Shown piece after piece: positions 1 to 64,000 of a DNA stretch of 64,000 nucleotides. The stretch lies in NCBI GenBank assembly GCA_017621705.1, contig JAGASR010000034.1, positions 1 through 64,000 of the forward strand, written 5' to 3'. The stretch comes from Clostridia bacterium. GTDB lineage: Bacteria > Bacillota > Clostridia > Oscillospirales > UBA644. The position numbers were made by a program, and so were the translations under genes. The notes under the pieces were generated by a model that worked only from the letters and a program-made list of their open reading frames with translations, ran no database searches and was not told the DNA's origin. Numbering within the stretch: position 1 is the stretch's first letter; each line of letters begins with the position of its first letter.

Positions 1-1
1 C

Positions 2-145
2 AGCGGTCTTGAATACTTCGCAGGCATAACATGGCAAACAGTCCTTTCAACCGCTGTCATTGTTTACCTTGTCTCGCTTCTGATCTCCGTTTTTCCGCTT
101 ATACGTATTTATAAATTGGATACAAGCGCACAAATACGGGGTTAG
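2..145 (+). CDS. C-terminal end of a membrane protein (partial)
   Basis: The frame starting at base 2 is open for 47 codons and ends at TAG 143-145; the gene begins before the window. The visible tail has one long hydrophobic stretch (about residues 12-33, containing TAVIVYLVSLLISVF) followed by a short basic, polar end (RIYKLDTSAQIRG). This fits the last membrane segment of a permease, perhaps of the FtsX/MacB type, but the fragment is too short to name a family. It is followed by a hairpin and by a new promoter for the fucosidase gene, so it is probably the last gene of its operon. Confidence 0.55.
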   Translation, partial: SGLEYFAGITWQTVLSTAVIVYLVSLLISVFPLIRIYKLDTSAQIRG

Positions 146-158
146 AAAACCCGTATTT
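132..158 (+). terminator. Hairpin spanning the stop codon of the first gene
   Basis: AAATACGGG (132-140) pairs with CCCGTATTT (150-158) around a 9-base loop that contains the stop codon at 143-145. The following T-run is short (TTTTGG), so it is a weak intrinsic terminator at best. Confidence 0.5.
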
Positions 159-199
159 TGGTAAAAGTGCCGAAAAGAAAAGTTAAAGAGGAATTTCCC

Positions 200-227
200 T
201 TGACAAATCGGGACGATAGGTTATAAT
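200..227 (+). promoter_or_regulatory. Sigma-A type promoter of the fucosidase gene
   Basis: TTGACA at 200-205 and TATAAT at 222-227 with a 16-base spacer. The Shine-Dalgarno AGGAG at 252-256 lies 10 bases before the ATG at 267. Confidence 0.8.
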
Positions 228-266
228 TAAAGAAAAGCTCTTTTTAAAGATAGGAGAGAAAATATT

Positions 267-1535
267 ATGATGCAAGATTGGTTCAAAGAGGCGAAGCTCG
301 GTATTTTTATTCATTACGGTATATATTGTGACGGCAACTGGTCGGAATCGTGGTCGTTCCATAACGGCGACGTCTCCTATGAAAGATATATGCAGCAATG
401 CGAGAATTTTACGGCGAGCAAGTATGACCCGAAGAAATGGGCAGAGCTGTTCAAAAAAGCGGGGGCGAATTACGTTGTTTTAACGTCAAAGCATCATGAC
501 GGTGTTGCGCTTTTCGACACGAAATACAGCGATCTGAACGTTGTTAAAAAGACTCCTGCAGGTCGTGACCTGATAGCGCCCTACGTTGAAGCTGTAAGAG
601 AAGCGGGTATGAAGGTCGGTCTTTACTATTCGCTTATCGACTGGTCTGATCCGAGATACAGAAGCATTTACCCCGACGGTCAGAGCCCCGAAAATTATAA
701 TCCGAACGATATATACGGCTGTCCTGTCGGCGGTCCCGAAGATCCCGAAAAATGGGAAGAATTCCTTGAATTTAACAACAATCAGATGCGTGAGATCCTC
801 ACGAATTACGGAACTGTCGATCTCATCTGGTTTGACGGCGACTGGGAACGCTCCGCAGAGCAGTGGAAAGCGCCCGAAGTCCGCGAATTTTTACACAGCA
901 TCAACCCGAATATCGTTATCAACTCCCGTCTGAGAGGCTACGGCGACTACGACACTCCCGAGCAGGGTGCACCCGTTGTTGCGCCGAAACGTCCTTGGGA
1001 ATTCTGTATGACGATCAATAATAACTGGGGCTTCAGAAAGCACGATAACGACTACAAATCGTCGAGAATGATTATCAGAATTTTCTGCGACTGTCTTACA
1101 ATGGGCGGCAATCTTCTTCTTGACGTCGGACCTAAAGCTGACGGTTCGCTCGATCCCAGACAGGAACAGATCCTTCTCGACCTCGGCTCCTGGATCGAAG
1201 ACAACAAAGAAGCGGTTTACGGCACGACAAAGGGCATCAACTACCGTTACTTCCTCGGCGGCAGCACCGTTTCGAAAGACAGAAAAACGCTTTACCTCAT
1301 TTCTTACGACAGACCCGACGAATATCTCTGCGTAAAAGGCATTGAAAATCAGATCAAGCGTATTTCCGTTCTCCATTCGAACGAAACTCTGCAGTATCGC
1401 CACTCCGCAGGTCAGCTCTGGATCAATCTTGCAAAAGATCAGATGCACAGATTTGCGACCGTTATCAAAGTCGAACTCGAAGACGAGCTCCGCCTCAGCC
1501 ACAGCGAAGGCGAAGTTATTACGAATAACGACTGA
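267..1535 (+). CDS. Alpha-L-fucosidase, GH29, cytoplasmic
   Basis: A 422-residue GH29 enzyme expected to release L-fucose from the non-reducing ends of glycans. Seen: KLGIFIHYGIY near residue 10, TSKHHDGVALF near 73, and WFDGDWE at 188-194, where D190 is the likely catalytic nucleophile by comparison with the family. There is no signal peptide, so it probably acts in the cytoplasm on imported oligosaccharides. Two ATG codons stand in tandem (267 and 270); the first is chosen from the Shine-Dalgarno spacing. It is transcribed alone from its own promoter, and its stop codon runs straight into the hairpin-linker array at 1536. The fucose-specific subfamily assignment is inferred. Confidence 0.9.
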   Translation: MMQDWFKEAKLGIFIHYGIYCDGNWSESWSFHNGDVSYERYMQQCENFTASKYDPKKWAELFKKAGANYVVLTSKHHDGVALFDTKYSDLNVVKKTPAGRDLIAPYVEAVREAGMKVGLYYSLIDWSDPRYRSIYPDGQSPENYNPNDIYGCPVGGPEDPEKWEEFLEFNNNQMREILTNYGTVDLIWFDGDWERSAEQWKAPEVREFLHSINPNIVINSRLRGYGDYDTPEQGAPVVAPKRPWEFCMTINNNWGFRKHDNDYKSSRMIIRIFCDCLTMGGNLLLDVGPKADGSLDPRQEQILLDLGSWIEDNKEAVYGTTKGINYRYFLGGSTVSKDRKTLYLISYDRPDEYLCVKGIENQIKRISVLHSNETLQYRHSAGQLWINLAKDQMHRFATVIKVELEDELRLSHSEGEVITNND

Positions 1536-1712
1536 TTGCGAACGGAGTTCGCAGCTGAATACGCAACGGAGTTGCGAGCTAAATTGCTTCGCAGCTAAAT
1601 TTACAACTCGTTGAGTTGTAAGCTAAATAGCACTGCGTGCAGCTAAATTTTGCAACAAGTTGCAAAGCTAAATTACTTCGTAGCTAAATTGTGTAAACAC
1701 AGCTAAAAACAA
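1536..1712 (+). repeat. AGCTAAAT hairpin array 1, left arm
   Basis: Directly after the fucosidase stop codon lie eight palindromic modules separated by AGCTAAAT (six exact copies, one variant GCTGAAT). In order: GCGAACGGAGTTCGC, CGCAACGGAGTTGCG, TGCTTCGCA, TACAACTCGTTGAGTTGTA, GCACTGCGTGC, TTGCAACAAGTTGCAA, TACTTCGTA and GTGTAAACAC. No reading frame crosses it. It ends at the terminator at 1713. Confidence 0.9.
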
Positions 1713-1758
1713 ACAGAGCAGAAAAAGGTTTAACCCAAAATCTGCTCTGTATTTTTTT
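1713..1758 (+). terminator. Shared bidirectional terminator between the fucosidase and murE
   Basis: ACAGAGCAGA (1713-1722) pairs with TCTGCTCTGT (1741-1750), followed by ATTTTTTTAT; the other strand has a T-rich flank too. The same stem recurs at six other places in the window. It sits between two converging genes. Confidence 0.85.
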
Positions 1759-1764
1759 ATATTT

Positions 1765-1915
1765 CAGCTCTTAGCGTGCACTAAGTGCATTTAAATGCAC
1801 TTGGCACATTTAGCTGCGAAGCAATTTAGCTGACCAAAGGTCTATTTAGCTGCGAACTTGTTCGCTATTTAGCTCGGCTTTGCCGAATTTAGCTGCGCTT
1901 GCGCAATTTAGTTTT
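1765..1915 (-). repeat. AGCTAAAT hairpin array 1, right arm
   Basis: The linker is here in the opposite orientation (ATTTAGCT on the plus strand, five exact copies). Modules read from the terminator towards murE: a compound GTGCAC/TGCATTTAAATGCA palindrome, TGCGAAGCA, GACCAAAGGTC, GCGAACTTGTTCGC, CGGCTTTGCCG and TGCGCTTGCGCA. The last, degenerate linker copy provides the murE stop codon. Confidence 0.9.
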
Positions 1916-3368
1916 TCAGCGCTTCAAGTGCGGCGGTCATATCTCCGATATAGGGTTCGGCTTTGCCTTTGACCATCTGTGTTTTTTCGCCGCCCTTGCC
2001 TGCGAGGATGACGATATCGCCCTTTTTCGCGTTTTCGATCGCATAGCCGACTGCCTCGGCGCGGTCTTTGATGAAAACGTAGGGGGTCGTGAACTTTTTA
2101 AGCTCGGGCTCGACCTCTTTGAAGATCGCTTCGGGCTCTTCGGTGCCGGGGTCGTCGGTCGTCATAACGATAAAATCTGCATTCGGGCACGCAACTTTCG
2201 GCAGATCGATGCGGCGGTCGAGCGCACGGTCGCCTATACAGCCGAAAAGAAGGATCTTTTTGGAGTCGGGGTAAAAGTTATCGACATATTCGAAAACCGC
2301 CTCAAAAGACGATTTATTATGCGCATAATCGACGAGAACGGTAATGCCGTTCTTTTCGACGACTTCAAGTCTTCCCGATGCAGAGGCTTTTGCAAGACCG
2401 TTTTTTATATCATTTTCGGAAAAACCGATCGCATACGCACAAGTCACGGCGCAGAGCGCATTGAGAATATTGAACCTGCCGGGCATATTAATGCGCATAT
2501 TTTCAATATTTATTAAGCCTTTGACGGAAAAAGACGAGCCGAGCCTGTCCTCCGTAATATCATAAGCATAAATATCGGCGGCGGAAGAGGTGCCGAAAGT
2601 TATGATATTTTCGCGCGGCGCAGTGGTTAAAAATTCATCGGCATACGGATCATCGAGGTTGAGCGCGCATTTTCTGCAAAGCGGAAAGAGCATTTTTTTC
2701 GACTCTTTATAATCCTCAAAAGACGAATGTTCCGTCGGGCTGATATGGTCGGGCGCAAGGTTCAGGAATGCGCCGACGGAGAAAGTAAGACCGTTAACTC
2801 GATCGTATTTTAACGCTTGGGACGAAACCTCCATGATCGACGCTTCGGCTTTTTCTTCGCGAAAACCGTTTAAGATCGAAAAAAGTTCGAGCGCTTCGGG
2901 GGTGGTACCCGTTTTTTTCCATGTTTTTTCGCCGCAACGGGCTTCGTTTGTGGAAAGAACGCCGATTTTTGCGAATTTCTCGCGGAAAATACTCTCGAGC
3001 ATATAGAGCGTCGAGGTCTTGCCCTTCGTTCCAGTAAGGCCGATGAGGGGGTAGGATTCGGTCATATCGCCGTAAAAGCCGCGCGCGACGAACGACATCG
3101 CCTTGCGGACATCAGAAACGAGGATAAGCGGAATATCGACCTCGAGATCTTTTTCGGAAACGTACGCAACAGCGCCCTTTTCGATTGCGGAAATGAGATA
3201 TTCACGTTTGAAATTAACGCCCTTTGCGAAGAAAAGAGTGTTCTCGGGAATGGCTCTCGAGTCGCAGGAAAGGTTTTCTATTTGTGAGAAAAAACTGTCG
3301 GTTTTTTCGTCGGTTTTCAGCAATATTTTTCTTTCAGCCAAAATTTCGGCTATTTTTTTGAGTGTCAT
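1908..3368 (-). CDS. murE: MurE-type UDP-MurNAc-peptide ligase
   Basis: A 486-residue ATP-dependent ligase that adds the third amino acid to UDP-MurNAc-L-Ala-D-Glu during cytoplasmic synthesis of the peptidoglycan precursor. Seen: Mur N-domain motif LSCDSRAI near 34, P-loop GTKGKTS at 113-119, central motif DYAHNKSSFEAV and ligase C-domain. The motif that reads DNPR in diaminopimelate-adding enzymes is DDPGTEEP here, so the Arg contact is missing and the added residue (diaminopimelate, lysine or other) cannot be stated. The stop TAA (1908-1910) comes from the repeat linker, read AAC-TAA-ATT. Confidence 0.88.
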   Translation of the reverse strand: MTLKKIAEILAERKILLKTDEKTDSFFSQIENLSCDSRAIPENTLFFAKGVNFKREYLISAIEKGAVAYVSEKDLEVDIPLILVSDVRKAMSFVARGFYGDMTESYPLIGLTGTKGKTSTLYMLESIFREKFAKIGVLSTNEARCGEKTWKKTGTTPEALELFSILNGFREEKAEASIMEVSSQALKYDRVNGLTFSVGAFLNLAPDHISPTEHSSFEDYKESKKMLFPLCRKCALNLDDPYADEFLTTAPRENIITFGTSSAADIYAYDITEDRLGSSFSVKGLINIENMRINMPGRFNILNALCAVTCAYAIGFSENDIKNGLAKASASGRLEVVEKNGITVLVDYAHNKSSFEAVFEYVDNFYPDSKKILLFGCIGDRALDRRIDLPKVACPNADFIVMTTDDPGTEEPEAIFKEVEPELKKFTTPYVFIKDRAEAVGYAIENAKKGDIVILAGKGGEKTQMVKGKAEPYIGDMTAALEALKN

Positions 3369-3466
3369 TTTACTCGCTCCAAAAATTTCTAAACTCTTGA
3401 TCTGTTATTTAGACAAAAGCAACAAACTTATTTTTTCGCAAAAAAAGATATGAACAGGTCGAAAAA

Positions 3467-3528
3467 TGTGGATATTATCATAGTTTTCAACGTTCTCAAC
3501 AGGGTTTTCCACAGAACCTGTGGAAAAC
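3467..3528. promoter_or_regulatory. DnaA-box-like inverted repeat upstream of murE
   Basis: TGTGGATAT at 3467-3475 differs from the DnaA box TTATCCACA (reverse strand) at one base. A perfect 11-bp inverted repeat follows: GTTTTCCACAG (3504-3514) and CTGTGGAAAAC (3518-3528), each arm holding TTTTCCACA. An outer pair ATAGTTTTC (3480-3488) and GAAAACTAT (3523-3531) overlaps it. It lies in the 189-bp gap between murE and comM, both on the minus strand. There is no T-run, so it is not an obvious terminator. DnaA binding is inferred. Confidence 0.5.
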
Positions 3529-3557
3529 TATCGTAATTGTCTTAAAAATTTGACACA

Positions 3558-5096
3558 TCACTTTTTGTACTTTTTATCCAAAGTCCGAAAATACGAAGCC
3601 TCTATAACGTGATCGGGCAAAATCACATCACTGCCCGCAAGGTCGGCAATAGTCTGTGCAATTTTGATAATTTTATCGTATGAACGCATGGAAACGGTCG
3701 AGCGTTCCATGATCTTATTAAGGATCGCGGAAGCCTCGGGGGTGATAACGCAAAGCTCACGAATGGCTTTCGGAGACATTTTTGCGTTGCACGTAAAACC
3801 GTAAGGCGCAAGGCGGTCGGTCTGACGTTTTCTTGCGGCATTAACACGCTTTTTGATCTCGGACGACGGTTCTGCGAGCGCACCTTTGCTGTCGGCAATA
3901 TCGGCGGCGGAAACGGGCGGCAAAGAGACCTGAAGATCTATTCGGTCGAGAAGCGGACCCGAAATTCTGCCCGTATATTTTTCGATCTGCGATTCCTTGC
4001 ATCTGCACGGCACGGTAGGATGACCGTAATAACCGCACGGGCAGGGGTTCATTGCGCAGACGAGCATGAACGACGACGGGAAAATGAGGCTTTTGCGGAC
4101 ACGGTTGACGGTTATGACGTTATCTTCGAGCGGCTGACGGAGCGTTTCGAGAACTCTTGTGGAAAACTCGGCAACTTCGTCAAGGAACAGCACACCGTTA
4201 TGCGCAAGTGAAATAAGGCCGGGGGTGGGGACTGCGCCGCCTCCCGTTAGACTGGGCATTGAAACGTTCTGATTTGAGCGCACAAACGGTCTGCGAACGC
4301 AAAGCGGCTCTTTTTCGCTTAATTTGCCTGCGATGGAATAAATTTTCGAGCTTTCGATGATCTCGTCAAAAGACATATCGGGAAGAATCGACGGCAGACT
4401 TTTTGCGATCATACTCTTGCCCGAGCCGGGAGGGCCGACAAGCAGGATATTATGACCGCCTGCCGCGGCGATCTCGCACGCGCGTTTTGCGGTCTGCTGA
4501 CCGATGATATATGCAAAATCGTCGCTCGTCGGAGGCATTGCGCCTATGATCTCTTCGAGCGGACGGAGAACGGGCGTCAGAGTATGCGTACCTTCGATAT
4601 GGTGGATCACGGTGAGGACATCGGGCGCCGAATAAACGTCTATTCCTTCGATGACGGCGCCTTCGGCGACATTTTCTTCGGGGACGAATATCGCTTTAAA
4701 ACCGAGCTCTTTTGCGGCAATAACAGCGGAGAGAACGCCTCTGCCGCGCCTTATATTGCCCGAAAGGGAAAGTTCGCCGAAAAATGCGTAGCCCTCGTCG
4801 GGGGCGGGGATCTGTCCCGTCGAAGAAAGTATACCCAAAAGCATGGGAAGATCAAACATCGTGCCCTCTTTTTTGACGTCTGCGGGCGCGAGATTTACGA
4901 TTATATGAGCGGACGGGATTCTGTAGCCGCAGTTAGAGACGGCGGAGACGATCCTGTCGCGCGCTTCTTTGATGGCGGTGTCGGGAAGACCGACGATATC
5001 GATCTCGGGTTCCTGCGAAGGACGGGAGTCGGTTTCGATCTCGACCTTATAGCCGTCGAGCCCCCAGAGACCCACGCTGTTTATTTTTGTTACCAT
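3558..5096 (-). CDS. comM: YifB/ComM family Mg-chelatase-like AAA+ ATPase
   Basis: A 512-residue protein with an N-terminal Lon-like ChlI domain (residues about 1-165), an AAA+ domain with Walker A GPPGSGKS at 221-228 and Walker B GVLFLDEVAEF, the CNPCPCGYYG segment, and a C-terminal Mg-chelatase domain. ComM in naturally competent Proteobacteria is a hexameric helicase acting on branched DNA during transformation; the role in Clostridia is unproven. The start ATG at 5096 has GGGAGG eight bases upstream. It lies 189 bp before murE on the same strand and diverges from secA. Confidence 0.9.
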   Translation of the reverse strand: MVTKINSVGLWGLDGYKVEIETDSRPSQEPEIDIVGLPDTAIKEARDRIVSAVSNCGYRIPSAHIIVNLAPADVKKEGTMFDLPMLLGILSSTGQIPAPDEGYAFFGELSLSGNIRRGRGVLSAVIAAKELGFKAIFVPEENVAEGAVIEGIDVYSAPDVLTVIHHIEGTHTLTPVLRPLEEIIGAMPPTSDDFAYIIGQQTAKRACEIAAAGGHNILLVGPPGSGKSMIAKSLPSILPDMSFDEIIESSKIYSIAGKLSEKEPLCVRRPFVRSNQNVSMPSLTGGGAVPTPGLISLAHNGVLFLDEVAEFSTRVLETLRQPLEDNVITVNRVRKSLIFPSSFMLVCAMNPCPCGYYGHPTVPCRCKESQIEKYTGRISGPLLDRIDLQVSLPPVSAADIADSKGALAEPSSEIKKRVNAARKRQTDRLAPYGFTCNAKMSPKAIRELCVITPEASAILNKIMERSTVSMRSYDKIIKIAQTIADLAGSDVILPDHVIEASYFRTLDKKYKK

Positions 5097-5180
5097 GCCG
5101 TTTTCCTCCCGAAAAATTAATTTCTTTTTCTTATTTTACAACAAAATCACAGAGATTTCAATAGTTAAGCAATATAAATA

Positions 5181-5214
5181 TAGATTTTTTTGAAAAAATG
5201 TGCTATAATATAAT
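5181..5214 (+). promoter_or_regulatory. Probable secA promoter
   Basis: TATAAT at 5204-5209 overlaps a second TATAAT at 5209-5214. The best-spaced -35 is TAGATT at 5181-5186 (17-base spacer), a weak match. Confidence 0.5.
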
Positions 5215-5264
5215 GTAACGATATTTACTTATTAATATATAACACAACAACACGGAGGGCATAA

Positions 5265-8015
5265 ATGGGTCTTTTTAACTTTTTTGCTTCATACAGCCAG
5301 AAAGAACTGAAGAAAATCAACGCGCTCGTCGCAAAGATCAACGCGTTTGAACCTGAGATGAAAAAATTAAACGATCAGGAGCTTCGCGCAAAGACGGACG
5401 AGTTCAAGTCACGTCTTGCGGCAGGCGAAACTCTTGACGATATCCATTGCGAAGCTTTTGCGGCAGTCCGCGAAGCGGCATTCAGAGTTATCGGTCAGCG
5501 CGCGTTCGACACACAGCTTATCGGCGGCACGGTCCTTCATCAGGGACGTATCGCAGAAATGAAGACGGGTGAAGGTAAAACTCTTTCGGCAGTCTTCCCG
5601 TCATACCTCAATGCGCTTTCCGGAAAGGGCGTTCATGTAGTCACTGTCAACGATTACCTTGCTCGCCGAGACAGCGAATGGATGGGTAAAGTTCACCGTT
5701 TTATGGGTCTTACGGTCGGTCTTATCGCTCACGATATCGAGCCCGAAGAGAGAAAGAAAGCGTATCTTTGCGATATTACGTACGGCACGAATAACGAGTT
5801 CGGCTTTGACTATCTGCGTGACAACATGGTAAAATACAAAGAGCAGATGGTTCAGCGCGGTCATAATTTTGCGATCGTCGACGAAGTCGACTCCATTCTT
5901 ATCGACGAAGCGAGAACTCCGCTTATCATTTCGGGTCACGGCGAAGAGAGCGACGAAATGTACGCAAAAGCATCGGCTTTCGTTGCAAGGCTCAAGCAGT
6001 TCAAGATCAAGGAAATGGAATCGAAAGAAAGCTACGATGATATCGATGCGGACTACGTAGTTGAAGAAAAGCACAAAAACGCCGTACTCACAAACAAGGG
6101 TATGGAAAAGGCGCAGAGAGCGTTCGGCGTTGAAAACTGGGCAGATCCGTCAAACGTCGAGACCCAGCATTACGTTAACCAGGCGCTCAAGGCGTGGGGC
6201 ACGATGCAGAGAGATATCGACTATGTCGTAAAAGACGGCGAAGTTATTATCGTTGACGAATTTACGGGTCGACTGATGTACGGCAGACGTTATTCCAACG
6301 GTCTTCATCAGTCTATCGAAGCGAAAGAAGGCGTAAAGATTGAAAACGAATCGAAGACGCTCGCAACGATCACCTTCCAGAACTATTTCAGAATTTACAC
6401 AAAGCTTTCCGGTATGACCGGTACCGCGATGACGGAAGAGGACGAATTCAACGATATTTATAATCTTGACGTTATCGAGATCCCGACGAACCTGCCGATG
6501 GTAAGAAAAGACCATAACGACGTTATCTACAAGACCGAGGCAGGCAAATACGCATCGGTCGTAAGACAGATCAGAGAGTGCCACGAAAAAGGACAGCCCG
6601 TTCTCGTCGGCACGACAACCATCGAAAAATCCGAGCTTATAAGCAAGATCCTCAAGCGTGAGGGCATTGCGCACACCGTTCTTAACGCAAAATACCACGA
6701 TAAAGAAGCTATGATCGTCGCTCAGGCAGGCAAAAAAGGCGCTGTAACGATCTCGACGAACATGGCAGGCCGCGGTACCGACATTATTCTCGGCGGTAAC
6801 GCTGAATATATGGCGAAATCGCAGATGCAGAAAGAGGGCTTTGAGCACGAATATATCGCCGCGGCGACCGGTTTTACGGAGACCGACGACGAGAAGATCA
6901 TTGCCGCAAAAGCAAGATATCAGGAACTTTACGCTCAGTTCAAGCCCGAAACAGAAAAAGAAGCCGCAGAAGTTAAAGCGGCAGGCGGTCTTTTCATTCT
7001 CGGCACGGAAAGACACGAATCGAGACGAATCGACAATCAGCTTCGCGGACGTGCAGGCCGACAGGGCGACGTCGGTGAGAGCCGTTTCTATCTCTCGCTC
7101 GAAGATGAGCTTATGCGACTTTTCGGCGGCGACAGAGTAGCCTCGATCGCAGAAATGCTGAATATTCCCGAAGATCAGCCGATCGACGCAAAGATTTTAT
7201 CCAACACTATCGAAAATGCGCAGAAAAAAGTTGAAAGCAACAACTTCCAGCGCCGTAAACGTACCCTCGAATACGACGACGTCATCAACCAGCAGAGAGA
7301 AATTATCTACGATCAGCGCCGCAAAGTCTTAAACGGCGAAGATCTGCGCTCGTATATCCTCAAAATGGGCGACGATATCATCGAAAATGCGGCGGCACAG
7401 TGTCTTGCGGACGACATTCCCGATAACTGGGATTTCGAAGGTCTTCACGAACGTTTTGACGGTATGCTTTTGACAAAAGATGACCTAAATTTCACCCCTG
7501 CGGACTTCGATACGTTAAAGAAAAAAGACATCACCAATCTCCTTGCGGAACGTCTCAAGATCGCTTACGAAAGAAGCGAGACTGAAAATACACCCGAAAG
7601 AATGCGTGAGATCGAAAGATACGTTCTTCTCGGCACCGTTGACAAGCATTGGATGGAGCATATCGATGCGATGGACGATCTTCGTCAGGGCGTTTCGCTC
7701 CGTTCTTACGGCAACAGAAATCCGCTGACCGAATATAAATTCGAAAGCTTTGATATGTTCGACGAAATGGTAAATCAGATCAAGTTCGACACCGTTCGAG
7801 ACTGTCTGCGTTTACGTTTTATCAGAAGAGAGATCAAGCGCGAAAGCAACATTAAAATAGACGAGGCGAGGGCGGCAAACTCCGGCGAAAAACCGAGACC
7901 GATCGTCAAAAAAGCATCGCAGAAAGTCGGCAGAAACGATCCCTGCCCCTGCGGAAGCGGCAAGAAATACAAACAGTGCTGCGGCGCAAACAACGGTACA
8001 GACACGAACGCCTGA
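5265..8015 (+). CDS. secA: SecA preprotein translocase ATPase
   Basis: The 916-residue motor that pushes unfolded preproteins through SecYEG using ATP. Seen: Walker A MKTGEGKT at 99-106, [15 protein letters not shown] (Walker B/DEAD region), preprotein cross-linking region, second nucleotide-binding fold with [10 protein letters not shown] and GRAGRQGD, helical wing/scaffold, and a C-terminal SEC-C zinc motif with [13 protein letters not shown] for SecB or ribosome contact. Full length for the family. The ATG at 5265 has CGGAGGG seven bases upstream. It is first in a likely three-gene operon with a HAD phosphatase and rsmG. Confidence 0.98.
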
Positions 8016-8032
8016 TCGAAAAGGGGAGAGAA

Positions 8033-8650
8033 ATGCTTAAAAATATAGTTTTTGATATGGGCAACGTCATTCTTGACTTTGACCCGAGAAAAATGGCGAG
8101 CTTTTTCACTAAAGACGAAGAGGCTCTCGATATCCTCTGCACCGAGCTTTTCTCGAATAAAGAATGGCTCGAGCTCGACAAGGGTGTTACGGACGAGGAA
8201 ACTGCGCTCAAAGGCATCTGCGAGCGCGTTCCCGAAAAATATCACGGGCTCTGCAGGGACGTTCTTTATAATTGGTACAAATATTTTCTGCCGATCGAAG
8301 GCTCTTACGAAGCTGTAAAAGAGCTTAAAGAGCGCGGTTTCGGCATGTATATGCTGACAAATGCGGCGCTTTCGATCCACGAATACCGCAAAAACAGCCC
8401 TGCATTCGACCTGATGGACAGAATTCTCATCTCTTCGGAAGAAAAAATGCTCAAACCCGACAGCGAGATCTATATCCGTCTGCTCGAAAAATTCGGACTG
8501 AAAGCCGAAGAATGTCTGTTTATCGACGACAGCGAAGCGAATATCCGCGCCGCAGAAGCGATCGGCTTTTACGGTCTGATCTTCGACAAACGTGATCCGC
8601 AGAGCATGATAAGAAGAGTGGACGAGATCATTGCGTCCGAAAAAAAGTGA
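8033..8650 (+). CDS. HAD-superfamily hydrolase (subfamily IA)
   Basis: A 205-residue haloacid-dehalogenase-like phosphatase. Motif I is FDMGNVILDFD at the N-terminus, where the usual second Asp (DxD) is Asn (DMGN), as in the YihX-like branch. Motif II is LTNA, and motifs III/IV are KPD...FIDDS. The start at 8033 is chosen because AGGGGAG lies just before it and motif I would otherwise be pushed inward; it begins 17 bases after the secA stop. Its stop lies one base before rsmG. The substrate is probably a small phosphate ester; which one cannot be read from sequence. Confidence 0.85.
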   Translation: MLKNIVFDMGNVILDFDPRKMASFFTKDEEALDILCTELFSNKEWLELDKGVTDEETALKGICERVPEKYHGLCRDVLYNWYKYFLPIEGSYEAVKELKERGFGMYMLTNAALSIHEYRKNSPAFDLMDRILISSEEKMLKPDSEIYIRLLEKFGLKAEECLFIDDSEANIRAAEAIGFYGLIFDKRDPQSMIRRVDEIIASEKK

Positions 8651-8651
8651 T

Positions 8652-9347
8652 ATGACAAAAGAATTTATAAAAGAAAAATTTCTTGCCGCAGGCATTGAAA
8701 TCGACGAAAAAAAGGCTCAGCAGTTTTCGGATTACTGCGATCTGCTCATCGAATGGAACGAAAAAATGAATCTGACGGCGATAACGGATCCGTCCGAGAT
8801 TGTTGAAAGGCATTTTATCGACAGTCTTCTTCCGCTTCGCTCGGAATACATAAAAGACGGCGCGGAGTGCGCAGATGTAGGCACGGGAGCAGGTTTTCCG
8901 GGCGTTCCGCTGGCGATAATGCGCCCCGACATTAAAATGGAGCTTATCGATTCGCTCCGAAAAAGGCTTGATTTTCTCGGTGTCGTCATCGAAAAACTGG
9001 GGCTTGAAAACTGCAAAACGCGCCACATGAGAGCCGAGGATGCGGCAAAGGGCGAGCTGAGAGAAAGATTTGATATCGTTTTCTCTCGCGCCGTTGCAAG
9101 AACCGTTTCTTTGACGGAACTCTGCCTGCCGCTCGTCCGCGAGGGCGGTTATATGCTTGCGCTCAAATCGATAGCGGCAAAAGAAGAGCTTGAAGAGGCA
9201 AAAGCGGCAATCGATATTCTCGGCGGCGACACACCCATTCTTTTCGGCTCAGACGAACGTAATATGGTCATCATCAAAAAGATCAGAAAAACGCCCAAAG
9301 GCTACCCCCGAAAAGCGGGAAAAGCGACGAAAGAACCGATTAAATAA
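8652..9347 (+). CDS. rsmG: 16S rRNA m7G527 methyltransferase RsmG (GidB)
   Basis: A 231-residue SAM-dependent methyltransferase that modifies G527 in the 530 loop of 16S rRNA. Seen: LIEWNEKMNLTAI near 30, SAM-binding ADVGTGAGFPGVPLAI, then DIVFSRAVA. ATG 8652 (MTKEFIKEKF) is preferred over an upstream in-frame TTG at 8631, which would overlap the HAD gene. The basic tail ends KATKEPIK. The last codons and the stop (9345-9347) are built into a hairpin, GAAAGAACCG at 9329-9338 pairing with CGGTTCTTTC at 9348-9357, and array 2 follows at once. Confidence 0.93.
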   Translation: MTKEFIKEKFLAAGIEIDEKKAQQFSDYCDLLIEWNEKMNLTAITDPSEIVERHFIDSLLPLRSEYIKDGAECADVGTGAGFPGVPLAIMRPDIKMELIDSLRKRLDFLGVVIEKLGLENCKTRHMRAEDAAKGELRERFDIVFSRAVARTVSLTELCLPLVREGGYMLALKSIAAKEELEEAKAAIDILGGDTPILFGSDERNMVIIKKIRKTPKGYPRKAGKATKEPIK

Positions 9348-9459
9348 CGGTTCTTTCAGCTAAATAGTTTTTTCGAAACAGCTAAATTTTGCAACCAGTT
9401 GCAAAGCTAAATTACTTCGTAGCTAAATTGACCTTCGGTCAGCTAAATTCGAACGTTGA
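9329..9459 (+). repeat. AGCTAAAT hairpin array 2, overlapping the end of rsmG
   Basis: A stop-codon hairpin (9329-9357) leads into five linker copies separating a TTTCGAAA-type module, TTGCAACCAGTTGCAA, TACTTCGTA and GACCTTCGGTC, then TTCGAACG. The terminator at 9471 closes it. Only one arm is present. Confidence 0.88.
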
Positions 9460-9470
9460 TAAACCGAAAC

Positions 9471-9509
9471 AAAGAGCAGATACGGATTTCGTATCTGCTT
9501 TTGTGTTTA
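9471..9509 (+). terminator. Terminator after rsmG (repeat-family stem)
   Basis: AGCAGATACG (9475-9484) pairs with CGTATCTGCT (9490-9499) over a 5-base loop, followed by TTTTGTGTTT. The stem is a variant of the ACAGAGCAGA family. Confidence 0.85.
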
Positions 9510-9525
9510 TGGTTTCCGTTTCATA

Positions 9526-9554
9526 TTGACAAAGAAATTAATATATGATAAAAT
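9526..9554 (+). promoter_or_regulatory. Promoter of the lipoprotein gene at 9593
   Basis: TTGACA 9526-9531 and TAAAAT 9549-9554 with a 17-base spacer. A TATAAT a few bases further is an alternative -10. Confidence 0.7.
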
Positions 9555-9592
9555 ATAATCCCAACCACATTTTAAGAAAGGATGAGATAAAA

Positions 9593-10468
9593 ATGAGAAA
9601 ACTGACGATGATTTTACTTGTGTTTACGCTTTTACTTTCGTTTTCAGCCTGCGCAGATCAGACAGAGCAGCTACCACCCGAACAGCCGTATGACCCGGCG
9701 GTCGTTCCCGAAACGGAAGTCTTTTCGCCGATCGATATTGAAGACACTGTTGTAGCGGAAACGTATAATATGTTTAAAATTCGATTTACAGATGCTTATG
9801 ACATAGGCGATCCTAATATTCACACGGATAATTATTACTTTCTGAATACATACAGAACGTATCGTGTAACAGAAAAAGAACTTGCAAATCATCATAAACT
9901 GTATGCTATTTTCGCACCCATTGAAGCTGACGAGATCAAGCAAACATGGGCATATGAGCAAATCGATGAACCAACAGAAGATTATGACGGACGTGTGTGT
10001 TATCTCGAAACCGAACAAGTTGAACAAATGGCACGAGATCTTTTCGGCAAGGATGTCAAGTTGACCCACGAACAGCCGTTAGCTCCTGATGATAAATTTC
10101 TTCCATCATTTAATAACGGACGATATGAATGGAGAGATCCTAATCGTGGTGGAGAAATACCGATATGTTGGTTCTGTGTTCCTGATTCAGCAGAAAAATC
10201 AGAGAATTACCTTGTAATATATGATAAATATTTTAATGCAACGATCATCAATAGGGAATCAGCCTTGTTTTACGGAGATTCGGAGTTTGTAAACAGTATT
10301 GAAATCCCTGATGAATACAAACCAAACGAGTTCAACAGCTTGGAACTGATCAATTTCGACAAATATGACGAAGTGGTCCTTAATTTCGGAGCACCGTATA
10401 AGCACACCTTCAAGCTTGCCGAAGACGGAACTTATTTTTGGGTTTCAAGCGAACCGATTGAAAATTAG
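9593..10468 (+). CDS. Lipoprotein of unknown function
   Basis: 291 residues. The signal peptide MRKLTMILLVFTLLLSFSAC carries a lipobox (FSAC) at residues 17-20, so the mature protein should be lipid-anchored outside the membrane. The linker after Cys is Pro/Glu-rich (EQLPPEQPYDP). The rest is acidic and aromatic-rich with no motif I recognise. ATG 9593 is chosen because the signal peptide starts there and AAGGATG lies about 11 bases before it. Its last 24 codons recur almost exactly at 15070-15142 on the other strand, which shows a past duplication. Confidence 0.8.
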   Translation: MRKLTMILLVFTLLLSFSACADQTEQLPPEQPYDPAVVPETEVFSPIDIEDTVVAETYNMFKIRFTDAYDIGDPNIHTDNYYFLNTYRTYRVTEKELANHHKLYAIFAPIEADEIKQTWAYEQIDEPTEDYDGRVCYLETEQVEQMARDLFGKDVKLTHEQPLAPDDKFLPSFNNGRYEWRDPNRGGEIPICWFCVPDSAEKSENYLVIYDKYFNATIINRESALFYGDSEFVNSIEIPDEYKPNEFNSLELINFDKYDEVVLNFGAPYKHTFKLAEDGTYFWVSSEPIEN

Positions 10469-10478
10469 GATAAAAAAC

Positions 10479-10515
10479 AGAGCAGATACGGAAAATTCCA
10501 TATCTGCTCTTTCAT
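10479..10515. terminator. Bidirectional terminator between the lipoprotein gene and trpB2
   Basis: AGAGCAGATA (10479-10488) pairs with TATCTGCTCT (10501-10510), with an A-run before it and a T-rich stretch after it. It belongs to the repeat-family stem. Confidence 0.85.
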
Positions 10516-10518
10516 ATT

Positions 10519-10660
10519 TCAGCTGTATTTATACAATTTAGCTACGAAGTAATTTAGCTTTGCAACTTGTTGCAAAATTTAGCTGTGCGAAGCACTATTT
10601 AGCTGCACGCAGTGCAATTTAGCTCGGCAAAGCCGTATTTAGCTGCGAACGCCGTTCGCA
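10519..10660 (-). repeat. AGCTAAAT hairpin array 3, downstream of trpB2
   Basis: Six ATTTAGCT linkers. Modules from the terminator outward: GTATTTATAC, TACGAAGTA, TTGCAACTTGTTGCAA, GTGCGAAGCAC, GCACGCAGTGC, CGGCAAAGCCG and GCGAACGCCGTTCGC. The trpB2 stop TGA lies in a degenerate linker (ACTGAATTG). Confidence 0.9.
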
Positions 10661-10662
10661 AT

Positions 10663-12030
10663 TCAGTCAATTTTCGGAAGCGAAGCGAAGCCGTGTTCGA
10701 GCTCTGCGTCGGTGGGGATATAGTCGGACATAGTGCCATTATTGAACTGTGTATATGCAGGCATATCGAAGTAGCCGGTACCCGTAAGGCCGAAGAGAAT
10801 GGTCTTCTGCTCGCCTGTTTCCTTGCATTTGAGCGCTTCATCGATAGCGGCGCGGATAGCGTGAGAAGATTCGGGTGCGGGGAGGGTGCCTTCGCAACGT
10901 GCGAACTGTACGGCAGCCTCGAAAACTTTCGTCTGCTCGTAGGAACGTGCGGTCATGTAGCCGTCGTGGTAGAGCTTGGAAAGGATAGAGTTCATGCCGT
11001 GGTAACGAAGGCCGCCTGCATGGTTGGACGCAGGAATGAAGCCGCTGCCGAGGGTGTACATCTTCATGAGCGGAGTCATTTTGCCGGTATCGCCAAAGTC
11101 GTAAGCGTATTTACCGCGGGTAAGAGACGGGCAGGACGCTGGTTCGACAGCGATAACTTCGGGATTGGTCTTGCCTGCGATCTTATCAGCCATAAAGGGA
11201 GCGATAAGGCCGCCGAGGTTCGATCCGCCGCCTGCGCAGCCGATGATGATGTCGGGAGAAATACCGTATTTATCAAGAGCCGCTTTAGCTTCGAGACCGA
11301 TAACGGACTGATGAAGAAGAACATGGTTAAGAACGGAGCCGAGAACGTATCTGGAATTTTCGTGGGTCATAACGTACTCAACGGCTTCGGAGATCGCGCA
11401 GCCGAGAGAGCCGCTGGTGCCGGGATGTTCTTCAAGAATACGTCTGCCGACTTCGGTTGTATCGGACGGGGAGGGGATGACAGATGCGCCGTAAGTTTCG
11501 ATAACGGCTTTTCTGTGAGGCTTCTGCTCTGCGGAGCCTTTAACCATATAGACCTGAAGATCGAGGCCGAAGAAAGCGGTCGCCATAGCGAGAGCCGTAC
11601 CCCACTGACCTGCGCCTGTTTCGGTCGCAAGATGTTTAATACCCTGCTTTTTCGCATAGTAGACCTGCGCTGCGGCAGAGTTGAGCTTATGGGATCCGGA
11701 GGTGTTGGAGCCTTCGAACTTATAATAGATATGGGCAGGAGTGCCGAGCATTTCTTCGAGACAGTACGCGCGGACAACGGGGGAGGGACGGAACATTCTG
11801 TAGAACGCTCTGATCTCTTCGGGGATCGCGATATAAGCTTCGGTGGTGTTGAGTTCCTGATCGACGAGGTCGGAGCAGAAGATCTCGGAAAGTTCTTCAC
11901 GGGTGCAGGGCTTGCCTGTTTTGGGGTTGAGCATCGGAGCGGGAAGCTCTTTCATGAAAGGACGGATATCAAACCAAGCCTTGGGAAGCTCGTCTTCGGA
12001 AAGGTAGATTTTATAAGGAACGTTACTCAT
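10663..12030 (-). CDS. trpB: Tryptophan synthase beta-like protein, TrpB2 type
   Basis: A 455-residue PLP enzyme of the TrpB2 branch (longer than the about 400-residue TrpB1), expected to condense indole with L-serine to give tryptophan. Seen: PLP-lysine motif GSNTSGSHKLNSA, the ETGAGQWG stretch with the catalytic Glu, and phosphate-binding GCAGGGSNLGG. No trpA lies nearby, so indole salvage or a partner elsewhere is likely. It starts at 12030, 17 bases after the upstream dehydrogenase gene, with GAGG 10 bases before the ATG. It is governed by the Trp T-box at 13330-13615. Confidence 0.92.
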   Translation of the reverse strand: MSNVPYKIYLSEDELPKAWFDIRPFMKELPAPMLNPKTGKPCTREELSEIFCSDLVDQELNTTEAYIAIPEEIRAFYRMFRPSPVVRAYCLEEMLGTPAHIYYKFEGSNTSGSHKLNSAAAQVYYAKKQGIKHLATETGAGQWGTALAMATAFFGLDLQVYMVKGSAEQKPHRKAVIETYGASVIPSPSDTTEVGRRILEEHPGTSGSLGCAISEAVEYVMTHENSRYVLGSVLNHVLLHQSVIGLEAKAALDKYGISPDIIIGCAGGGSNLGGLIAPFMADKIAGKTNPEVIAVEPASCPSLTRGKYAYDFGDTGKMTPLMKMYTLGSGFIPASNHAGGLRYHGMNSILSKLYHDGYMTARSYEQTKVFEAAVQFARCEGTLPAPESSHAIRAAIDEALKCKETGEQKTILFGLTGTGYFDMPAYTQFNNGTMSDYIPTDAELEHGFASLPKID

Positions 12031-12047
12031 TTTATTTAAACCTCAAT

Positions 12048-13307
12048 TCATATTTTTAACATCGGGCGCATTCTCGAAAGAGTAATGCGGTTTCTCATAT
12101 ATGCGTGGTAATTCATCGCGTCCGAAACAAGTTTTTCGGAAAGATCCGCTTTGGCGGGATCGACCGTTGCGCCGACGAGATTCATAAGTCTGATAAGTTC
12201 GTCGGTCTCGGGCACGAATCTATTGATAATTTCGGGGATCTCACGCCATCGTTCGCGCAAAATCGCAGGATCGATATCTTTGGTGATGGGGATCTCGTTG
12301 AGTTTTTTGACGTCGGGGTAAAGATTCGGACCGTACGCTTCTTCGACGGGCGCCCAGTCGATAAATTCTTCGCCGGGGAAAACTTCTTTGATCTTTGCGA
12401 GCTTGCGGTATTCTTCCGCTATTTTGACGGTTGCGATGCCGACGAGTTTGCCGTGGTAATCGTGATCTCCGAGGAGTTCGAGCTGTTTGATCTCCCAGAA
12501 GTGAGCGATCATATGTTCGGCGCCCGAAGCAGGACGGGAAACTCCGACAAGAGACATCGAAAGACCCGACAAAACGAGCGCTTCCATGGCGACTTTTGCC
12601 GCCGCCTCATCGTTAAGCAAAAGTCTGTCGGCAAGCGAAACGAGCGTATCGACAACGCCCTCAACGAGCGAAGCGACGTTCTCGCAAAAATATTCGCCCG
12701 TAATAAGCCTTGAAACTTCCCAGTCAACACGTGCTATTTTTTTACCTATAACATCGCCGAAGCCTGCGGCTTTCAGCTCGGCAGGAGCGGCGGCGAGGAT
12801 TTTTGTATCCGCCATGATGACCGAGGGCTGATTTGTTGAAAAAGTGACTTTGAAGCCTTCATCGCTTACGATCGGTGCAACGGAAGACGCAAAACCGTCC
12901 ATCGACGGAGCGGTGCCGAAGATCGCAAACGCTTTATTTTCAAGAAATGCGGCGTAACGGCAGATATCGTTGACGGAGCCCGTGCCGACGGAAAGGATAC
13001 CGTCACAGCCGACGGAAAGGTCACGAATGAAATGGACCTGCGACACGAGCGGCTTTTTCATGATCGGATAAATATATTCTTTTACGTTGAAGCCGCTTTT
13101 TTCAAGGCTTTCCATGATGCCGTCCGCGGCGGCGAATGCAGGTTCGTCGGAAACGAGAAGGATATTTTTCGGGAAATCGTTTTCGGCGAGGATCTTGCCT
13201 GCCTCGAAAACTACGCCGTTATCGATCTCGACTGCCTTGATGACCGAGGTGTGCGCCTTGCCGCACGGACAGTCTTTATAGCTTTCAATCAGAGCGCTGA
13301 GGTCCAT
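12048..13307 (-). CDS. Glycerol-1-phosphate dehydrogenase-like protein (AraM/EgsA family)
   Basis: A 419-residue member of the iron/zinc-dependent dehydroquinate synthase-like fold. Seen: NAD-binding GTGSVNDICRYAA, TAPSMDGFASSVAPI, GFGDVIGKKIARVDW and a His-rich C-terminal part (HMIAHFWE, DHDYHGKLVG) for the metal. Known relatives reduce dihydroxyacetone phosphate to sn-glycerol-1-phosphate. The second ATG (13307) is preferred because GGAG lies seven bases before it and only one before the ATG at 13313. Being first in a tryptophan-responsive operon is unexpected for this activity, so the substrate remains open. Confidence 0.82.
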   Translation of the reverse strand: MDLSALIESYKDCPCGKAHTSVIKAVEIDNGVVFEAGKILAENDFPKNILLVSDEPAFAAADGIMESLEKSGFNVKEYIYPIMKKPLVSQVHFIRDLSVGCDGILSVGTGSVNDICRYAAFLENKAFAIFGTAPSMDGFASSVAPIVSDEGFKVTFSTNQPSVIMADTKILAAAPAELKAAGFGDVIGKKIARVDWEVSRLITGEYFCENVASLVEGVVDTLVSLADRLLLNDEAAAKVAMEALVLSGLSMSLVGVSRPASGAEHMIAHFWEIKQLELLGDHDYHGKLVGIATVKIAEEYRKLAKIKEVFPGEEFIDWAPVEEAYGPNLYPDVKKLNEIPITKDIDPAILRERWREIPEIINRFVPETDELIRLMNLVGATVDPAKADLSEKLVSDAMNYHAYMRNRITLSRMRPMLKI

Positions 13308-13329
13308 AATCATACTCCATTAAAATTAT

Positions 13330-13615
13330 TTAAAAATAAAAAAATGCTCTTATCCCTTAAAACAAAGGGACAAGAGACTTCTCCTGCGGTGCCACCCTTA
13401 TTCGCGGATAATTTCCGCGCACTTTTCGGCTACTCTGCTTTAACATTCATAGCTCTGCCGCTTTGACGGTCGGCATCCGTCGCCCCTACTGATAAAAACT
13501 TTCGGTTTGCCCTCATGAGCCCATTCGCCGAAGCGTCCGCCGCTGCGATCACACCGTCCGCAACTCTCTCTGCACGCCGTTTTTCGGGTACTACTCTCAA
13601 TCATCGGTTTTATTA
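13330..13615 (-). ncRNA. Tryptophan-specific T-box leader
   Basis: Reading the minus strand: a stem I with GAGAGTAGTA near its 5' end; a specifier region GAA-TGG-GCTCATGAGG with TGG (Trp) at 13523-13521; the canonical T-box AAGGGTGGCACCGC (13399-13386 region); and a terminator with CTCTTGTCCCTT pairing with AAGGGATAAGAG (13376-13347), followed by CATTTTTTTATTTTT. Uncharged tRNA-Trp would favour the antiterminator and read-through into the dehydrogenase-trpB2 operon. The class is clear; the specifier call is by position and context. Confidence 0.9.
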
Positions 13616-13621
13616 CTGATT

Positions 13622-13650
13622 ATAATACCACTTTTACGGTTTTTTGTCAA
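13622..13650 (-). promoter_or_regulatory. Promoter of the T-box operon
   Basis: On the minus strand TTGACA (13650-13645) and TATTAT (13627-13622) with a 17-base spacer; an overlapping TATAAT lies 3 bases downstream. Confidence 0.8.
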
Positions 13651-13669
13651 TAGAAGCAGACAAAAGACA

Positions 13670-13798
13670 CAGTTTGTTTATAAATAAACAGCTAAATAGA
13701 CCTTCGGTCAGCTAAATTTACAACTCGTTGAGTTGTAAGCTAAATAGCACTGCGTGCAGCTAAATTACTTCGTAGCTAAATTGTGTAAACACAGCTAA
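13670..13798 (-). repeat. AGCTAAAT hairpin array 4
   Basis: Five linker copies. Modules from the terminator (13806) outward: GTGTTTACAC, TACGAAGTA, GCACGCAGTGC, TACAACTCAACGAGTTGTA, GACCGAAGGTC, and an AT-rich TGTTTATAAATAAACA palindrome at the far end. It lies beyond the terminator of the lipoprotein gene at 13857 and just upstream of the T-box promoter, so unlike array 1 it is not between a stop codon and its terminator. Confidence 0.88.
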
Positions 13799-13805
13799 AG
13801 AAAAC

Positions 13806-13845
13806 AGAGCAGATATGGATCTTTTCCGTATCTGCTCTCTTTGAT
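13806..13845 (-). terminator. Terminator of the lipoprotein gene at 13857 (repeat-family stem)
   Basis: AGAGCAGATA (13806-13815) pairs with TATCTGCTCT (13829-13838); T-rich on both sides. Confidence 0.85.
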
Positions 13846-13856
13846 TTTAAGTATTT

Positions 13857-15020
13857 TTACGGTGCACCGCATTCGGGGCACTCCACGTTCTGCGGAATAA
13901 TTGTCCCACAGTTTGAGCACAAGCGTTCCGCCAGTATTTCTTCTTCGTGTGAAATCTCTACTCCATCGGGGTAATTGACATATTCCGAAAATACGTCTAT
14001 ATACTGTGTTGCCCAAATCGATCCGTCGGTTTTTTGAACAATGATATAAAGATCATCATTCGGTCCGTAGAAAGTAAAATCTTCAACGTCCGTAAAAGTT
14101 TTCGCTGTTTCGATCTGTTTATCCCAATTTTTCAGAATATCCTGCGGAACCTGATCACGACTCGTCAATTCTCCGAATATAAGGTTTCCGTCTGCTGTAA
14201 GAGCAATAGGGAGATCTCCGTAGTTAGTGTCCCATGCATCCCAGGTACAGACATCCCAAATATCAAATTTAACGATATTTTCGTGTTCAAACTCAATTCC
14301 CGAAGATAAAAGCTTTCCGTCGGATGTTAACGCCAAAATGAAGTTTGAAGCCATTCGGTAGTCAACAATATCCGTCCACTCTTCTGTTTCGGGAAATTGC
14401 GGACAGTTCAGCGTTCCGTCTGTATTAAGTACGGGATTGTCCAATTTAGTAAGGGATACCGCATAATCTGAATACATACGGTAGACATTTCCCATTGCAT
14501 CAAATACGTGATAATATCCGTTATCAACATATTCTATTATATTTGTGATGCCAACAGACTTATTTAAATCGGTTAACAATGCTTCCGTGTTATCGTGAGG
14601 AAGAGCTTCAAGAAGTCTATCCCACGACTCAGGTTCAAAGGAATCTTTAATAGCGAGGATTCTGTTTTCTTCCGCATAATCTCCCCATAAATCAATTACC
14701 GAACCATCCTTTAAAAACGCAAATCTATCGCATTTTATTGCAAACACTTGATTTTTATAGGTCTCTCCGTTATAGAATCCGGTTAAACTTTTTATTTCAT
14801 TATCAATTACAGCAAAAGATGCGCCCCTGTCTAAAAACGTAGCAGACGGTAATAACTTTGATTCAAAAGAGTTATCTTGCGAAAGGTTTTCGTCCTCATT
14901 TCCCTGATTGTTGGTCTCGTGAATATCCGTGTTCGGCTGATCTTGTTGAGGATTGTTGTCGCAGGCTGAAAAAGAAAACAAGAGAACCGTACAAATAAAT
15001 AGGATCAATATTTTTTTCAT
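13857..15020 (-). CDS. Lipoprotein with beta-propeller-like repeats and a C-terminal zinc ribbon
   Basis: 387 residues. Signal peptide MKKILILFICTVLLFSFSAC with lipobox Cys20, then an Asn/Gln/Asp-rich linker (20-55). The body has recurring short motifs of the type FAFLKDGSVIDLWG and FILALTSDGKLLSSG, which resemble blades of an RCC1/BNR-like propeller. The last 25 residues hold CSNCG...CPECG, a four-Cys zinc ribbon, which is unusual on an exported protein. No function can be assigned. The leader and first residues resemble those of the lipoprotein at 9593, so the two may share an export and regulation history. Confidence 0.8.
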   Translation of the reverse strand: MKKILILFICTVLLFSFSACDNNPQQDQPNTDIHETNNQGNEDENLSQDNSFESKLLPSATFLDRGASFAVIDNEIKSLTGFYNGETYKNQVFAIKCDRFAFLKDGSVIDLWGDYAEENRILAIKDSFEPESWDRLLEALPHDNTEALLTDLNKSVGITNIIEYVDNGYYHVFDAMGNVYRMYSDYAVSLTKLDNPVLNTDGTLNCPQFPETEEWTDIVDYRMASNFILALTSDGKLLSSGIEFEHENIVKFDIWDVCTWDAWDTNYGDLPIALTADGNLIFGELTSRDQVPQDILKNWDKQIETAKTFTDVEDFTFYGPNDDLYIIVQKTDGSIWATQYIDVFSEYVNYPDGVEISHEEEILAERLCSNCGTIIPQNVECPECGAP

Positions 15021-15069
15021 TTTATAACAGCCCCTTTTGTTTTTTATAACATACGATCGTTTTTACATC

Positions 15070-15142
15070 TTAATTTTCTATCGGTTCGCTCGAAACCCAA
15101 TAATATGTTCCGTCTTCGGCAAGCTTGAAGGTGTGCTTATAC
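15070..15142 (-). pseudogene. Duplicated 3' fragment of the lipoprotein gene at 9593
   Basis: The minus strand from 15142 to 15070 encodes YKHTFKLAEDGTYYWVSSEP plus IEN and a stop, matching the C-terminus of the lipoprotein at 9593-10468 with one amino-acid change and about four base changes. It follows the stop codon of the neighbouring gene (15137) but in a different frame, so it is not expressed as part of it. This is a recombination or deletion scar. Confidence 0.85.
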
Positions 15143-15889
15143 TATTACATGAAATCTCTGGAAACGGCAAATTCCGGGAGAAAACACGTGTAAAGGCTCA
15201 TTATATAAAATTGTTTTTCCGCTTATTGACGATATATTTGAGGTTGTTTGAATTTCGCTGAAATCTTCTTCATAATCGGGATAAACATATTCTGTTCTTT
15301 GCTTTTGACTGATCACATATTCATACGTTATTACTGATTTTGAAAAAATATCGTTTTCAGTGTGTGAGATACTCTTATGCAAAAGAATTCTGTCGCTGCT
15401 GAGGGGTTGAAATGAGCAGTTTTCTTCGGTAAGTATCAGTTCAAGTGTGTCGGAGGCTATATGATAACGGTAGATATCGTTACCGCTTGAAAAGAAGAAA
15501 ATGGCATCGTTACCGAAAAAAACATCAATAGGAATTTCAGCATCATAAATCAGTTTTTTATTATTCCCGTCACAGTCTATGGTTATGATTTGACTGTCAT
15601 TGATGACGCAATAAACAATATCTCGGAAAGGATAGACATATGTTGTTTTTTCTTTCAGCAAAACTTTTGTTTTCCAATTTCTGACGTCCTGCCTGTATAG
15701 CCAATTTTGACAATAATAAATGTAATAATCATGAGTATATCCAATAGATTCATCTTTAAATTCTCTTTCATTTGCGAAATATTTTTCATAAGAGAATATG
15801 TCAACAGCCTCTCCGTATAATGGCAAATTATTAATCGAAATTACTGACAAAACTGCGATTATACAAATAAATATTTTTATTTTCTTCAT
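15137..15889 (-). CDS. Exported protein with propeller-like repeats, probably 3'-truncated
   Basis: 250 residues with an N-terminal signal or anchor segment (IKIFICIIAVLSVISI). The body alternates short blades such as IVYCVINDSQIITIDCDGNN and DVFFGNDAIFFFSSGNDIYRYH, resembling DUF5050-type beta-propellers. The end (FPGICRFQRFHVIV) reads poorly and abuts the fragment copied from the lipoprotein at 9593, so the original 3' end was probably lost by recombination. Function unknown. Confidence 0.65.
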   Translation of the reverse strand: MKKIKIFICIIAVLSVISINNLPLYGEAVDIFSYEKYFANEREFKDESIGYTHDYYIYYCQNWLYRQDVRNWKTKVLLKEKTTYVYPFRDIVYCVINDSQIITIDCDGNNKKLIYDAEIPIDVFFGNDAIFFFSSGNDIYRYHIASDTLELILTEENCSFQPLSSDRILLHKSISHTENDIFSKSVITYEYVISQKQRTEYVYPDYEEDFSEIQTTSNISSISGKTILYNEPLHVFSPGICRFQRFHVIV

Positions 15890-16019
15890 TTTCTATCCTC
15901 CACATAAATATACTTTCAGAAATCCAAATGAAAACAATATTTCACTTACCGAATTAGACGACAAAAAAGTAAAAAAGTTCCATGATTTTTTGTTTTTTTT
16001 TCGAAAATTTGAGATATAG

Positions 16020-16715
16020 TTACCCTTCGAATATCGCCGCTTTTTCCTCTTCGGTAAGCATACGCATTTCGCCTTTTTTGAGCTTTTCGTCGAGTGAGAG
16101 GCCACCCGTTTTAAGGCGTTTGAGGTAGAGGACTTTATTATCGGTTATAAGGAAAAGGCGCTTGACTTCGTGGAATTTGCCTTCGCTGACGGTTATATAT
16201 GCGCTTTTGCCCTCGCCTTTTTCGAGAAGGGCAGGGGCGAATGAGTCTCCGTTTTTAGATGTTAAACCCGAAGCGAAAGCCTTGATATCGTCATCGGTGA
16301 CCTCTCTTTCAAGCTCTGCAAAGTAAATTTTCGTGATATTTCTTGACGGTGCGGCGACGGAATGGCCGAAATCGCCGTCATTCGTTATAAGAAGAAGACC
16401 CTCGGTATCTTTATCGAGCCTGCCGACCGTAAAAAGACCTTTGCGGTAATATTCTTTCGGGACGAGGTTAAGGACGCTGTCTGGCTCATCGTTTGCACAG
16501 ACGTAGCCTTCGGGCTTATTGAGCATGAGATAAATGAGCGGCTCGGAATTTACGGGCTTTCCGTCGAGAAAAACGGGCGCATTTTCGTCAACTTTTTCGG
16601 AGGGGGAGGTGATTTTTTTGCCGTTTACGCTCACTCTGCCCGATATAATGATCTTACGGGCTTCGCTTCTGGTGCAAATGCCCGAGTTTGCTAAAATATT
16701 ATCGATTCGTTTCAT
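16020..16715 (-). CDS. rsuA: RsuA-type pseudouridine synthase
   Basis: A 231-residue enzyme expected to make pseudouridine 516 in 16S rRNA, or a close relative acting on another rRNA site. Seen: N-terminal S4 domain (MKRIDNILANSGICTRSEARKIIISG), catalytic VGRLDKDTEGLLLITNDGD with the essential Asp, and KFHEVKRLF near the end. The start at 16715 follows GGAG by seven bases; longer readings would run through the ffs promoter region. It diverges from ffs-dnaX. Confidence 0.88.
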   Translation of the reverse strand: MKRIDNILANSGICTRSEARKIIISGRVSVNGKKITSPSEKVDENAPVFLDGKPVNSEPLIYLMLNKPEGYVCANDEPDSVLNLVPKEYYRKGLFTVGRLDKDTEGLLLITNDGDFGHSVAAPSRNITKIYFAELEREVTDDDIKAFASGLTSKNGDSFAPALLEKGEGKSAYITVSEGKFHEVKRLFLITDNKVLYLKRLKTGGLSLDEKLKKGEMRMLTEEEKAAIFEG

Positions 16716-16776
16716 GTTAAACTCCGTTTTTATTGATATATGATAGTGAAAATAATATGAAATTTCGTATACCCCC

Positions 16777-16805
16777 TTGATTTTGGGGGAGAAATAGTGT
16801 ATAAT
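16777..16805 (+). promoter_or_regulatory. Promoter of ffs-dnaX
   Basis: TTGATT 16777-16782 and TATAAT 16800-16805 with a 17-base spacer, about 10 bases upstream of the mature SRP RNA. Confidence 0.85.
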
Positions 16806-16814
16806 AATGTTTAA

Positions 16815-16910
16815 GGCGGGTCCTGCGTGACTTTGCGTGCGAACCATGTCAGGCGGGGAACCGAGCAGCATTAAGCACATACAAAGGGCACAGCAGGTAA
16901 CCCGTCTTTT
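16815..16910 (+). ncRNA. ffs: Small SRP RNA (4.5S-like)
   Basis: A 96-nt hairpin RNA. The ends pair GGCGGGT (16815) with ACCCGTC (to 16906), and the conserved helix-8 region reads GTCAGGCGGGGAACCGAGC with a GGAA tetraloop and the symmetric internal loop sequence AGCAGC. A T-run follows (TTTTTATTTTTTTT). It binds Ffh for co-translational targeting. The position just before dnaX is typical of Bacillota. Confidence 0.9.
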
Positions 16911-16932
16911 TATTTTTTTTACGGATAAAATT

Positions 16933-18639
16933 ATGCAGAAATTTGCTCTTTACAGAAAATACCGACCGCTGACTTTTTCGGATGTTCACGGTCAGGATCA
17001 TATAACAAACCCTCTCCGCAGGCAGATCGCAAGCGGAGCAATCGGTCATGCGTATCTTTTTACGGGTACGCGCGGCACGGGTAAAACGACCTGTTCGAAG
17101 ATCTTTTCGCGCGCGATAAACTGTCTGAACCCGAAAGACGGCGAGCCGTGTAACGAATGTTCTGTCTGCAAAGGTATCCTTGACGGCAGTATTTTTGACG
17201 TTTCGGAGATCGACGCGGCGTCGAACACGGGCGTTGAAAACATAAGAGATATACGCGACGATATCGCATATGCGCCGATCACGGCGAAATATAAAGTTTA
17301 TATAATCGACGAAGTCCATATGCTCTCGACGGGCGCATTCAACGCGCTTTTAAAGACTCTTGAAGAGCCGCCGGAGCACGTCGTATTTATTCTGGCGACG
17401 ACTGAGCCGCACAAAGTTCCTGCGACGATCCTCTCTAGATGCCAACGTTTCGACTTTTTCCGTCTGACGGTCAAGAAGATAACGGGCGTGCTCGAATCCG
17501 TACTCGAAAAAGAGGGAAAAACTCTCGACAAAGCCTCGATATCTCTCGTTGCCGACCTTGCGGACGGTTCGATGCGTGACGGCCTTTCGATTCTCGACAG
17601 AGTTCTTGAGCTCGAATCTCCCGAAGAGATCGAAAAATCGCTCGGTGTTATCGGCAGATCGAAGCTTTACGATGCGGTAAGATATATCGCATCATCGGAT
17701 ACGGACGCGCTTTACGCGCTTGTCGGCGAAATGTATGCATCGTCGGCAGATATGGCTGTTTTTACGGACGAACTCGCAGAGGTCTTCAGACGTATCCTTG
17801 CGGCAAGATCGACGGCAAACCCCGAGACCGTAATCGACGCATCGGAAGAAGACCTTGAAAAAATAAAGAATTTAAGCTCGCTTTTCTCGGAGCAATTTTT
17901 AATTTACGCATTGAAGACTTTACGTCAGACACGTCAGGCGCTCTCGAGAGGCTCCGACCCGAGATCTGAAGTCGAAATTTGCCTGCTTCTTTTGGCGAGA
18001 CCGAATCTTTCGGAAAACAGTGATGCGCTGACGGCAAGAATCGAAGCACTCGAAAAGAGGCTTGCCGCAATTTACGCAAATCCCGCTTCCGTTGCGACTG
18101 CAAGACCTGCGCCGCAGATGCCGACAAATCCCACGCCGGCACCGGCCTCTGCACCGGCTCCAACTCCCGTAATGCAGAAGGCAGAGGAACCGAAAGCCGC
18201 AGTCGAACAAAAAGCGGAAAGACCGACCGTCAACGAAGAACCGAAAGCGGAGATCAAAAAAGAAGAGCCGAAACAGGCAGTCGATTTTGAAGAGCCGAAA
18301 CAGGAAGCGCCGCAGGCAGACTCTTCGGATGAGCCGTGGAGAGAGCTTGCAACTTTGGACGAGATCGCATCGAAGATCAGGGATCTGCCGACGCAGATGC
18401 TGTTAAAACTCTATGCAAAAGCCGTTTACCGCAATAATGACGTTGTTATCATAACGGCGAAGCAGACGGACGTTGACACTCTGAAGAAAAATATCGAAGC
18501 GATAAGAGCCGCATTTGAAGCCGATCATAAATACGGCAGAAAAATAACGGTCGAGCGCGGCGACGACACAGTAAAATACGTCGGAAGCACATATGCTTAC
18601 GATAATATAGAAACGAACCCAATGTTCAGAATGGAATAA
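16933..18639 (+). CDS. dnaX: DNA polymerase III subunits gamma/tau
   Basis: A 568-residue clamp-loader subunit. Seen: MQKFALYRKYRP start, Walker A GTRGTGKT at 45-52, the four-Cys zinc module (CLNPKDGEPCNECSVC), Walker B IIDEVHMLS, and the SRC sensor in TILSRCQRF. A Pro/Ala/Glu-rich linker (about 395-470) leads to a C-terminal tau-like domain. ATG 16933 is chosen because the conserved start fits; a longer frame would run back through ffs. No convincing internal slip site for a short gamma form is present. First protein gene of the dnaX-ybaB-recR-mrnC-yitT cluster. Confidence 0.96.
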   Translation: MQKFALYRKYRPLTFSDVHGQDHITNPLRRQIASGAIGHAYLFTGTRGTGKTTCSKIFSRAINCLNPKDGEPCNECSVCKGILDGSIFDVSEIDAASNTGVENIRDIRDDIAYAPITAKYKVYIIDEVHMLSTGAFNALLKTLEEPPEHVVFILATTEPHKVPATILSRCQRFDFFRLTVKKITGVLESVLEKEGKTLDKASISLVADLADGSMRDGLSILDRVLELESPEEIEKSLGVIGRSKLYDAVRYIASSDTDALYALVGEMYASSADMAVFTDELAEVFRRILAARSTANPETVIDASEEDLEKIKNLSSLFSEQFLIYALKTLRQTRQALSRGSDPRSEVEICLLLLARPNLSENSDALTARIEALEKRLAAIYANPASVATARPAPQMPTNPTPAPASAPAPTPVMQKAEEPKAAVEQKAERPTVNEEPKAEIKKEEPKQAVDFEEPKQEAPQADSSDEPWRELATLDEIASKIRDLPTQMLLKLYAKAVYRNNDVVIITAKQTDVDTLKKNIEAIRAAFEADHKYGRKITVERGDDTVKYVGSTYAYDNIETNPMFRME

Positions 18640-18651
18640 GGAGAAATTAAG

Positions 18652-19005
18652 ATGAAAGTTAGAATTCCCAACCAGGGCGGCGGAAATCCGCAGGCTATGA
18701 TGAGACAGATCACAAAACTTCAGGAAGACATGAAGACAAAGCAGGAAGAGCTTGACGCGCGCGAATACGAAGTTGCGGCAGGCGGCGGAATGGTAAAAGT
18801 GAAGATACTCGGCACAAAGCAGATCACTTCCGTAAAGATCGATCCTGCAGTTGTTTCCGGTGAAGCGGAAGATATCGAAATGCTTGAAGATATGCTTGTT
18901 GCGGCAATGAACGAAGCTATCGAAACCGTTGAAAGAACCAACGACGAAGAGATGGAAAAGCTTACAAAAGCTGCTAATCTTCCCAACATTCCCGGTCTTA
19001 TATGA
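18652..19005 (+). CDS. ybaB: YbaB/EbfC nucleoid-associated protein
   Basis: A 117-residue dimeric DNA-binding protein. Seen: a central coiled helix (MMRQITKLQEDMKTKQEELDAR split from 15 to 38), VAAGGGMVKV, and the C-terminal NLPNIPGLI. AAGGAG lies seven bases before the ATG. Its stop overlaps the recR start (ATGA), so the two are translationally coupled. Confidence 0.94.
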   Translation: MKVRIPNQGGGNPQAMMRQITKLQEDMKTKQEELDAREYEVAAGGGMVKVKILGTKQITSVKIDPAVVSGEAEDIEMLEDMLVAAMNEAIETVERTNDEEMEKLTKAANLPNIPGLI

Positions 19006-19598
19006 GCAAAATAGTATCGCTTGATATTTTGACGGACTGTTTTCGCAGGCTCCCCGGCATAGGCTCAAAGATGGCGGCAAGGCTCGCCATTCATGTTTTA
19101 AGAATGCCCGATGCAAAGGTCGAGGAGTTTGCGAACGCTTTATTGAACGCAAAAAAGAAGATCCATAACTGTCCTATCTGCAAAAATCTGACGGACGGCG
19201 AGATCTGCTCGGTCTGTTCGGACGTCAAGCGTGACAAGAGCATAATATGCGTTGTCGAAACGCCGACAGATGTTATGGCAATAGACAAAGCGAAGGATTA
19301 CAAGGGTCTTTTTCATGTTCTTCACGGTGTTATTTCGCCGATGGAGGGTATCGGACCCAACGATATTTATATAAAAGAGCTTATCGCGCGGCTCGAGGAC
19401 GGAGAGGTCAAGGAAGTCATTCTGGCGACTAACCCGACCGTCGAAGGCGACACGACCGCTCTTTATATTTCAAGGCTTATAAAACCTCTCGGAGTGAAAG
19501 TGTCGAGGTTGGCGTTCGGTATACCGATCGGCGGCGACCTTGAATATACTGATGAAATGACGCTTTCTCTTGCGATTGAAAACAGAAGGGATCTTTAA
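19002..19598 (+). CDS. recR: Recombination mediator RecR
   Basis: A 198-residue RecFOR-pathway protein that loads RecA at gaps. Seen: N-terminal helix-hairpin-helix (FRRLPGIGSKMAARLA), four-Cys zinc finger CPICKNLTDGEICSVC, TOPRIM domain with VVETPTDVMAI, and C-terminal Walker-like TVEGDTTALYI. It overlaps ybaB by four bases and mrnC by one. Confidence 0.97.
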   Translation: MSKIVSLDILTDCFRRLPGIGSKMAARLAIHVLRMPDAKVEEFANALLNAKKKIHNCPICKNLTDGEICSVCSDVKRDKSIICVVETPTDVMAIDKAKDYKGLFHVLHGVISPMEGIGPNDIYIKELIARLEDGEVKEVILATNPTVEGDTTALYISRLIKPLGVKVSRLAFGIPIGGDLEYTDEMTLSLAIENRRDL

Positions 19599-20005
19599 TG
19601 ACCGACGAGCAGAGAGCTGAAAAAAGGCGCGAAGCGGCGATGTATTCTCCGCTGACGCTTGCATATCTCGGAGACTGCGTGTATGAGCTTCTCGTTCGAG
19701 AAATGCTTGTACGCAAAGGAAACAAACCGAACGGAAAGCTTCACGGAGAGGCAACTAAATTCGTAAGCTCGAAAGGGCAGAGCGAAGCTTTTCTGAAGAT
19801 CGAGCATATCCTCACCGAAGAGGAGATCGCAATCTTCAAGCGCGGACGCAATGCGCACTCCGTTCCGAATAAAAATAATGATGCCGACGAATACCGCAGG
19901 GCGACGGGGCTCGAAACACTTTTCGGTTATTTACGGCTTTGCGGAGACGACGACAGAATCGAAGAACTTTTCCGCGAGATCATAAAAGACAGCGAGATTT
20001 TTTAA
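19598..20005 (+). CDS. mrnC: Mini-ribonuclease III
   Basis: A 135-residue RNase III catalytic domain without a double-stranded RNA-binding domain; in Bacillus it matures 23S rRNA ends. Seen: signature YLGDCVYELLVREML with catalytic Asp, then KRGRNA and EYRRATGLETLFGYL. In other genomes mrnC often follows cysS; here it follows recR, overlapping its stop codon by one base. Confidence 0.92.
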   Translation: MTDEQRAEKRREAAMYSPLTLAYLGDCVYELLVREMLVRKGNKPNGKLHGEATKFVSSKGQSEAFLKIEHILTEEEIAIFKRGRNAHSVPNKNNDADEYRRATGLETLFGYLRLCGDDDRIEELFREIIKDSEIF

Positions 20006-20018
20006 AAAGGGGCAGGGT

Positions 20019-20882
20019 ATGAGCACGAAAACAAAAGAATTTCTGAAAGATATTGCATCATTCATAATCGGCAGCTTCATATATTCGATCGCGGTCAATA
20101 CATTCACGCTCCCGAACCGCATTGCACCCGGCGGCATGGTCGGTATTTCGACTATCATCAATTATTTTACGCATCTTCCCGTCGGTACGATGTCGCTCGT
20201 TCTGAATATACCGCTTTTTTTGCTCTCGTTTAAAATGGTGGGCAAGAAAACGACGTTAAGGATACTTTTATCATCGTTTATTTTTTACATAATGACGGAC
20301 GTTACGTCGGTATTTTTACCGCAATATACTGAAAACATCCTCGTTGCGGCGATCTTCGGCGGTGTTCTTGCAGGCGCAGGTGTCGGCGTTATTAATATGC
20401 GCGGTGTTTCGACGGGTGGCACTGACCTTATGTGTCAGCTCGTTACGAGCAGATTTCACGGCGCTTCGTACGGCACGATGCTCACGATAATCGATGCGAT
20501 AGTCGTTATTATTGCGGCGATCGCGTTCAAAGATCTCAATGCAATGCTTTATGCGGCGGTAACGATCTATATAACGGGCATAGTTCTCGATAAAGTCAGC
20601 AACGGTCTCGACAAAGCGAAACTCGTTCAGGTCTTTACGGAAGACCCGACCTTTCTTTCTTCGCAGATCATGGAAAAAATGGATCGCGGTGTAACTCTCG
20701 TCAAAGCAAAAGGCGCATACACCGGAATGGACAAAGAAATGGTCATGATCGTCGTCAAACGCTTCGAAATGCAGAAACTTAAAACTCTGATCAAATCAAC
20801 TGATCCGAAAGCATTTATAATTATCGGCGATGTTGCGGAAGTTCTGGGCGAAGGTTTCAAAGACGATAAAAAGAACGCATAA
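20019..20882 (+). CDS. yitT: YitT family membrane protein (DUF161/DUF2179)
   Basis: 287 residues: about five membrane segments (for example IASFIIGSFIYSIAVNTF and ILVAAIFGGVLAGAGVGVI), the family motif RGVSTGGTDL, and a C-terminal soluble DUF2179 domain (EKMDRGVTLVKAKGAYTG to VVKRFEMQKLKTLIKSTDP). The transported substrate is unknown. Last gene of the dnaX cluster, ended by the terminator at 20927. Confidence 0.9.
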   Translation: MSTKTKEFLKDIASFIIGSFIYSIAVNTFTLPNRIAPGGMVGISTIINYFTHLPVGTMSLVLNIPLFLLSFKMVGKKTTLRILLSSFIFYIMTDVTSVFLPQYTENILVAAIFGGVLAGAGVGVINMRGVSTGGTDLMCQLVTSRFHGASYGTMLTIIDAIVVIIAAIAFKDLNAMLYAAVTIYITGIVLDKVSNGLDKAKLVQVFTEDPTFLSSQIMEKMDRGVTLVKAKGAYTGMDKEMVMIVVKRFEMQKLKTLIKSTDPKAFIIIGDVAEVLGEGFKDDKKNA

Positions 20883-20926
20883 AAGCTTTATTTATAATAA
20901 CATTTTATTTTTGATTTGTCAATAAC

Positions 20927-20965
20927 AAAGAACTCAGCGGAAAGACCGTTGAGTTCTTTATATTT
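20927..20965. terminator. Bidirectional terminator between yitT and the aldo/keto reductase
   Basis: AAAGAACTCA (20927-20936) pairs with TGAGTTCTTT (20950-20959), inside A/T-rich flanks on both sides; the genes converge here. Confidence 0.85.
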
Positions 20966-20982
20966 ATATCAATTTTTTGCGA

Positions 20983-21894
20983 TCAGGGAAGGATATTTCC
21001 TGCGGCACGGTAGAGAGAGTACCATTCTTCGCGGGTGAGGGTGATATCGCAGGCGGTCGCGTAATCTTTAATACGGGACGGAGTGGTGGTGCCGATGATC
21101 GCCTGAATATTCGCAGGATGACGAAGGATCCACGCGATAGCGACTGCGGACGGGGAAACGCCCTTTATTTCGCCGATGCGTTCGAGCTCTTTATTGAGTT
21201 CGGGATATTTATCGCTGCCGATAAAAATGCCTTCGAAAAAGCCGTACATTACGGGAGACCATGCCTGGATGGTGATATCGTTAAGGCGGCAATATTCGAG
21301 AACGCTGCCGTCGCGATTGATGCCGTTTTCATGCTTCATATTGACGGTAAGGCCGCAATCGATCATACCGGTATGCGCAAGGCCGAACTGAAGCTGATTT
21401 GCGACGATCTTCTGTGGCAAATATTTCTGAAGAAGAGCCATCTGATAGGGATTCTGATTGGAAACGCCGAAAAATCTTACTTTGCCGCTCTTTTCGAGGG
21501 TAGTGAACGCTTCTGCTACCTCTTCGGGCTCCATAAGAGTATCGGGGCGGTGAAGAAGGAGGACGTCAAGATAATCGGTGCCGAGGCGTTTGAGGCTTGC
21601 TTCGGCGGATGCGATGATATGTTCTTTTGAAAAATCGAAAAAGCCGGGTCTGATGCCGCATTTGGACTGAATATAAACGCTGTCTCTCGGAGCGGAAAAA
21701 GCCGCGCCGAAGATCTCCTCGCTCTTTCCGCCGCCGTAGATATCGGCGTGGTCGAAGAAATTGATGCCGCAATCGAGAGCGGTGCCGATGATAGTTTCGA
21801 CTTCTTTTTTATCTTTTCCGCTGATACGCATGCAACCGAGGGCGAGAGAGGAAGCATTGATCTTGCCGAGTTTGCCGAGATCAGTAAATTTCAT
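20983..21894 (-). CDS. Aldo/keto reductase
   Basis: A 303-residue NADPH-type TIM-barrel reductase of the YdhF-like group. The catalytic tetrad is visible: Asp and Tyr in FFDHADIYGGG, Lys in QSKCGI, His in LLLHRPD. The C-terminal cofactor-binding part includes IIGTTTPSRIKD. Substrate not deducible. A single-gene unit on the minus strand. Confidence 0.9.
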   Translation of the reverse strand: MKFTDLGKLGKINASSLALGCMRISGKDKKEVETIIGTALDCGINFFDHADIYGGGKSEEIFGAAFSAPRDSVYIQSKCGIRPGFFDFSKEHIIASAEASLKRLGTDYLDVLLLHRPDTLMEPEEVAEAFTTLEKSGKVRFFGVSNQNPYQMALLQKYLPQKIVANQLQFGLAHTGMIDCGLTVNMKHENGINRDGSVLEYCRLNDITIQAWSPVMYGFFEGIFIGSDKYPELNKELERIGEIKGVSPSAVAIAWILRHPANIQAIIGTTTPSRIKDYATACDITLTREEWYSLYRAAGNILP

Positions 21895-21945
21895 GAAAGC
21901 AGACCTTCTTTCGTTAAAATAAAATCAAATAAAAAAATATAAAAG

Positions 21946-21990
21946 AACGCGAAGAATCAAGGGAAGCCTTAAATTCTTCGCGTTTTTCAG
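21946..21990. terminator. Terminator after rpmB, probably bidirectional
   Basis: AACGCGAAGAAT (21946-21957) pairs with ATTCTTCGCGTT (21973-21984); T-rich tails occur on both strands. Confidence 0.85.
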
Positions 21991-22002
21991 TTATGTTTTA
22001 AA

Positions 22003-22188
22003 TTATACGCGTGTGACCTTGCCGGAGCGCAGACAAGACGTGCAAACATAAACATGCTTCACGGAACCGTCTACAACGGCTTTGACACGGCGAACGTTCG
22101 GTTTCCAAGGTCTGTTGGTATGTCTGTTAGAGTGAGAAACCTTGCATCCGAAAACTACGCCTTTACCGCAGTATTCACATTTAGCCAT
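22003..22188 (-). CDS. rpmB: 50S ribosomal protein L28
   Basis: 61 residues with the zinc-binding pairs CEYC near the start and CTSC near the end, and the core SHSNRHTNRPWKPNV. GGAGGTG lies six bases before the ATG. It sits 63 bases downstream of rplL on the same strand. Confidence 0.96.
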   Translation of the reverse strand: MAKCEYCGKGVVFGCKVSHSNRHTNRPWKPNVRRVKAVVDGSVKHVYVCTSCLRSGKVTRV

Positions 22189-22251
22189 GACTGTACACCT
22201 CCGTATGAATTTTCAAATAATAAGATCCAAAAGTATGATACTGTGGAGTAA

Positions 22252-22626
22252 TTATTTGAGTTCAACTTTAGCGCCAGCGTCTTCAAGAGTCTTCTTGAGA
22301 GCTTCAGCTTCGTCAGCAGAAACTTTTTCTTTGATAGCTTTGGGAGCGCCGTCAACGATTTCTTTAGCTTCTTTAAGACCGAGGCCGGTGATTTCTTTAA
22401 CTGCTTTGATAACAGCCATTTTGCTTGCGCCAGCGTCAGTAAGAATTACGTCGAATTCAGTCTGAGCAGCGGGAGCAGCGTCAGCAGCGGGAGCAGCAGC
22501 AACTGCAGCAACGGGAGCAGCAGATACGCCGAATTCTTCCTCGATAGCTTTTACGAGATCAGCGAGTTCGAGGATGGTAAGAGATTTGATATCTTCTAAG
22601 ATTTTAAGAGACTTTTCAGTAGCCAT
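22252..22626 (-). CDS. rplL: 50S ribosomal protein L7/L12
   Basis: A 124-residue stalk protein that recruits translation GTPases. N-terminal dimerisation domain (about 1-35), Ala-rich hinge (about 36-52) and a C-terminal domain with [26 protein letters not shown] lies ten bases before the ATG. It is separated from rplJ by an unusually long 254-bp gap that holds a hairpin array. Confidence 0.97.
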
Positions 22627-22775
22627 TTTAATTTTCCTCCTGGTGATTTTAAAAAAAATATTAATTAATTTTTTGGGCTTTCGGTGACCGTATTCATCTT
22701 TAACACAGCACCGCCCGAGTTTTTACGCTATATTAAGCGATTTTTGCGGATTTCGGGAAACTCCGAGGGTTCCGT

Positions 22776-22882
22776 ATTGACCCGAAGAAATACGAAGTAT
22801 TTCTTTCAAAGAACCTGAAGCATTAAGAACTGAGTCTGTTCGAAGAACAGATAAAGTTCCAAGAACGCATAGCGTTCTTATT
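22776..22882 (-). repeat. TTCTTTGAA-type hairpin array between rplJ and rplL
   Basis: Starting at the rplJ stop codon on the minus strand: AAGAACGCTATGCGTTCTT, then TCTGTTCTTCGAACAGA, then a stretch with two GTTCTT copies (one GTTCTTTGAA), then AGAAATACTTCGTATTTCT. These are palindromes joined by GTTCTT/TTCTTTGAA. The remainder of the gap (22627-22775) is the rplL leader, with no further structure that I can name. Confidence 0.7.
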
Positions 22883-23393
22883 ATTCTGCAGCAGCTTCGC
22901 CGCCGTTTTCTTTGTCGATCTTCGCCTGAAGAACGTAAGCAAGGCCGTAAAGGGGACCCTGGATGCTGCCAAGAAGTTTTGCGATAAGACCTTCTTTGGA
23001 GGGGATCTTCGAAAGTTCGATGACACCGTTAGCATCGAGGATTTCACCGTCGATGAAACCTGCTTTAACTACGAGGTTTTCGTGTTTCTTAGCGAATTCG
23101 CAGATTACTTTCGCGGGAGCCGTGAAGTCTTCGCTGGTAGCGAGAGCGGTGGTTCCGTTGAAAACATCAGAGAGAGCGTCATAACCAACGTTCTTAGCTG
23201 CCATTCTGGTGAGAGTGTTCTTAACAACAGCGTATTCTACGTTGTTTTTACGAAGTTCTCTACGGAGCTCGGTATCTTCCTGAACGTTAAGACCCATGTA
23301 GCTTACGATAACACCGGATTTAGCGTTTTTGATACGATCGGTAAGTTCGTTGACAATCTGCTTTTTCTCCTCAAGGATTTTGTTGCTAGGCAT
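22881..23393 (-). CDS. rplJ: 50S ribosomal protein L10
   Basis: 170 residues. N-terminal rRNA-binding domain (KILEEKKQIVNELTDRI, then GVIVSYMGLNV) and a C-terminal helix that docks L7/L12. ATG 23393 is chosen: GGGAGGTGA sits about ten bases before it, and the open frame upstream would use that same sequence as codons. Expected to be autoregulated through the L10 leader. Confidence 0.96.
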   Translation of the reverse strand: MPSNKILEEKKQIVNELTDRIKNAKSGVIVSYMGLNVQEDTELRRELRKNNVEYAVVKNTLTRMAAKNVGYDALSDVFNGTTALATSEDFTAPAKVICEFAKKHENLVVKAGFIDGEILDANGVIELSKIPSKEGLIAKLLGSIQGPLYGLAYVLQAKIDKENGGEAAAE

Positions 23394-23604
23394 GATTTTG
23401 TCACCTCCCAAATGTAACTTTAATGCCGTTTCGTCTCCTGAAGAAATTTAAAAGAAATGCTCTTTCAAAACAGCGCTGTCTTGAAAGAGCATGATAATAT
23501 TTCAATAATTATATGAAAATTAAAATCTCTTCCTCGACAGGCATACATTAAGACGGAAAACCGTCGCCTGTTGTCTCAGGAAACTGGTTGCTCGCTTTAC
23601 GAGC
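23394..23604 (-). ncRNA. Ribosomal protein L10 leader with attenuator-like hairpin
   Basis: Between the promoter and rplJ the transcript contains GAGACAACAGGCGACGG and, further on, ATGCCTGTCGAGG; these are the paired conserved elements of the L10 leader to which L10(L12)4 binds. Downstream, ATGCTCTTTCAA (23492-23481) pairs with TTGAAAGAGCAT (23468-23457), followed by TTCTTTT, a possible attenuator. Length and position fit the known family. Confidence 0.82.
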
Positions 23605-23610
23605 TTATCT

Positions 23611-23639
23611 ATTATATCACTTTGACGGCTGTTTGTCAA
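23611..23639 (-). promoter_or_regulatory. Promoter of rplJ-rplL
   Basis: Minus strand TTGACA (23639-23634) and TATAAT (23616-23611), 17-base spacer: a perfect consensus, as expected for a ribosomal protein operon. Confidence 0.92.
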
Positions 23640-23691
23640 CCGTCAAAATGAAAGAATGTTTGACAATTCGATTAATTAAATATGTATATCG

Positions 23692-26097
23692 TTATTTTAC
23701 GACGATATTGACCATTCTGCCGGGAACGAAGATCTCTTTGACGATGGTATGGCCGTCGATATAGCCTTTGACTTTTTCATCGGCTTTTGCGGTGTTGATC
23801 GCGGTATCCTTATCGGCATCTGCGGGGATAACGACGGTTGCGCGGAGCTTGCCGTTGATCTGAACGGGGATTTCGACGGTGGAAGCGACGGTTTTTGCTT
23901 CGTCATATTCGATCCATTTGCCGGAAGCGAGCATACCTTCGCCGCCGATCATTTCCCACATTTCTTCGCTGATATGAGGAGCGAAGGGAGAAAGGAGGGT
24001 GAGGAACGCTTTAAGCTCTGCCTTGTTGATGGATTTAACGTCATAGATCTCGTTGAGGAGGCTCATGAGCGCTGCGATAGCGGTGTTGAACTTCATTGCT
24101 TCGATATCTTCGGAGACCTTTTTGATTGTCTTATGAATAGACATTTCGAGCTTGGAAGTGTATTCGTCGCCGTCGGTAAGCATGGATTCGAGGCCCCATA
24201 CTCTGTCGAGGAAGCGTTTGCAGCCCTTAACGCCGTTTTCGGACCAGGGTGCGGATTTTTCAAAGTCGCCGATGAACATAACGTAAAGACGGAGCGTATC
24301 TGCACCGAAATCGCGTACAATATCGTCGGGGTTTATAACGTTGCCCCTGGATTTGGACATCTTTTCGCCGCCCTCGCCGAGGATCATGCCGTGAGCAGTT
24401 CTCTTATTGTAGGGTTCGGGTGTGGAAACGAGGCCGATATCATAAAGGAATTTATGCCAGAAACGGGAATAGAGAAGGTGAAGGGTAACGTGCTCCATAC
24501 CGCCGTTATACCAGTCAACGGGCATCCAGTAATCGAGAGCTTCTTTGGAAGCGATGCAGGTATCGTTGTGAGGATCGCAGTAACGAAGGAAGTACCACGA
24601 AGAGCCTGCCCAGTTGGGCATGGTATCGGTTTCACGTTTAGCGGGGCCGCCACAGTGAGGACAGGTGGTGTTGATCCAGTCGGTCATGGTTGCGAGCGGA
24701 GATTCGCCGTTATCGGTCGGTTTATAGCTTTCAACGGGGGGAAGACGGAGGGGAAGCTCTTCATCGGGGAGGGGTACCCAGCCGCACTTTTCACAGTAAA
24801 CGAGGGGTACGGGTTCGCCCCAGTAACGCTGACGGGAGAATACCCAGTCACGGAGCTTGAAGTTTGTTTTTGCAACGCCGATGCCCTTTTCGGTGAGCCA
24901 TTCGGTGATAGCTTTTTTAGCTTCGGCAACTTCGAGACCGTCAAGGAATCCGGAGTTGACCATTTTGCCGGTTGCAACGTCGGTAAATGCAGCTTCCTGT
25001 ACGTTGCCGCCTGCGACTACTTCGATGATGGGAAGATCGAATTTCTTTGCGAAATCCCAGTCACGTTCGTCATGCGCGGGAACAGCCATGATAGCGCCGG
25101 TGCCGTAGGAAACGAGAACGTAGTCGGAAACGAAGATGGGGATCTCCTTGCCGTTTACGGGGTTGATGGCACGAACGCCGTCGAGCTTGATACCGGTCTT
25201 GTCTTTTGCGAGCTCGGTACGTTCAAAATCGCTCTTCTTTGCGGCTTCTGCTCTGTATGCGATGATCTCATCGTAATTGCCGAGGCTGTCTTTCCATTTT
25301 TCGATATACTGATGTTCGGGCGAAATTACCATATAGGTAGCGCCGAAGAGAGTATCGGGACGGGTGGTATAAACTTTGAGCTTATCGCCGGAAGTTGTAT
25401 CAAAATCGACTTCTGCGCCGTGAGAACGGCCGATCCAGTTGATCTCCTGGGTCTTTACTCTTTCGATAAAGTCGAGACCTTCGAGGTCATCGATAAGTCT
25501 GTCTGCATATTCGGTGATCTTGAGCATCCACTGGCTCTTGACTTTATGCTCTACTTCGCCGCCGCAACGTTCGCATCTGCCGCCGACAACTTCTTCGTTT
25601 GCAAGAACGATCTTACAGGACTTACAGAAGTTTACGGTCATTTCTTTCTTATACGCAAGGCCGCGTTTGAAGAACTGAAGGAAGATCCACTGAGTCCATT
25701 TATAATAGTTGGGATCGGTGGTATTGATCTCTCTGGACCAGTCGAAAGAAAGGCCGAGGGATTTGATCTGATCGCGGAAACGCGCTACGTTCTTTTCGGT
25801 AACGATTTCGGGGCGGATGTTATTTTTGATAGCGTAGTTTTCGGTGGGCAGACCGAAAGCGTCCCAACCGAGAGGATAAAGGACGTTATAACCTTCCATT
25901 CTGCGCTTTCTCGAAACTATATCGAGAGCGGTGTACGGACGGGGGTGGCCTACGTGAAGACCCTGACCGGAGGGGTAGGGGAATTCTACGAGAGCATAGT
26001 ATTTGGGCAGAGTGTAGTCGTTTTTAGCTTCGAAAACGTGCGCATCTTCCCATTTTTTCTGCCATTTTTTCTCAATGGCGGTATAATCGTAACGCAT
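23692..26097 (-). CDS. leuS: Leucyl-tRNA synthetase
   Basis: A 801-residue class Ia synthetase. Seen: HIGH-type motif [20 protein letters not shown], editing domain (about 220-410) with [13 protein letters not shown], zinc motifs CKSC/CERC and [17 protein letters not shown], anticodon-binding domain and C-terminal tail. Last gene of the purL-leuS operon, 30 bases after rsfS. No T-box precedes it. Confidence 0.98.
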
Positions 26098-26127
26098 TTT
26101 ATATCTATCTCCCTAAAACGGTGTGAT

Positions 26128-26481
26128 TTATTTTTCGAGGTAATTATTGATATCCATCTCGGTGCCGTCTTTCCAGAAGCGTTCGAGATCGTAGAAGCTG
26201 CGCGCTTCTTTGGTGTAGACATGAACGATGATATCGTAGTAGTCAAGAAGGATCCAGCCGCCTTCGGGCTTGCCTTCGCGGTGGCCGAGCTTATAGCCTG
26301 CCTGATCCATCTGATATTCGCATTCATCGGCAAGGGTGCGGACCTGAGTGGTGGAGGTACCGTTACAGATAACGAAATACGATGCAAGGGTGGTTATTTC
26401 GTCGATCTTGATGACTTTAATATCGACGGCGCTCTTGGAATCAAGGGCGTTTACAGCCTTTTTTACCATTTCTTCAATCAT
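26128..26481 (-). CDS. rsfS: Ribosomal silencing factor RsfS
   Basis: A 117-residue DUF143/Iojap protein that binds L14 and blocks subunit joining in starvation. Seen: KIDEITTLASYFVICNGTS and GWILLDYYDIIVHVY. The position after nadD/yqeK is the usual one in Bacillota. Confidence 0.94.
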   Translation of the reverse strand: MIEEMVKKAVNALDSKSAVDIKVIKIDEITTLASYFVICNGTSTTQVRTLADECEYQMDQAGYKLGHREGKPEGGWILLDYYDIIVHVYTKEARSFYDLERFWKDGTEMDINNYLEK

Positions 26482-26496
26482 TTCAAGGCTTCCTTT

Positions 26497-27657
26497 CTAT
26501 TTATTATTAACAAGATTATTAAACATTTCGATCGCGGCGGGGTGCATGGGCTTATTATTCGTCACCGCGTTGCAGATTATCCATTTGAGGCCCTCAAGAA
26601 GTGCGGTATCGAGGTTTTCGTCCGCAAGCGCGCGATAATGATCGACGTCGGAATAATCGCGTGTCGGCTCGATAAAATCGGAAACATAGATAATTTTATC
26701 GAGAAGCGTCATTTCGGCCCTGCCGGTGGTGTGATAACGGATCGCGGAGAGGATCTCTTCATCGGAAAGCGCGAGTTCGGTGCGGACGAAAAATTCCGCT
26801 GTCTTTGCGTGAATGACCTGCGGCGCCAGAAGTTCGTTATCGTCGAGAGGAATACCGTTTTCGCGGCAATATGCGATCTGCTCGGAATTCGAGAGATTTT
26901 TCGTTATATCGTGAAGAAGACCTGCGATCTCGGCTTTTTTGGGGTCGGCACCGTATTTTTCGGCAAGATATACAGCCGTTTTTGCAACACCGAGGCAGTG
27001 CGCATAGCGTTTTTCGTTAACTCGTGACCGCAAAATTTCTTCCGCCTTTTTCAGGTCGAACGGAGCGTAAAGAGCATTGTTTTTTATATATTCCTCAACT
27101 TTTTTCGGGACGAGATCGGAAATATCATCGCCGTTTGCGATCGCATTGCGGACATCGGTCGAGCTTACGATCTGCGGCGAAAAGTCGTGTACGGTCACTT
27201 TGGCGCCGTACGTTTCTCTCAAAAACAGAGCCTGCTTTTCGAGTTCGTTACGGTCGGAACCTGTCCGCGAAAAAGAAGAGACTTCGCAAAGCTGCAGAAT
27301 TCTTTCGACTTTATACCATTTATGAAACGATAAAAGCATATCCGAGCCCGTATAGAGCACGATCTCGTCGTTCGGAAACTGCGTTTTCAGCCATTCGAGC
27401 GTTTCGACCGAATAGCTTTTGCCGCCTTTTTTGACCTCGTAATCGCAGATCTCGGCATTTTTTACTGATTCGAACGCAAGACGCGCCATCTCGAGCCTGT
27501 CCGTATCGGAAGCTTTGCCTGCCGCCTTATGCGGAGGGGTGCCCGTCGGCATAACGAGGACACGGTCAAGGGAGCATTCAGCCGTAAATGCCGAAAGCGC
27601 CGAAAGGTGACCGTTATGAGGCGGATCGAAAGTGCCGCCGAAAAAACCTATCCTCAT
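26497..27657 (-). CDS. nadD: NadD-YqeK fusion: nicotinate-nucleotide adenylyltransferase and HD-domain Ap4A hydrolase
   Basis: 386 residues with two enzymes in one chain. Residues 1-195 are NadD (GFFGGTFDPPHNGHL nucleotidyltransferase motif; SSTDVRNAI near 175), making deamido-NAD. Residues about 200-386 are YqeK (HCLGVAKTAVYLAEKYG, the HD pair in LLHDITKN, then YHTTGR), which in relatives hydrolyses Ap4A to ADP. The two are usually adjacent separate genes. ATG 27657 overlaps the yhbY stop by four bases; an in-frame extension upstream lacks conserved residues. Confidence 0.94.
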   Translation of the reverse strand: MRIGFFGGTFDPPHNGHLSALSAFTAECSLDRVLVMPTGTPPHKAAGKASDTDRLEMARLAFESVKNAEICDYEVKKGGKSYSVETLEWLKTQFPNDEIVLYTGSDMLLSFHKWYKVERILQLCEVSSFSRTGSDRNELEKQALFLRETYGAKVTVHDFSPQIVSSTDVRNAIANGDDISDLVPKKVEEYIKNNALYAPFDLKKAEEILRSRVNEKRYAHCLGVAKTAVYLAEKYGADPKKAEIAGLLHDITKNLSNSEQIAYCRENGIPLDDNELLAPQVIHAKTAEFFVRTELALSDEEILSAIRYHTTGRAEMTLLDKIIYVSDFIEPTRDYSDVDHYRALADENLDTALLEGLKWIICNAVTNNKPMHPAAIEMFNNLVNNK

Positions 27658-27944
27658 TTGGGAAGCTCGATCTTGGGCTTTTTCTGGGAACGTCTGTATA
27701 AAACGGCTTTCGAACCGATCGCGCAGATGACTTCCGCAGAACATTCCTCAGCGAGGAGGTTTGCGGCTTCGAGGGGCGAAAGTTCGCAGTTTTCAAGGCA
27801 TTTGAGCTTGATGAGCTCACGGGCTTCGAGAGCGTCGTTTGCCTGTTTTACGATATTTTCGTTCATGCCGCCTTTGCCGATATGAAGGATCGCATCTTCT
27901 TTCGATGCGAGGCCGCGCAGATAAGCGCACTGTTTACTTGTCAT
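27654..27944 (-). CDS. yhbY: YhbY-type RNA-binding protein (CRM domain)
   Basis: 96 residues, a single CRM domain with the GxxG loop in HIGKGGMNENIV. Associated with pre-50S particles in other bacteria. Its stop overlaps the nadD start, and AAGGA lies 11 bases before its own ATG. Confidence 0.93.
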   Translation of the reverse strand: MTSKQCAYLRGLASKEDAILHIGKGGMNENIVKQANDALEARELIKLKCLENCELSPLEAANLLAEECSAEVICAIGSKAVLYRRSQKKPKIELPK

Positions 27945-27956
27945 AAAATATTTTCC

Positions 27957-28559
27957 TTAATTATTTTCAGTTAATTTTTCTCTTAATGCCGCGAGAGCGT
28001 GCGCTCTGTGGCTTATGACGTTTTTGACGCTGCCGTCGAGTTCGGCAAAAGTTTTGTTATATTCTTCGACGAGAAAATACGGGTCATAACCGAAACCGTT
28101 CGTACCCCTTGCTTCATCGATGATAACGCCGGGACATTCGCCCTCTGCGGTAACCATTGTTCCGTCGGGATAAACGAGAGCGATGGCGCTCTTGAAGACT
28201 GCACGGCGGTCGGTCTTGCCCTGCATTTTGCTTACGAGTTTTTTATTATTCGCTTCGTCGGAAGAATTTGCGGTGTGGTCACCCTCGCAGGCATAGCGTG
28301 CGGAGTAGACACCCGGTTCGCCGTCGAGAGCAAAGACGCAAAGTCCGCTGTCATCCGCAACGGACGGTTTTCCGCTCGCCTCTGCTGCGGCACGGGCTTT
28401 GATGATAGCGTTTTCGAGGAACGTTTTGCCTGTCTCCTCGGGGTCGGATACGACACCCGCCTCTGAAAGAGAGACGGGGTCGAACATATCGCCGAGAATT
28501 TGTTTGATCTCACGTATTTTATTTTTGTTGTTAGATGCAACTACTAAAATTTTATCCAT
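27957..28559 (-). CDS. rdgB: XTP/dITP diphosphatase (RdgB/HAM1)
   Basis: A 200-residue house-cleaning nucleotidase that removes ITP, dITP and XTP. Seen: SNNKNKIREIK, ADDSGLCV with catalytic Asp, GFGYDPYF and SHRAHAL. ATG 28559 is preferred to an upstream TTG that overlaps the purL end. Its place after purL fits purine metabolism. Confidence 0.95.
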   Translation of the reverse strand: MDKILVVASNNKNKIREIKQILGDMFDPVSLSEAGVVSDPEETGKTFLENAIIKARAAAEASGKPSVADDSGLCVFALDGEPGVYSARYACEGDHTANSSDEANNKKLVSKMQGKTDRRAVFKSAIALVYPDGTMVTAEGECPGVIIDEARGTNGFGYDPYFLVEEYNKTFAELDGSVKNVISHRAHALAALREKLTENN

Positions 28560-28578
28560 AATTGTCTTTTCTGAATTC

Positions 28579-31500
28579 TTATTTAAAGTATTCAACGCCT
28601 GCTTCGAAGATCTTCATATCTTTCATGCCGGGGATATTCTTTGCGATGTTGTCGCCGCGGCGTTCGCTGTGACCCATCTTACCGAAGATCTTGCCGTCGG
28701 GAGAGAAGATACCCTCGATAGCGTCAACGGAAGTGTTGGGGTTGTAACGGATATCCATGGTGGGGTTGCCTGCTTTATCGACATACTGGGTTGCGATCTG
28801 ACCGTTTCTTGCGAGTTCTGCAAGCATAGCGGTGGATGCAACGAAGCGACCTTCGCCGTGAGATACGGGAATGGAATAGATCTCGCCGAGCGAGCAGTTC
28901 TTCATCCAGGGAGAATCGACGGAAGAAATACGGGTATCAACGTAAAGCGACTGATGTCTGCCGATGGAGTTGAAGGTGAGGGTGGGGGAAGTTTCGTCGA
29001 TATCTCTGATCTCGCCGTAAGGAACGAGGCCGAGCTTGATAAGAGCCTGGAAGCCGTTACAGATACCGAGCATGAGGAAATCGTCGCTCTGCAGACGGGT
29101 ATTGACGAGCTCTTTGATGCGTTCGTTACGGAAGAATGTTGCGATGAATTTACCGGAACCGTCGGGTTCGTCACCGCCGGAAAAGCCGCCGGGGAGCATA
29201 ACGATCTGAGCGGACTTGATAGCTCTTTCGAGACGTTCAACACTGCCGGAAATATCGAGAGCGGAGCGGTTTCTGATGAGAAGGATCTCAGCATCTGCGC
29301 CTGCGATCTCGAAAGCTCTTGCGGAGTCGTATTCACAGTTGGTGCCGGGGAATGCGGGAATGACGACTTTAGGTCTGTTGATCTTGATAAGAGGAGCTTT
29401 GTCGGGACGTTTTTCGCAGGAGTACGTTTTTGCGGTGCCGCGAGCTTCGTCGGAATTGAGGGGGAATACGTCTTCGAGAACTGCTTTCCAGGTGCGGACG
29501 AGGCTTTCGAGGGAGACGGATTCTTTATTGTAGGTGATAGTTTTGGTGGAATTGATACGGCCGACTTTCTTGAATCCGCTCATCGGGGTATCGGTCTCGA
29601 AAACGAAACCGCCGTAGTAGGGAGTGAAGAGCTGTTCGGGTGTGAGACCGGAAGAAAGTTCAACGCCCTTGCCGTTACCTGCAGCCATTTTGAAGACTGC
29701 CTCTGCGATACCGCCGGAAGTGATAGCGGAGCAGGATTTGCAGAAATCGCTGTTAACGACTGCATGCATGAGAGCGAAGTTTTCGTTGATGGAAGCGAAT
29801 TTGGGAAGACCGTTCTTTGTATATTCGGGAATGCAAGCGTAGATATAGCCATCATCGGTCTTGAATTCGTTGGATTTTACTTTATCGGCGTCTGCAACGG
29901 AGATAGCAAAGGAAACGAGAGTCGGGGGAACGTCGATATCTTCGAAGGAGCCGGACATGGAGTCCTTACCGCCGATAGCGGCAATGCCGAGCTCGGTCTG
30001 TGCGGTGAGTGCGCCGAGGAGAGCTTCGAAAGGCTTGCCCCAACGTTCGGGATTGTTCTTTGTGCTCTCGAAATATTCCTGGAGAGAGAGCCATACTTTA
30101 TCTTGCGGACAGCCTGCGGCAATAAGCTTTGCAACGCTTTCGATGATCGCAAACATAGCGCCCTTGAACGGACTTTCGGAAGAGAGGTAGGGGTCGAAAC
30201 CGTAAGCCATAACGGATGCGGTTCCGCTTTCGCCCTTGAGGGTCGGGATCTTTGCCGCCATGACCTGAGAAGGGGTAAGCTGATCTTTACCGCCGAACGG
30301 CCAAAGGACGGAGCGCGCGCCGATGGAGCCGTCGAAACGTTCGACAAGGCCTTTCTGGCAGCATACGTTAAGGTCGGAAACGAGCTTGTTCATTTTTTCC
30401 GTAAAACCGTCGAAATCAACTGCTTTTGCGGCAGTTTCTTTTGCGGGAACTTTAACGGTGGTATGCTTTTCGGCGCCGTTGGAGTTAAGGAAGTCACGGG
30501 AGATATTGACGATCTCTTTGCCGTTCCATGTCATAACAAGACGGTTTGTATCGGTAACGACAGCGACTTCGACCGCATTGAGGTTTTCTTCTGCGGCATA
30601 TTTGATAAAGGTCTCTGCATCGTTTTTATCGACAACGACAGCCATTCTTTCCTGAGATTCGGAAATAGCGAGCTCGGTGCCGTCAAGACCTTCGTATTTC
30701 TTGGGAACTTTATCGAGGTTGATGAGAAGACCGTCGGCAAGTTCGCCGATAGCAACGGAAACGCCGCCTGCGCCGAAGTCGTTACAACGTTTGATAAGAC
30801 GGGTAACTTCGGGTCTTCTGAACATTTTCTGGATCTTGAGCTCTTCTACGGGGTTACCTTTCTGAACCTCAGCGCCGCACTCGGTGATGGAATCGAGGGT
30901 GTGCTGTTTGGAAGAACCGGTAGCACCGCCGCAACCGTCACGACCCGTAGCGCCGCCCAAAAGGACGATAACGTCGCCGGGTTCGGGACATTCACGGATT
31001 ACGTTTTCAGCGGGAGCGGCGCCGACAACAGCGCCGATCTCCATACGTTTTGCAACGTAGCCTTCATGGTAGAATTCGTTTACGAGGCCGGTGGAAAGAC
31101 CGATCTGGTTACCGTAGGAGCTGTAGCCTGCGGCAGCGGTGGTTGTGATCTTTCTCTGGGGAAGCTTGCCTTTGAGCGTCTTTTCAAAGGGAACTCTGGG
31201 GTCGGACGCACCCGTAACACGCATAGCCTGATAAACATATGCGCGGCCGGAAAGCGGGTCTCTTATTGCGCCGCCGAGACAGGTTGCCGCGCCGCCGAAA
31301 GGTTCGATCTCGGTCGGGTGGTTATGGGTCTCGTTTTTGAACATGAGAAGGTAATCTTTATCTTCGCCGTCGATCTTCGCTTTGATCTTGACGGAGCATG
31401 CGTTGATCTCTTCGGAAACGTCGAGATCGGGAAGTTTGCCGCGTTTACGGAGAACTTTGCCGCCGACGGTTGCGATATCCATAAGGCAGATCGTTTTTTT

Positions 31501-32277
31501 GGAGCCGAGCTCTTCTCTGATTTCGAGATATTTATCGTATGCGGCTTTGACGTACGGAACTTCGATATCCGCTTCGTCAATAACGGTGGAGAATGTTGTG
31601 TGACGGCAATGGTCGGACCAGTAAGTATCGATCATTCTGATCTCGGTGATAGTCGGGTCACGACGTTCCGTATTTTTGAAATAATCCTGAAGGAATGCAA
31701 CGTCGTCAAGGTCCATTGCGAGGCCGAAACCGCGGAGGAAAGTTGCGAGAGCTTCGCGATCGAGCTCGGTAAAGCCGTCGAGAGTCTCGACTTCGGTGGG
31801 AATGGAGTATTCAGCGGCGAGAGTTTCGGGTTTTTCGAAAGATGCTTCGCGCGCTTCAACGGGGTTTATAAGATAATTTTTGATCTTGATAAAATCGTCT
31901 TCGGTGATATTGCCCATGATGGCGTAGACTTTGCCGCTTCTGACGGTGGGACGTTCCTTACCCGTGAGAAGAGAGAAGCACTGCGAGCAGGAATCCGCAC
32001 GAACGTCAAACTGACCGGGCAGATATTCGGTCGCAAAAACTTTAGTGCCTTTGTCAAAAGAGGGGAGCTCGTCGAAAATATCATCGACATTGGGCTCGGA
32101 GAAGATGAGAGTCTTCGCTCTTTCGAAGTCTGCGGCTGTAACGCCTTCGACATCGTATCTGTTGAAGAAACGTACTTTTTCGACATCCACGCCGAGAGTT
32201 CTGCGCAGGTCGGAAGCGACGGATTTCGCTTCAACTGCGTATGCATTCTTTTTTTCCGAATAAATTCTGTAAACCAT
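28579..32277 (-). CDS. purL: Phosphoribosylformylglycinamidine synthase (single-chain)
   Basis: A 1232-residue enzyme for the fourth step of purine synthesis (FGAR + Gln + ATP to FGAM). Domains: N-terminal PurS-like part, two ATP-grasp-like PurM halves (SDHCRHTTF; FKNETHNHPTEIEPFGGA), and a C-terminal class I glutaminase (from about 975) with nucleophile Cys in LGICNGFQALIKLG. It matches the clostridial long form rather than the split PurS/Q/L of Bacillus. First gene of a 8.7-kb operon down to leuS. Confidence 0.97.
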   Translation of the reverse strand: MVYRIYSEKKNAYAVEAKSVASDLRRTLGVDVEKVRFFNRYDVEGVTAADFERAKTLIFSEPNVDDIFDELPSFDKGTKVFATEYLPGQFDVRADSCSQCFSLLTGKERPTVRSGKVYAIMGNITEDDFIKIKNYLINPVEAREASFEKPETLAAEYSIPTEVETLDGFTELDREALATFLRGFGLAMDLDDVAFLQDYFKNTERRDPTITEIRMIDTYWSDHCRHTTFSTVIDEADIEVPYVKAAYDKYLEIREELGSKKTICLMDIATVGGKVLRKRGKLPDLDVSEEINACSVKIKAKIDGEDKDYLLMFKNETHNHPTEIEPFGGAATCLGGAIRDPLSGRAYVYQAMRVTGASDPRVPFEKTLKGKLPQRKITTTAAAGYSSYGNQIGLSTGLVNEFYHEGYVAKRMEIGAVVGAAPAENVIRECPEPGDVIVLLGGATGRDGCGGATGSSKQHTLDSITECGAEVQKGNPVEELKIQKMFRRPEVTRLIKRCNDFGAGGVSVAIGELADGLLINLDKVPKKYEGLDGTELAISESQERMAVVVDKNDAETFIKYAAEENLNAVEVAVVTDTNRLVMTWNGKEIVNISRDFLNSNGAEKHTTVKVPAKETAAKAVDFDGFTEKMNKLVSDLNVCCQKGLVERFDGSIGARSVLWPFGGKDQLTPSQVMAAKIPTLKGESGTASVMAYGFDPYLSSESPFKGAMFAIIESVAKLIAAGCPQDKVWLSLQEYFESTKNNPERWGKPFEALLGALTAQTELGIAAIGGKDSMSGSFEDIDVPPTLVSFAISVADADKVKSNEFKTDDGYIYACIPEYTKNGLPKFASINENFALMHAVVNSDFCKSCSAITSGGIAEAVFKMAAGNGKGVELSSGLTPEQLFTPYYGGFVFETDTPMSGFKKVGRINSTKTITYNKESVSLESLVRTWKAVLEDVFPLNSDEARGTAKTYSCEKRPDKAPLIKINRPKVVIPAFPGTNCEYDSARAFEIAGADAEILLIRNRSALDISGSVERLERAIKSAQIVMLPGGFSGGDEPDGSGKFIATFFRNERIKELVNTRLQSDDFLMLGICNGFQALIKLGLVPYGEIRDIDETSPTLTFNSIGRHQSLYVDTRISSVDSPWMKNCSLGEIYSIPVSHGEGRFVASTAMLAELARNGQIATQYVDKAGNPTMDIRYNPNTSVDAIEGIFSPDGKIFGKMGHSERRGDNIAKNIPGMKDMKIFEAGVEYFK

Positions 32278-32349
32278 AAAAACTCTCCGTATTTTTTATT
32301 TATTTCTGTTGATTTTCCAAAGTTTTCGAATATAATTACTTTACTGATT

Positions 32350-32378
32350 ATTATAACACATTTTATTAATATTTTCAA
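32350..32378 (-). promoter_or_regulatory. Promoter of purL operon
   Basis: Minus strand TTGAAA (32378-32373) and TATAAT (32355-32350) with a 17-base spacer. I see no purine riboswitch in the short leader. Confidence 0.8.
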
Positions 32379-32465
32379 TAGGTAAGGGATACATATTTTG
32401 TGTCCAAAACGGCACAAAGTTATATTTTTAAGCGAAAAATTATATTTGGCTGTCCCCAAGTTAAA

Positions 32466-32521
32466 ACTGCGAAGCAATTTAGCTCGGCTCTGCCGTATTT
32501 AGCTGACCGAAGGTCAATTTA
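32466..32521 (-). repeat. AGCTAAAT hairpin array 5, end of mtaB
   Basis: Three linkers with modules GACCTTCGGTC, CGGCAGAGCCG and TGCTTCGCA (minus-strand order). The first linker supplies the mtaB stop: AGC-TAA-ATT. No family terminator follows. Confidence 0.88.
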
Positions 32522-33811
32522 GCTTAATATAACTTCCCCTTCCGCATGATCCGCCTGCCCCTTTATAATTCTGACGGGGAAAATAAGGTTTCTTATATCT
32601 CTTTCGCACTTTACTCTGATCTCGGCGTACTCGGGGGTATAGCCCGTAAAAATGCCGTTTTTCTCGGTCTCGAAAAGGACGTATTTTTCTTTGCCGACAA
32701 GGTTTTCGTAAAATTCGGCTTCGTTCGGAGCGCAGGCTTTGATCATTCGGCGGCAACGGTCTTCTTTGATATCTTTCGGCAGTTTTCCGTCCATTGAAGC
32801 GGCGCGTGTGCCTCTGCGTTCGGAATACGGGAAGACATGGACTTTTGCGAATTTCATTCTGACCGCAAAATCGAGCGACTGCAGAAAATCCTCTTCCGTT
32901 TCGCCCGGGAAACCGGTGATTATATCGGTCGTTATCGAGCAGTCGGAGAAAGTTCTGCGTAAAAGATCGGCGGCAGCAGCGAATTCATCGGGAGTGTAGT
33001 GACGGTTCATCGCTTTCAGAGTTTTTTCGCATCCGCTCTGGAGCGAAAGGTGGAACTGATGGCAGAGATTTTTGATATTTTTTATTTTTTCGATATTTTT
33101 TTCGGTGACGAATACGGGTTCGAGCGAGCCGAGGCGGACACGAATAAGATCGGGAATTTCGCCCAGACGTAAAAGCAGATCGGTCAGATCGTAAGTGCCG
33201 ATATCTTTGCCGTAATTATCGATATGAATGCCTGCAAGGACGATCTCGCGGCACCCGCCCGCAACGAGGCTTTCGGCTTCGCGGACAGCATCGTCGATAT
33301 CCCGTGATCTGATCCTGCCGCGTGCGTAGGGGATGATGCAGTAGGAGCAGAAATTATTGCATCCGTCCTGAACTTTAAGCGCCGCACGGGTCGTGCCGAT
33401 ACGCTCGGAATTCATATTTTCGAAGCATTTTTCTTTATCCATTTCGGGGATATTTATAATACGCTCACGGGTCTGCAAAAATTGGCAGACATATTCGTAA
33501 ATGCGTGTTTTTTCCTTATTGCCGATGACGATATCGGCTTCGGGAAGCTTTGACGCAAAATCGGGTTCCGTCTGACTTGCGCAACCGCAGACTGCGATGA
33601 CGGCATCGGGGTTTTTTCTTCTTGCCCGACGGATCATCTGACGGGATTTACGCACGCTTTCTTCGGTGACGGCGCACGTATTGATGCAGAAAACATCGCA
33701 TTTTTCGTCTTCGGAGACGAGCACGGCCCCGTTTTTGATAAAAATTCCGCTCAATGCGGCGCTCTCGTACCAGTTGACTTTACAGCCGAGAGTATGGATC
33801 GAAAATGTCAT
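32519..33811 (-). CDS. mtaB: tRNA t6A37 methylthiotransferase MtaB
   Basis: A 430-residue radical-SAM enzyme that adds a methylthio group to t6A37 in ANN-decoding tRNAs. Seen: N-terminal cluster Cys at 10, 46 and 75 or 77 (LGCKVNW, NTCAVTEES, VCGCASQ); radical-SAM CNNFCSYC with C151, C155, C158; C-terminal TRAM domain. Ser430 and the stop codon are encoded by a repeat linker. Confidence 0.95.
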   Translation of the reverse strand: MTFSIHTLGCKVNWYESAALSGIFIKNGAVLVSEDEKCDVFCINTCAVTEESVRKSRQMIRRARRKNPDAVIAVCGCASQTEPDFASKLPEADIVIGNKEKTRIYEYVCQFLQTRERIINIPEMDKEKCFENMNSERIGTTRAALKVQDGCNNFCSYCIIPYARGRIRSRDIDDAVREAESLVAGGCREIVLAGIHIDNYGKDIGTYDLTDLLLRLGEIPDLIRVRLGSLEPVFVTEKNIEKIKNIKNLCHQFHLSLQSGCEKTLKAMNRHYTPDEFAAAADLLRRTFSDCSITTDIITGFPGETEEDFLQSLDFAVRMKFAKVHVFPYSERRGTRAASMDGKLPKDIKEDRCRRMIKACAPNEAEFYENLVGKEKYVLFETEKNGIFTGYTPEYAEIRVKCERDIRNLIFPVRIIKGQADHAEGEVILS

Positions 33812-33877
33812 AAAAACACTACCTTTTATTCTGTGGGTCTTGCGGATAAAAAAATTTTTCTTTATCCGAATAAAACC

Positions 33878-33906
33878 TTGACTTATGAAAAATTATCTGT
33901 TATACT
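33878..33906 (+). promoter_or_regulatory. Promoter of the HAD phosphatase gene
   Basis: TTGACT 33878-33883 and TATACT 33901-33906, 17-base spacer. Just upstream, CGGATAAA (33843-33850) and TTTATCCG (33861-33868) form an inverted repeat that could be an operator. Confidence 0.75.
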
Positions 33907-33935
33907 TTAAAAAAACAAAGGAGAAAACTCCGTTA

Positions 33936-34595
33936 ATGGACTATAAATACGCTATATTCGACCTTGACGGGACGATCTTCGACTCAATGTTTTACTGGCG
34001 CAACAATATCGCGTTGCATTTTCTGAAATCGAAAGGCTACACGATCCCAAAAGAGCTAGAAAAAAAGACTTTCGGCCTTTATGCGGATAAAACGATGGAG
34101 CTTGTCTGCGAAGAGCTAGGGATATCCGAAAAGCTCGAATTTCCGCAGGACTACAGGGAGAAAGTTCTCCGTCCCGCATACGAAAACGATATTTCGGCAA
34201 AGCCCTATGCGATCGAATTTCTGCGTCTTTTAAAGGCGAAAGGGATACGTCTCTGCGCCGCTACGGCGACTGCGAGAGACCTTATGATGCCTGCGCTTAT
34301 CAGGCTCGGAATGGACGATATTTTCGAGTTTATTATAACGACGGACGAAGTCGGAAAATCGAAAAATCACAGCGATATTTACGATATTGCGCTCGAAAAG
34401 ATCGGCGGCAATAAAGAAAACACGGCTGTTTTCGAAGATGCGCTCTACTGCATTCGGACAGTGTCCGATTCGGGCTACAGACTTTTCGCAAAGGACGACC
34501 CGTATTCGCAGAAAGACCGCAAAGAGATCGAGAGCCGATGCGAAAAATATATTGAAGACTACGGTCAGTATATAAACGAAATTAAAAATTCATGA
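33936..34595 (+). CDS. HAD-superfamily hydrolase
   Basis: A 219-residue phosphatase or phosphoglucomutase-like HAD. Motif I FDLDGTIFDSM, motif II AATAT, Lys in GKSKNHSDIY, and motif IV FEDALYC. ATG 33936 has AAGGAG about ten bases upstream; an earlier ATG at 33885 lies inside the promoter. It shares a transcript with the HPr-like gene 20 bases downstream. Substrate unknown. Confidence 0.88.
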   Translation: MDYKYAIFDLDGTIFDSMFYWRNNIALHFLKSKGYTIPKELEKKTFGLYADKTMELVCEELGISEKLEFPQDYREKVLRPAYENDISAKPYAIEFLRLLKAKGIRLCAATATARDLMMPALIRLGMDDIFEFIITTDEVGKSKNHSDIYDIALEKIGGNKENTAVFEDALYCIRTVSDSGYRLFAKDDPYSQKDRKEIESRCEKYIEDYGQYINEIKNS

Positions 34596-34615
34596 TAAAA
34601 AAGGAGACTAAAAAA

Positions 34616-34843
34616 ATGACTATCCTTCTTGATTCAATCGACAAAGTAAAAGCATTCGTTGCAAAAATCTCAATGTTCCCTTGCGACGTTGACCTTATTT
34701 CTGGCAGATACACCATCGATGCAAAATCGATCATGGGTATTTTCAGCCTTGACCTTGCAAAGCCCATCAAACTCGTTATCTGCGATCCTGCCTGCGAAAA
34801 TCTTACGGAACAGCTCAAAGAATTCGAATATATCGAAGAATAA
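34616..34843 (+). CDS. HPr-fold protein lacking the active-site histidine
   Basis: 75 residues. The segment SGRYTIDAKSIMGIFSLDL matches the HPr region around regulatory Ser46, but the N-terminal part reads KVKAFVAKISMFPCDVDL, with no GxHARP and so no phosphorylatable His15. It cannot act as a normal PTS phosphocarrier. A Crh-like regulatory role through the Ser site is possible. AAGGAG lies 11 bases before the ATG. Confidence 0.85.
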   Translation: MTILLDSIDKVKAFVAKISMFPCDVDLISGRYTIDAKSIMGIFSLDLAKPIKLVICDPACENLTEQLKEFEYIEE

Positions 34844-34889
34844 GATTTTCCGTATAAATAATAGCACACAGGGAAAAAAAAGTCAACAG

Positions 34890-34930
34890 AATGAGCGTTT
34901 AATAATCGTATTTTTAAGCGCTCATTTAAG
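34890..34930 (+). terminator. Hairpin after the HPr-like gene
   Basis: AATGAGCG (34890-34897) pairs with CGCTCATT (34919-34926) around a long T-rich loop. The T-run after it is short, so this is a modest candidate. Confidence 0.5.
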
Positions 34931-34960
34931 CCATTTTAAAATATTTTCAGGAGAATTACG

Positions 34961-36625
34961 ATGAAACTTTCCGATATCAAATACGAAAGACCGAATATCG
35001 ACGAGCTTCGTGCACGCGCGGAGGAGCTTTTCAAAAGATTTGACGAAGCGCAGACCGCCGACGAACAGCTCGCCGTTTATAACGAATATATCGCAATGAG
35101 CGAAAGTATCTCGACACAGTCTTCGCTTGCATATATCCGTTTTACGCTCGACACAAGAGACGAATTTTACTCAAAAGAGATCGACTGGATGAACGAGACA
35201 CGCCCCGTTCTTTCCGAAATGAGCCTCAATTTCCGCAAAAAGATGCTCGCATCGAAATTCCGTCCCGAACTTGAAAAAGCGCTCTCTCCGATCGTTTTCA
35301 AAAACTACGAGATCTCCATGAAATCGTTTGATCCGATCATTGCAGAGGACTGCGTTGAAGAATCGAAACTCGAAACCGAATACAAAAAACTTCTCTCTTC
35401 CGCAAAAATTCCGTTCATGGGCGGCGAATACAATATCCCCCAGCTCGGCAAATTCAAGGAAGGCCCCGACCGTGAGATCAGAAAAGAAGCTTTCTGCGCT
35501 CAGGGTGAATGGATGAAAGCTAACGCCGACAAATTCGACGATATTTTTGACCGCATGGTAAAAGTCCGTGACCGTATGGCAAAGAAGATGGGCTTTAAGA
35601 ATTACGTTGAACTCGGCTATTACCGAATGAGAAGAAACTGCTACTCTCCCGAGGATATTGCCGCTTTCCGTGAGCAAGTGCTCAACGACTGGGTACCGTT
35701 CGTCTGCGAAATGAAAAAGAAGCAGGCTGAAGAGCTCGGTATCGACAGAATTATGCTTTACGATGACGGCATCTGCTTAAAAGACGGCAATCCCACGCCG
35801 ATCGGAACTCCCGAAGAGATATTCGAAAACGGCAGAAAGATGTACAAAGAAATGTCTCCGCTTACGGGCGAATTTATCGATTTCATGCTTGAACACGATC
35901 TTTTCGACGTAATTGCCCGTGAAGGCAAGTCGGGCGGCGGCTACTGCACCGATCTTCCCGACTACAAAATGCCGTTTATTTTCGCAAACTTCAACGGAAC
36001 ATACGGAGATATCGATGTTCTTACCCATGAAGCAGGTCATGCGATCGCGGCTTACAAGGCGATGAACGGCGATCTTCCCGTTGAGCTTCAGGGCTACGGC
36101 ATGGAAACTGCGGAAGTTCACTCGATGTCGATGGAATTTTTCGCGTGGAAATGGATGGAGCTTTTCTTCGGAGAAAGAGCCGACGATTACCGCAAGATGC
36201 ATTTTCTCAATGCGCTCTCGTTCATTCCCTACGGCACGATGGTAGACTACTTCCAGCAGTGCGTTTACGAAAAACCCGAAATGACTCCTGCAGAACGCAA
36301 AGCGCTCTGGATCGAGCTTGAATCGAAATTCCGCCCGTATATGTCCTCCGAGGGCATCACCTATATGGAAGAGGGCGGCCGTTGGCAGTATCAGAGCCAT
36401 ATTTACGAACGTCCGTTCTATTATATCGACTACTGTCTCGCGCAGACCGTCGCTTTCGATTTCCTTATTGCAATGAAAAAGGATTACGACGATGCGTTCA
36501 AGCGTTACGATGAGTTTGTAACGAGCGCAGGCTCGAAATATTTTACCGACCTTGTAAAAGACGCAGGCTTCAAGACTCCGTTCGAGCAGGGTGCGCTTAA
36601 AGATATTATTGAGAATGTTAAATAA
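34961..36625 (+). CDS. pepF: Oligoendopeptidase F-type M3 metallopeptidase
   Basis: A 554-residue zinc peptidase that degrades short peptides in the cytoplasm. Zinc motif HEAGH at 356-360 with the third ligand expected in ETAEVHSMSMEF, and C-terminal GGRWQYQSHIYERPFYYID. No signal peptide. AGGAG lies eight bases before the ATG. Followed 23 bases later by the small gene at 36649. Confidence 0.93.
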   Translation: MKLSDIKYERPNIDELRARAEELFKRFDEAQTADEQLAVYNEYIAMSESISTQSSLAYIRFTLDTRDEFYSKEIDWMNETRPVLSEMSLNFRKKMLASKFRPELEKALSPIVFKNYEISMKSFDPIIAEDCVEESKLETEYKKLLSSAKIPFMGGEYNIPQLGKFKEGPDREIRKEAFCAQGEWMKANADKFDDIFDRMVKVRDRMAKKMGFKNYVELGYYRMRRNCYSPEDIAAFREQVLNDWVPFVCEMKKKQAEELGIDRIMLYDDGICLKDGNPTPIGTPEEIFENGRKMYKEMSPLTGEFIDFMLEHDLFDVIAREGKSGGGYCTDLPDYKMPFIFANFNGTYGDIDVLTHEAGHAIAAYKAMNGDLPVELQGYGMETAEVHSMSMEFFAWKWMELFFGERADDYRKMHFLNALSFIPYGTMVDYFQQCVYEKPEMTPAERKALWIELESKFRPYMSSEGITYMEEGGRWQYQSHIYERPFYYIDYCLAQTVAFDFLIAMKKDYDDAFKRYDEFVTSAGSKYFTDLVKDAGFKTPFEQGALKDIIENVK

Positions 36626-36648
36626 ATCATTAAAAGGAGGATTGGAGT

Positions 36649-36882
36649 ATGAACAGAACAATTAAATTGGACGGAAACCGTTCAATAACGGTTGTATCGA
36701 CAGACAACACAAAAACAGCGATTTCGGAAAATGATGCCGAGATGGATATAAGAGCGAAAGAAGCCGTCCGATCCGCCATAAACAGAGCAAGAACCTGTAA
36801 AAAACCTATTGCAAAATACGACAGAAAAACGAAAAAGGCCTATATCGAAACCGCCGACGGAGTAAAGACGTATGTCAGATAG
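36649..36882 (+). CDS. Small protein partnered with a zeta-like kinase (possible antitoxin)
   Basis: 77 residues, basic and Lys/Arg-rich at the C-terminal half (RARTCKKPIAKYDRKTKKAY). No family recognised. It overlaps the downstream kinase gene by 11 bases and has its own strong Shine-Dalgarno (AAGGAGG). The arrangement, small gene first and overlapping a zeta-like ATPase, is typical of toxin-antitoxin pairs, but the antitoxin role is inferred only from position. Confidence 0.6.
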   Translation: MNRTIKLDGNRSITVVSTDNTKTAISENDAEMDIRAKEAVRSAINRARTCKKPIAKYDRKTKKAYIETADGVKTYVR

Positions 36883-37423
36883 AAAACCTATGATCCTCGT
36901 CTTCGCCGGTCCTAACGGTTCGGGGAAAAGCACGATCACACAGTTTTTCGATACTGTCGGAACATATACAAACGCAGACGACATGGTTTCAGCAACCGGG
37001 ATGAAAAACGAAGATGCCGCTGTTCTTGCAGACAAAATGAGATATGATTCAATAAAAAACAAAGAGGACTTTACATTTGAAACAGTTCTGTCTTCACACT
37101 ATAAATTGGATATTCTCGAAAAGGCAAAGGCAGAAGGATATTTTATCAAGTGTATTTTCGTTCTTACAGTAGATCCCGCAGTTAATGTTGCCCGTGTTGC
37201 CGCAAGAGTTTCGTTGGGGGGACATAACGTAGACGAAGATAAGATCAGAAGCCGATACGTTAAATCTCTCGGAAATATAAAGAACCTTATCGAGCTCTGT
37301 GATATTCTTCATGTTTATGATAATACCGAAGAACCGATACGAATAATAAGAAAACATAAAGACGACATATCTATTTTTCCTAACGATTTATGGTCGGAGG
37401 AAAAGATACTGTCTCTTTTCTGA
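36872..37423 (+). CDS. Zeta-toxin-like P-loop kinase
   Basis: 183 residues. Walker A GPNGSGKST at about 14-22, then NADDM, FETVLSS, and the family signature RVAARVSLGGHNVDEDKIRSR. Zeta toxins phosphorylate UDP-N-acetyl sugars and so inhibit wall synthesis; many chromosomal relatives (COG4185) are uncharacterised. GGAG inside the upstream gene lies nine bases before ATG 36872, so translation is coupled. Confidence 0.78.
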   Translation: MSDRKPMILVFAGPNGSGKSTITQFFDTVGTYTNADDMVSATGMKNEDAAVLADKMRYDSIKNKEDFTFETVLSSHYKLDILEKAKAEGYFIKCIFVLTVDPAVNVARVAARVSLGGHNVDEDKIRSRYVKSLGNIKNLIELCDILHVYDNTEEPIRIIRKHKDDISIFPNDLWSEEKILSLF

Positions 37424-37439
37424 TCAAAGGTAAAACAGT

Positions 37440-37976
37440 ATGAACCAGGAATTTCTCGATAAATGCAAAGAACTCGGCGTTCATGAATACGGAATTCTGA
37501 CGATCGATCAAGTTCCGTTCGAACATGAGGTACGAGAGATGTGCGCCGCAAACAGATGCGGTCTGTACGGCAAGAAATGGTGCTGTCCTCCCGGTTGCGG
37601 AACAGAAGAGGAATGCAAGGAAAAGTGCATGAAATACAAGAATGTTTTTGTATTTTCAACAAAGTACGACCTTGAAGACTCCTTCGATTTCGAGGGCATG
37701 ACAGACGCTATGGTAAGACACCGCGAGATTTCGAAAAAGGTCAGAAACCTTTTCAAAGAGATGTTCGGCAACGATTTTCTCGCTCTTTCTTCCGAGGGCT
37801 GCGATAACTGCAAAGAGTGTACGTACCCCGACGCTCCGTGCCGCTTCCCCGACGATATGATGCCGTCCGTCGAAAGCCACGGAATCATGGTATTCAAAGA
37901 AGCGGCTGCCTGCGGCATTCACTATATCAACGGCGCAAACACGGTCACGTATTTCTCGAATATTTTTTATAATTAA
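37440..37976 (+). CDS. DUF2284 Cys-rich metal-binding protein
   Basis: 178 residues with about a dozen cysteines in clusters: CAANRCGLYGKKWCCPPGCG, CKEKCMKY, and CDNCKECTYPDAPC. It is probably an iron-sulfur or metal-binding protein; the function is not known for the family. It ends the short plus-strand run before the terminator at 37990. Confidence 0.82.
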   Translation: MNQEFLDKCKELGVHEYGILTIDQVPFEHEVREMCAANRCGLYGKKWCCPPGCGTEEECKEKCMKYKNVFVFSTKYDLEDSFDFEGMTDAMVRHREISKKVRNLFKEMFGNDFLALSSEGCDNCKECTYPDAPCRFPDDMMPSVESHGIMVFKEAAACGIHYINGANTVTYFSNIFYN

Positions 37977-37989
37977 TGTAGATTGCAAA

Positions 37990-38030
37990 AGAGCAGATAG
38001 GGAAAAATCCTTATCTGCTCTGTTTGTTTT
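37990..38030 (+). terminator. Terminator after the DUF2284 gene (repeat-family stem)
   Basis: AGAGCAGATA (37990-37999) pairs with TATCTGCTCT (38012-38021), then GTTTGTTTTTAG. Confidence 0.88.
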
Positions 38031-38250
38031 TAGCTGTATTTATACAATTTAGCTACGAAGTAATTTAGCTGCGAACTTGTTCGCTATTTAGCTTACAACT
38101 CAACGAGTTGTAAATTTAGCTGCACGTAGTGCTATTTAGCTCGCAACTCTGTTGCGTATTTAGCTTGCGTAGCAAATTTAGCTACGAAGTAATTTAGCTG
38201 TTTCGAAGAAACTATTTAGCTGACCGTAAGGTCTATTTAGCTCATCGTCA
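38031..38250 (-). repeat. AGCTAAAT hairpin array 6, the longest
   Basis: Ten ATTTAGCT linkers. Modules from the terminator outward: GTATTTATAC, TACGAAGTA, GCGAACTTGTTCGC, TACAACTCAACGAGTTGTA, GCACGTAGTGC, CGCAACTCTGTTGCG, TGCGTAGCA, TACGAAGTA again, TTTCGAAGAAA, GACCGTAAGGTC, CATCGTCAGATG. No minus-strand gene ends here, so in this case the array lies past a plus-strand terminator and before a plus-strand promoter. Confidence 0.92.
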
Positions 38251-38260
38251 GATGACTTTT

Positions 38261-38276
38261 TGTTTCACGTGAAATA
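38261..38276. promoter_or_regulatory. parS-like ParB-binding site
   Basis: TGTTTCACGTGAAATA matches the parS consensus TGTTTCACGTGAAACA at 15 of 16 positions. It lies 11 bases beyond array 6 and about 14 kb from parA-parB. Confidence 0.85.
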
Positions 38277-38291
38277 TTTCTTATAAAACTA

Positions 38292-38320
38292 TAGACATAT
38301 TGAATTTTTTATGTTATAAT
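38292..38320 (+). promoter_or_regulatory. Promoter of the sugar-binding lipoprotein gene
   Basis: TAGACA 38292-38297 and TATAAT 38315-38320, 17-base spacer. Confidence 0.72.
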
Positions 38321-38360
38321 ATCAAAAAATAAAAAACATTTTTAAACAGAGGTTTCGGTC

Positions 38361-39758
38361 ATGAAAAAGATCTTAACAAAGACGATCACTGTTCTTTTGA
38401 TCTCGGCATTTATGCTGACGTTTTTCTCGGCATGCGGAGGAGCGCAAAACGATGAAGTTGTTCCCGAATTCCCAACGGAGCTCGGCGATGGACTTGATTT
38501 TGACGGAAAAGAGTTCATTTTCAGAGATGTTGTCCATCACGGAGACACTCCGCTTATACCCACATCGATGGAAAATGCGCTTGACGACCTGCTTCTTGAG
38601 CATTATGAGAAGACGGAAAAAAAGATCAACTGCAAGATCACGCTTCTTGTCGGCAACGGCACCATCACCCAGTATATTGCTTCGGGAATGAAATATGCCG
38701 ATCTGATGAACAGCCAGTTCGGAAGCATTTTTTCATATTATAAAGCCGGAATAACTGCGAATTACAACGATATACCGGGCATAGACATTCACAGCGGCAA
38801 ATTCGGCAACGAAAACCTTCTCGATGCGTTGACATGGGGCAACGGAACGTACGGCGTTGTTGCTGAATATTGGGGCATTCCGACACCGTATTTCAACGAT
38901 GCGTTGATGTTCAACCCCAGAATAATAAAAACATATTCACAGCCCAGCCCTCACGAGCTCTGGGAAAACGATAACTGGAATTACGACACGTTCGAACAGA
39001 TAGCCGTTGCCGTTACAGACACGACATCTGACCCCGACCGTCCCATTTACGCAACGGGTCTGAGCAGTTATTTTCTGCGCGCGGCATTTTTTGCCAACGG
39101 AGCGACCGTTGCAAAAGAAAACGAAGACGGAACTCTCTCGTTCAATCTGCCGTCTCAGGAAGCCGCAACAGCGACCGATTGGCTCAAGAAGCTTAATAAT
39201 GAGATAAAAGTCCTCGACCCGAACACAAACGGCAGCTGGGAATATTACTGCGATATGTTCTCAGGCGGACAGTACGCATTCCTCTCGGAATATTCATGGG
39301 TCGGTCTGTCAAAAGATAACGGCAGGGTAGGGCTTAACATGGAAGAAGAATTTTCCTGGGTTCCGTTCCCACGCGGTCCTCATGGTAATAAAGAAGTACT
39401 CGCAACGTATGCCGACGCGAATTTTGCGCTCTTCGTTCCGATAAACAGTGAAACGGACGAGATCGGATATGTTATGACCGAGCTTTTCGAGCCTCTTTAC
39501 GAGGGCAATAATTACGGCTGGAGAGAAGATTTCAAGCGTGAAGTTTTCTGGGACAGCACATCTTACGATCTTTACATCAAAACTCTCGAATCCGCAGTCA
39601 GCGATAATCTTTTATATGCGTCATCGGCAAACCTCGTTGACAACATCAAAGCAATCGTCCGCGGCTCGAAATCCGTTCAGGAGGCATTCGAAAGCGTAGC
39701 CGATAAGGTTCAGGATCAGCTCGACAGAGACTATAATAATTATCTGAAAAATAATTAA
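38361..39758 (+). CDS. Extracellular solute-binding lipoprotein (ABC sugar-type)
   Basis: 465 residues. Signal peptide with lipobox FFSAC (Cys25), then a mixed alpha/beta binding protein body with the usual Trp-rich segments (HELWENDNWNYDTFEQIAVA) that resemble carbohydrate-binding family 1 proteins. It has its own promoter and is followed by an array and an unrelated gene; no permease or ATPase genes lie nearby, so it must work with a transporter encoded elsewhere, if any. Confidence 0.82.
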   Translation: MKKILTKTITVLLISAFMLTFFSACGGAQNDEVVPEFPTELGDGLDFDGKEFIFRDVVHHGDTPLIPTSMENALDDLLLEHYEKTEKKINCKITLLVGNGTITQYIASGMKYADLMNSQFGSIFSYYKAGITANYNDIPGIDIHSGKFGNENLLDALTWGNGTYGVVAEYWGIPTPYFNDALMFNPRIIKTYSQPSPHELWENDNWNYDTFEQIAVAVTDTTSDPDRPIYATGLSSYFLRAAFFANGATVAKENEDGTLSFNLPSQEAATATDWLKKLNNEIKVLDPNTNGSWEYYCDMFSGGQYAFLSEYSWVGLSKDNGRVGLNMEEEFSWVPFPRGPHGNKEVLATYADANFALFVPINSETDEIGYVMTELFEPLYEGNNYGWREDFKREVFWDSTSYDLYIKTLESAVSDNLLYASSANLVDNIKAIVRGSKSVQEAFESVADKVQDQLDRDYNNYLKNN

Positions 39759-39850
39759 GCGAAATTGCTTCGCAACTAAATTGAACAAGTTCAGCTAGAT
39801 TCGGCTAAGCCGAGCTAAATGTGCTAAGTGCATCTAATGCACTTCATGTA
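39759..39850 (+). repeat. AGCTAAAT hairpin array 7, left arm (degenerate)
   Basis: After the stop codon: GCGAAATTGCTTCGC, GAACAAGTTC, TCGGCTAAGCCGA, then a GTGCTAAGTGCATCTAATGCAC region. Only one linker is exact; the others read AACTAAAT and AGCTAGAT. The distal GTGC part matches the right arm of array 1. Confidence 0.8.
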
Positions 39851-39870
39851 CGTTAAAAGATAAAAAAAAT

Positions 39871-39915
39871 ACAGAGCAGATCTTGGTTTAAACCTTTTTC
39901 TGCTCTGTTTGTTTT
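39871..39915. terminator. Bidirectional terminator between the binding protein and the UPF0145 gene (repeat-family stem)
   Basis: ACAGAGCAGA (39871-39880) pairs with TCTGCTCTGT (39899-39908), then TTGTTTTT; the other side is A-rich. The loop TCTTGGTTTAAACC is almost that of the terminator at 1713 read in reverse. Confidence 0.88.
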
Positions 39916-40040
39916 TAGCTGTATTTATACAATTTAGCTTGCGTAGCAAATTTAGCTACGAAGTAATTTAGCTGCGAACTCCGTTCGCTATTTAGCTTAC
40001 AACTCAACGAGTTGTAAATTTAGCTGACCGAAGGTCAATT
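39916..40040 (-). repeat. AGCTAAAT hairpin array 7, right arm
   Basis: Five linkers; modules GTATTTATAC, TGCGTAGCA, TACGAAGTA, GCGAACTCCGTTCGC, TACAACTCAACGAGTTGTA and GACCGAAGGTC, followed by a stray CTGCTCTGTTTTTT copy of the terminator half at 40041-40055. Confidence 0.9.
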
Positions 40041-40066
40041 CTGCTCTGTTTTTTATCGGAAAATTC

Positions 40067-40384
40067 TTACTTATTGAGGATTTTAACAGCCGTACCGTAT
40101 GCAATGACCTCTGCGGCACCCTGAATGATAGCAGAAGACGCATAACGAATATTAACGACCGCATCGGCACCGAGAGCTTCGGCTTCCATGACCATTCTCT
40201 TTGTTGCAAGTGCGCGAGCTTCGTTCATCATTTCATTGTAAGCTTTCAGTTCTCCGCCTACCAATGTTTTGAAGCTCTGTGTGATGTCTTTGCCGATATT
40301 TTTTGATTGGATCGTGCTTCCTTTAACAAGTCCCAACATTTCCAATTCTTTGCCGCTGATGTAATCAGTATTTACCAATATCAT
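40067..40384 (-). CDS. UPF0145/YbjQ family protein
   Basis: 105 residues of the pentameric YbjQ fold. Seen: NTDYISGKELEMLGLVKGST, EARALATKRMVMEAEALGADAV and VIAYGTAVKI. Role unknown. ATG 40384 follows AAAGG at a good distance; a GTG at 40393 is an alternative. It overlaps the preceding small membrane gene by 20 bases, so the two are coupled. Confidence 0.85.
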   Translation of the reverse strand: MILVNTDYISGKELEMLGLVKGSTIQSKNIGKDITQSFKTLVGGELKAYNEMMNEARALATKRMVMEAEALGADAVVNIRYASSAIIQGAAEVIAYGTAVKILNK

Positions 40385-40589
40385 CTTCTTCACCTTTCTT
40401 TATCTCTTTTATTCTTTCTATACAGACTTTTATCATAACTGCCGACAATACAAGAGGAATAATGCCCAAAAGATATTTCCATATACCGTCAAGCAGTGTT
40501 ATCAATAATCCGAAGTAAAAAACATAATAAACTACTACTATTATTGAAATCACGATCGGCGCTATCATTTTCTTTTTATGCAAATTCAC
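40365..40589 (-). CDS. Small two-segment membrane protein coupled to UPF0145
   Basis: 74 residues from a GTG start (40589) preceded by GAGAGG at seven bases. Two hydrophobic helices (IVISIIVVVYYVFYFGLLIT and LGIIPLVLSAVMIKVCI) and a charged tail. No known family. The overlap with the UPF0145 gene suggests the two act together. Confidence 0.72.
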   Translation of the reverse strand: MNLHKKKMIAPIVISIIVVVYYVFYFGLLITLLDGIWKYLLGIIPLVLSAVMIKVCIERIKEIKKGEEDDIGKY

Positions 40590-40608
40590 TTTATGACCTC
40601 TCTTTATT

Positions 40609-40796
40609 TAACTGCGTAGCAATATCTCTCAACGAAGTTGAATATCACTGCGAACCTGTTCGCTATTTAGCTTACAACTCAACGAGTTGTAAATTTAGCT
40701 GACCGCAGGTCTATTTAGCTGCGAAGCAATTTAGCTGACCGTAGGTCAATTTAGCGGCACAAAGTGCCATTTAGCTGCGAACTCCGTTCGCTATTC
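40609..40796 (-). repeat. AGCTAAAT hairpin array 8
   Basis: Five exact linkers. Modules from the RHH gene stop leftward: GCGAACGGAGTTCGC, GGCACTTTGTGCC, GACCTACGGTC, TGCTTCGCA, GACCTGCGGTC, TACAACTCGTTGAGTTGTA, GCGAACAGGTTCGC, then degenerate CAACTTCGTTG and TGCTACGCA. No family terminator; it lies between two minus-strand genes, so read-through would put it inside an mRNA. Confidence 0.88.
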
Positions 40797-40997
40797 AATA
40801 TCCAACTCCGGCGGAATATCGATCTCATCGGAGACGTATTTGCCGTTCTTTTTGCGTTGACGGACGCATTCCGTAAGCAGATATTCGATCTGACCGTTGA
40901 GTGACCGAAAATCGTCCTCTGCCCAGGCGGCAAGGGCGTTGTAGAGTTTCGGCGAAAGGCGGAGAGGGACCTGCTTTTTTGTCTGATTATCAGCCAT
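40791..40997 (-). CDS. Ribbon-helix-helix (Arc-like) DNA-binding protein
   Basis: 68 residues: [35 protein letters not shown] split over about 9-43 fits an RHH fold (one strand, two helices), followed by a basic and then acidic tail. It starts one base after the SPFH gene stop. Its stop TAG lies in the degenerate first linker of array 8. Confidence 0.82.
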
Positions 40998-40998
40998 A

Positions 40999-42024
40999 TC
41001 AATAGAGGTTGCCGGAATTTACGACGGGCTGTGCGTCGCGGTTTCCGCAAAGAACAACGAGGAGATTGGAGACCATAGCCGCTTTTCTTTCTTCGTCGAG
41101 GTTTACGACGTTCTTTTCGTTGAGGCGGTCGAGAGCCATTTCAACCATGCCAACAGCACCGTCAACGATCATTTTTCTTGCGTCAATGATAGCGGATGCC
41201 TGCTGGCGCTGGAGCATAACTGCGGCGATCTCGGGAGCGTATGCAAGATATGTAATACGTGCTTCGATGATCTCGAGGCCTGCTTCTTCAACTCTTGACT
41301 GAATTTCGTCTCTGATTCTGGATGCTACGATATCGCTCGAGCCACGAAGGCTTCCGTCATCGGCAAGACCGTCGCCTGTTGTATCAACATTGGGAGCAAC
41401 GTCATAGGGATAAATGCGGACTACATTACGAAGCGCACTGTCGCACTGCAAAGAGAGGTATTCTTTATAGTTATCTACGTTGAAAACGGCTTTTGCGGTG
41501 TCTGTAACACGCCACATGACCGCGATACCGATCTCGACGGGGTTGCCGAGGCAGTCGTTGATCTTCTGACGGTTATTGTTGAGAGTCATTATTTTAAGAG
41601 AGATCTTTTTGCTGGGCATTTCAACGGAGACCGCTTCGCCCGATGCCGATGCTACGGGGATACTGCCGACTTTAACATCTCCGCTCTGATTGAGCTTCGT
41701 TCTTGCCGCAGGATTAAAGCCTGTCGCAAAGGGGTTGACGAAATAGAAGCCGTCTTCTTTGATAGTGCCGATATATTTACCGAAGAGGGTAAGGACGAGC
41801 GCTTCCTGAGGCTTGAGAATACGTAAGCCGCAAAGAGGGATCCAGCCGAGGCAAACGATAAGGAGGGATACGATAAGCGTGATGATATAAACAGCAGAGC
41901 TGTCGCCGCTGTCGAGATGAATTCCGCTGAAAATTATGCCCGCTATGCCGACGATAAGCAAAAGGATCGTTAAAAGCATAACAGCCATGCCGTTCTTTTT
42001 AGTCGTTAAAATTTTTTCTTCCAT
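40999..42024 (-). CDS. SPFH/band-7 domain membrane protein
   Basis: 341 residues: two membrane helices ([18 protein letters not shown] and [18 protein letters not shown]), an SPFH domain from [22 protein letters not shown], and a C-terminal coiled segment ([20 protein letters not shown]). Such proteins scaffold membrane microdomains. Paired with the RHH protein as the second gene. Confidence 0.88.
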
Positions 42025-42071
42025 GATGATTTTCCTTTCAATGTTTTGTTGCCAACCTTTTTGATATCAAA

Positions 42072-42100
42072 ATGATATCATATTTTTTACGGTTTGTCAA
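42072..42100 (-). promoter_or_regulatory. Promoter of the SPFH-RHH operon
   Basis: Minus strand TTGACA (42100-42095), TATCAT (42077-42072), 17-base spacer. The -10 lies in TGATATCAAAATGATATCA, two GATATC palindromes, a possible operator. Confidence 0.8.
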
Positions 42101-42121
42101 GAGGGGGGAAGAAAAAAATTT

Positions 42122-42216
42122 TAAGCTAAATAGCGAACAAGTTCGCAGCTAAATTTACAATTCGTTGAGTTGTAAGCTAAATTACTTCGTAGCTGAATTG
42201 TATAAATACGGCTGAA
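42122..42216 (-). repeat. AGCTAAAT hairpin array 9
   Basis: Three exact linkers and one AGCTGAAT. Modules from the terminator at 42222 outward: GTATTTATAC, TACGAAGTA, TACAACTCAACGAATTGTA and GCGAACTTGTTCGC. It lies past the terminator of the small lipoprotein gene and before the SPFH promoter. Confidence 0.88.
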
Positions 42217-42221
42217 AGAAA

Positions 42222-42262
42222 ACAGAGCAGAAAAAGATTTTTACCTTATCTGCTCTGTATAA
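42222..42262 (-). terminator. Terminator of the small lipoprotein gene (repeat-family stem)
   Basis: ACAGAGCAGA (42222-42231) pairs with TCTGCTCTGT (42249-42258); on the minus strand it is followed by TTTTCTTTC. Confidence 0.85.
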
Positions 42263-42272
42263 TTTATTTATT

Positions 42273-42476
42273 TTACATAAGTTCGTTCTGTACGACCGAT
42301 CGAAGCTGATCTATTGCATACAGCGGCAGATTAACGAGCCATTCTTCTTTTTTGAAGTCTGTCATGGATGTACGAACGGAAATTTCGGGAACAAATTCCT
42401 CTTCTTTGGCTTCGCACGCCGACAAAAAGGTAAAAATAAACGAGATAAGAAGAACTATTGATAACGTTTTTTTCAT
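42273..42476 (-). CDS. Short lipoprotein, possibly a remnant
   Basis: 67 residues. Signal peptide with lipobox FLSAC (Cys21), then 46 residues (EAKEEEFVPEISVRT...) without known motif. The length is short for a lipoprotein and it lies between two arrays, so it may be the remains of a longer gene. A G-rich Shine-Dalgarno (GGGGGG) precedes the ATG by eight bases. Confidence 0.55.
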   Translation of the reverse strand: MKKTLSIVLLISFIFTFLSACEAKEEEFVPEISVRTSMTDFKKEEWLVNLPLYAIDQLRSVVQNELM

Positions 42477-42490
42477 GAGATATACCCCCC

Positions 42491-42540
42491 TATTTTATTG
42501 CTTGCCGCAAGGCAAATTTAACTGACAGAGGGTCTATTTA
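42491..42540 (-). repeat. AGCTAAAT hairpin array 10 (short, degenerate), end of the GH16 gene
   Basis: Minus strand: ACTAAAT, GACCCTCTGTC, AGTTAAATT, TGCCTTGCGGCA. The first linker encodes the last two residues (Thr-Lys) and, with the next base, the TAG stop of the GH16 gene. Confidence 0.8.
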
Positions 42541-43355
42541 GTTTTTTTATCAAACACTCTCACGTAATCGACAACAAACGTATCTCCGATAGCGTCGAAT
42601 GCCTCCTTACAGGGAACGTGGGGCTCATGACGGTAGCCCATAACCTCTGTTGAAATCAAAATAAATTCGGTAACGTCTGACGGATTTTTATCTGTTTTGC
42701 CCGTTTCATTGCCGTCAATGTAGAATGTGTAGCCGTTTTCGTCCCAAAGGACACCGAAACGGTGGAAGACCTCTTTATCAAGGGACCTGTTTTCGCCTGT
42801 GCCGAAGCTCTGTTTATCAAGACCGTAGCCGCCTGAATGTACACAATGAGTAATGATATCGCCGGGAGCAAAGCTTTCCATTATGTCTATCTCGGTGCCT
42901 GTTCTGCGGGAATCGAGAGACGCGCCGATAGTTGGCGACTGTATCCAGAAAGCACTCCACCAGCCGGGCTTTTGCTGAAGACGGCAACGGCATTCATAAT
43001 AACCATAGGAATGTAAATATTTAGATTCATGAAGCTTGCCGATATTCCACTGCAAGTCCTCGCCGAAGCACGTTGTTTTAACAACAGGCTCATCCATGAA
43101 ATTATAGCCCGTCTGAAGCTGAGAGCTTACAGGCATACCGTTTTCTTCGATAAGAGTGAAAACAACATTACTGTTTCCATCGAGAGAAACGCCTTTATCG
43201 GTCCATGCAGGCCATTTTTTACCCATCATAGCCATGCGGAAATCCCATTTTGAGGTATCAAGCTCAGTCCCGTCAAATTCGTCAGACCAAACAAGCTCCC
43301 AATCACCGTCAGGAAGAAAACTTGGTTCGTGACCGTTAACATCGTACTGTTTCAT
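42534..43355 (-). CDS. Glycoside hydrolase family 16 protein, no signal peptide
   Basis: 273 residues, beta-jelly-roll with the GH16 catalytic motif EIDIME in GTEIDIMESF (nucleophile Glu and acid/base Glu). WWSAFWIQSP and YGYYECRCRL are also typical. GH16 enzymes cut beta-1,3/1,4-glucans or galactans. No export signal is visible, which is unusual for GH16. The C-terminus FDKKTK ends within repeat array 10. Confidence 0.9.
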   Translation of the reverse strand: MKQYDVNGHEPSFLPDGDWELVWSDEFDGTELDTSKWDFRMAMMGKKWPAWTDKGVSLDGNSNVVFTLIEENGMPVSSQLQTGYNFMDEPVVKTTCFGEDLQWNIGKLHESKYLHSYGYYECRCRLQQKPGWWSAFWIQSPTIGASLDSRRTGTEIDIMESFAPGDIITHCVHSGGYGLDKQSFGTGENRSLDKEVFHRFGVLWDENGYTFYIDGNETGKTDKNPSDVTEFILISTEVMGYRHEPHVPCKEAFDAIGDTFVVDYVRVFDKKTK

Positions 43356-43393
43356 AGTTAGATTCCTTTTCTTTCACAGTTTATCTAACTAAA

Positions 43394-43422
43394 AGTATAT
43401 CATATAAAAGATTGAATGTCAA
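43394..43422 (-). promoter_or_regulatory. Promoter of the GH16 gene
   Basis: Minus strand TTGACA (43422-43417), TATACT (43399-43394), 17-base spacer. Confidence 0.82.
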
Positions 43423-43515
43423 GTAATTGAGTAACAGAATATCTTAACTCACAGTTCACCTATTCGCAAAAAACGACAAGAAACAATTTATTTCTTAACA
43501 ATTTGCAAACCGCTC

Positions 43516-43544
43516 TTGATTTTTGGAGTATCTTATATTATAAT
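43516..43544 (+). promoter_or_regulatory. Promoter of the PRPP synthetase gene
   Basis: TTGATT 43516-43521, TATAAT 43539-43544, 17-base spacer; leader of about 60 bases. Confidence 0.82.
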
Positions 43545-43612
43545 AACTATCAGGATAATTAAGATCCGGTAAAGAAGAGAAGGATTTTTGAATTTTCGGA
43601 GGTAAACTGAAC

Positions 43613-44827
43613 ATGAACGGTCAGCCGATATCTATGTTTGATTTTCAGAACAACTATTTCCCGATTGGAATAATCGCAATGGAGAGCGCTCGCGAGCTTG
43701 CTAAATTGATTGATGAGCATCTCATGTCTTGGTACTATGAAGAGCATCCCGAAGCAAAAGACAAGGAAGATGCAAGAAAGTCCCTTATCATAAAATCGTC
43801 ATGCCCCAGATTTAATACCGGCGACGCTAAAGCGGTTCTCGGTGAAACTGTAAGAGGATACGATATTTATATCGTTACCGACGTTGGAAATTATAATTGC
43901 ACATATACGATGTACGGCAAAGAAGTAATGATGTCTCCCGACGATCATTATCAGGATCTCAAGCGTGTTATCTCCGCAATCAGCGGTAAAGCGCAGAGAA
44001 TCACCGTTATTATGCCTACCCTTTACGGCGGCAGACAGCACAAGAGAAGCTCCAGAGAATCTCTCGACGCTGCGCACGCACTTCAGGAACTTCAGGCAAT
44101 GGGCGTTTCGAATATTCTTACTTTTGACGCTCACGACCCCAGAGTTCAGAACGCTACCCCCCTCATGGGCTTTGACAACGCTATGCCCAACTATCAGGTA
44201 CTCAAAGCTCTTTTCAAAAAAGTACCCGATCTTAAAATAGATAAAGATCACCTCATGATCGTTTCTCCCGACGAAGGTGCGATGAACAGAAACATTTTCT
44301 ACTCCTCCATGATGGGTCTCGATCTCGGTATGTTCTACAAACGCCGCGACTTTACCCGTATTGTCAACGGCCGTAACCCGATCATCGCTCACGAATATCT
44401 CGGCGCCGCAATCGAAGGCAAAGACGTATTCGTTTCCGACGATATCGTAGCATCCGGCGACTCGCTTTTAAGCCTTGCATACGACCTCAAAAAAGAAGGC
44501 GCAAAGAGGATTTATCTTTCCGCAACTTATGCGCTCTTTACGGAAGGCATCGAAAGATTCCACAAGGCTTATGCAGAAGGTATGTTTGACGGTCTTCTTG
44601 CGACCAACCTTACCTATCAGAGCCCCGAAATGCTCAATGCTCCGTGGTTTATCAACGTTGACGTTTCGAAATACGTTGCATACTTCATCCTTGCATCGCA
44701 TCAGCACAGATCCGTCACAACGATCCTCAACTCTCACGAAAAGATCCAGAAGCTTATCGAGAAGTACGTTGCTGAGCAGAAAGAAAGAAACGAAGACGAA
44801 GAATGCACACTTTTTTCGCAGTCATAA
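43613..44827 (+). CDS. prs: Ribose-phosphate pyrophosphokinase (long form)
   Basis: 404 residues, longer than the usual 310-320. It makes PRPP from ribose-5-phosphate and ATP. Seen: MPTLYGGRQHKR (flexible loop region), LTFDAHDPRVQNA, and the PRPP-binding motif DDIVASGDSLLSLA. The N-terminal 80 residues differ from classical Prs, matching the long clostridial group. CGGAGGT lies nine bases before the ATG. It overlaps the next gene by 25 bases. Confidence 0.9.
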   Translation: MNGQPISMFDFQNNYFPIGIIAMESARELAKLIDEHLMSWYYEEHPEAKDKEDARKSLIIKSSCPRFNTGDAKAVLGETVRGYDIYIVTDVGNYNCTYTMYGKEVMMSPDDHYQDLKRVISAISGKAQRITVIMPTLYGGRQHKRSSRESLDAAHALQELQAMGVSNILTFDAHDPRVQNATPLMGFDNAMPNYQVLKALFKKVPDLKIDKDHLMIVSPDEGAMNRNIFYSSMMGLDLGMFYKRRDFTRIVNGRNPIIAHEYLGAAIEGKDVFVSDDIVASGDSLLSLAYDLKKEGAKRIYLSATYALFTEGIERFHKAYAEGMFDGLLATNLTYQSPEMLNAPWFINVDVSKYVAYFILASHQHRSVTTILNSHEKIQKLIEKYVAEQKERNEDEECTLFSQS

Positions 44828-45372
44828 ACAGAATGAAATATATCGCGCGGTGGGGGCTTATGCGAAATGTCGAGCCGGAAAATATCCAACAGCACTCGCA
44901 TGAGACCGCCGTGCTTGCGCACGCTTTGGCGCTTATAGCTAACGAACGGTTTTCCGCAGGCATCAATGCCGAGCGGGCGGCCGTTCTTGCGCTATATCAT
45001 GACGCTTCGGAGATCGTCACGGGAGATATGCCGACTCCTATAAAATACGGTTCTCCCATTCTCCGCAAGAGCTATGCGCAGATCGAAGAGCAGGCAAAAA
45101 AGATACTTATCAAACGTCTGCCCGAATATCTTCAGCCGCAATATGAAAAGATCCTCGACTCCGAGTCGGCTCCCGAATGGCCGTACGTAAAAGCCGCGGA
45201 CACTCTTTCTGCGTATATCAAATGCGTAAGCGAGATAAATGCAGGCAATAAAGAATTTATAACGGCGGAAAAGAAGCTCTATAAAAAGCTCGAAGAATAT
45301 CCTCTTCCTGCATTGAAAATCTTTATGGAAGAATTTTTGCCGGCTTATTCGCAGACGTTGGACGACCAGTAA
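44803..45372 (+). CDS. yfbR: YfbR-like HD-domain 5'-deoxynucleotidase
   Basis: 189 residues with HD-fold metal residues in QHSHETAVLAH and LYHDASEIVTGD. YfbR removes phosphate from deoxynucleoside 5'-monophosphates. Its start lies inside the end of prs, so the two nucleotide genes are coupled. N-terminal residues MHTFFAVINRMKY are accepted because the first conserved segment begins just after. Confidence 0.88.
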   Translation: MHTFFAVINRMKYIARWGLMRNVEPENIQQHSHETAVLAHALALIANERFSAGINAERAAVLALYHDASEIVTGDMPTPIKYGSPILRKSYAQIEEQAKKILIKRLPEYLQPQYEKILDSESAPEWPYVKAADTLSAYIKCVSEINAGNKEFITAEKKLYKKLEEYPLPALKIFMEEFLPAYSQTLDDQ

Positions 45373-45404
45373 TTCTATAATTATTTTCTTTCTTTCGAAA
45401 AATC

Positions 45405-45470
45405 AGCAGAAAAAAGCTCCGAAAAAATTTCAGAGCAGAAAAAAGCTCCGAAAAAATTTCGGAGCTTTTT
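45405..45470 (+). terminator. Terminator with a tandemly duplicated half
   Basis: A 29-bp unit beginning AGCAGAAAAAAGCTCCG occurs twice in tandem (45405-45433 and 45434-45462) with one base difference. The second copy forms the stem GCTCCGAAA / TTTCGGAGC followed by TTTTT; the first copy has the left half only, with TTTCAGAGC as an imperfect partner. Confidence 0.82.
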
Positions 45471-45541
45471 GGGTAATCAGCAATTACAGAAAGGAGGAAA
45501 ATGAAAAAAATTTATGAAAAAAAGGGAATAGGCTTTAATGA

Positions 45542-45970
45542 TTATTCGTCTCCGAGATTGTTATAAAGACGGAGAGAATCGTTGAGTTTATCGGCATTTT
45601 TCTTATCGGTCCAGGAAAGATAGATAGTTGCGGGGACTGCGGCGATAAGACAGCCGACGATGCCGCCGATAAGAACGGGCAGGGTAGTTATTATGCCCAT
45701 GATCCACGACGAACCCATTAAAACGACGATCAGAACGACGAAAAAGGATATCCGTTTAAGCAAAAGCTTCTCTCTGAAAACGGGGATCCAGTCGAATATC
45801 GCATCGATCGCGGTGAGGAGTGCGGAAAAAAGAACCGCCCACCAGAGCATTGTATAGTCTTTTTGAGGGATGAGCTGATCGAAAACGAGGATGGGTACTA
45901 TCATTATACCCAAAATAAAAAATAATGTGCGGAAAAACAACTTGAGTTTTTCAAATATATTCTTTTTCAC
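45542..45970 (-). CDS. DUF3021 membrane protein
   Basis: 142 residues with four membrane helices (for example LFFRTLFFILGIMIVPILVF and IISFFVVLIVVL-type segments) and a short cytoplasmic tail. In several Bacillota such a protein is encoded just after a LytTR regulator and holds it inactive. It starts three bases after the LytTR gene stop. Confidence 0.82.
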   Translation of the reverse strand: MKKNIFEKLKLFFRTLFFILGIMIVPILVFDQLIPQKDYTMLWWAVLFSALLTAIDAIFDWIPVFREKLLLKRISFFVVLIVVLMGSSWIMGIITTLPVLIGGIVGCLIAAVPATIYLSWTDKKNADKLNDSLRLYNNLGDE

Positions 45971-45973
45971 TTC

Positions 45974-46420
45974 TCAATTGCCCCCGACACCGAGTTTTTC
46001 ACGAATTGCCGCCACATACTGACGGGAAATGATGATCTTTTCTTTATTTACGAGTTGTGCGATAAGCCTTCCGTTCGTTTCGGTCTGGATGCTGGCGACT
46101 TTTCTAAGGTTAACGATAAAACTTTTACTTACGCGGACGAAAGACGAATTGCTGAACTTTTCTTCGACTTCGTAAAGACGGAGGTTCGTTTCGTAGACGT
46201 CATCTGCGGTATAGAAGAATAATTTGTTGTCTGTTGTTTCGAAATAAAAAATATCCGAAAGGCTTATAAAATGCGTTGCGTTATCTTTTTTGCCGCTTAT
46301 CGTGTTGGCAAAAAGGCGGATGGAGGCGATGAGCTTCTCGAGCTCCGGATCGACGGCACTGCATTTGATCGTGATCTCGGGTTCTTTGAAGTTATCGTTC
46401 TGTTCGATATGGATCTTCAA
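45974..46420 (-). CDS. LytTR-domain transcriptional regulator
   Basis: 148 residues: a short N-terminal helix region (about 1-45) and a C-terminal LytTR DNA-binding domain with FISLSDIFYFETTDNKLFFY, RVSKSFIVNLRKVASI and SRQYVAAIREKLG. No receiver domain, so the signal probably comes from the DUF3021 partner. A TTG start at 46420 is preferred because GGAGGAGG lies seven bases before it; the frame upstream crosses the promoter. Confidence 0.88.
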   Translation of the reverse strand: MKIHIEQNDNFKEPEITIKCSAVDPELEKLIASIRLFANTISGKKDNATHFISLSDIFYFETTDNKLFFYTADDVYETNLRLYEVEEKFSNSSFVRVSKSFIVNLRKVASIQTETNGRLIAQLVNKEKIIISRQYVAAIREKLGVGGN

Positions 46421-46448
46421 TGCCGTTCCTCCTCCGTTTTGTGAATTC

Positions 46449-46477
46449 AGTATAAACCATAATTGATTTTTCGTCAA
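46449..46477 (-). promoter_or_regulatory. Promoter of the LytTR-DUF3021 operon
   Basis: Minus strand TTGACG (46477-46472), TATACT (46454-46449), 17-base spacer. Confidence 0.82.
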
Positions 46478-46488
46478 CCCCTTTTCGG

Positions 46489-46519
46489 GTAAGTTGCATT
46501 TTAAAGGACGTAAGTTGCA
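46489..46519. promoter_or_regulatory. Two-turn direct repeat, probable LytTR binding site
   Basis: GTAAGTTGCA occurs at 46489-46498 and 46510-46519, 21 bp apart (two helical turns). It ends about 11 bp upstream of the -35 of the LytTR operon, where an activator would bind, and lies 28 bp before the divergent helicase gene. Confidence 0.75.
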
Positions 46520-46546
46520 GAAAATAATAAGTAAAGGAGAGCCAAA

Positions 46547-48976
46547 ATGCCCGAATATACAGTTTCCGTGCGAAACATAGTTGAATTTATCCTGCGCCGC
46601 GGCGATATAGACAGCGCCGCCGTTTCGTCGTCTTCGGATATGGCTCTCGGAACGCGCATTCACCGTAAACTCCAGAAAAAAGAGCAGGAGATCTGCGATT
46701 ACACGCCCGAAGTCCGTCTTTTTCATGTTTTCGATATTGACGGAATGACGATAAAAGTCCAGGGAATTGCCGACGGCATCATAAAAAGCGACGGCGGTTT
46801 TACGGTCGATGAGATCAAATCGACTTCCTATCCGCTTGAGGCGATAAACGAAGATTTTTCGTATCTTCATCAGGCGCAGGCGGATTTTTACGCATATTTT
46901 ATCTGTAAAAACGAAAATTGTGACCGCATTTCGACCCGTCTTACGTATTGCGATACAGATACCGAGCAGATACGTCGCATAGTGTCCGAAAAAACGCTTT
47001 CTGAGCTTGAGCCGTTCGTTTTATCGGTCGTTGAAAAATACGCAAAATGGACCCGTTTTAAGAGCGAGCACGATAAGGTGCGGGATCTTTCGTTGACGTC
47101 GCTTCGCTTCCCGTTCGAGAAGTTCCGTCCTGGCCAGCGCGAGGCTGCGGCGCATATTTACAAAGCGGTAAAGGACGGGGGCACGCTCTTCGTTCAGGCG
47201 CCGACGGGAATAGGCAAGACTGTTTCGGCGCTCTTTCCGACCGTAAAAGCGATGGGGGAGGAGCATTGCGAAAAGATATTTTATCTTACGGCAAAGACGA
47301 CGACCGCAAAAGCTGCAGAAAATGCGCTACTTTTGATGAAAGATAAAGGGCTGATCTTAAAATCCGTCAGCATAACGTCAAAAGAAAAGATCTGCGAATA
47401 CGAAAAGCAGTGCACGCCCGAAAAATGCCCGTTCGCAAAAGGTCATTTCGACAGAATAAACGATGCGGTATTCGATCTGATCTCTTCGGAAGAAATAATA
47501 ACGAAGCAGACTGTCCTCGAATACTCGAAAAAGCACTCCGTCTGCCCTTTTGAGCTGACTCTCGATGCATCCGACTGGTGCGATGCGATAATAGGGGATT
47601 TCAATTACGCTTTTGACCCGAGGGCAAGTCTCAAGCGCTATTTTGAGCAGGGCGGCGAATACGTTCTTTTATGCGACGAGGCGCACAATCTTGCCGAAAG
47701 AGGCAGGGAAATGTTCTCTGCGCAGATAAGCAAAAGAGCGGTTCTCGATTCGCTAAAAGAGCTTAAAAATATTGATTTTTCGGAGAAAAAAGAGCTTAAT
47801 AAGCGCCTCAAACGCCTAAATACGATGCTTCTTGAATATCAAAAGAAGTTAAAAGAAAATCCCGTTCTTACCGAAAACTCCGTTATAGAAAAACCGACTG
47901 CTTTTTATGAAGCCGTATTCACTTTCTGTGATAAATATTCCGCATACCTTGCCGAAAAAAAGGACAGCAAGACGAAGCTTTTCATCGAAGATAAGGCAGA
48001 CGGCGGCGAAAAAGAATCGCTGAATTTATATTTCGACTGCCTTGCGTTTTTATCCGTTTTTGAGAACGCAGGAGATGAATACGTTTATTTTGCCTCAAAT
48101 GAGGGCGGAGATACGAGGGTAAAACTTTTCTGCGTTGATCCGTCGAGACTTATTTCCGAAACGTGCGACAAATGCAAAGCGATAGTTTATTTTTCGGCGA
48201 CGCTTTTACCGTCAGACTATTATTTAAAGATGCTCGGCGGAAAAGACAGAGAAAAAACCGAGCCGAAATTTATCCGTCTGCCATCCCCGTTTCCGCGCAA
48301 AAACCTGATGATTTCAATATATTCCTCGATCTCGACACGTTATAACGACCGAGAAAAAAGTCTCGGAACGGCGGTTGATATAATCGCCGCAACCGTTGAA
48401 AAAACGGGAAATTACATCGCATTTTTCCCGTCGTTTGCGTATATGCAGAAGACTTACGAAGCGTTCAGAGAAAAATATCCCGAAACAGAAACGCTCATTC
48501 AGCAACGAGATATGACCGAAGACGAGCGTACGGAATTTCTCGACAGATTTATCGAGCATCCGACAAAAACGCTTGTCGCATTCGCCGTCATGGGCGGCAT
48601 CTTTTCGGAGGGAGTCGATCTTGTCGGGACAAGGCTTTCGGGCGTTATTTTGATCGGCACGGGACTTCCGCAGGTCTGCTTTGAAAGGGACGTCATACGC
48701 GATCATTTCGACAAAACGACGGGGAAGGGTTTTCTGTATTCATACGAATATCCCGGTTTTAACCGTGTTCTGCAGGCGGCAGGACGGGTAATTCGGAGCG
48801 AGACGGATATCGGAACGGTGATCCTTGCCGACGATCGGTGGTCGAGAGAGGAATACAGAAAGCTCTTTCCGCCCGAATGGTTCGGGGAGGGGTTCGAGTA
48901 TATGTTCAGCGTAAAAGCATTGAAAGAAAAGCTCGAAAAATTCTGGGATAAAGACGAAAACAAAGCCGAAAATTAA
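46547..48976 (+). CDS. PD-(D/E)XK nuclease-Rad3/XPD helicase fusion
   Basis: 809 residues. The N-terminal ~190 residues resemble a RecB/Cas4-like nuclease (GIADGIIKSDGGFTVDEIKST with GxxD and ExK). The rest is a DinG/XPD-type superfamily 2 helicase: Q-motif FRPGQREAAA, Walker A APTGIGKTVS, four Cys for a 4Fe-4S cluster (CEYEKQC, CPFAKG, CPFEL), DEAH box LLCDEAHN and motif VI QAAGRVIRS. It should act on damaged or branched DNA. AAGGAG lies eight bases before the ATG; it shares its upstream region with the LytTR operon. Confidence 0.88.
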   Translation: MPEYTVSVRNIVEFILRRGDIDSAAVSSSSDMALGTRIHRKLQKKEQEICDYTPEVRLFHVFDIDGMTIKVQGIADGIIKSDGGFTVDEIKSTSYPLEAINEDFSYLHQAQADFYAYFICKNENCDRISTRLTYCDTDTEQIRRIVSEKTLSELEPFVLSVVEKYAKWTRFKSEHDKVRDLSLTSLRFPFEKFRPGQREAAAHIYKAVKDGGTLFVQAPTGIGKTVSALFPTVKAMGEEHCEKIFYLTAKTTTAKAAENALLLMKDKGLILKSVSITSKEKICEYEKQCTPEKCPFAKGHFDRINDAVFDLISSEEIITKQTVLEYSKKHSVCPFELTLDASDWCDAIIGDFNYAFDPRASLKRYFEQGGEYVLLCDEAHNLAERGREMFSAQISKRAVLDSLKELKNIDFSEKKELNKRLKRLNTMLLEYQKKLKENPVLTENSVIEKPTAFYEAVFTFCDKYSAYLAEKKDSKTKLFIEDKADGGEKESLNLYFDCLAFLSVFENAGDEYVYFASNEGGDTRVKLFCVDPSRLISETCDKCKAIVYFSATLLPSDYYLKMLGGKDREKTEPKFIRLPSPFPRKNLMISIYSSISTRYNDREKSLGTAVDIIAATVEKTGNYIAFFPSFAYMQKTYEAFREKYPETETLIQQRDMTEDERTEFLDRFIEHPTKTLVAFAVMGGIFSEGVDLVGTRLSGVILIGTGLPQVCFERDVIRDHFDKTTGKGFLYSYEYPGFNRVLQAAGRVIRSETDIGTVILADDRWSREEYRKLFPPEWFGEGFEYMFSVKALKEKLEKFWDKDENKAEN

Positions 48977-48980
48977 TTAA

Positions 48981-49019
48981 AGGAGAAGATGCGGTCAGAC
49001 GTATCTTCTCCCTTATTTT
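48981..49019 (+). terminator. Terminator between the helicase and GH18 genes
   Basis: GGAGAAGAT (48982-48990) pairs with ATCTTCTCC (49003-49011), then CTTATTTT. Confidence 0.85.
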
Positions 49020-49056
49020 ATGATTATCTTACGATTAAAGTCAAACCGAGTTATTA

Positions 49057-50094
49057 TTAATCAGCGAGACCCTTGCCGATAGTTGCGAGGAGTTTTCTTG
49101 TTTCGTCGCAGCTGTGTTCCCAATACATTATGCCGAGAATGCCTTTTTTCTTGATATATTCGCATTTTTCGGCGATGCTCTGCTCGTCTTCGTAGGTGAT
49201 AAAATCGGTGCCGTTGAAGAGCCAGGGAGATTTTGCGGTATCGTCCCAGTAGCGTGTCCAGCCGTTTTTGTCGATATAATTATCGTGAAGATCGGTAAAA
49301 CCGGGACCGTAGAGGTTAAGAACCTCTGCAGGCTGATGCAGACCGTTATTTTTATTTTCAACGCCGTTGAAACGTCTCGAATAGAACGCCGCACCGTATA
49401 CCATTTTATCATACGGCAGGCCTTTTTCGTGGAAATATTCGACAGTCGAAGCGCCGCCCCATGCAAAGCGGGGATCGTCCGAATCGGGATCATAAACATT
49501 TGTATGGTGACCTGTATAGCCGTCAAACTTCGCAAGGTCGTACGTCATAAGAGAGACGAAGTCGAGAATTTCATTGATAACAGGGAGATGGCAGGACTGA
49601 TCGGGGAAATATTTGCCTGCGCCGGCAGCGATCGTGAGGATACATCTGCCGCCGTCGAAAGCCTTGCAGTTATCAAGTTCTTCACGCAAATATGCGAGCA
49701 TACGGGTGAAGTTTTCTCTGTCTTCGGGGATAGCGGTGATGCCTGCTTCATCGATCGCGGGATACTCCCAGTCGATATCGATACCGTCAAGGCAGAATTC
49801 GCGCTGGATTTCAGCGGCAGACTGTGCGAAAAGACGGCAGCCCTCGTCTGTTGAAGCAGCTTCCGAAAAACCGCCTGCGCCCCAACCGCCGACGGAGAGG
49901 ACGATCTTGATCTTGGGCTTGATCTTTCTGATTCTGTCGAGCTCGACGAAATACTGTTTATTATGATCAACGGTTATGCGGCCGTCTTTAACGAGGCCGA
50001 AAGCAATATTTATATGAGTGAGGATCCTGAGGTCTTCTTCCGTCACCTTGGGAAGATACGGAGCGTAAACATACGCAGCTCTGATAAATGCCAT
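49057..50094 (-). CDS. Glycoside hydrolase family 18 (chitinase-like), no signal peptide
   Basis: 345 residues, one TIM barrel with KIVLSVGGWGAGGF and the catalytic DGIDIDWEYP (DxxDxDxE, Glu is the acid). Such enzymes cut chitin, chitooligosaccharides or peptidoglycan-like sugars. It starts MAFIRAAYVY with no export signal. Monocistronic on the minus strand. Confidence 0.9.
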   Translation of the reverse strand: MAFIRAAYVYAPYLPKVTEEDLRILTHINIAFGLVKDGRITVDHNKQYFVELDRIRKIKPKIKIVLSVGGWGAGGFSEAASTDEGCRLFAQSAAEIQREFCLDGIDIDWEYPAIDEAGITAIPEDRENFTRMLAYLREELDNCKAFDGGRCILTIAAGAGKYFPDQSCHLPVINEILDFVSLMTYDLAKFDGYTGHHTNVYDPDSDDPRFAWGGASTVEYFHEKGLPYDKMVYGAAFYSRRFNGVENKNNGLHQPAEVLNLYGPGFTDLHDNYIDKNGWTRYWDDTAKSPWLFNGTDFITYEDEQSIAEKCEYIKKKGILGIMYWEHSCDETRKLLATIGKGLAD

Positions 50095-50186
50095 AAGAAT
50101 TCTCCTTTTTAAAAGGTCATTTTTTTAATTTTAACATAAAACAGCAAAAAAAGCAATAGAAAAAGCGAATTTTTTTATTTTATTAT

Positions 50187-50215
50187 TGAATCTTTCCGAT
50201 AAATATGTTATACTA
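50187..50215 (+). promoter_or_regulatory. Promoter of the TIM-barrel lipoprotein gene
   Basis: TTGAAT 50187-50192, TATACT 50210-50215, 17-base spacer. Confidence 0.8.
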
Positions 50216-50255
50216 TTAAAAACACACAAAAACCTTGCTTCAAAGGAGATCAACA

Positions 50256-51866
50256 TTGAAAAACAGAATCTCTGCGGCGGTGCTGGCGTTCATAATTATG
50301 CTGACGTCGGTAATTGCCGCCTCGTGTAACTATAAAGAACCGATAAAGCCTGTGGACGGCGTGGAGCAATACAAGCCCGAAAATATCGAACCGATCGAGC
50401 CTGCAGTCGTTGAAAGTACGGTCGGTATAACGCTTTTCAGTTGGCAGATACCCACAGCGGAGTACGCCGAAAAGTACTGCACCGAGATAAAAAACTGCGG
50501 TTTCGACTGCGTTGAGGTCGTCATTTTATGGAGCGATATCGAAAAAGAGCAGAATAAATTTGATTTTTCAGAGATCGATGCGGTGCTCGACGTATTCGCA
50601 AAAAACGGTCTGAAAATGAGCCTCAGCCTTCTTTTCTGGTCTGAGCGTCTCGACTGGAAAGACACGCTCGATTATCAGATGACTGCCGACGGCGAAGTTT
50701 TCAGATATGACGATACTCGCGGCTCGTTCCTCGCGCTCAACAGCAATAAAAATCTTGCGGTCATGGCAAACACTCTCGGCTACTTTGCAGCGCATTTTTC
50801 CGACCGTTACGACAATATCGTAAGCTGGTCGATAAGAACCGACTGCTTCGCAAAAATGGAGTATTCTTCGCTTACCGATCTCGACTATTCTCCCTCTGCG
50901 ATCGAAGCTTTTATCGATTTTCTTGAGGCAAAATATCTGTCGATTGAGCTGTTCAACAAGTACTTCGGCAAGGATCTCGATTCGTTCGAAAGCCTTGCAG
51001 TTATGGGAAAAACCGAGCTTAAAAACCTCTGCGAATACGACTGGAAACTCTTCAAACAGCAGACTCTTACCGACGTTACGAATCTCTACACGGAGATATT
51101 CCGCATCGCCGATCCGTCAATTCCGGTCGCTCTTCAGATCAGCAGTTTCTGGGATACTTCAGCGGCATTTTACCGCGGATTTTTCGATCCGTACGTTGTT
51201 TCACGTGAAACATCCGTCGATATAATCCAGATAACCGACTCACCCTCGTGGCCTCACGACTTTTCCGTTGACCTTATAACTTCGCTTTCCGATAAAAGCG
51301 TTTCGATGGAAACAGACGGCTCATGGCAGGGGGAAGACACTTTTACCGCGTATCTTCAACAGGTAGAGCTGTCGGCAAGGTCGGGCGTAAAAATTATCCA
51401 GACGGTCAACTGGGAGCTTGAAGATATTCAGACTTACGGAGCAACGTTTCTTTCAAAGTTCAAAGATCTTTATGTCGGAGCGACAGAACGTAAAGAATAC
51501 GACGAAACAGACGTAATTTTAGTCAATACGCTCGACTTCCTGCTCAAAGAACCGCCGCAGGATCTTCACGATCTTTACTATTACGCTTATAAGAACATGA
51601 CGGGTTCTTCGGGCAGAAAAGTCAGATTTATAACCGATACGCAGATCATCGACGATCCGACAGTTCTCGAAGGCATCAAGAAAATTCATCTCGGCGAACT
51701 CGACGATGTCATGCATATGAGAGATGAAGTCGGCAGACTTCTTGCCGAAAGCAAAATAATTCTTGTTGACGACCATAACGAGCAGCCGAACTTCATAAAC
51801 GAATTCGGTGAGCCGCTCAAAGAAGAAGTTCAGGTCGAGCTCAGAAGAAAACTCAAAAACAGTTAA
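50256..51866 (+). CDS. Lipoprotein with a glycosidase-like TIM barrel
   Basis: 536 residues from a TTG start (50256) preceded by AAGGAG at seven bases. Signal peptide ends in VIAASC (lipobox). The body (residues about 50-400) looks like a clan GH-A or GH42-like barrel: YCTEIKNCGFDCVEVVILW, DAVLDVFAKNGLKMSLSLLFW, and IVSWSIRTDC. Active-site Glu residues are not certain, so it may bind rather than cut sugars. The coding sequence contains a perfect parS site at 51197-51212, read as Val-Val-Ser-Arg-Glu-Thr. Confidence 0.78.
   Translation: MKNRISAAVLAFIIMLTSVIAASCNYKEPIKPVDGVEQYKPENIEPIEPAVVESTVGITLFSWQIPTAEYAEKYCTEIKNCGFDCVEVVILWSDIEKEQNKFDFSEIDAVLDVFAKNGLKMSLSLLFWSERLDWKDTLDYQMTADGEVFRYDDTRGSFLALNSNKNLAVMANTLGYFAAHFSDRYDNIVSWSIRTDCFAKMEYSSLTDLDYSPSAIEAFIDFLEAKYLSIELFNKYFGKDLDSFESLAVMGKTELKNLCEYDWKLFKQQTLTDVTNLYTEIFRIADPSIPVALQISSFWDTSAAFYRGFFDPYVVSRETSVDIIQITDSPSWPHDFSVDLITSLSDKSVSMETDGSWQGEDTFTAYLQQVELSARSGVKIIQTVNWELEDIQTYGATFLSKFKDLYVGATERKEYDETDVILVNTLDFLLKEPPQDLHDLYYYAYKNMTGSSGRKVRFITDTQIIDDPTVLEGIKKIHLGELDDVMHMRDEVGRLLAESKIILVDDHNEQPNFINEFGEPLKEEVQVELRRKLKNS
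51197..51212. promoter_or_regulatory. Perfect parS site inside a coding sequence
   Basis: TGTTTCACGTGAAACA, 16 of 16 to the parS consensus, 1.2 kb upstream of parA. Confidence 0.95.
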
Positions 51867-52147
51867 AAAAGAACGATCTTTCCGTTCTCGATATAATGTT
51901 CAAGTTCCGCGCGGTCAAAGTCCGAAAGACTTTCCGCCGGAACTTTTATTATACATTCAAGCCGCCCGTCCGAAAATATTTCTTCGCAAAGCGCGCGTTT
52001 ATCAGCTTTTTCGTCAAACCAGACGGTCATTTCGGCTCTTCCGAATTTTCGCCCGAGTCCGAATATTTTGACGATCTCAACGCAGACGCACGCAAGACCG
52101 ATCGCCGCAAAAAGCGCGAGAATGACTTCGAAAAAGATCTCGATCAT
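51863..52147 (-). CDS. Small single-pass membrane protein
   Basis: 94 residues: one N-terminal helix (FFEVILALFAAIGLACVCVEI), then a soluble domain (AEMTVWFDEKADKRALCEEIF) with no known family. AAAGGA precedes ATG 52147 by about nine bases. It converges with the lipoprotein gene (4-base overlap at the stops). Confidence 0.65.
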   Translation of the reverse strand: MIEIFFEVILALFAAIGLACVCVEIVKIFGLGRKFGRAEMTVWFDEKADKRALCEEIFSDGRLECIIKVPAESLSDFDRAELEHYIENGKIVLF

Positions 52148-52222
52148 ATTTATCATTCCTTTCAATGATTGTTACTGTCATTATATGTCGGATTTTTGGG
52201 TTTGATAACAATGGGAGGGGAG

Positions 52223-52238
52223 TGTTTCACGAGAAACA
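52223..52238. promoter_or_regulatory. parS-like site 1 upstream of parA
   Basis: TGTTTCACGAGAAACA, one mismatch to parS. Confidence 0.88.
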
Positions 52239-52260
52239 CGAACTGACGTCAAAAAAACAA

Positions 52261-52276
52261 TGTTTCACATGAAACA
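52261..52276. promoter_or_regulatory. parS-like site 2 upstream of parA
   Basis: TGTTTCACATGAAACA, one mismatch to parS; 38 bp from the first and about 38 bp before the parA -35. Confidence 0.88.
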
Positions 52277-52313
52277 ATCCGTAAAATAAATTTATAAAAA
52301 ATGCGGAATATAC

Positions 52314-52342
52314 TTGATTTTTACGGAAAATAGTGATATAAT
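52314..52342 (+). promoter_or_regulatory. Promoter of parA-parB
   Basis: TTGATT 52314-52319, TATAAT 52337-52342, 17-base spacer. Confidence 0.85.
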
Positions 52343-52378
52343 ATAAAAATACCGAATATACGACCAAGGAGCATCGTT

Positions 52379-53161
52379 TTGGGAAAAATCATTGCAGTTG
52401 CAAACCAAAAAGGCGGTGTCGGAAAGACGACAACTGCCGTTAACCTTGCATCTTGTCTCGCAGAAAAGCATAATGTGAACGTCCTTCTTGTCGATTTTGA
52501 CCCGCAGGGCAACGCAACGACAGGGTGCGGTATAAATAAGAAAAAGGTGTCGGTTTCGACATACGACATCATAACCGCCGATAATATCGATAAAGAGCTT
52601 TTCCGCTCGGCTGTCATAAAAACCGGCTTCAAGAACCTTTCCGTAATACCGTCGGGCATCGGTCTTGCAGGCGCCGAAATTGCGCTTGTCGGCGGTGATA
52701 AACGCGAAAGCAGGCTCAAGCAGGCGCTGAGTTTCGCAACGGAATTCGACTACATTTTCATCGACTGTCCGCCGTCTCTGGGTCTTCTGACCCTCAACTC
52801 TTTTACTGCGGCAGACACGATCCTGATCCCCATTCAGTGCGAATTTTTTGCACTCGAGGGTCTTTCTCAGCTTACAAACACCATAAAGCAGGTCCGCCGC
52901 CTTTACAATCCGAACCTCGATATCGAGGGCGTCCTCGTAACGATGTATGACGGCAGACTCAACCTCACAGCGCAGGTGCTTTCGGAAGTCAAGAAATATT
53001 TTGCGGATAAGATGTTTTCGACGATCATTCCGCGTAATATACGTCTGACCGAAGCCCCGAGCCACGGCAAACCCGTCAATTACTACGATAGGGGAGCGAA
53101 GGGCTCGACCGCTTATTATGCGCTTGCGGAGGAAATTATAAAACGTAATAAAAAACGTTAA
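52379..53161 (+). CDS. parA: Chromosome partitioning ATPase ParA (Soj)
   Basis: 260 residues. Deviant Walker A KGGVGKTTT at 10-18, switch DFDPQGNATTG, and DYIFIDCPPSLG. With ParB and parS it separates replicated origins and, in Bacillus, regulates DnaA. TTG start at 52379 with AAGGAG seven bases before it. Two parS-like sites lie in its upstream region. Confidence 0.96.
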   Translation: MGKIIAVANQKGGVGKTTTAVNLASCLAEKHNVNVLLVDFDPQGNATTGCGINKKKVSVSTYDIITADNIDKELFRSAVIKTGFKNLSVIPSGIGLAGAEIALVGGDKRESRLKQALSFATEFDYIFIDCPPSLGLLTLNSFTAADTILIPIQCEFFALEGLSQLTNTIKQVRRLYNPNLDIEGVLVTMYDGRLNLTAQVLSEVKKYFADKMFSTIIPRNIRLTEAPSHGKPVNYYDRGAKGSTAYYALAEEIIKRNKKR

Positions 53162-53178
53162 AAAAGGAATAAAATGAT

Positions 53179-54045
53179 ATGAAAAAACAGACAGGACTCG
53201 GACGCGGGCTTGAAGATCTGTTTGCCGAAAATTCGATAGATATAACCGTCGAAGAAGGACAGGTGACATTTGTCGGAATATCGGAAGTAGAGCCGAATAA
53301 GAGCCAGCCCCGTAAGTTTTTTGATAAAGAAAAGATCGCAGAGCTTTCGACCTCGATCGCAGAGCACGGACTTCTGCAGCCGATAATCGTAAGAAAAGTC
53401 GGCGAAAGATACCAGATAATCTCAGGTGAGCGTCGTTGGAGAGCGTCGAGAATGGCGGGTCTTACGGAAATACCCGTAATCGTTAAAGATATTGACGACA
53501 AGACAGCGCTTGAGATCGGACTTATAGAAAACCTCCAGCGTGAAGACCTCAACGCAGTCGAAGAAGCGAAAGGCTACCGCACTCTGATCGATGAATACGG
53601 ACTTACGCAGGAAGAGATCGCAAAGAGGGTCGGCAAATCCCGTCCCGTAGTCGCAAATGCGTTGAGAATTCTCGCTTTGCCGCAGGACGTTCTCGACCTT
53701 GTTCTTGCAGGCAAACTCACTTCGGGTCACGCAAGAGCGCTTTTGCCGCTGATGGAAACGTACTCACCCGAAAAACTTTTACAGCTTGCAAAAGATATAA
53801 TCGATAAAGATCTTACCGTTCGCCAGATCGAAAATCTTTCGAAAGAAAAGAAAGATAAGACCGAAAAACAGCCGAAAGTAAGAAAAAACGAGATCTACTA
53901 TGCCGAGATCGAGGAAAACATCTCGAAACAGTGGGGCCGTAAAGCAAAAATCACGCCGACCGGTAAAAAAGGCGGCACAATCACTCTTGAATACTATAAC
54001 GATGACGACTTCAACGCATTGCTTGAAGCGCTCAATATAAACTAA
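53179..54045 (+). CDS. parB: Chromosome partitioning protein ParB (Spo0J)
   Basis: 288 residues. N-terminal CTPase domain with the GERRWRAS box (SGERRWRASRMAG) and NLQREDLNAVEEAKGY; central helix-turn-helix (LTQEEIAKRVGKSRPVVANALR) that reads parS; C-terminal dimerisation domain. It lies 17 bases after parA. Confidence 0.96.
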   Translation: MKKQTGLGRGLEDLFAENSIDITVEEGQVTFVGISEVEPNKSQPRKFFDKEKIAELSTSIAEHGLLQPIIVRKVGERYQIISGERRWRASRMAGLTEIPVIVKDIDDKTALEIGLIENLQREDLNAVEEAKGYRTLIDEYGLTQEEIAKRVGKSRPVVANALRILALPQDVLDLVLAGKLTSGHARALLPLMETYSPEKLLQLAKDIIDKDLTVRQIENLSKEKKDKTEKQPKVRKNEIYYAEIEENISKQWGRKAKITPTGKKGGTITLEYYNDDDFNALLEALNIN

Positions 54046-54063
54046 ATTAAGGAGATCATTAAA

Positions 54064-55344
54064 ATGCTTGATATAAAATTTTTAAGAGCTAATCCCGATA
54101 TCGTTAAAGAAAACATCAAAAAGAAATTCCAGGATCAGAAACTTCCTCTCGTTGACGAAGTTATCAGACTCGACGCAGAATACCGCGAAGCAAAAGTTCA
54201 GGGCGACGCGCTCAGAGCAAAGAGAAACTCCGTAAGCAAACAGATCGGTATGCTCATGGGTCAGGGCAAAAAAGAAGAAGCTGAGCAGGTCAAAAAGGAA
54301 GTTGCCGCAATCGCAGGCGAACTCGAACGTCTCTCCGCTCTCGAACCCGAACTCGAAGCAAAGATCAGAGAGATCATGCTCGTAATCCCCAACATCATCG
54401 ACCCCTCCGTTCCCATCGGTAAAGACGACAGCGAAAACGTTGAAGTTCAGAAATTCGGCGAACCCGTCGTCCCCGAATACGATATTCCCTACCACGTTGA
54501 TATCATGGAAAACCTCAACGGTATCGACCTTGACAGCGCGCGCAAAACAAGCGGCAACGGCTTCTACTACCTCTGCGGCGATATCGCGCGTCTGCATTCC
54601 GCAATCCTTTCCTATGCTCGTGATTTCATGATCGATCGCGGCTTTACGTATTACATTCCCCCGTTCATGATCCGTTCCAGCGTTGTTACCGGTGTTATGA
54701 GCTTTGCGGAAATGGAAAACATGATGTATAAGATCGAAGGCGAAGACCTTTATCTTATCGGCACCAGCGAACACTCCATGATCGGTAAATTCATCGATTC
54801 TTTCATCGAAGAAGATAAACTTCCGCAGACCCTCACCAGCTATTCACCCTGCTTCCGTAAAGAAGTTGGCGCGCACGGCATCGAAGAACGCGGCGTTTAC
54901 AGAATCCACCAGTTCGAAAAACAGGAAATGATCGTCGTTTGTAAGCCCGAAGAAAGCCCGATGTGGTTCGATAAACTCTGGCAGAACAGCGTAGATTTCT
55001 TCCGTTCTCTCGATATTCCCGTAAGAACGCTCGAATGCTGCTCCGGCGACCTTGCAGACCTCAAAGTTAAGTCCGTTGACGTTGAAGCTTGGTCTCCCCG
55101 TCAGAAGAAATATTTCGAAGTCGGCTCCTGCTCCAACCTCGGTGACGCTCAGGCTCGCAGACTCAATATCAAGATCAAGGGCAAAGACGGCAATTATCTC
55201 GCTCACACTCTTAACAATACGGTTGTTGCTCCCCCCAGAATGCTCATCGCGTTCCTCGAAAACAACCTCCAGAAAGACGGCTCCATCAGAATTCCCGAAC
55301 CTCTCAGAATGTATATGGGCGGCAAGGACGTAATCAAAAAATAA
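54064..55344 (+). CDS. serS: Seryl-tRNA synthetase
   Basis: 426 residues, class II synthetase: N-terminal coiled-coil arm (about 30-105), motif 2 CFRKEVGAHG..RGVYRIHQF and motif 3 NNTVVAPPRMLIAFLEN. AGGAG ten bases before the ATG; 18 bases after parB. No T-box leader. Confidence 0.98.
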   Translation: MLDIKFLRANPDIVKENIKKKFQDQKLPLVDEVIRLDAEYREAKVQGDALRAKRNSVSKQIGMLMGQGKKEEAEQVKKEVAAIAGELERLSALEPELEAKIREIMLVIPNIIDPSVPIGKDDSENVEVQKFGEPVVPEYDIPYHVDIMENLNGIDLDSARKTSGNGFYYLCGDIARLHSAILSYARDFMIDRGFTYYIPPFMIRSSVVTGVMSFAEMENMMYKIEGEDLYLIGTSEHSMIGKFIDSFIEEDKLPQTLTSYSPCFRKEVGAHGIEERGVYRIHQFEKQEMIVVCKPEESPMWFDKLWQNSVDFFRSLDIPVRTLECCSGDLADLKVKSVDVEAWSPRQKKYFEVGSCSNLGDAQARRLNIKIKGKDGNYLAHTLNNTVVAPPRMLIAFLENNLQKDGSIRIPEPLRMYMGGKDVIKK

Positions 55345-55439
55345 TTGTCACCTCAAAAGCTACCGAAAAGGCAGAAAAAAGTGATAAAATATATGATCAT
55401 AAACTTTTGATTTTTATTTAAAAGAAAGGGTGAACGACC

Positions 55440-56162
55440 ATAAAAACATGCAGAAAATGCGGTGCTGTAAATTCCGACGACAGCGCTTACTGTTCCTCGT
55501 GCGATGCGAAGCTCGAAAAGACGGCAGATATGCCGACGGTAAAAGCGAAACACACGGCGACGGAAAATGTGTCAAATAAAAATGAAAACGATCGTCCGAA
55601 AAACTCGCAAACCGTTGCGGTTGACAGAAAAATCGAAGCTACGGAAGAGCTTTTCGAAGACGGTCGGTCGGAACTTAAAATCTGCAAAAAATGCGGAGCG
55701 TATGTATCGTCGGAAAAAAATATCTGCCCCGATTGCGGAAATTTTCTGACGGATGACGCCGACGAAAAAGTTAACGATCAAATAAATAAACAGCTCGACA
55801 GGCTCTCAGATGCTTCCGATCCGTTTTATCCGACGGTCTGGCAGCGTGCTCTGGGATATTTCTCGCTCGTCGGGGCGGTGACTCTCGGCGTGATGATGCT
55901 CGTATCGATATATTTTGAGAAATTCAACCCGTATTTTATCATCGGCATCATCGCTTTTGCGGATGCGTATTTCAGCGCTCTGCACGGAGAGAAACTCTGG
56001 TATCTTGAACGACTGGGGTTAGCCTTTACAGTTGACAATCCCGAAGACATGTTACCGGGCGTATTCTGGTCATTCGGCAGAAAAGCCGCAGTGATTTTAG
56101 GAACGGCGGTCGGGATTGCGTGCGCTGTTTTTGCATTCAACGGGCTGTTATATCAACTTTAA
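55440..56162 (+). CDS. Double zinc-ribbon membrane protein with an apparent AUA start
   Basis: 240 residues if translated from ATA 55440. The first zinc ribbon (KTCRKCGAVNSDDSAYCSSC) lies wholly before the first in-frame ATG at 55530, and an in-frame TGA stands at 55431. AAAGGGTGA sits six bases before the ATA, the ideal spacing. A second ribbon (CKKCGAYVSSEKNICPDCG) and three membrane helices (FSLVGAVTLGVMMLVSIYF and two more) follow. Such proteins are uncharacterised. Alternative: translation from ATG 55530 with loss of the first ribbon. Confidence 0.7.
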   Translation: MKTCRKCGAVNSDDSAYCSSCDAKLEKTADMPTVKAKHTATENVSNKNENDRPKNSQTVAVDRKIEATEELFEDGRSELKICKKCGAYVSSEKNICPDCGNFLTDDADEKVNDQINKQLDRLSDASDPFYPTVWQRALGYFSLVGAVTLGVMMLVSIYFEKFNPYFIIGIIAFADAYFSALHGEKLWYLERLGLAFTVDNPEDMLPGVFWSFGRKAAVILGTAVGIACAVFAFNGLLYQL

Positions 56163-56166
56163 ACAT

Positions 56167-56964
56167 ATGGAAAAGATCATAAAAGAGATAACCGATTTGA
56201 TTTATCGCGCCGGAAAGCTGATTTTATCGGCGCACGATCAGGAAGAAGACGGAAACGTTGCCGAAAAAAACGGTGACGCGGCGAATATGGTAACGAAATA
56301 CGACGTTGCGGTGCAGGATCTTTTAATCAGCGAGATCAAAAAACTGCTCCCCGAAGCGTATTATATTGCCGAAGAAAAAAATAACGAGGATAATATCCTC
56401 GATAATGATTACTGTTTTATTATCGACCCGATCGACGGAACTGCGAATTTTGTGCATGATTACAGACATTCCTGCATTTCGCTCGCGCTTTTTTCGCATT
56501 CCGAAGCGATATTCGGGGCGATCTACGATCCGTATCTTAACGAAATGTTTACCGCCGAAAAGGGCAGGGGAGCATATCTTAACGGAAAGCGCATAACCGT
56601 TACAAACAGAGGGTTTGAGCATTCGATCCTTGCGTTCGGCACGTCTCCTTACGATAAAAAAACGCTTGGAGACAGGTCATTTAAGATCTGCCACGAGCTT
56701 TTTATGGAGTGTTCGGACGTTCGAAGATGCGGCACTGCGGCGCTCGACCTTGCATACCTTGCGGCTGGAAGAAACGATATGTTTTTTGAATGTCTGCTTT
56801 ACCCGTGGGACTATGCGGCAGGTCAGCTTCTTGTCAAGGAAGCAGGCGGAATTGCAACCGATATGGACGGCGAACCGCTGAAATTCAACCGCCGCTGCTC
56901 CGTACTCGCGGCAACACCGACCGTTTACGACAGAATGCTGAAGACGGTGAAGAATATAAAATAA
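56167..56964 (+). CDS. Inositol monophosphatase family protein
   Basis: 265 residues, Mg-dependent sugar phosphatase fold. Metal-binding motifs: AEEKNNED, IDPIDGTANFVHDY and WDYAAGQLLVKEAGG. Could act on inositol phosphate or another sugar phosphate or PAP. ATG 56167 fits the conserved start; it begins five bases after the previous stop. Confidence 0.9.
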   Translation: MEKIIKEITDLIYRAGKLILSAHDQEEDGNVAEKNGDAANMVTKYDVAVQDLLISEIKKLLPEAYYIAEEKNNEDNILDNDYCFIIDPIDGTANFVHDYRHSCISLALFSHSEAIFGAIYDPYLNEMFTAEKGRGAYLNGKRITVTNRGFEHSILAFGTSPYDKKTLGDRSFKICHELFMECSDVRRCGTAALDLAYLAAGRNDMFFECLLYPWDYAAGQLLVKEAGGIATDMDGEPLKFNRRCSVLAATPTVYDRMLKTVKNIK

Positions 56965-56970
56965 AACTGT

Positions 56971-57015
56971 AAAGAGCCTGTACAGAGAATTTTCTTTGTA
57001 CGGCTCTTTTTTTCT
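56971..57015 (+). terminator. Terminator after the inositol phosphatase gene
   Basis: AAAGAGCC...GTACA pairs with TGTAC...GGCTCTTT around 56971-57010, then TTTTTTTC. Confidence 0.88.
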
Positions 57016-57024
57016 TAAAAAGTA

Positions 57025-57053
57025 TTGACTTTTGATAGCATTTATGCTATCAT
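57025..57053 (+). promoter_or_regulatory. Promoter and operator of the toxin-antitoxin operon
   Basis: TTGACT 57025-57030 and TATCAT 57048-57053, 17-base spacer. The 20-bp palindrome TGATAGCATTTATGCTATCA (57033-57052) fills the spacer and overlaps the -10, the expected place for repression by the HTH antitoxin. Confidence 0.85.
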
Positions 57054-57091
57054 AATAGTAGATAATAGAAGAAGATATTTAGGAAACAATA

Positions 57092-57456
57092 ATGTACAAC
57101 ATCGAGTTTTACGAAAAATCAGACGGTTCATCGGATGTCTGGCTTTTTCTTGAAGATCTGAGAAACAGAAAAGACACAAATAAAGATGCTAGAATACAAT
57201 ATAAACAAGCAACGATGTATATTGAACTTCTCCAGAATAACGGAACAAGACTCCCTGAAAATATAACAAAACATATTGAAGAAGATATCTGGGAGCTTCG
57301 TCCTGGAAATAATAGGATATTTTATTTTTACAGAATGGAAAATACCTTTGTTTTGTTGCACCAATTCAGAAAAAAACGCAGAAAACTCCCAAAAAAGAAA
57401 TTGAGCAGGCAAAACGTGAAAGAGATGATTATTTGTCAAGAAAGGAGAACAAATAA
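57092..57456 (+). CDS. higB: HigB/Gp49-type toxin with a -1 frameshift at an A7 tract
   Basis: RelE-superfamily ribonuclease toxin (PF05973-like). Frame 0 reads MYNIEFYEKSDGSSDVWLFL..., then EEDIWELRPGNNRIFYFYR, up to FRKK; it then continues as RRKLPKKKLS to 57475 and would overrun the antitoxin start. A -1 shift at the slip site A-AAA-AAA (57370-57376) restores the family C-terminus TQKTPKKEIEQAKRERDDY and the stop TAA 57454-57456, two bases before the antitoxin ATG. This could be a mutation, a base-calling error or programmed shifting. The start ATG 57092 has AGGAAA upstream. Confidence 0.8.
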
Positions 57457-57458
57457 AC

Positions 57459-57737
57459 ATGAAAACATGGAATGATTATAAAGAACACGTTAAAAAAATC
57501 GATCCTATAGCCAAAGAAGATATAACCGAAGCAGAAAATATTGCATTGATAGTCGGTGCAATGATAGAAAAAAGAAACGAACTCGGCATCACGCAAAGAC
57601 AGCTTGCGGAAATGTGCGGAATTCCACAATCATCTGTAGCAAGAATTGAATCATATAAAACGACTCCCAATCTTGATACGATTTTAAAGATCATGCAGCC
57701 TCTCGGATTAACTCTCTCTGTGGTTTCCGTTCGGTAA
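57459..57737 (+). CDS. higA: HigA-type XRE-family antitoxin
   Basis: 92 residues with a helix-turn-helix (LGITQRQLAEMCGIPQSSVA) and the typical end TILKIMQPLGLTLSVV. It should bind and neutralise the toxin and repress the operon through the palindrome at 57033. AAAGGAG lies 11 bases before its ATG. Confidence 0.9.
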   Translation: MKTWNDYKEHVKKIDPIAKEDITEAENIALIVGAMIEKRNELGITQRQLAEMCGIPQSSVARIESYKTTPNLDTILKIMQPLGLTLSVVSVR

Positions 57738-57748
57738 AAGATAAAAAA

Positions 57749-57786
57749 GAGCAAGAATAGGTTTTCGCCTGTTCTTGCTCATATTT
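57749..57786. terminator. Bidirectional terminator between the antitoxin and GH43 genes
   Basis: GAGCAAGAATAGG (57749-57761) pairs with CCTGTTCTTGCTC (57768-57780), A-run before, ATATTTTT after. Confidence 0.9.
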
Positions 57787-57791
57787 TTCGG

Positions 57792-58748
57792 TTAAATTGC
57801 GGAATTTTCGCAGTATTCGATATACGGTGCGCCGTTTTCGGTGAATTTTATCTCAAGAGCAACGTAAGTCGAGGTGAAATATTTCTCGCCCGGGCCGCCC
57901 CATCTGTCGGCAAAATAGATATAACGTCCGTCGTCGAGAGTGAGAATAAAAGCGGGCTGAGAGTCAAAAGTCGTCTCGTCGCCGAAATTTTCAAGCATTG
58001 ACCAGCGACCTGCCATACTGTCCGAAACGGAAAAACCGCACTGGTTCGGCGCCCAACCCGTACACATCGAAGTGAGCATGATATACTTGCCGTTGCGCTT
58101 TAAAACTGCGGGCGCTTCACGGTGCATACCCTGAAAAAGCGTGCGGACATCCTCGTCAACATTCATAAAATCGGCTGTCAGGCGGTAAATTTTAAGGTCT
58201 GCGTTATCTCTCGAAGAAGAAATGAAATACGCTTCGCCGTCATCGTCAAGAAAAAGCGTGCAGTCGCGCGACATATTGCCGTAAGGACGGAACGAACCGC
58301 GGTAGATAAAGTCGCCGTCGGGAGTGTCGCAGGTCGCAATGCAGACCGATGCGGCGCTGTAATTGACACCGTTTTCATAGTGCGCCCACATAACGAAAGT
58401 CTTCGTTCGCTCGCAATAGAGCACTTTCGGTCTTTCGATATTGACTTTGCCCTTCGATGCAGGGATAACATTCAGTCCGTCGATTCTGTCTTCAACCCCT
58501 TCGACATTACGCTTGATCGTAAGGTCGGAGCGGACAGGCATCGGCATTGTTTTGCTGTTTACGGTAAGTACGGCGCCGCGGTTTTCCCAGTTTTTGAGGT
58601 CGGTACTGCGGTAGCAGGAAACGTAATTGTCGTCCCTGCGGTCTTCGCCGTACCAGTACCAGAATTCGCCGTGACGGAGCATATGGCCGCCGTGCGCGTG
58701 AATGACATTACCGTCAGTATCGAACCAGGGTTGTCCATTTATCCTCAT
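57792..58748 (-). CDS. Glycoside hydrolase family 43-like protein, no signal peptide
   Basis: 318 residues, five-blade propeller. IHAHGGHMLRHGEFWYWYGE is close to GH43 subfamily 24 (exo-beta-1,3-galactanases). RDCTLFLDDDGEAYFISSS and MHREAPAVLKRNGKYIMLTS carry the Asp and Glu expected for the family. No export signal. It starts 39 bases after rsmA and is probably co-transcribed with it, an odd pairing. Confidence 0.85.
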   Translation of the reverse strand: MRINGQPWFDTDGNVIHAHGGHMLRHGEFWYWYGEDRRDDNYVSCYRSTDLKNWENRGAVLTVNSKTMPMPVRSDLTIKRNVEGVEDRIDGLNVIPASKGKVNIERPKVLYCERTKTFVMWAHYENGVNYSAASVCIATCDTPDGDFIYRGSFRPYGNMSRDCTLFLDDDGEAYFISSSRDNADLKIYRLTADFMNVDEDVRTLFQGMHREAPAVLKRNGKYIMLTSMCTGWAPNQCGFSVSDSMAGRWSMLENFGDETTFDSQPAFILTLDDGRYIYFADRWGGPGEKYFTSTYVALEIKFTENGAPYIEYCENSAI

Positions 58749-58787
58749 AATAATGCACTACCTTCTTTCGAAATTATTTCAGGTTTA

Positions 58788-59639
58788 TTATCTTTCAGCA
58801 ACAGCATCAGCAATTTTCGCAAATTCTTTCGGAGAAAGGACTTCGCCTCTGACGGTTTCTTTGATTCCGAGAGATTTCAGCATCTCCGCGCCGTCCGTTT
58901 TTGAAATGCCGAACTCCTGCGAAAGGTTATTGACGAGCGTTTTACGTCTCATTGCGAAAGCCGCTTTGATAACACGAAAGAAAATTTCTTTGTCTTTTAC
59001 GGGTATGCGCTCGCTTTCGGGGATTATCTCAAGCCTTATGACTGCCGAATCGACCTTCGGCGCAGGGTAAAATGAGCCTGCCGAGACACCGAAAAGCAGT
59101 TTTGCGTTTGCGTAATATGAGATCGATGCCGTGACCGAGCCGTAATCGGGGGTGTTCGGAAGCGAAATGAAGCGTTTTGCAAGCTCTTTTTGCACCATGA
59201 CCGTTATTGATCTTACGGGCGCTCCGCTTTCCAGAAGCGACATGATGATCGGAGTCGTTATATAATACGGCAGATTTGCGCAGACATCGACACTCGTTTC
59301 TCCGTATTTTTCGCAGAGAGCGGAGATATCGACGTTTAAAATATCATCATTTATGATCTCAAGGTTGAAAAATTCCGCTAAAGTCTCGTCAAGAACGGGC
59401 AGAAGCGACTTATCGAGCTCGACCGCAACGACTTTTTTTGCACGTTTGCAGAGCTCTTTTGTAAGACAGCCGAAACCGGGTCCGACTTCAACGACGAAAT
59501 TGCCTTCGATATCGGCTCCTTCCGCAATTTTCGGAGGGATCGCCGCATTTGTCAGAAAATTCTGACCGAGCGTCTTTGAAAATTCGAAGCCGTATCTCTC
59601 GCAAAGATCACGGATGACGGAAAGATTAGTAAGCTCCAT
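58788..59639 (-). CDS. rsmA: 16S rRNA dimethyladenosine transferase (KsgA)
   Basis: 283 residues. Methylates A1518 and A1519 of 16S rRNA. Seen: TLGQNFLTN, SAM motif VVEVGPGFGCLTKEL, NLPYYITTP, SFYPAPKVDSAVI. Its start overlaps the stop of the small gene upstream (TGATG). Confidence 0.96.
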   Translation of the reverse strand: MELTNLSVIRDLCERYGFEFSKTLGQNFLTNAAIPPKIAEGADIEGNFVVEVGPGFGCLTKELCKRAKKVVAVELDKSLLPVLDETLAEFFNLEIINDDILNVDISALCEKYGETSVDVCANLPYYITTPIIMSLLESGAPVRSITVMVQKELAKRFISLPNTPDYGSVTASISYYANAKLLFGVSAGSFYPAPKVDSAVIRLEIIPESERIPVKDKEIFFRVIKAAFAMRRKTLVNNLSQEFGISKTDGAEMLKSLGIKETVRGEVLSPKEFAKIADAVAER

Positions 59640-59773
59640 CAGTCTTCGTTTCCGGTCGTGAAGAATAAAACGATCGCAGTGATGAGTGCGCCGAAAAGAC
59701 CTGCAATAAGAAGATCGACCCAGGGAAGATCAAGTTCAAAATGTTTTCTGTCGTTTGTTCTGAAAATATTCAT
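59639..59773 (-). CDS. 44-residue membrane peptide upstream of rsmA
   Basis: A short open frame with GGAG seven to eight bases before ATG 59773. The peptide begins MNIFRTNDRKHFELDLPWVD and continues with a single membrane helix LLIAGLFGALITAIVLFF. Its stop codon overlaps the rsmA start by one base, indicating translational coupling. No known family; homologues at the same place would confirm it. Confidence 0.7.
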   Translation of the reverse strand: MNIFRTNDRKHFELDLPWVDLLIAGLFGALITAIVLFFTTGNED

Positions 59774-59794
59774 AACGAAAACTCCTTTTAAAAG

Positions 59795-60910
59795 TTAATT
59801 CTGACCTTCGTTTTTGAGATATTTGAGGTAAGCATCGATAAAGCCGTCAAGATCGCCGTCCATAACTGCGTTTACGTTACCCATTTCGTAGTTTGTTCTG
59901 TGGTCTTTAACGAGAGTGTAGGGCATGAAGACGTAAGAACGGATCTGCGAACCCCATGCGATCTGCATCTGGTCGCCTTTGATATCTTCGATTTTATCGA
60001 GATGTTCGCGTTCTTTGATCTCAAGAAGCTTACTTTTAAGCATTTTGAGCGCCTGTTCTCTGTTCTGCTTCTGTGAACGTTCGTTCTGACAGCCGACAAC
60101 TATACCTGTCGGGATATGAGTAATACGGATAGCGGAGTCGGTCTTGTTGACGTGCTGACCGCCTGCGCCCGATGCTCTGTGCGCTTCGACTTTGATATCT
60201 TCTTCGCGGATTTCAATATTTTTATCATCCGTAATTTCGGGCATAACTTCAACGGATGCGAAAGAAGTATGGCGTCTTCCGGATGCGTCGAACGGGGAAA
60301 CACGTACAAGACGGTGAACGCCTGCTTCGGATTTGAGATAACCGTAAGCATTCGGGCCTTCGACAACGATAGAAGCGCTCTTTATACCTGCTTCATCGCC
60401 GTCGAGCATATCGATAGTCTTGACTTTATAGTTATGCTGTTCGCCGAAACGGCAATACATACGGTAAAGCATCAGCGCCCAGTCCTGAGCCTCGGTGCCG
60501 CCTGCGCCCGCATGGAAGTTTATGATCGCATTATTTGCGTCGTATTCGCCGTTAAGAAGCGTTTCGAGAGTCTGTTTTTCAAACTCTTTTTCGATATTGC
60601 GCGCAGTTTCGCCGAGATCGTCGTCATATTCGTCGGTCTGCTCTTCTTCAGCCATGTCTGCGAGGGTCTCTGCATCGTCGATAAGGCCGAGAAGTGCGTT
60701 AAAACGGGTGATCTTTTCTTTTACGGATTTCTGTTCAACAAGAAGCTTCTGCGAATTTTCCATATCGTTCCAGAAATCGGGAGCCGCCGCGAGATTTTCG
60801 ATCTCTTCGAGGCGCTTTTTGAGCTCTTCGATCTTCATTGCGGAACCGAGATCATCCGCCTGCTTTCTAAATTCTTCGAGTTTAAGTCTGTATTCATCAA
60901 GTATGATCAT
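59795..60910 (-). CDS. prfB: Peptide chain release factor 2
   Basis: 371 residues; recognises UAA and UGA. Seen: tripeptide anticodon region VSPFDASGRRHTSFAS (SPF) and catalytic GAGGQHVNKTDSAIRITH. The frame is continuous from MIILDEYRLKLEEF through residue 40, so the autoregulatory in-frame UGA and +1 shift found in many prfB genes is absent. Confidence 0.96.
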   Translation of the reverse strand: MIILDEYRLKLEEFRKQADDLGSAMKIEELKKRLEEIENLAAAPDFWNDMENSQKLLVEQKSVKEKITRFNALLGLIDDAETLADMAEEEQTDEYDDDLGETARNIEKEFEKQTLETLLNGEYDANNAIINFHAGAGGTEAQDWALMLYRMYCRFGEQHNYKVKTIDMLDGDEAGIKSASIVVEGPNAYGYLKSEAGVHRLVRVSPFDASGRRHTSFASVEVMPEITDDKNIEIREEDIKVEAHRASGAGGQHVNKTDSAIRITHIPTGIVVGCQNERSQKQNREQALKMLKSKLLEIKEREHLDKIEDIKGDQMQIAWGSQIRSYVFMPYTLVKDHRTNYEMGNVNAVMDGDLDGFIDAYLKYLKNEGQN

Positions 60911-60940
60911 ATAAAAAATTCCTTTTACGGCGAATTTTGT

Positions 60941-62299
60941 TTATTTTCCAACACAAAATCTGGAAAAAATATTATCGATAATTTCTTCGGATACGGTCTT
61001 TCCCGTCATTTCACCGAGCGCTTCAACGGCTCTTTCGATATCAGAAAGCAGTGCGTCTGCCGTAATACCGATATTTTCGAGCGCATGGGAAAGTTCGTTC
61101 TGCGCGGCGACAAGGCATTCGTACTGACGGACGTTCGAAAGCATAACGCTTTCTTCGCCCTCATAGCCGAGCGGAAAGATATTTGCGATCTCTTTTTCGA
61201 GAAGATCCATTCCGTCGCCTGTTTTTGCGCTGATATTGACCTTGACATTAAATTTTGAAAGCTCTTCGTCGGTCATATTGGGAGCTGTCGCAATGTCAGT
61301 TTTGTTAAAAACGGCTATTTTTTTCGCATCAGACGCCATAATTGCCGCCGACAACTCTTCGTCATCGAAAAGTTCACTGTCCGAAACGTCAAAAACACAT
61401 AAAATAAGCTCTGCTTCGCCGATCTTGCCAAGCGTTTTTTCAACGCCGATCTTCTCGACCTCATCGTCCGCATCGCGAACGCCTGCAGTATCGAAAAGAC
61501 GTAATTTAACGCCTCCGAGCTCTGCGGATGCCTCGATAACGTCACGGGTTGTGCCCGCAACGGAGGTGACGATGCATCTGTCTTCGCCTAAAATGCGGTT
61601 CATAAGCATGCTTTTGCCGACATTCGGTTTGCCTGCAATTACGGTTTTTACGCCCTCGCGGATCAGTCTGCCGGAATCGTAAGATTTCAGGAGCTTTTCG
61701 ATCTGCGAATAGGAACAGGTGATCTGCTCTCTGAGCGTTTCGGGATCGGTATCGACGATATCTTCATCGGGATAATCGATAAATGCAAGAAGCTGTGCGG
61801 AAATATTGATAAGGCCGTCTCTAATGGAGTTTATCTTGTCCGAAAGACTGCCCTTCATACGGCTGACTGCCGCCCTTGCCTCGGCTTTCGTTTCGCTGTC
61901 GATAAGGTCGATGATTGCTTCGGCTTTTAAGAGGTCAAGTTTGCCGTTAAGAAAAGCGCGTTTTGTAAATTCTCCGTTTTTTGCCTGGCGCGCGCCGTTT
62001 TTGATTAGCAGACGAAGAATGCGCGAGCAGTTGTAAACACCGCCGTGGCATGAAATTTCGACAATATCTTCGCCCGTGAAGCTTCTCGGCGCACGGAATA
62101 CGGAAACAAGAACATCGTCAACGGTTTCATTGCCATCGACGATATTCCCATGTATTACCGAAGACGACGCAACTTCGCAAAGATCACGGGAAAATATCTT
62201 CCCGACAACCTTCAGGGCTTCTTCGCCCGACACGCGTATTACGCCTATTGCAGCCTTGAACGGAGCAGTAGAAAGCGCAGCGATCGTTTCGTTTTTCAT
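60941..62299 (-). CDS. mnmE: tRNA modification GTPase MnmE (TrmE)
   Basis: 452 residues. With MnmG makes the cmnm5 modification of wobble U34. N-terminal folate-binding domain (ALSTAPFKAAIGVIRVSG), G domain with GKPNVGKS, DTAGVRD and NKTD, and C-terminal FCVGK with the essential Cys. Usual position between jag and mnmG/rsmG; here mnmG and rsmG are not adjacent. Confidence 0.97.
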   Translation of the reverse strand: MKNETIAALSTAPFKAAIGVIRVSGEEALKVVGKIFSRDLCEVASSSVIHGNIVDGNETVDDVLVSVFRAPRSFTGEDIVEISCHGGVYNCSRILRLLIKNGARQAKNGEFTKRAFLNGKLDLLKAEAIIDLIDSETKAEARAAVSRMKGSLSDKINSIRDGLINISAQLLAFIDYPDEDIVDTDPETLREQITCSYSQIEKLLKSYDSGRLIREGVKTVIAGKPNVGKSMLMNRILGEDRCIVTSVAGTTRDVIEASAELGGVKLRLFDTAGVRDADDEVEKIGVEKTLGKIGEAELILCVFDVSDSELFDDEELSAAIMASDAKKIAVFNKTDIATAPNMTDEELSKFNVKVNISAKTGDGMDLLEKEIANIFPLGYEGEESVMLSNVRQYECLVAAQNELSHALENIGITADALLSDIERAVEALGEMTGKTVSEEIIDNIFSRFCVGK

Positions 62300-62334
62300 A
62301 ATTTTTTTCCTTTAAATAAAGGGTTTTGAATAAT

Positions 62335-62557
62335 AAAATAACAGGTAAGGTAGAACTGAAAAAATTATTTTTCAGTTTAATCTTCCTTTTGAGAAGAAAA
62401 ACCGATAGGTTTTTACTTCAAAGAACGTAAATTCCTTTTTTCAAAGAAGAAATTCCGATAGGAATTTACTTCAAAGAATGTAAATTCCTATTTATTGAAG
62501 AAGAATAATCGAATGATTATTCTTCAAAGAACTGAAAAATTTATTTTTCAGTTCTTT
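62335..62557 (-). repeat. TTCTTTGAA-type hairpin array after jag
   Basis: Starting inside the last jag codons on the minus strand: a 15-bp stem AAAGAACTGAAAAAT / ATTTTTCAGTTCTTT, then AATAATCATTCGATTATT, then TAGGAATTTAC / GTAAATTCCTA with TTCTTTGAA in the loop, then a GGAATTTAC / GTAAAAACC copy, AAAAACCTATCGGTTTTT, and AACTGAAAAATAATTTTTTCAGTT at the far end. TTCTTTGAA or a near copy recurs about five times. Confidence 0.8.
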
Positions 62558-63512
62558 GTGCGCGTTTTTCTCCTGCGCGAAGCTCTATGGTAGGTTCGGT
62601 CTGTGCAGCCTCGGTATTTTCAACGGGTTTACGTTCACGGGGCTGACGGGGACGGTCGGAGTAGGGCTTTTTGTTGTAAGGTTTCTTGTTGTAGCCGCCG
62701 CGGTTTTCGTTGGAAGAAGCGTTTTCTTCGGTCTTAACGCGGGGAGCTCTCTTTTCGCCTTCAACAAAGGAGATTTCGGTCACACCGTTCTCGTTATTTT
62801 CGGATTCGGAATGATTGCGGTTATTGTTTTTATTGAAATTCTTCTTATAACCGCCTTTGCCCTGGGGTTTTCTCTGGGGACGCTGTTCACCGTCTTCACC
62901 CTGATATGCGATGACGACTTTTCTGTTCGGTTCGCTGCCAACGGAGAAGGTGGTGATGTTCTGTTCTTCCTGAAGACGGGTATGAATGATACGTCTCTGA
63001 TAAGCGCTCATGGGGTTGAGAGTTACACGTCTGTGAGACTTCTGAACCTGCTTTGCGATACGCATAGCGAGAGCTTCGAGGCGTTCTTTGGATTTTTCGC
63101 GATAGTCGTTGATATTGAGGGTAACTTTGTATTTGCTGTCGTTATCGTGATTTACGGAAAGTGCGATGATCATCTGAAGAGCTTCGATAGCTTCGCCCTG
63201 CTTTTTAAGGAAAATATCAGCAGCTTCGCCGTCGATTTTGATATTGATGTTCTCTTCTTCAACTGTTATGCTGGTTTTGCAGCCTTCAAGACCGATAATG
63301 TTAAAAAGACCGGAAAGGTATTCTTCGACCTTGTCTTCTGCAGAAATTTCGTACTTAACGCTGATCTTGGCGGGAACGGAACCTAGACCGAAAAAGCCTT
63401 TTTTCGGAAGTTCAACGATCTCGTAAGAAAAGCTGTCTTTGGACAGACCGAGTTCGAGCGCCGCCGCGTCGACAGCTTCCTCGATCGTTTTGCCCGTAAA
63501 TATCTTTTCCAC
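62541..63512 (-). CDS. jag: Jag/KhpB RNA-binding protein
   Basis: 323 residues. Jag-N (EKIFTGKTIEEAVDAAALELG), KH domain, R3H domain (LNPMSAYQRRIIHTRLQ), and a long disordered C-terminal tail from about 215 rich in Lys, Asn, Arg, Pro and Gly, longer than usual. KhpA/KhpB bind RNA and affect cell division and small RNAs. Its last residues RTEK and stop are coded within a hairpin stem. Confidence 0.93.
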   Translation of the reverse strand: MEKIFTGKTIEEAVDAAALELGLSKDSFSYEIVELPKKGFFGLGSVPAKISVKYEISAEDKVEEYLSGLFNIIGLEGCKTSITVEEENINIKIDGEAADIFLKKQGEAIEALQMIIALSVNHDNDSKYKVTLNINDYREKSKERLEALAMRIAKQVQKSHRRVTLNPMSAYQRRIIHTRLQEEQNITTFSVGSEPNRKVVIAYQGEDGEQRPQRKPQGKGGYKKNFNKNNNRNHSESENNENGVTEISFVEGEKRAPRVKTEENASSNENRGGYNKKPYNKKPYSDRPRQPRERKPVENTEAAQTEPTIELRAGEKRAQRTEK

Positions 63513-63563
63513 TTGATTTTTATCCTTTCAAACGGATTGAAAAGAAAGGGGAGGGGTATGCGC

Positions 63564-64000
63564 TTATTTGTTGTCGGTATCTTCTTCGTTGACGATAATA
63601 GCGCCTTGCTTTTCCTTCTCTTCTTCAATACGCTTCATTTTTTCGATTTGATTATAATTGAGTTTCTTTTCCTTTTTCGGTTTTTCTTCGGGCTTCGAAG
63701 GCTTAACGATAGCCTTGAGCAGGAAGATCTGGCCTATAGAAAGAACGTTGGACGCGATCCAGTAAATACCTACGCCGGTCTGGAACGAGAATGCGAGCCA
63801 GACAGAAAGAAGGGGCATGGTATAGAGGAGAAGATTCATATTTGTCTTCTGACCGTCGGGAGTGGGCTGTGCGTTGATCTTCTGGGTAAGGTAACTTACG
63901 AGGAAGGAAGTGATGCCCGAGATGATCGGAAGAAGAGTCGTCCAAACAAAAATAGAACCTGCCTCGCTGATATACTCGCTTGGAGTCATACTGAGGTCAA
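63564..64000 (-). CDS. yidC: Membrane protein insertase YidC (partial)
   Basis: The gene runs past the window end; only the last ~145 residues are visible. Seen: membrane segments around FVWTTLLPIISGITSFLVSYL and MPLLSVWLAFSFQTGVGIYW, the IYWIASNVLSIGQ family stretch, and a Lys/Glu-rich cytoplasmic tail. It inserts membrane proteins, alone or with SecYEG. It is followed 51 bases later by jag. Confidence 0.92.
   Translation of the reverse strand, partial: DLSMTPSEYISEAGSIFVWTTLLPIISGITSFLVSYLTQKINAQPTPDGQKTNMNLLLYTMPLLSVWLAFSFQTGVGIYWIASNVLSIGQIFLLKAIVKPSKPEEKPKKEKKLNYNQIEKMKRIEEEKEKQGAIIVNEEDTDNK

Follow-up and report, generated by a model that had tools for sequence, protein, structure and literature searches.

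A hairpin array between jag and mnmE in a Clostridia bacterium belongs to a small family of two-hairpin modules at core-gene stop codons

In the 64,000-nt stretch of a Clostridia bacterium genome analysed here (the window), the genes yidC, jag and mnmE follow one another on the minus strand, and a hairpin array spanning 62354-62558 lies between jag and mnmE on the coding strand of both genes. The array is real: the region 62335-62558 folds far below its dinucleotide shuffles on the plus (z -8.6) as well as the minus strand (z -7.7), and no shuffle equals either value. The first-pass annotation had described about 220 bp of nested palindromes; the palindromic fold is borne out (z about -8) but the nesting is not, the hairpins being mostly in tandem. 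Read along the minus strand, they are a stop-codon hairpin X1, then Y1, X2-Y2, X3-Y3 and a closing hairpin (Table 1), with the three units spaced at 53-54 nt, and tandem repeat finding returned a period of 53 nt with 2.6 copies. Each repeat is a module of two hairpins, about 48 nt long, in which hairpin X (RGAAY...RTTCY) is directly followed by hairpin Y (GAAG-N-AAA...TTTCTTC), and in which the stem feet are conserved and the stems are variable but covarying. The motif TTCTTTGAA, first thought to repeat about five times, has exactly four copies in the array (seven across the 64 kb, where 1.8 are expected) and corresponds to the X-Y junction, at which the 3′ arm of X (..GTTCTT) meets the 5′ foot of Y (TGAAG..).

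As had been proposed, the array starts within the final codons of jag: these form the 5′ arm of X1, and the jag stop codon TAA (62541-62543) sits at the tip of the hairpin. Most X1 pairs have probabilities of at least 0.95, and 10 of the 11 pairs of Y1 at least 0.94. Unit 2 can alternatively form a single longer hairpin at 62458-62491, and the computed fold favours this state; in unit 3 the competing pairing upstream is partly disrupted. The stems of the array are A+T rich and no U-tract follows them. A terminator scan of the jag-mnmE interval on the coding strand found no terminator in the array, that is, no GC-rich stem followed by a U-tract, and no promoter match was found there; therefore the polymerase probably reads through the array. 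mnmE has an AAAGGA site of its own, and the small hairpin predicted to hide this site partly is not common to the sister species (genome G008). Rfam release 15 gave no match in the array at the gathering score, the best weak match scoring 26.3 bits where the cut-off is 77.

Table 1. Features of the jag-mnmE interval and the second locus of the family in the window.
Feature	Position	Strand	Description
jag (khpB/eloR)	62541..63512	-	upstream gene, RNA-binding protein
Hairpin X1	62525..62558	-	CAAAGAACTGAAAAAT-AA-ATTTTTCAGTTCTTTG; perfect 16-bp stem
Hairpin Y1	62500..62525	-	GAAGAATAATC-ATTC-GATTATTCTTC
Unit X1+Y1	62500-62556	-	model R1 match, E 5.9e-4
Unit 2	62446..62489	-	X2 and Y2 (GAAGTAAATTCC-TATC-GGAATTTCTTC); model R1, E 1.7e-4
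Unit 3	62393..62436	-	X3 and Y3 (GAAGTAAAAACC-TATC-GGTTTTTCTTC); model R1, E 1.1e-6
Closing hairpin	62354..62377	-	AACTGAAAAATAATTTTTTCAGTT; near copy of the X1 core
mnmE ribosome-binding site (putative)	62309..62313	-	AAAGG, predicted within a small CCUUU/AAAGG hairpin
mnmE	60941..62299	-	downstream gene
rplJ-rplL array	22785..22880	-	second family locus in the window; E 3.1e-4

The jag array belongs to a small family, whose X-Y modules sit at core-gene stop codons. The genome was searched for further copies, and such copies exist. The strict pattern GAAGTAAAN{6,20}TTTCTTC has five matches in the genome, two in the jag array, two after efp and one upstream of a tRNA-Ser gene, and all five are hairpins whose inner stems are perfectly paired yet different. 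Since MAFFT could not align units of unequal loop length, a covariance model (R1) was bootstrapped from three equal-length efp units, two of them from the sister species, and no jag copies were used. Run over 487 kb, this efp-only model recovered the jag units, the tRNA-Ser copy and, in the sister species, one X-Y unit after rplJ and one copy after dnaA, and gave a weaker match at the rplJ array of the present genome. The resemblance to the rplJ array suggested in the first-pass annotation is thereby upheld: by covariance model the two arrays are one family, and both begin at a stop codon, the first rplJ-rplL hairpin lying right after that of rplJ. With a refined model (R2), seven confident units at four loci were found in this genome and four in the sister species, and no match below 0.005 in eight other members of the genus. 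Among 245 genomes of the order, matches below 1e-3 occurred in this genome and the sister species only, and five other genomes gave weak matches (0.0018-0.008) at about chance level; the number of first-look candidates scored in such large searches is limited, and weak copies may be missed. Family sites are thus found right after rplJ, efp, jag and, in the sister species, dnaA, and also upstream of the tRNA-Ser gene, where the copy is on the opposite strand and fits poorly with a role at a 3′ end. Literature searches turned up no description of the motifs. Two other ways of finding the family were given up: by DNA similarity alone, real extra copies scored E values of 0.08 (efp) and 0.99 (tRNA-Ser) at best, amid many chance matches, and the loose pattern TTGAAN{12,26}TTCTTC was swamped by chance matches.

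Pairing within the modules is maintained by compensating changes. In an alignment of 10 units (A3), 8 of the 19 pairs have changed on both sides and 97.7% of cells are paired, counts that lean toward structure because a structure-favouring model was used for aligning. The covariation score is 0.294, three times the shuffled mean of 0.096, and none of 500 shuffles scored as high; RNAalifold recovered the two hairpins X and Y from the same alignment, in which the outer feet of the module hardly vary. Compensation can be read by eye between units 2 and 3 and between orthologous efp and rplJ copies: in the Y stem of unit 3, TT has become AA relative to unit 2, and the opposite AA has become TT. 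Likewise, the orthologous hairpins of the sister species at efp, rplJ and jag keep their pairing via both-sided changes. Conserved feet and freely covarying stems together mark which parts of the element matter.

Feet that are conserved in sequence as well as in pairing, and a single nucleotide that bulges from Y at the same position in most copies, could point to a binding or processing site for a protein, e.g., an RNase acting on double strands or an RNA chaperone. KhpB, the Jag protein, is one such chaperone, and the largest array does sit on the gene for this KH/R3H RNA-binding protein. Since Jag is found in close relatives too and the element in two species only, we regard such a site as an improbable function. 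Another possibility is that the modules act at the DNA level, as a REP/BIME-like palindromic element in chromosome organization, for which the symmetry of GAAG...CTTC and the one inverted copy upstream of a tRNA gene could be invoked. This we consider very improbable, given that there are only seven confident units genome-wide and that the copies linked to genes lie on the coding strand and begin at the stop codon.

Comparison with relatives places the origin of the array on one branch. The gap between jag and mnmE is 241 nt here and 172 nt in the sister species, whose mnmE is 87% identical, and 1-2 nt in five other genus members (G001, G004, G005, G006 and G009; mnmE 73-75% identical); the array is therefore a recent gain within the operon. 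Comparing these orthologous intervals shows that it was apparently acquired by the ancestor that the two sister species share, in an operon in which jag and mnmE were 1-2 nt apart. In the relatives, Jag has about five more residues after a PEK or RPEK near its C-terminus, and here RTEK is directly followed by the stop codon; the start of the array therefore replaced the last few codons. In the sister species the first hairpin is at the same place with its pairing kept (AAAGAAC/GTTCTTT here, ATAGAAC/GTTCTAT there), and the hairpins beyond it have little sequence in common with those described here, a point against the functional reading favoured below. The relatives with a short jag-mnmE gap are also without an array at rplJ-rplL and efp, where their gaps are about 60 nt and about 12-15 nt, respectively. 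More generally, over 104 kb (the window and contig C21) the median gap between co-directional orthologous genes is 51 nt here versus 6 nt in G006 (47 pairs), with 23 gaps longer here by more than 30 nt and three shorter. Gaps are systematically longer than in G009 as well (median 51 versus 14 nt over 104 kb). Hairpins that include or directly follow a stop codon were counted at 26 of 338 genes here, 7 of 54 in the sister species, 0 of 92 in G006 and 2 of 79 in G009, against 4, 0, 1 and 1 in shuffled controls, a rough comparison in that the genomes were sampled with different sets of genes and the counts take in ordinary terminators.

A serious rival to the functional reading is that the arrays arose by neutral or selfish hairpin growth, in which template switching at replication forks would make inverted local copies that recombination spreads or homogenizes between loci, and that are tolerated at the 3′ ends of genes. 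The 5′ arm of X1 is jag coding sequence and its 3′ arm the inverted copy, and the end of dnaA in this genome is built likewise (AAAGATAGAAAATC-TGC-GATTTTCTATCTTT); such tailored stop-codon arms are well explained by hairpin growth, and the near identity of the closing hairpin to X1, the fast sequence turnover between the sister species and the generally longer intercistronic gaps are in line with it. However, the feet (GAAG/CTTC and RGAAY/RTTCY) are kept and the X-then-Y order is fixed in both species, at four or five genes unrelated to one another, copies are few, and they are sited where core genes have their stop codons. Hairpin growth is a possible, if less than likely, explanation. Template switching could in addition keep the arms complementary without selection, which counts against the functional reading that we favour.

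That reading, which we hold tentatively and at somewhat less than even chances, is that the jag array acts in the RNA as a structural element between cistrons, specific to this lineage, by which mnmE is uncoupled from jag and the message upstream is protected or insulated. Judging from sequence, we infer that jag and mnmE are co-transcribed, that their translation is uncoupled and that the upstream message is protected from RNases. Ribosomes would be released at the stop codon of jag, after which the hairpins could fold in the untranslated RNA. They would separate the translation of mnmE from that of jag, so that mnmE would need its own ribosome-binding site, and they may block 3′-5′ exonucleases or define a processing point. 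As a result, the upstream cistron would be stabilized relative to the downstream one, and transcription would not be ended. On our analysis, the most likely role would be a structural one, in cistron separation and shielding of the upstream mRNA. Intercistronic hairpins lacking U-tracts are known to protect upstream cistrons in E. coli, as in malE-malF and others, and Firmicutes may use other principles (PMC5927463). The arrays could also be imagined to attenuate or terminate transcription, lowering mnmE (and rplL) relative to the upstream gene. Some Y hairpins do have an A-tract/U-tract shape, such as AAAAAGCC-GTT-GGCTTTTT after efp and the terminator-like Y after dnaA in the sister species (AAAAAAACGC-TTT-GCGTTTTTTTT), and a further GC-rich hairpin with a T-run follows the efp array. 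On the coding strand of the jag array, however, the scan found no terminator, and strong termination within the rplJ-rplL operon would starve the cell of L7/L12, which is needed in excess; we therefore think it unlikely that the arrays serve as terminators. As for protection by intercistronic structure, RNA decay in Firmicutes proceeds partly via a 5′-3′ exonuclease, and the E. coli model may for this reason not carry over. The jag-mnmE operon offers a natural before-and-after pair, with genes that touch in close relatives and a 241-nt structured spacer here, and comparing the two states allows the effects of intercistronic hairpins on operon expression, and the birth of an array, to be tested.

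Among known systems, the REP/BIME elements of enterobacteria, including the one in malE-malF, are likewise palindromic arrays between or after co-transcribed genes. They protect upstream mRNA from 3′-5′ exonucleases (PMC5927463), attenuate transcription in some cases (PMC3049150) and usually number over 100 copies per genome (PMC2817692). Instead of many near-identical dispersed copies, the jag family has seven confident units at four loci, whose feet stay constant as their differing stems diverge by compensatory changes. In Streptococcus pneumoniae, BOX elements (boxA-boxB(n)-boxC) are modular, with variable internal units and predicted stem-loops in transcribed spacers (PMC3049150), and the jag family resembles them in its modularity, variable number of internal units and predicted stem-loops. 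Unlike in BOX, the first hairpin is built from the stop-codon sequence of the gene itself, and when the sequences of the jag, rplJ, efp and tRNA-Ser loci were read by eye, no common flanks comparable to boxA and boxC ends were seen. Families of repeated intergenic stem-loops with a common secondary structure, possibly acting as RNA, are outlined by Cozzuto et al. (2008) in a survey of 40 genomes of cultured species, the Firmicutes among them including Bacillus, Clostridium, Enterococcus, Lactobacillus, Staphylococcus and Streptococcus (PMC2267715); the jag family is likened to those families by their description.

Within the same genome, arrays built on AGCTAAAT had been paired with the jag array as two families of one architecture. 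The rule of placement is indeed common to both, and the build is not. The AGCTAAAT arrays mostly start between -10 and +41 nt from a stop codon whose gene has the same orientation, and at jag, rplJ and efp the members of the jag family likewise start at the stop codon, on the coding strand. However, the former consist of short, nearly perfect hairpins with a constant unpaired 8-mer between them, and the latter of two different hairpins whose constant parts are the stem feet and which exist in few copies. No AGCTAAAT occurs at 62335-62558, and the jag array is not of that family. Stems in the AGCTAAAT family are almost perfectly Watson-Crick (2 G-U among 344 pairs), and the departures from pairing are two G-U versus no A-C, compared with five versus four in the alignment of X-Y units. 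All 92 AGCTAAAT-N-AGCTAAAT pairs are on one 186-kb contig that carries dnaA and dnaN (window 1577-42182 and contig C21 77343-182238); 13 pairs were found in the sister species and none in 18 other relatives searched. AGCTAAAT is thus a regional, origin-proximal repeat family, and it is known from the same two species as the jag family. It could be that several independent hairpin families anchored at stop codons opened up tight operons in one small lineage and may be general RNA insulators between cistrons, each confined to its own genes or chromosome region, although we consider this generalization rather unlikely.

Further repeats were seen in passing. A parS-like site, ATTTCACGTGAAACA, at 38255-38275 of the window adjoins a AGCTAAAT array. 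After dnaA in this genome, the hairpin on the stop codon is followed by a weak Y-like hairpin (L128 3049-3110), and after dnaA in the sister species the stop-codon X-Y module is followed by an array with repeated CTCAGAATAAAAT between short hairpins (L133 8560-8680). The motif AAAACCTC occurs 16 times in 20 kb of L127 (C27:80001-100000), where 1.5 occurrences are expected, and a further array of spacers and hairpins, with the spacer ATATCACT/AGTGATAT, lies downstream of tRNA-Ser (L115 16095-16275).
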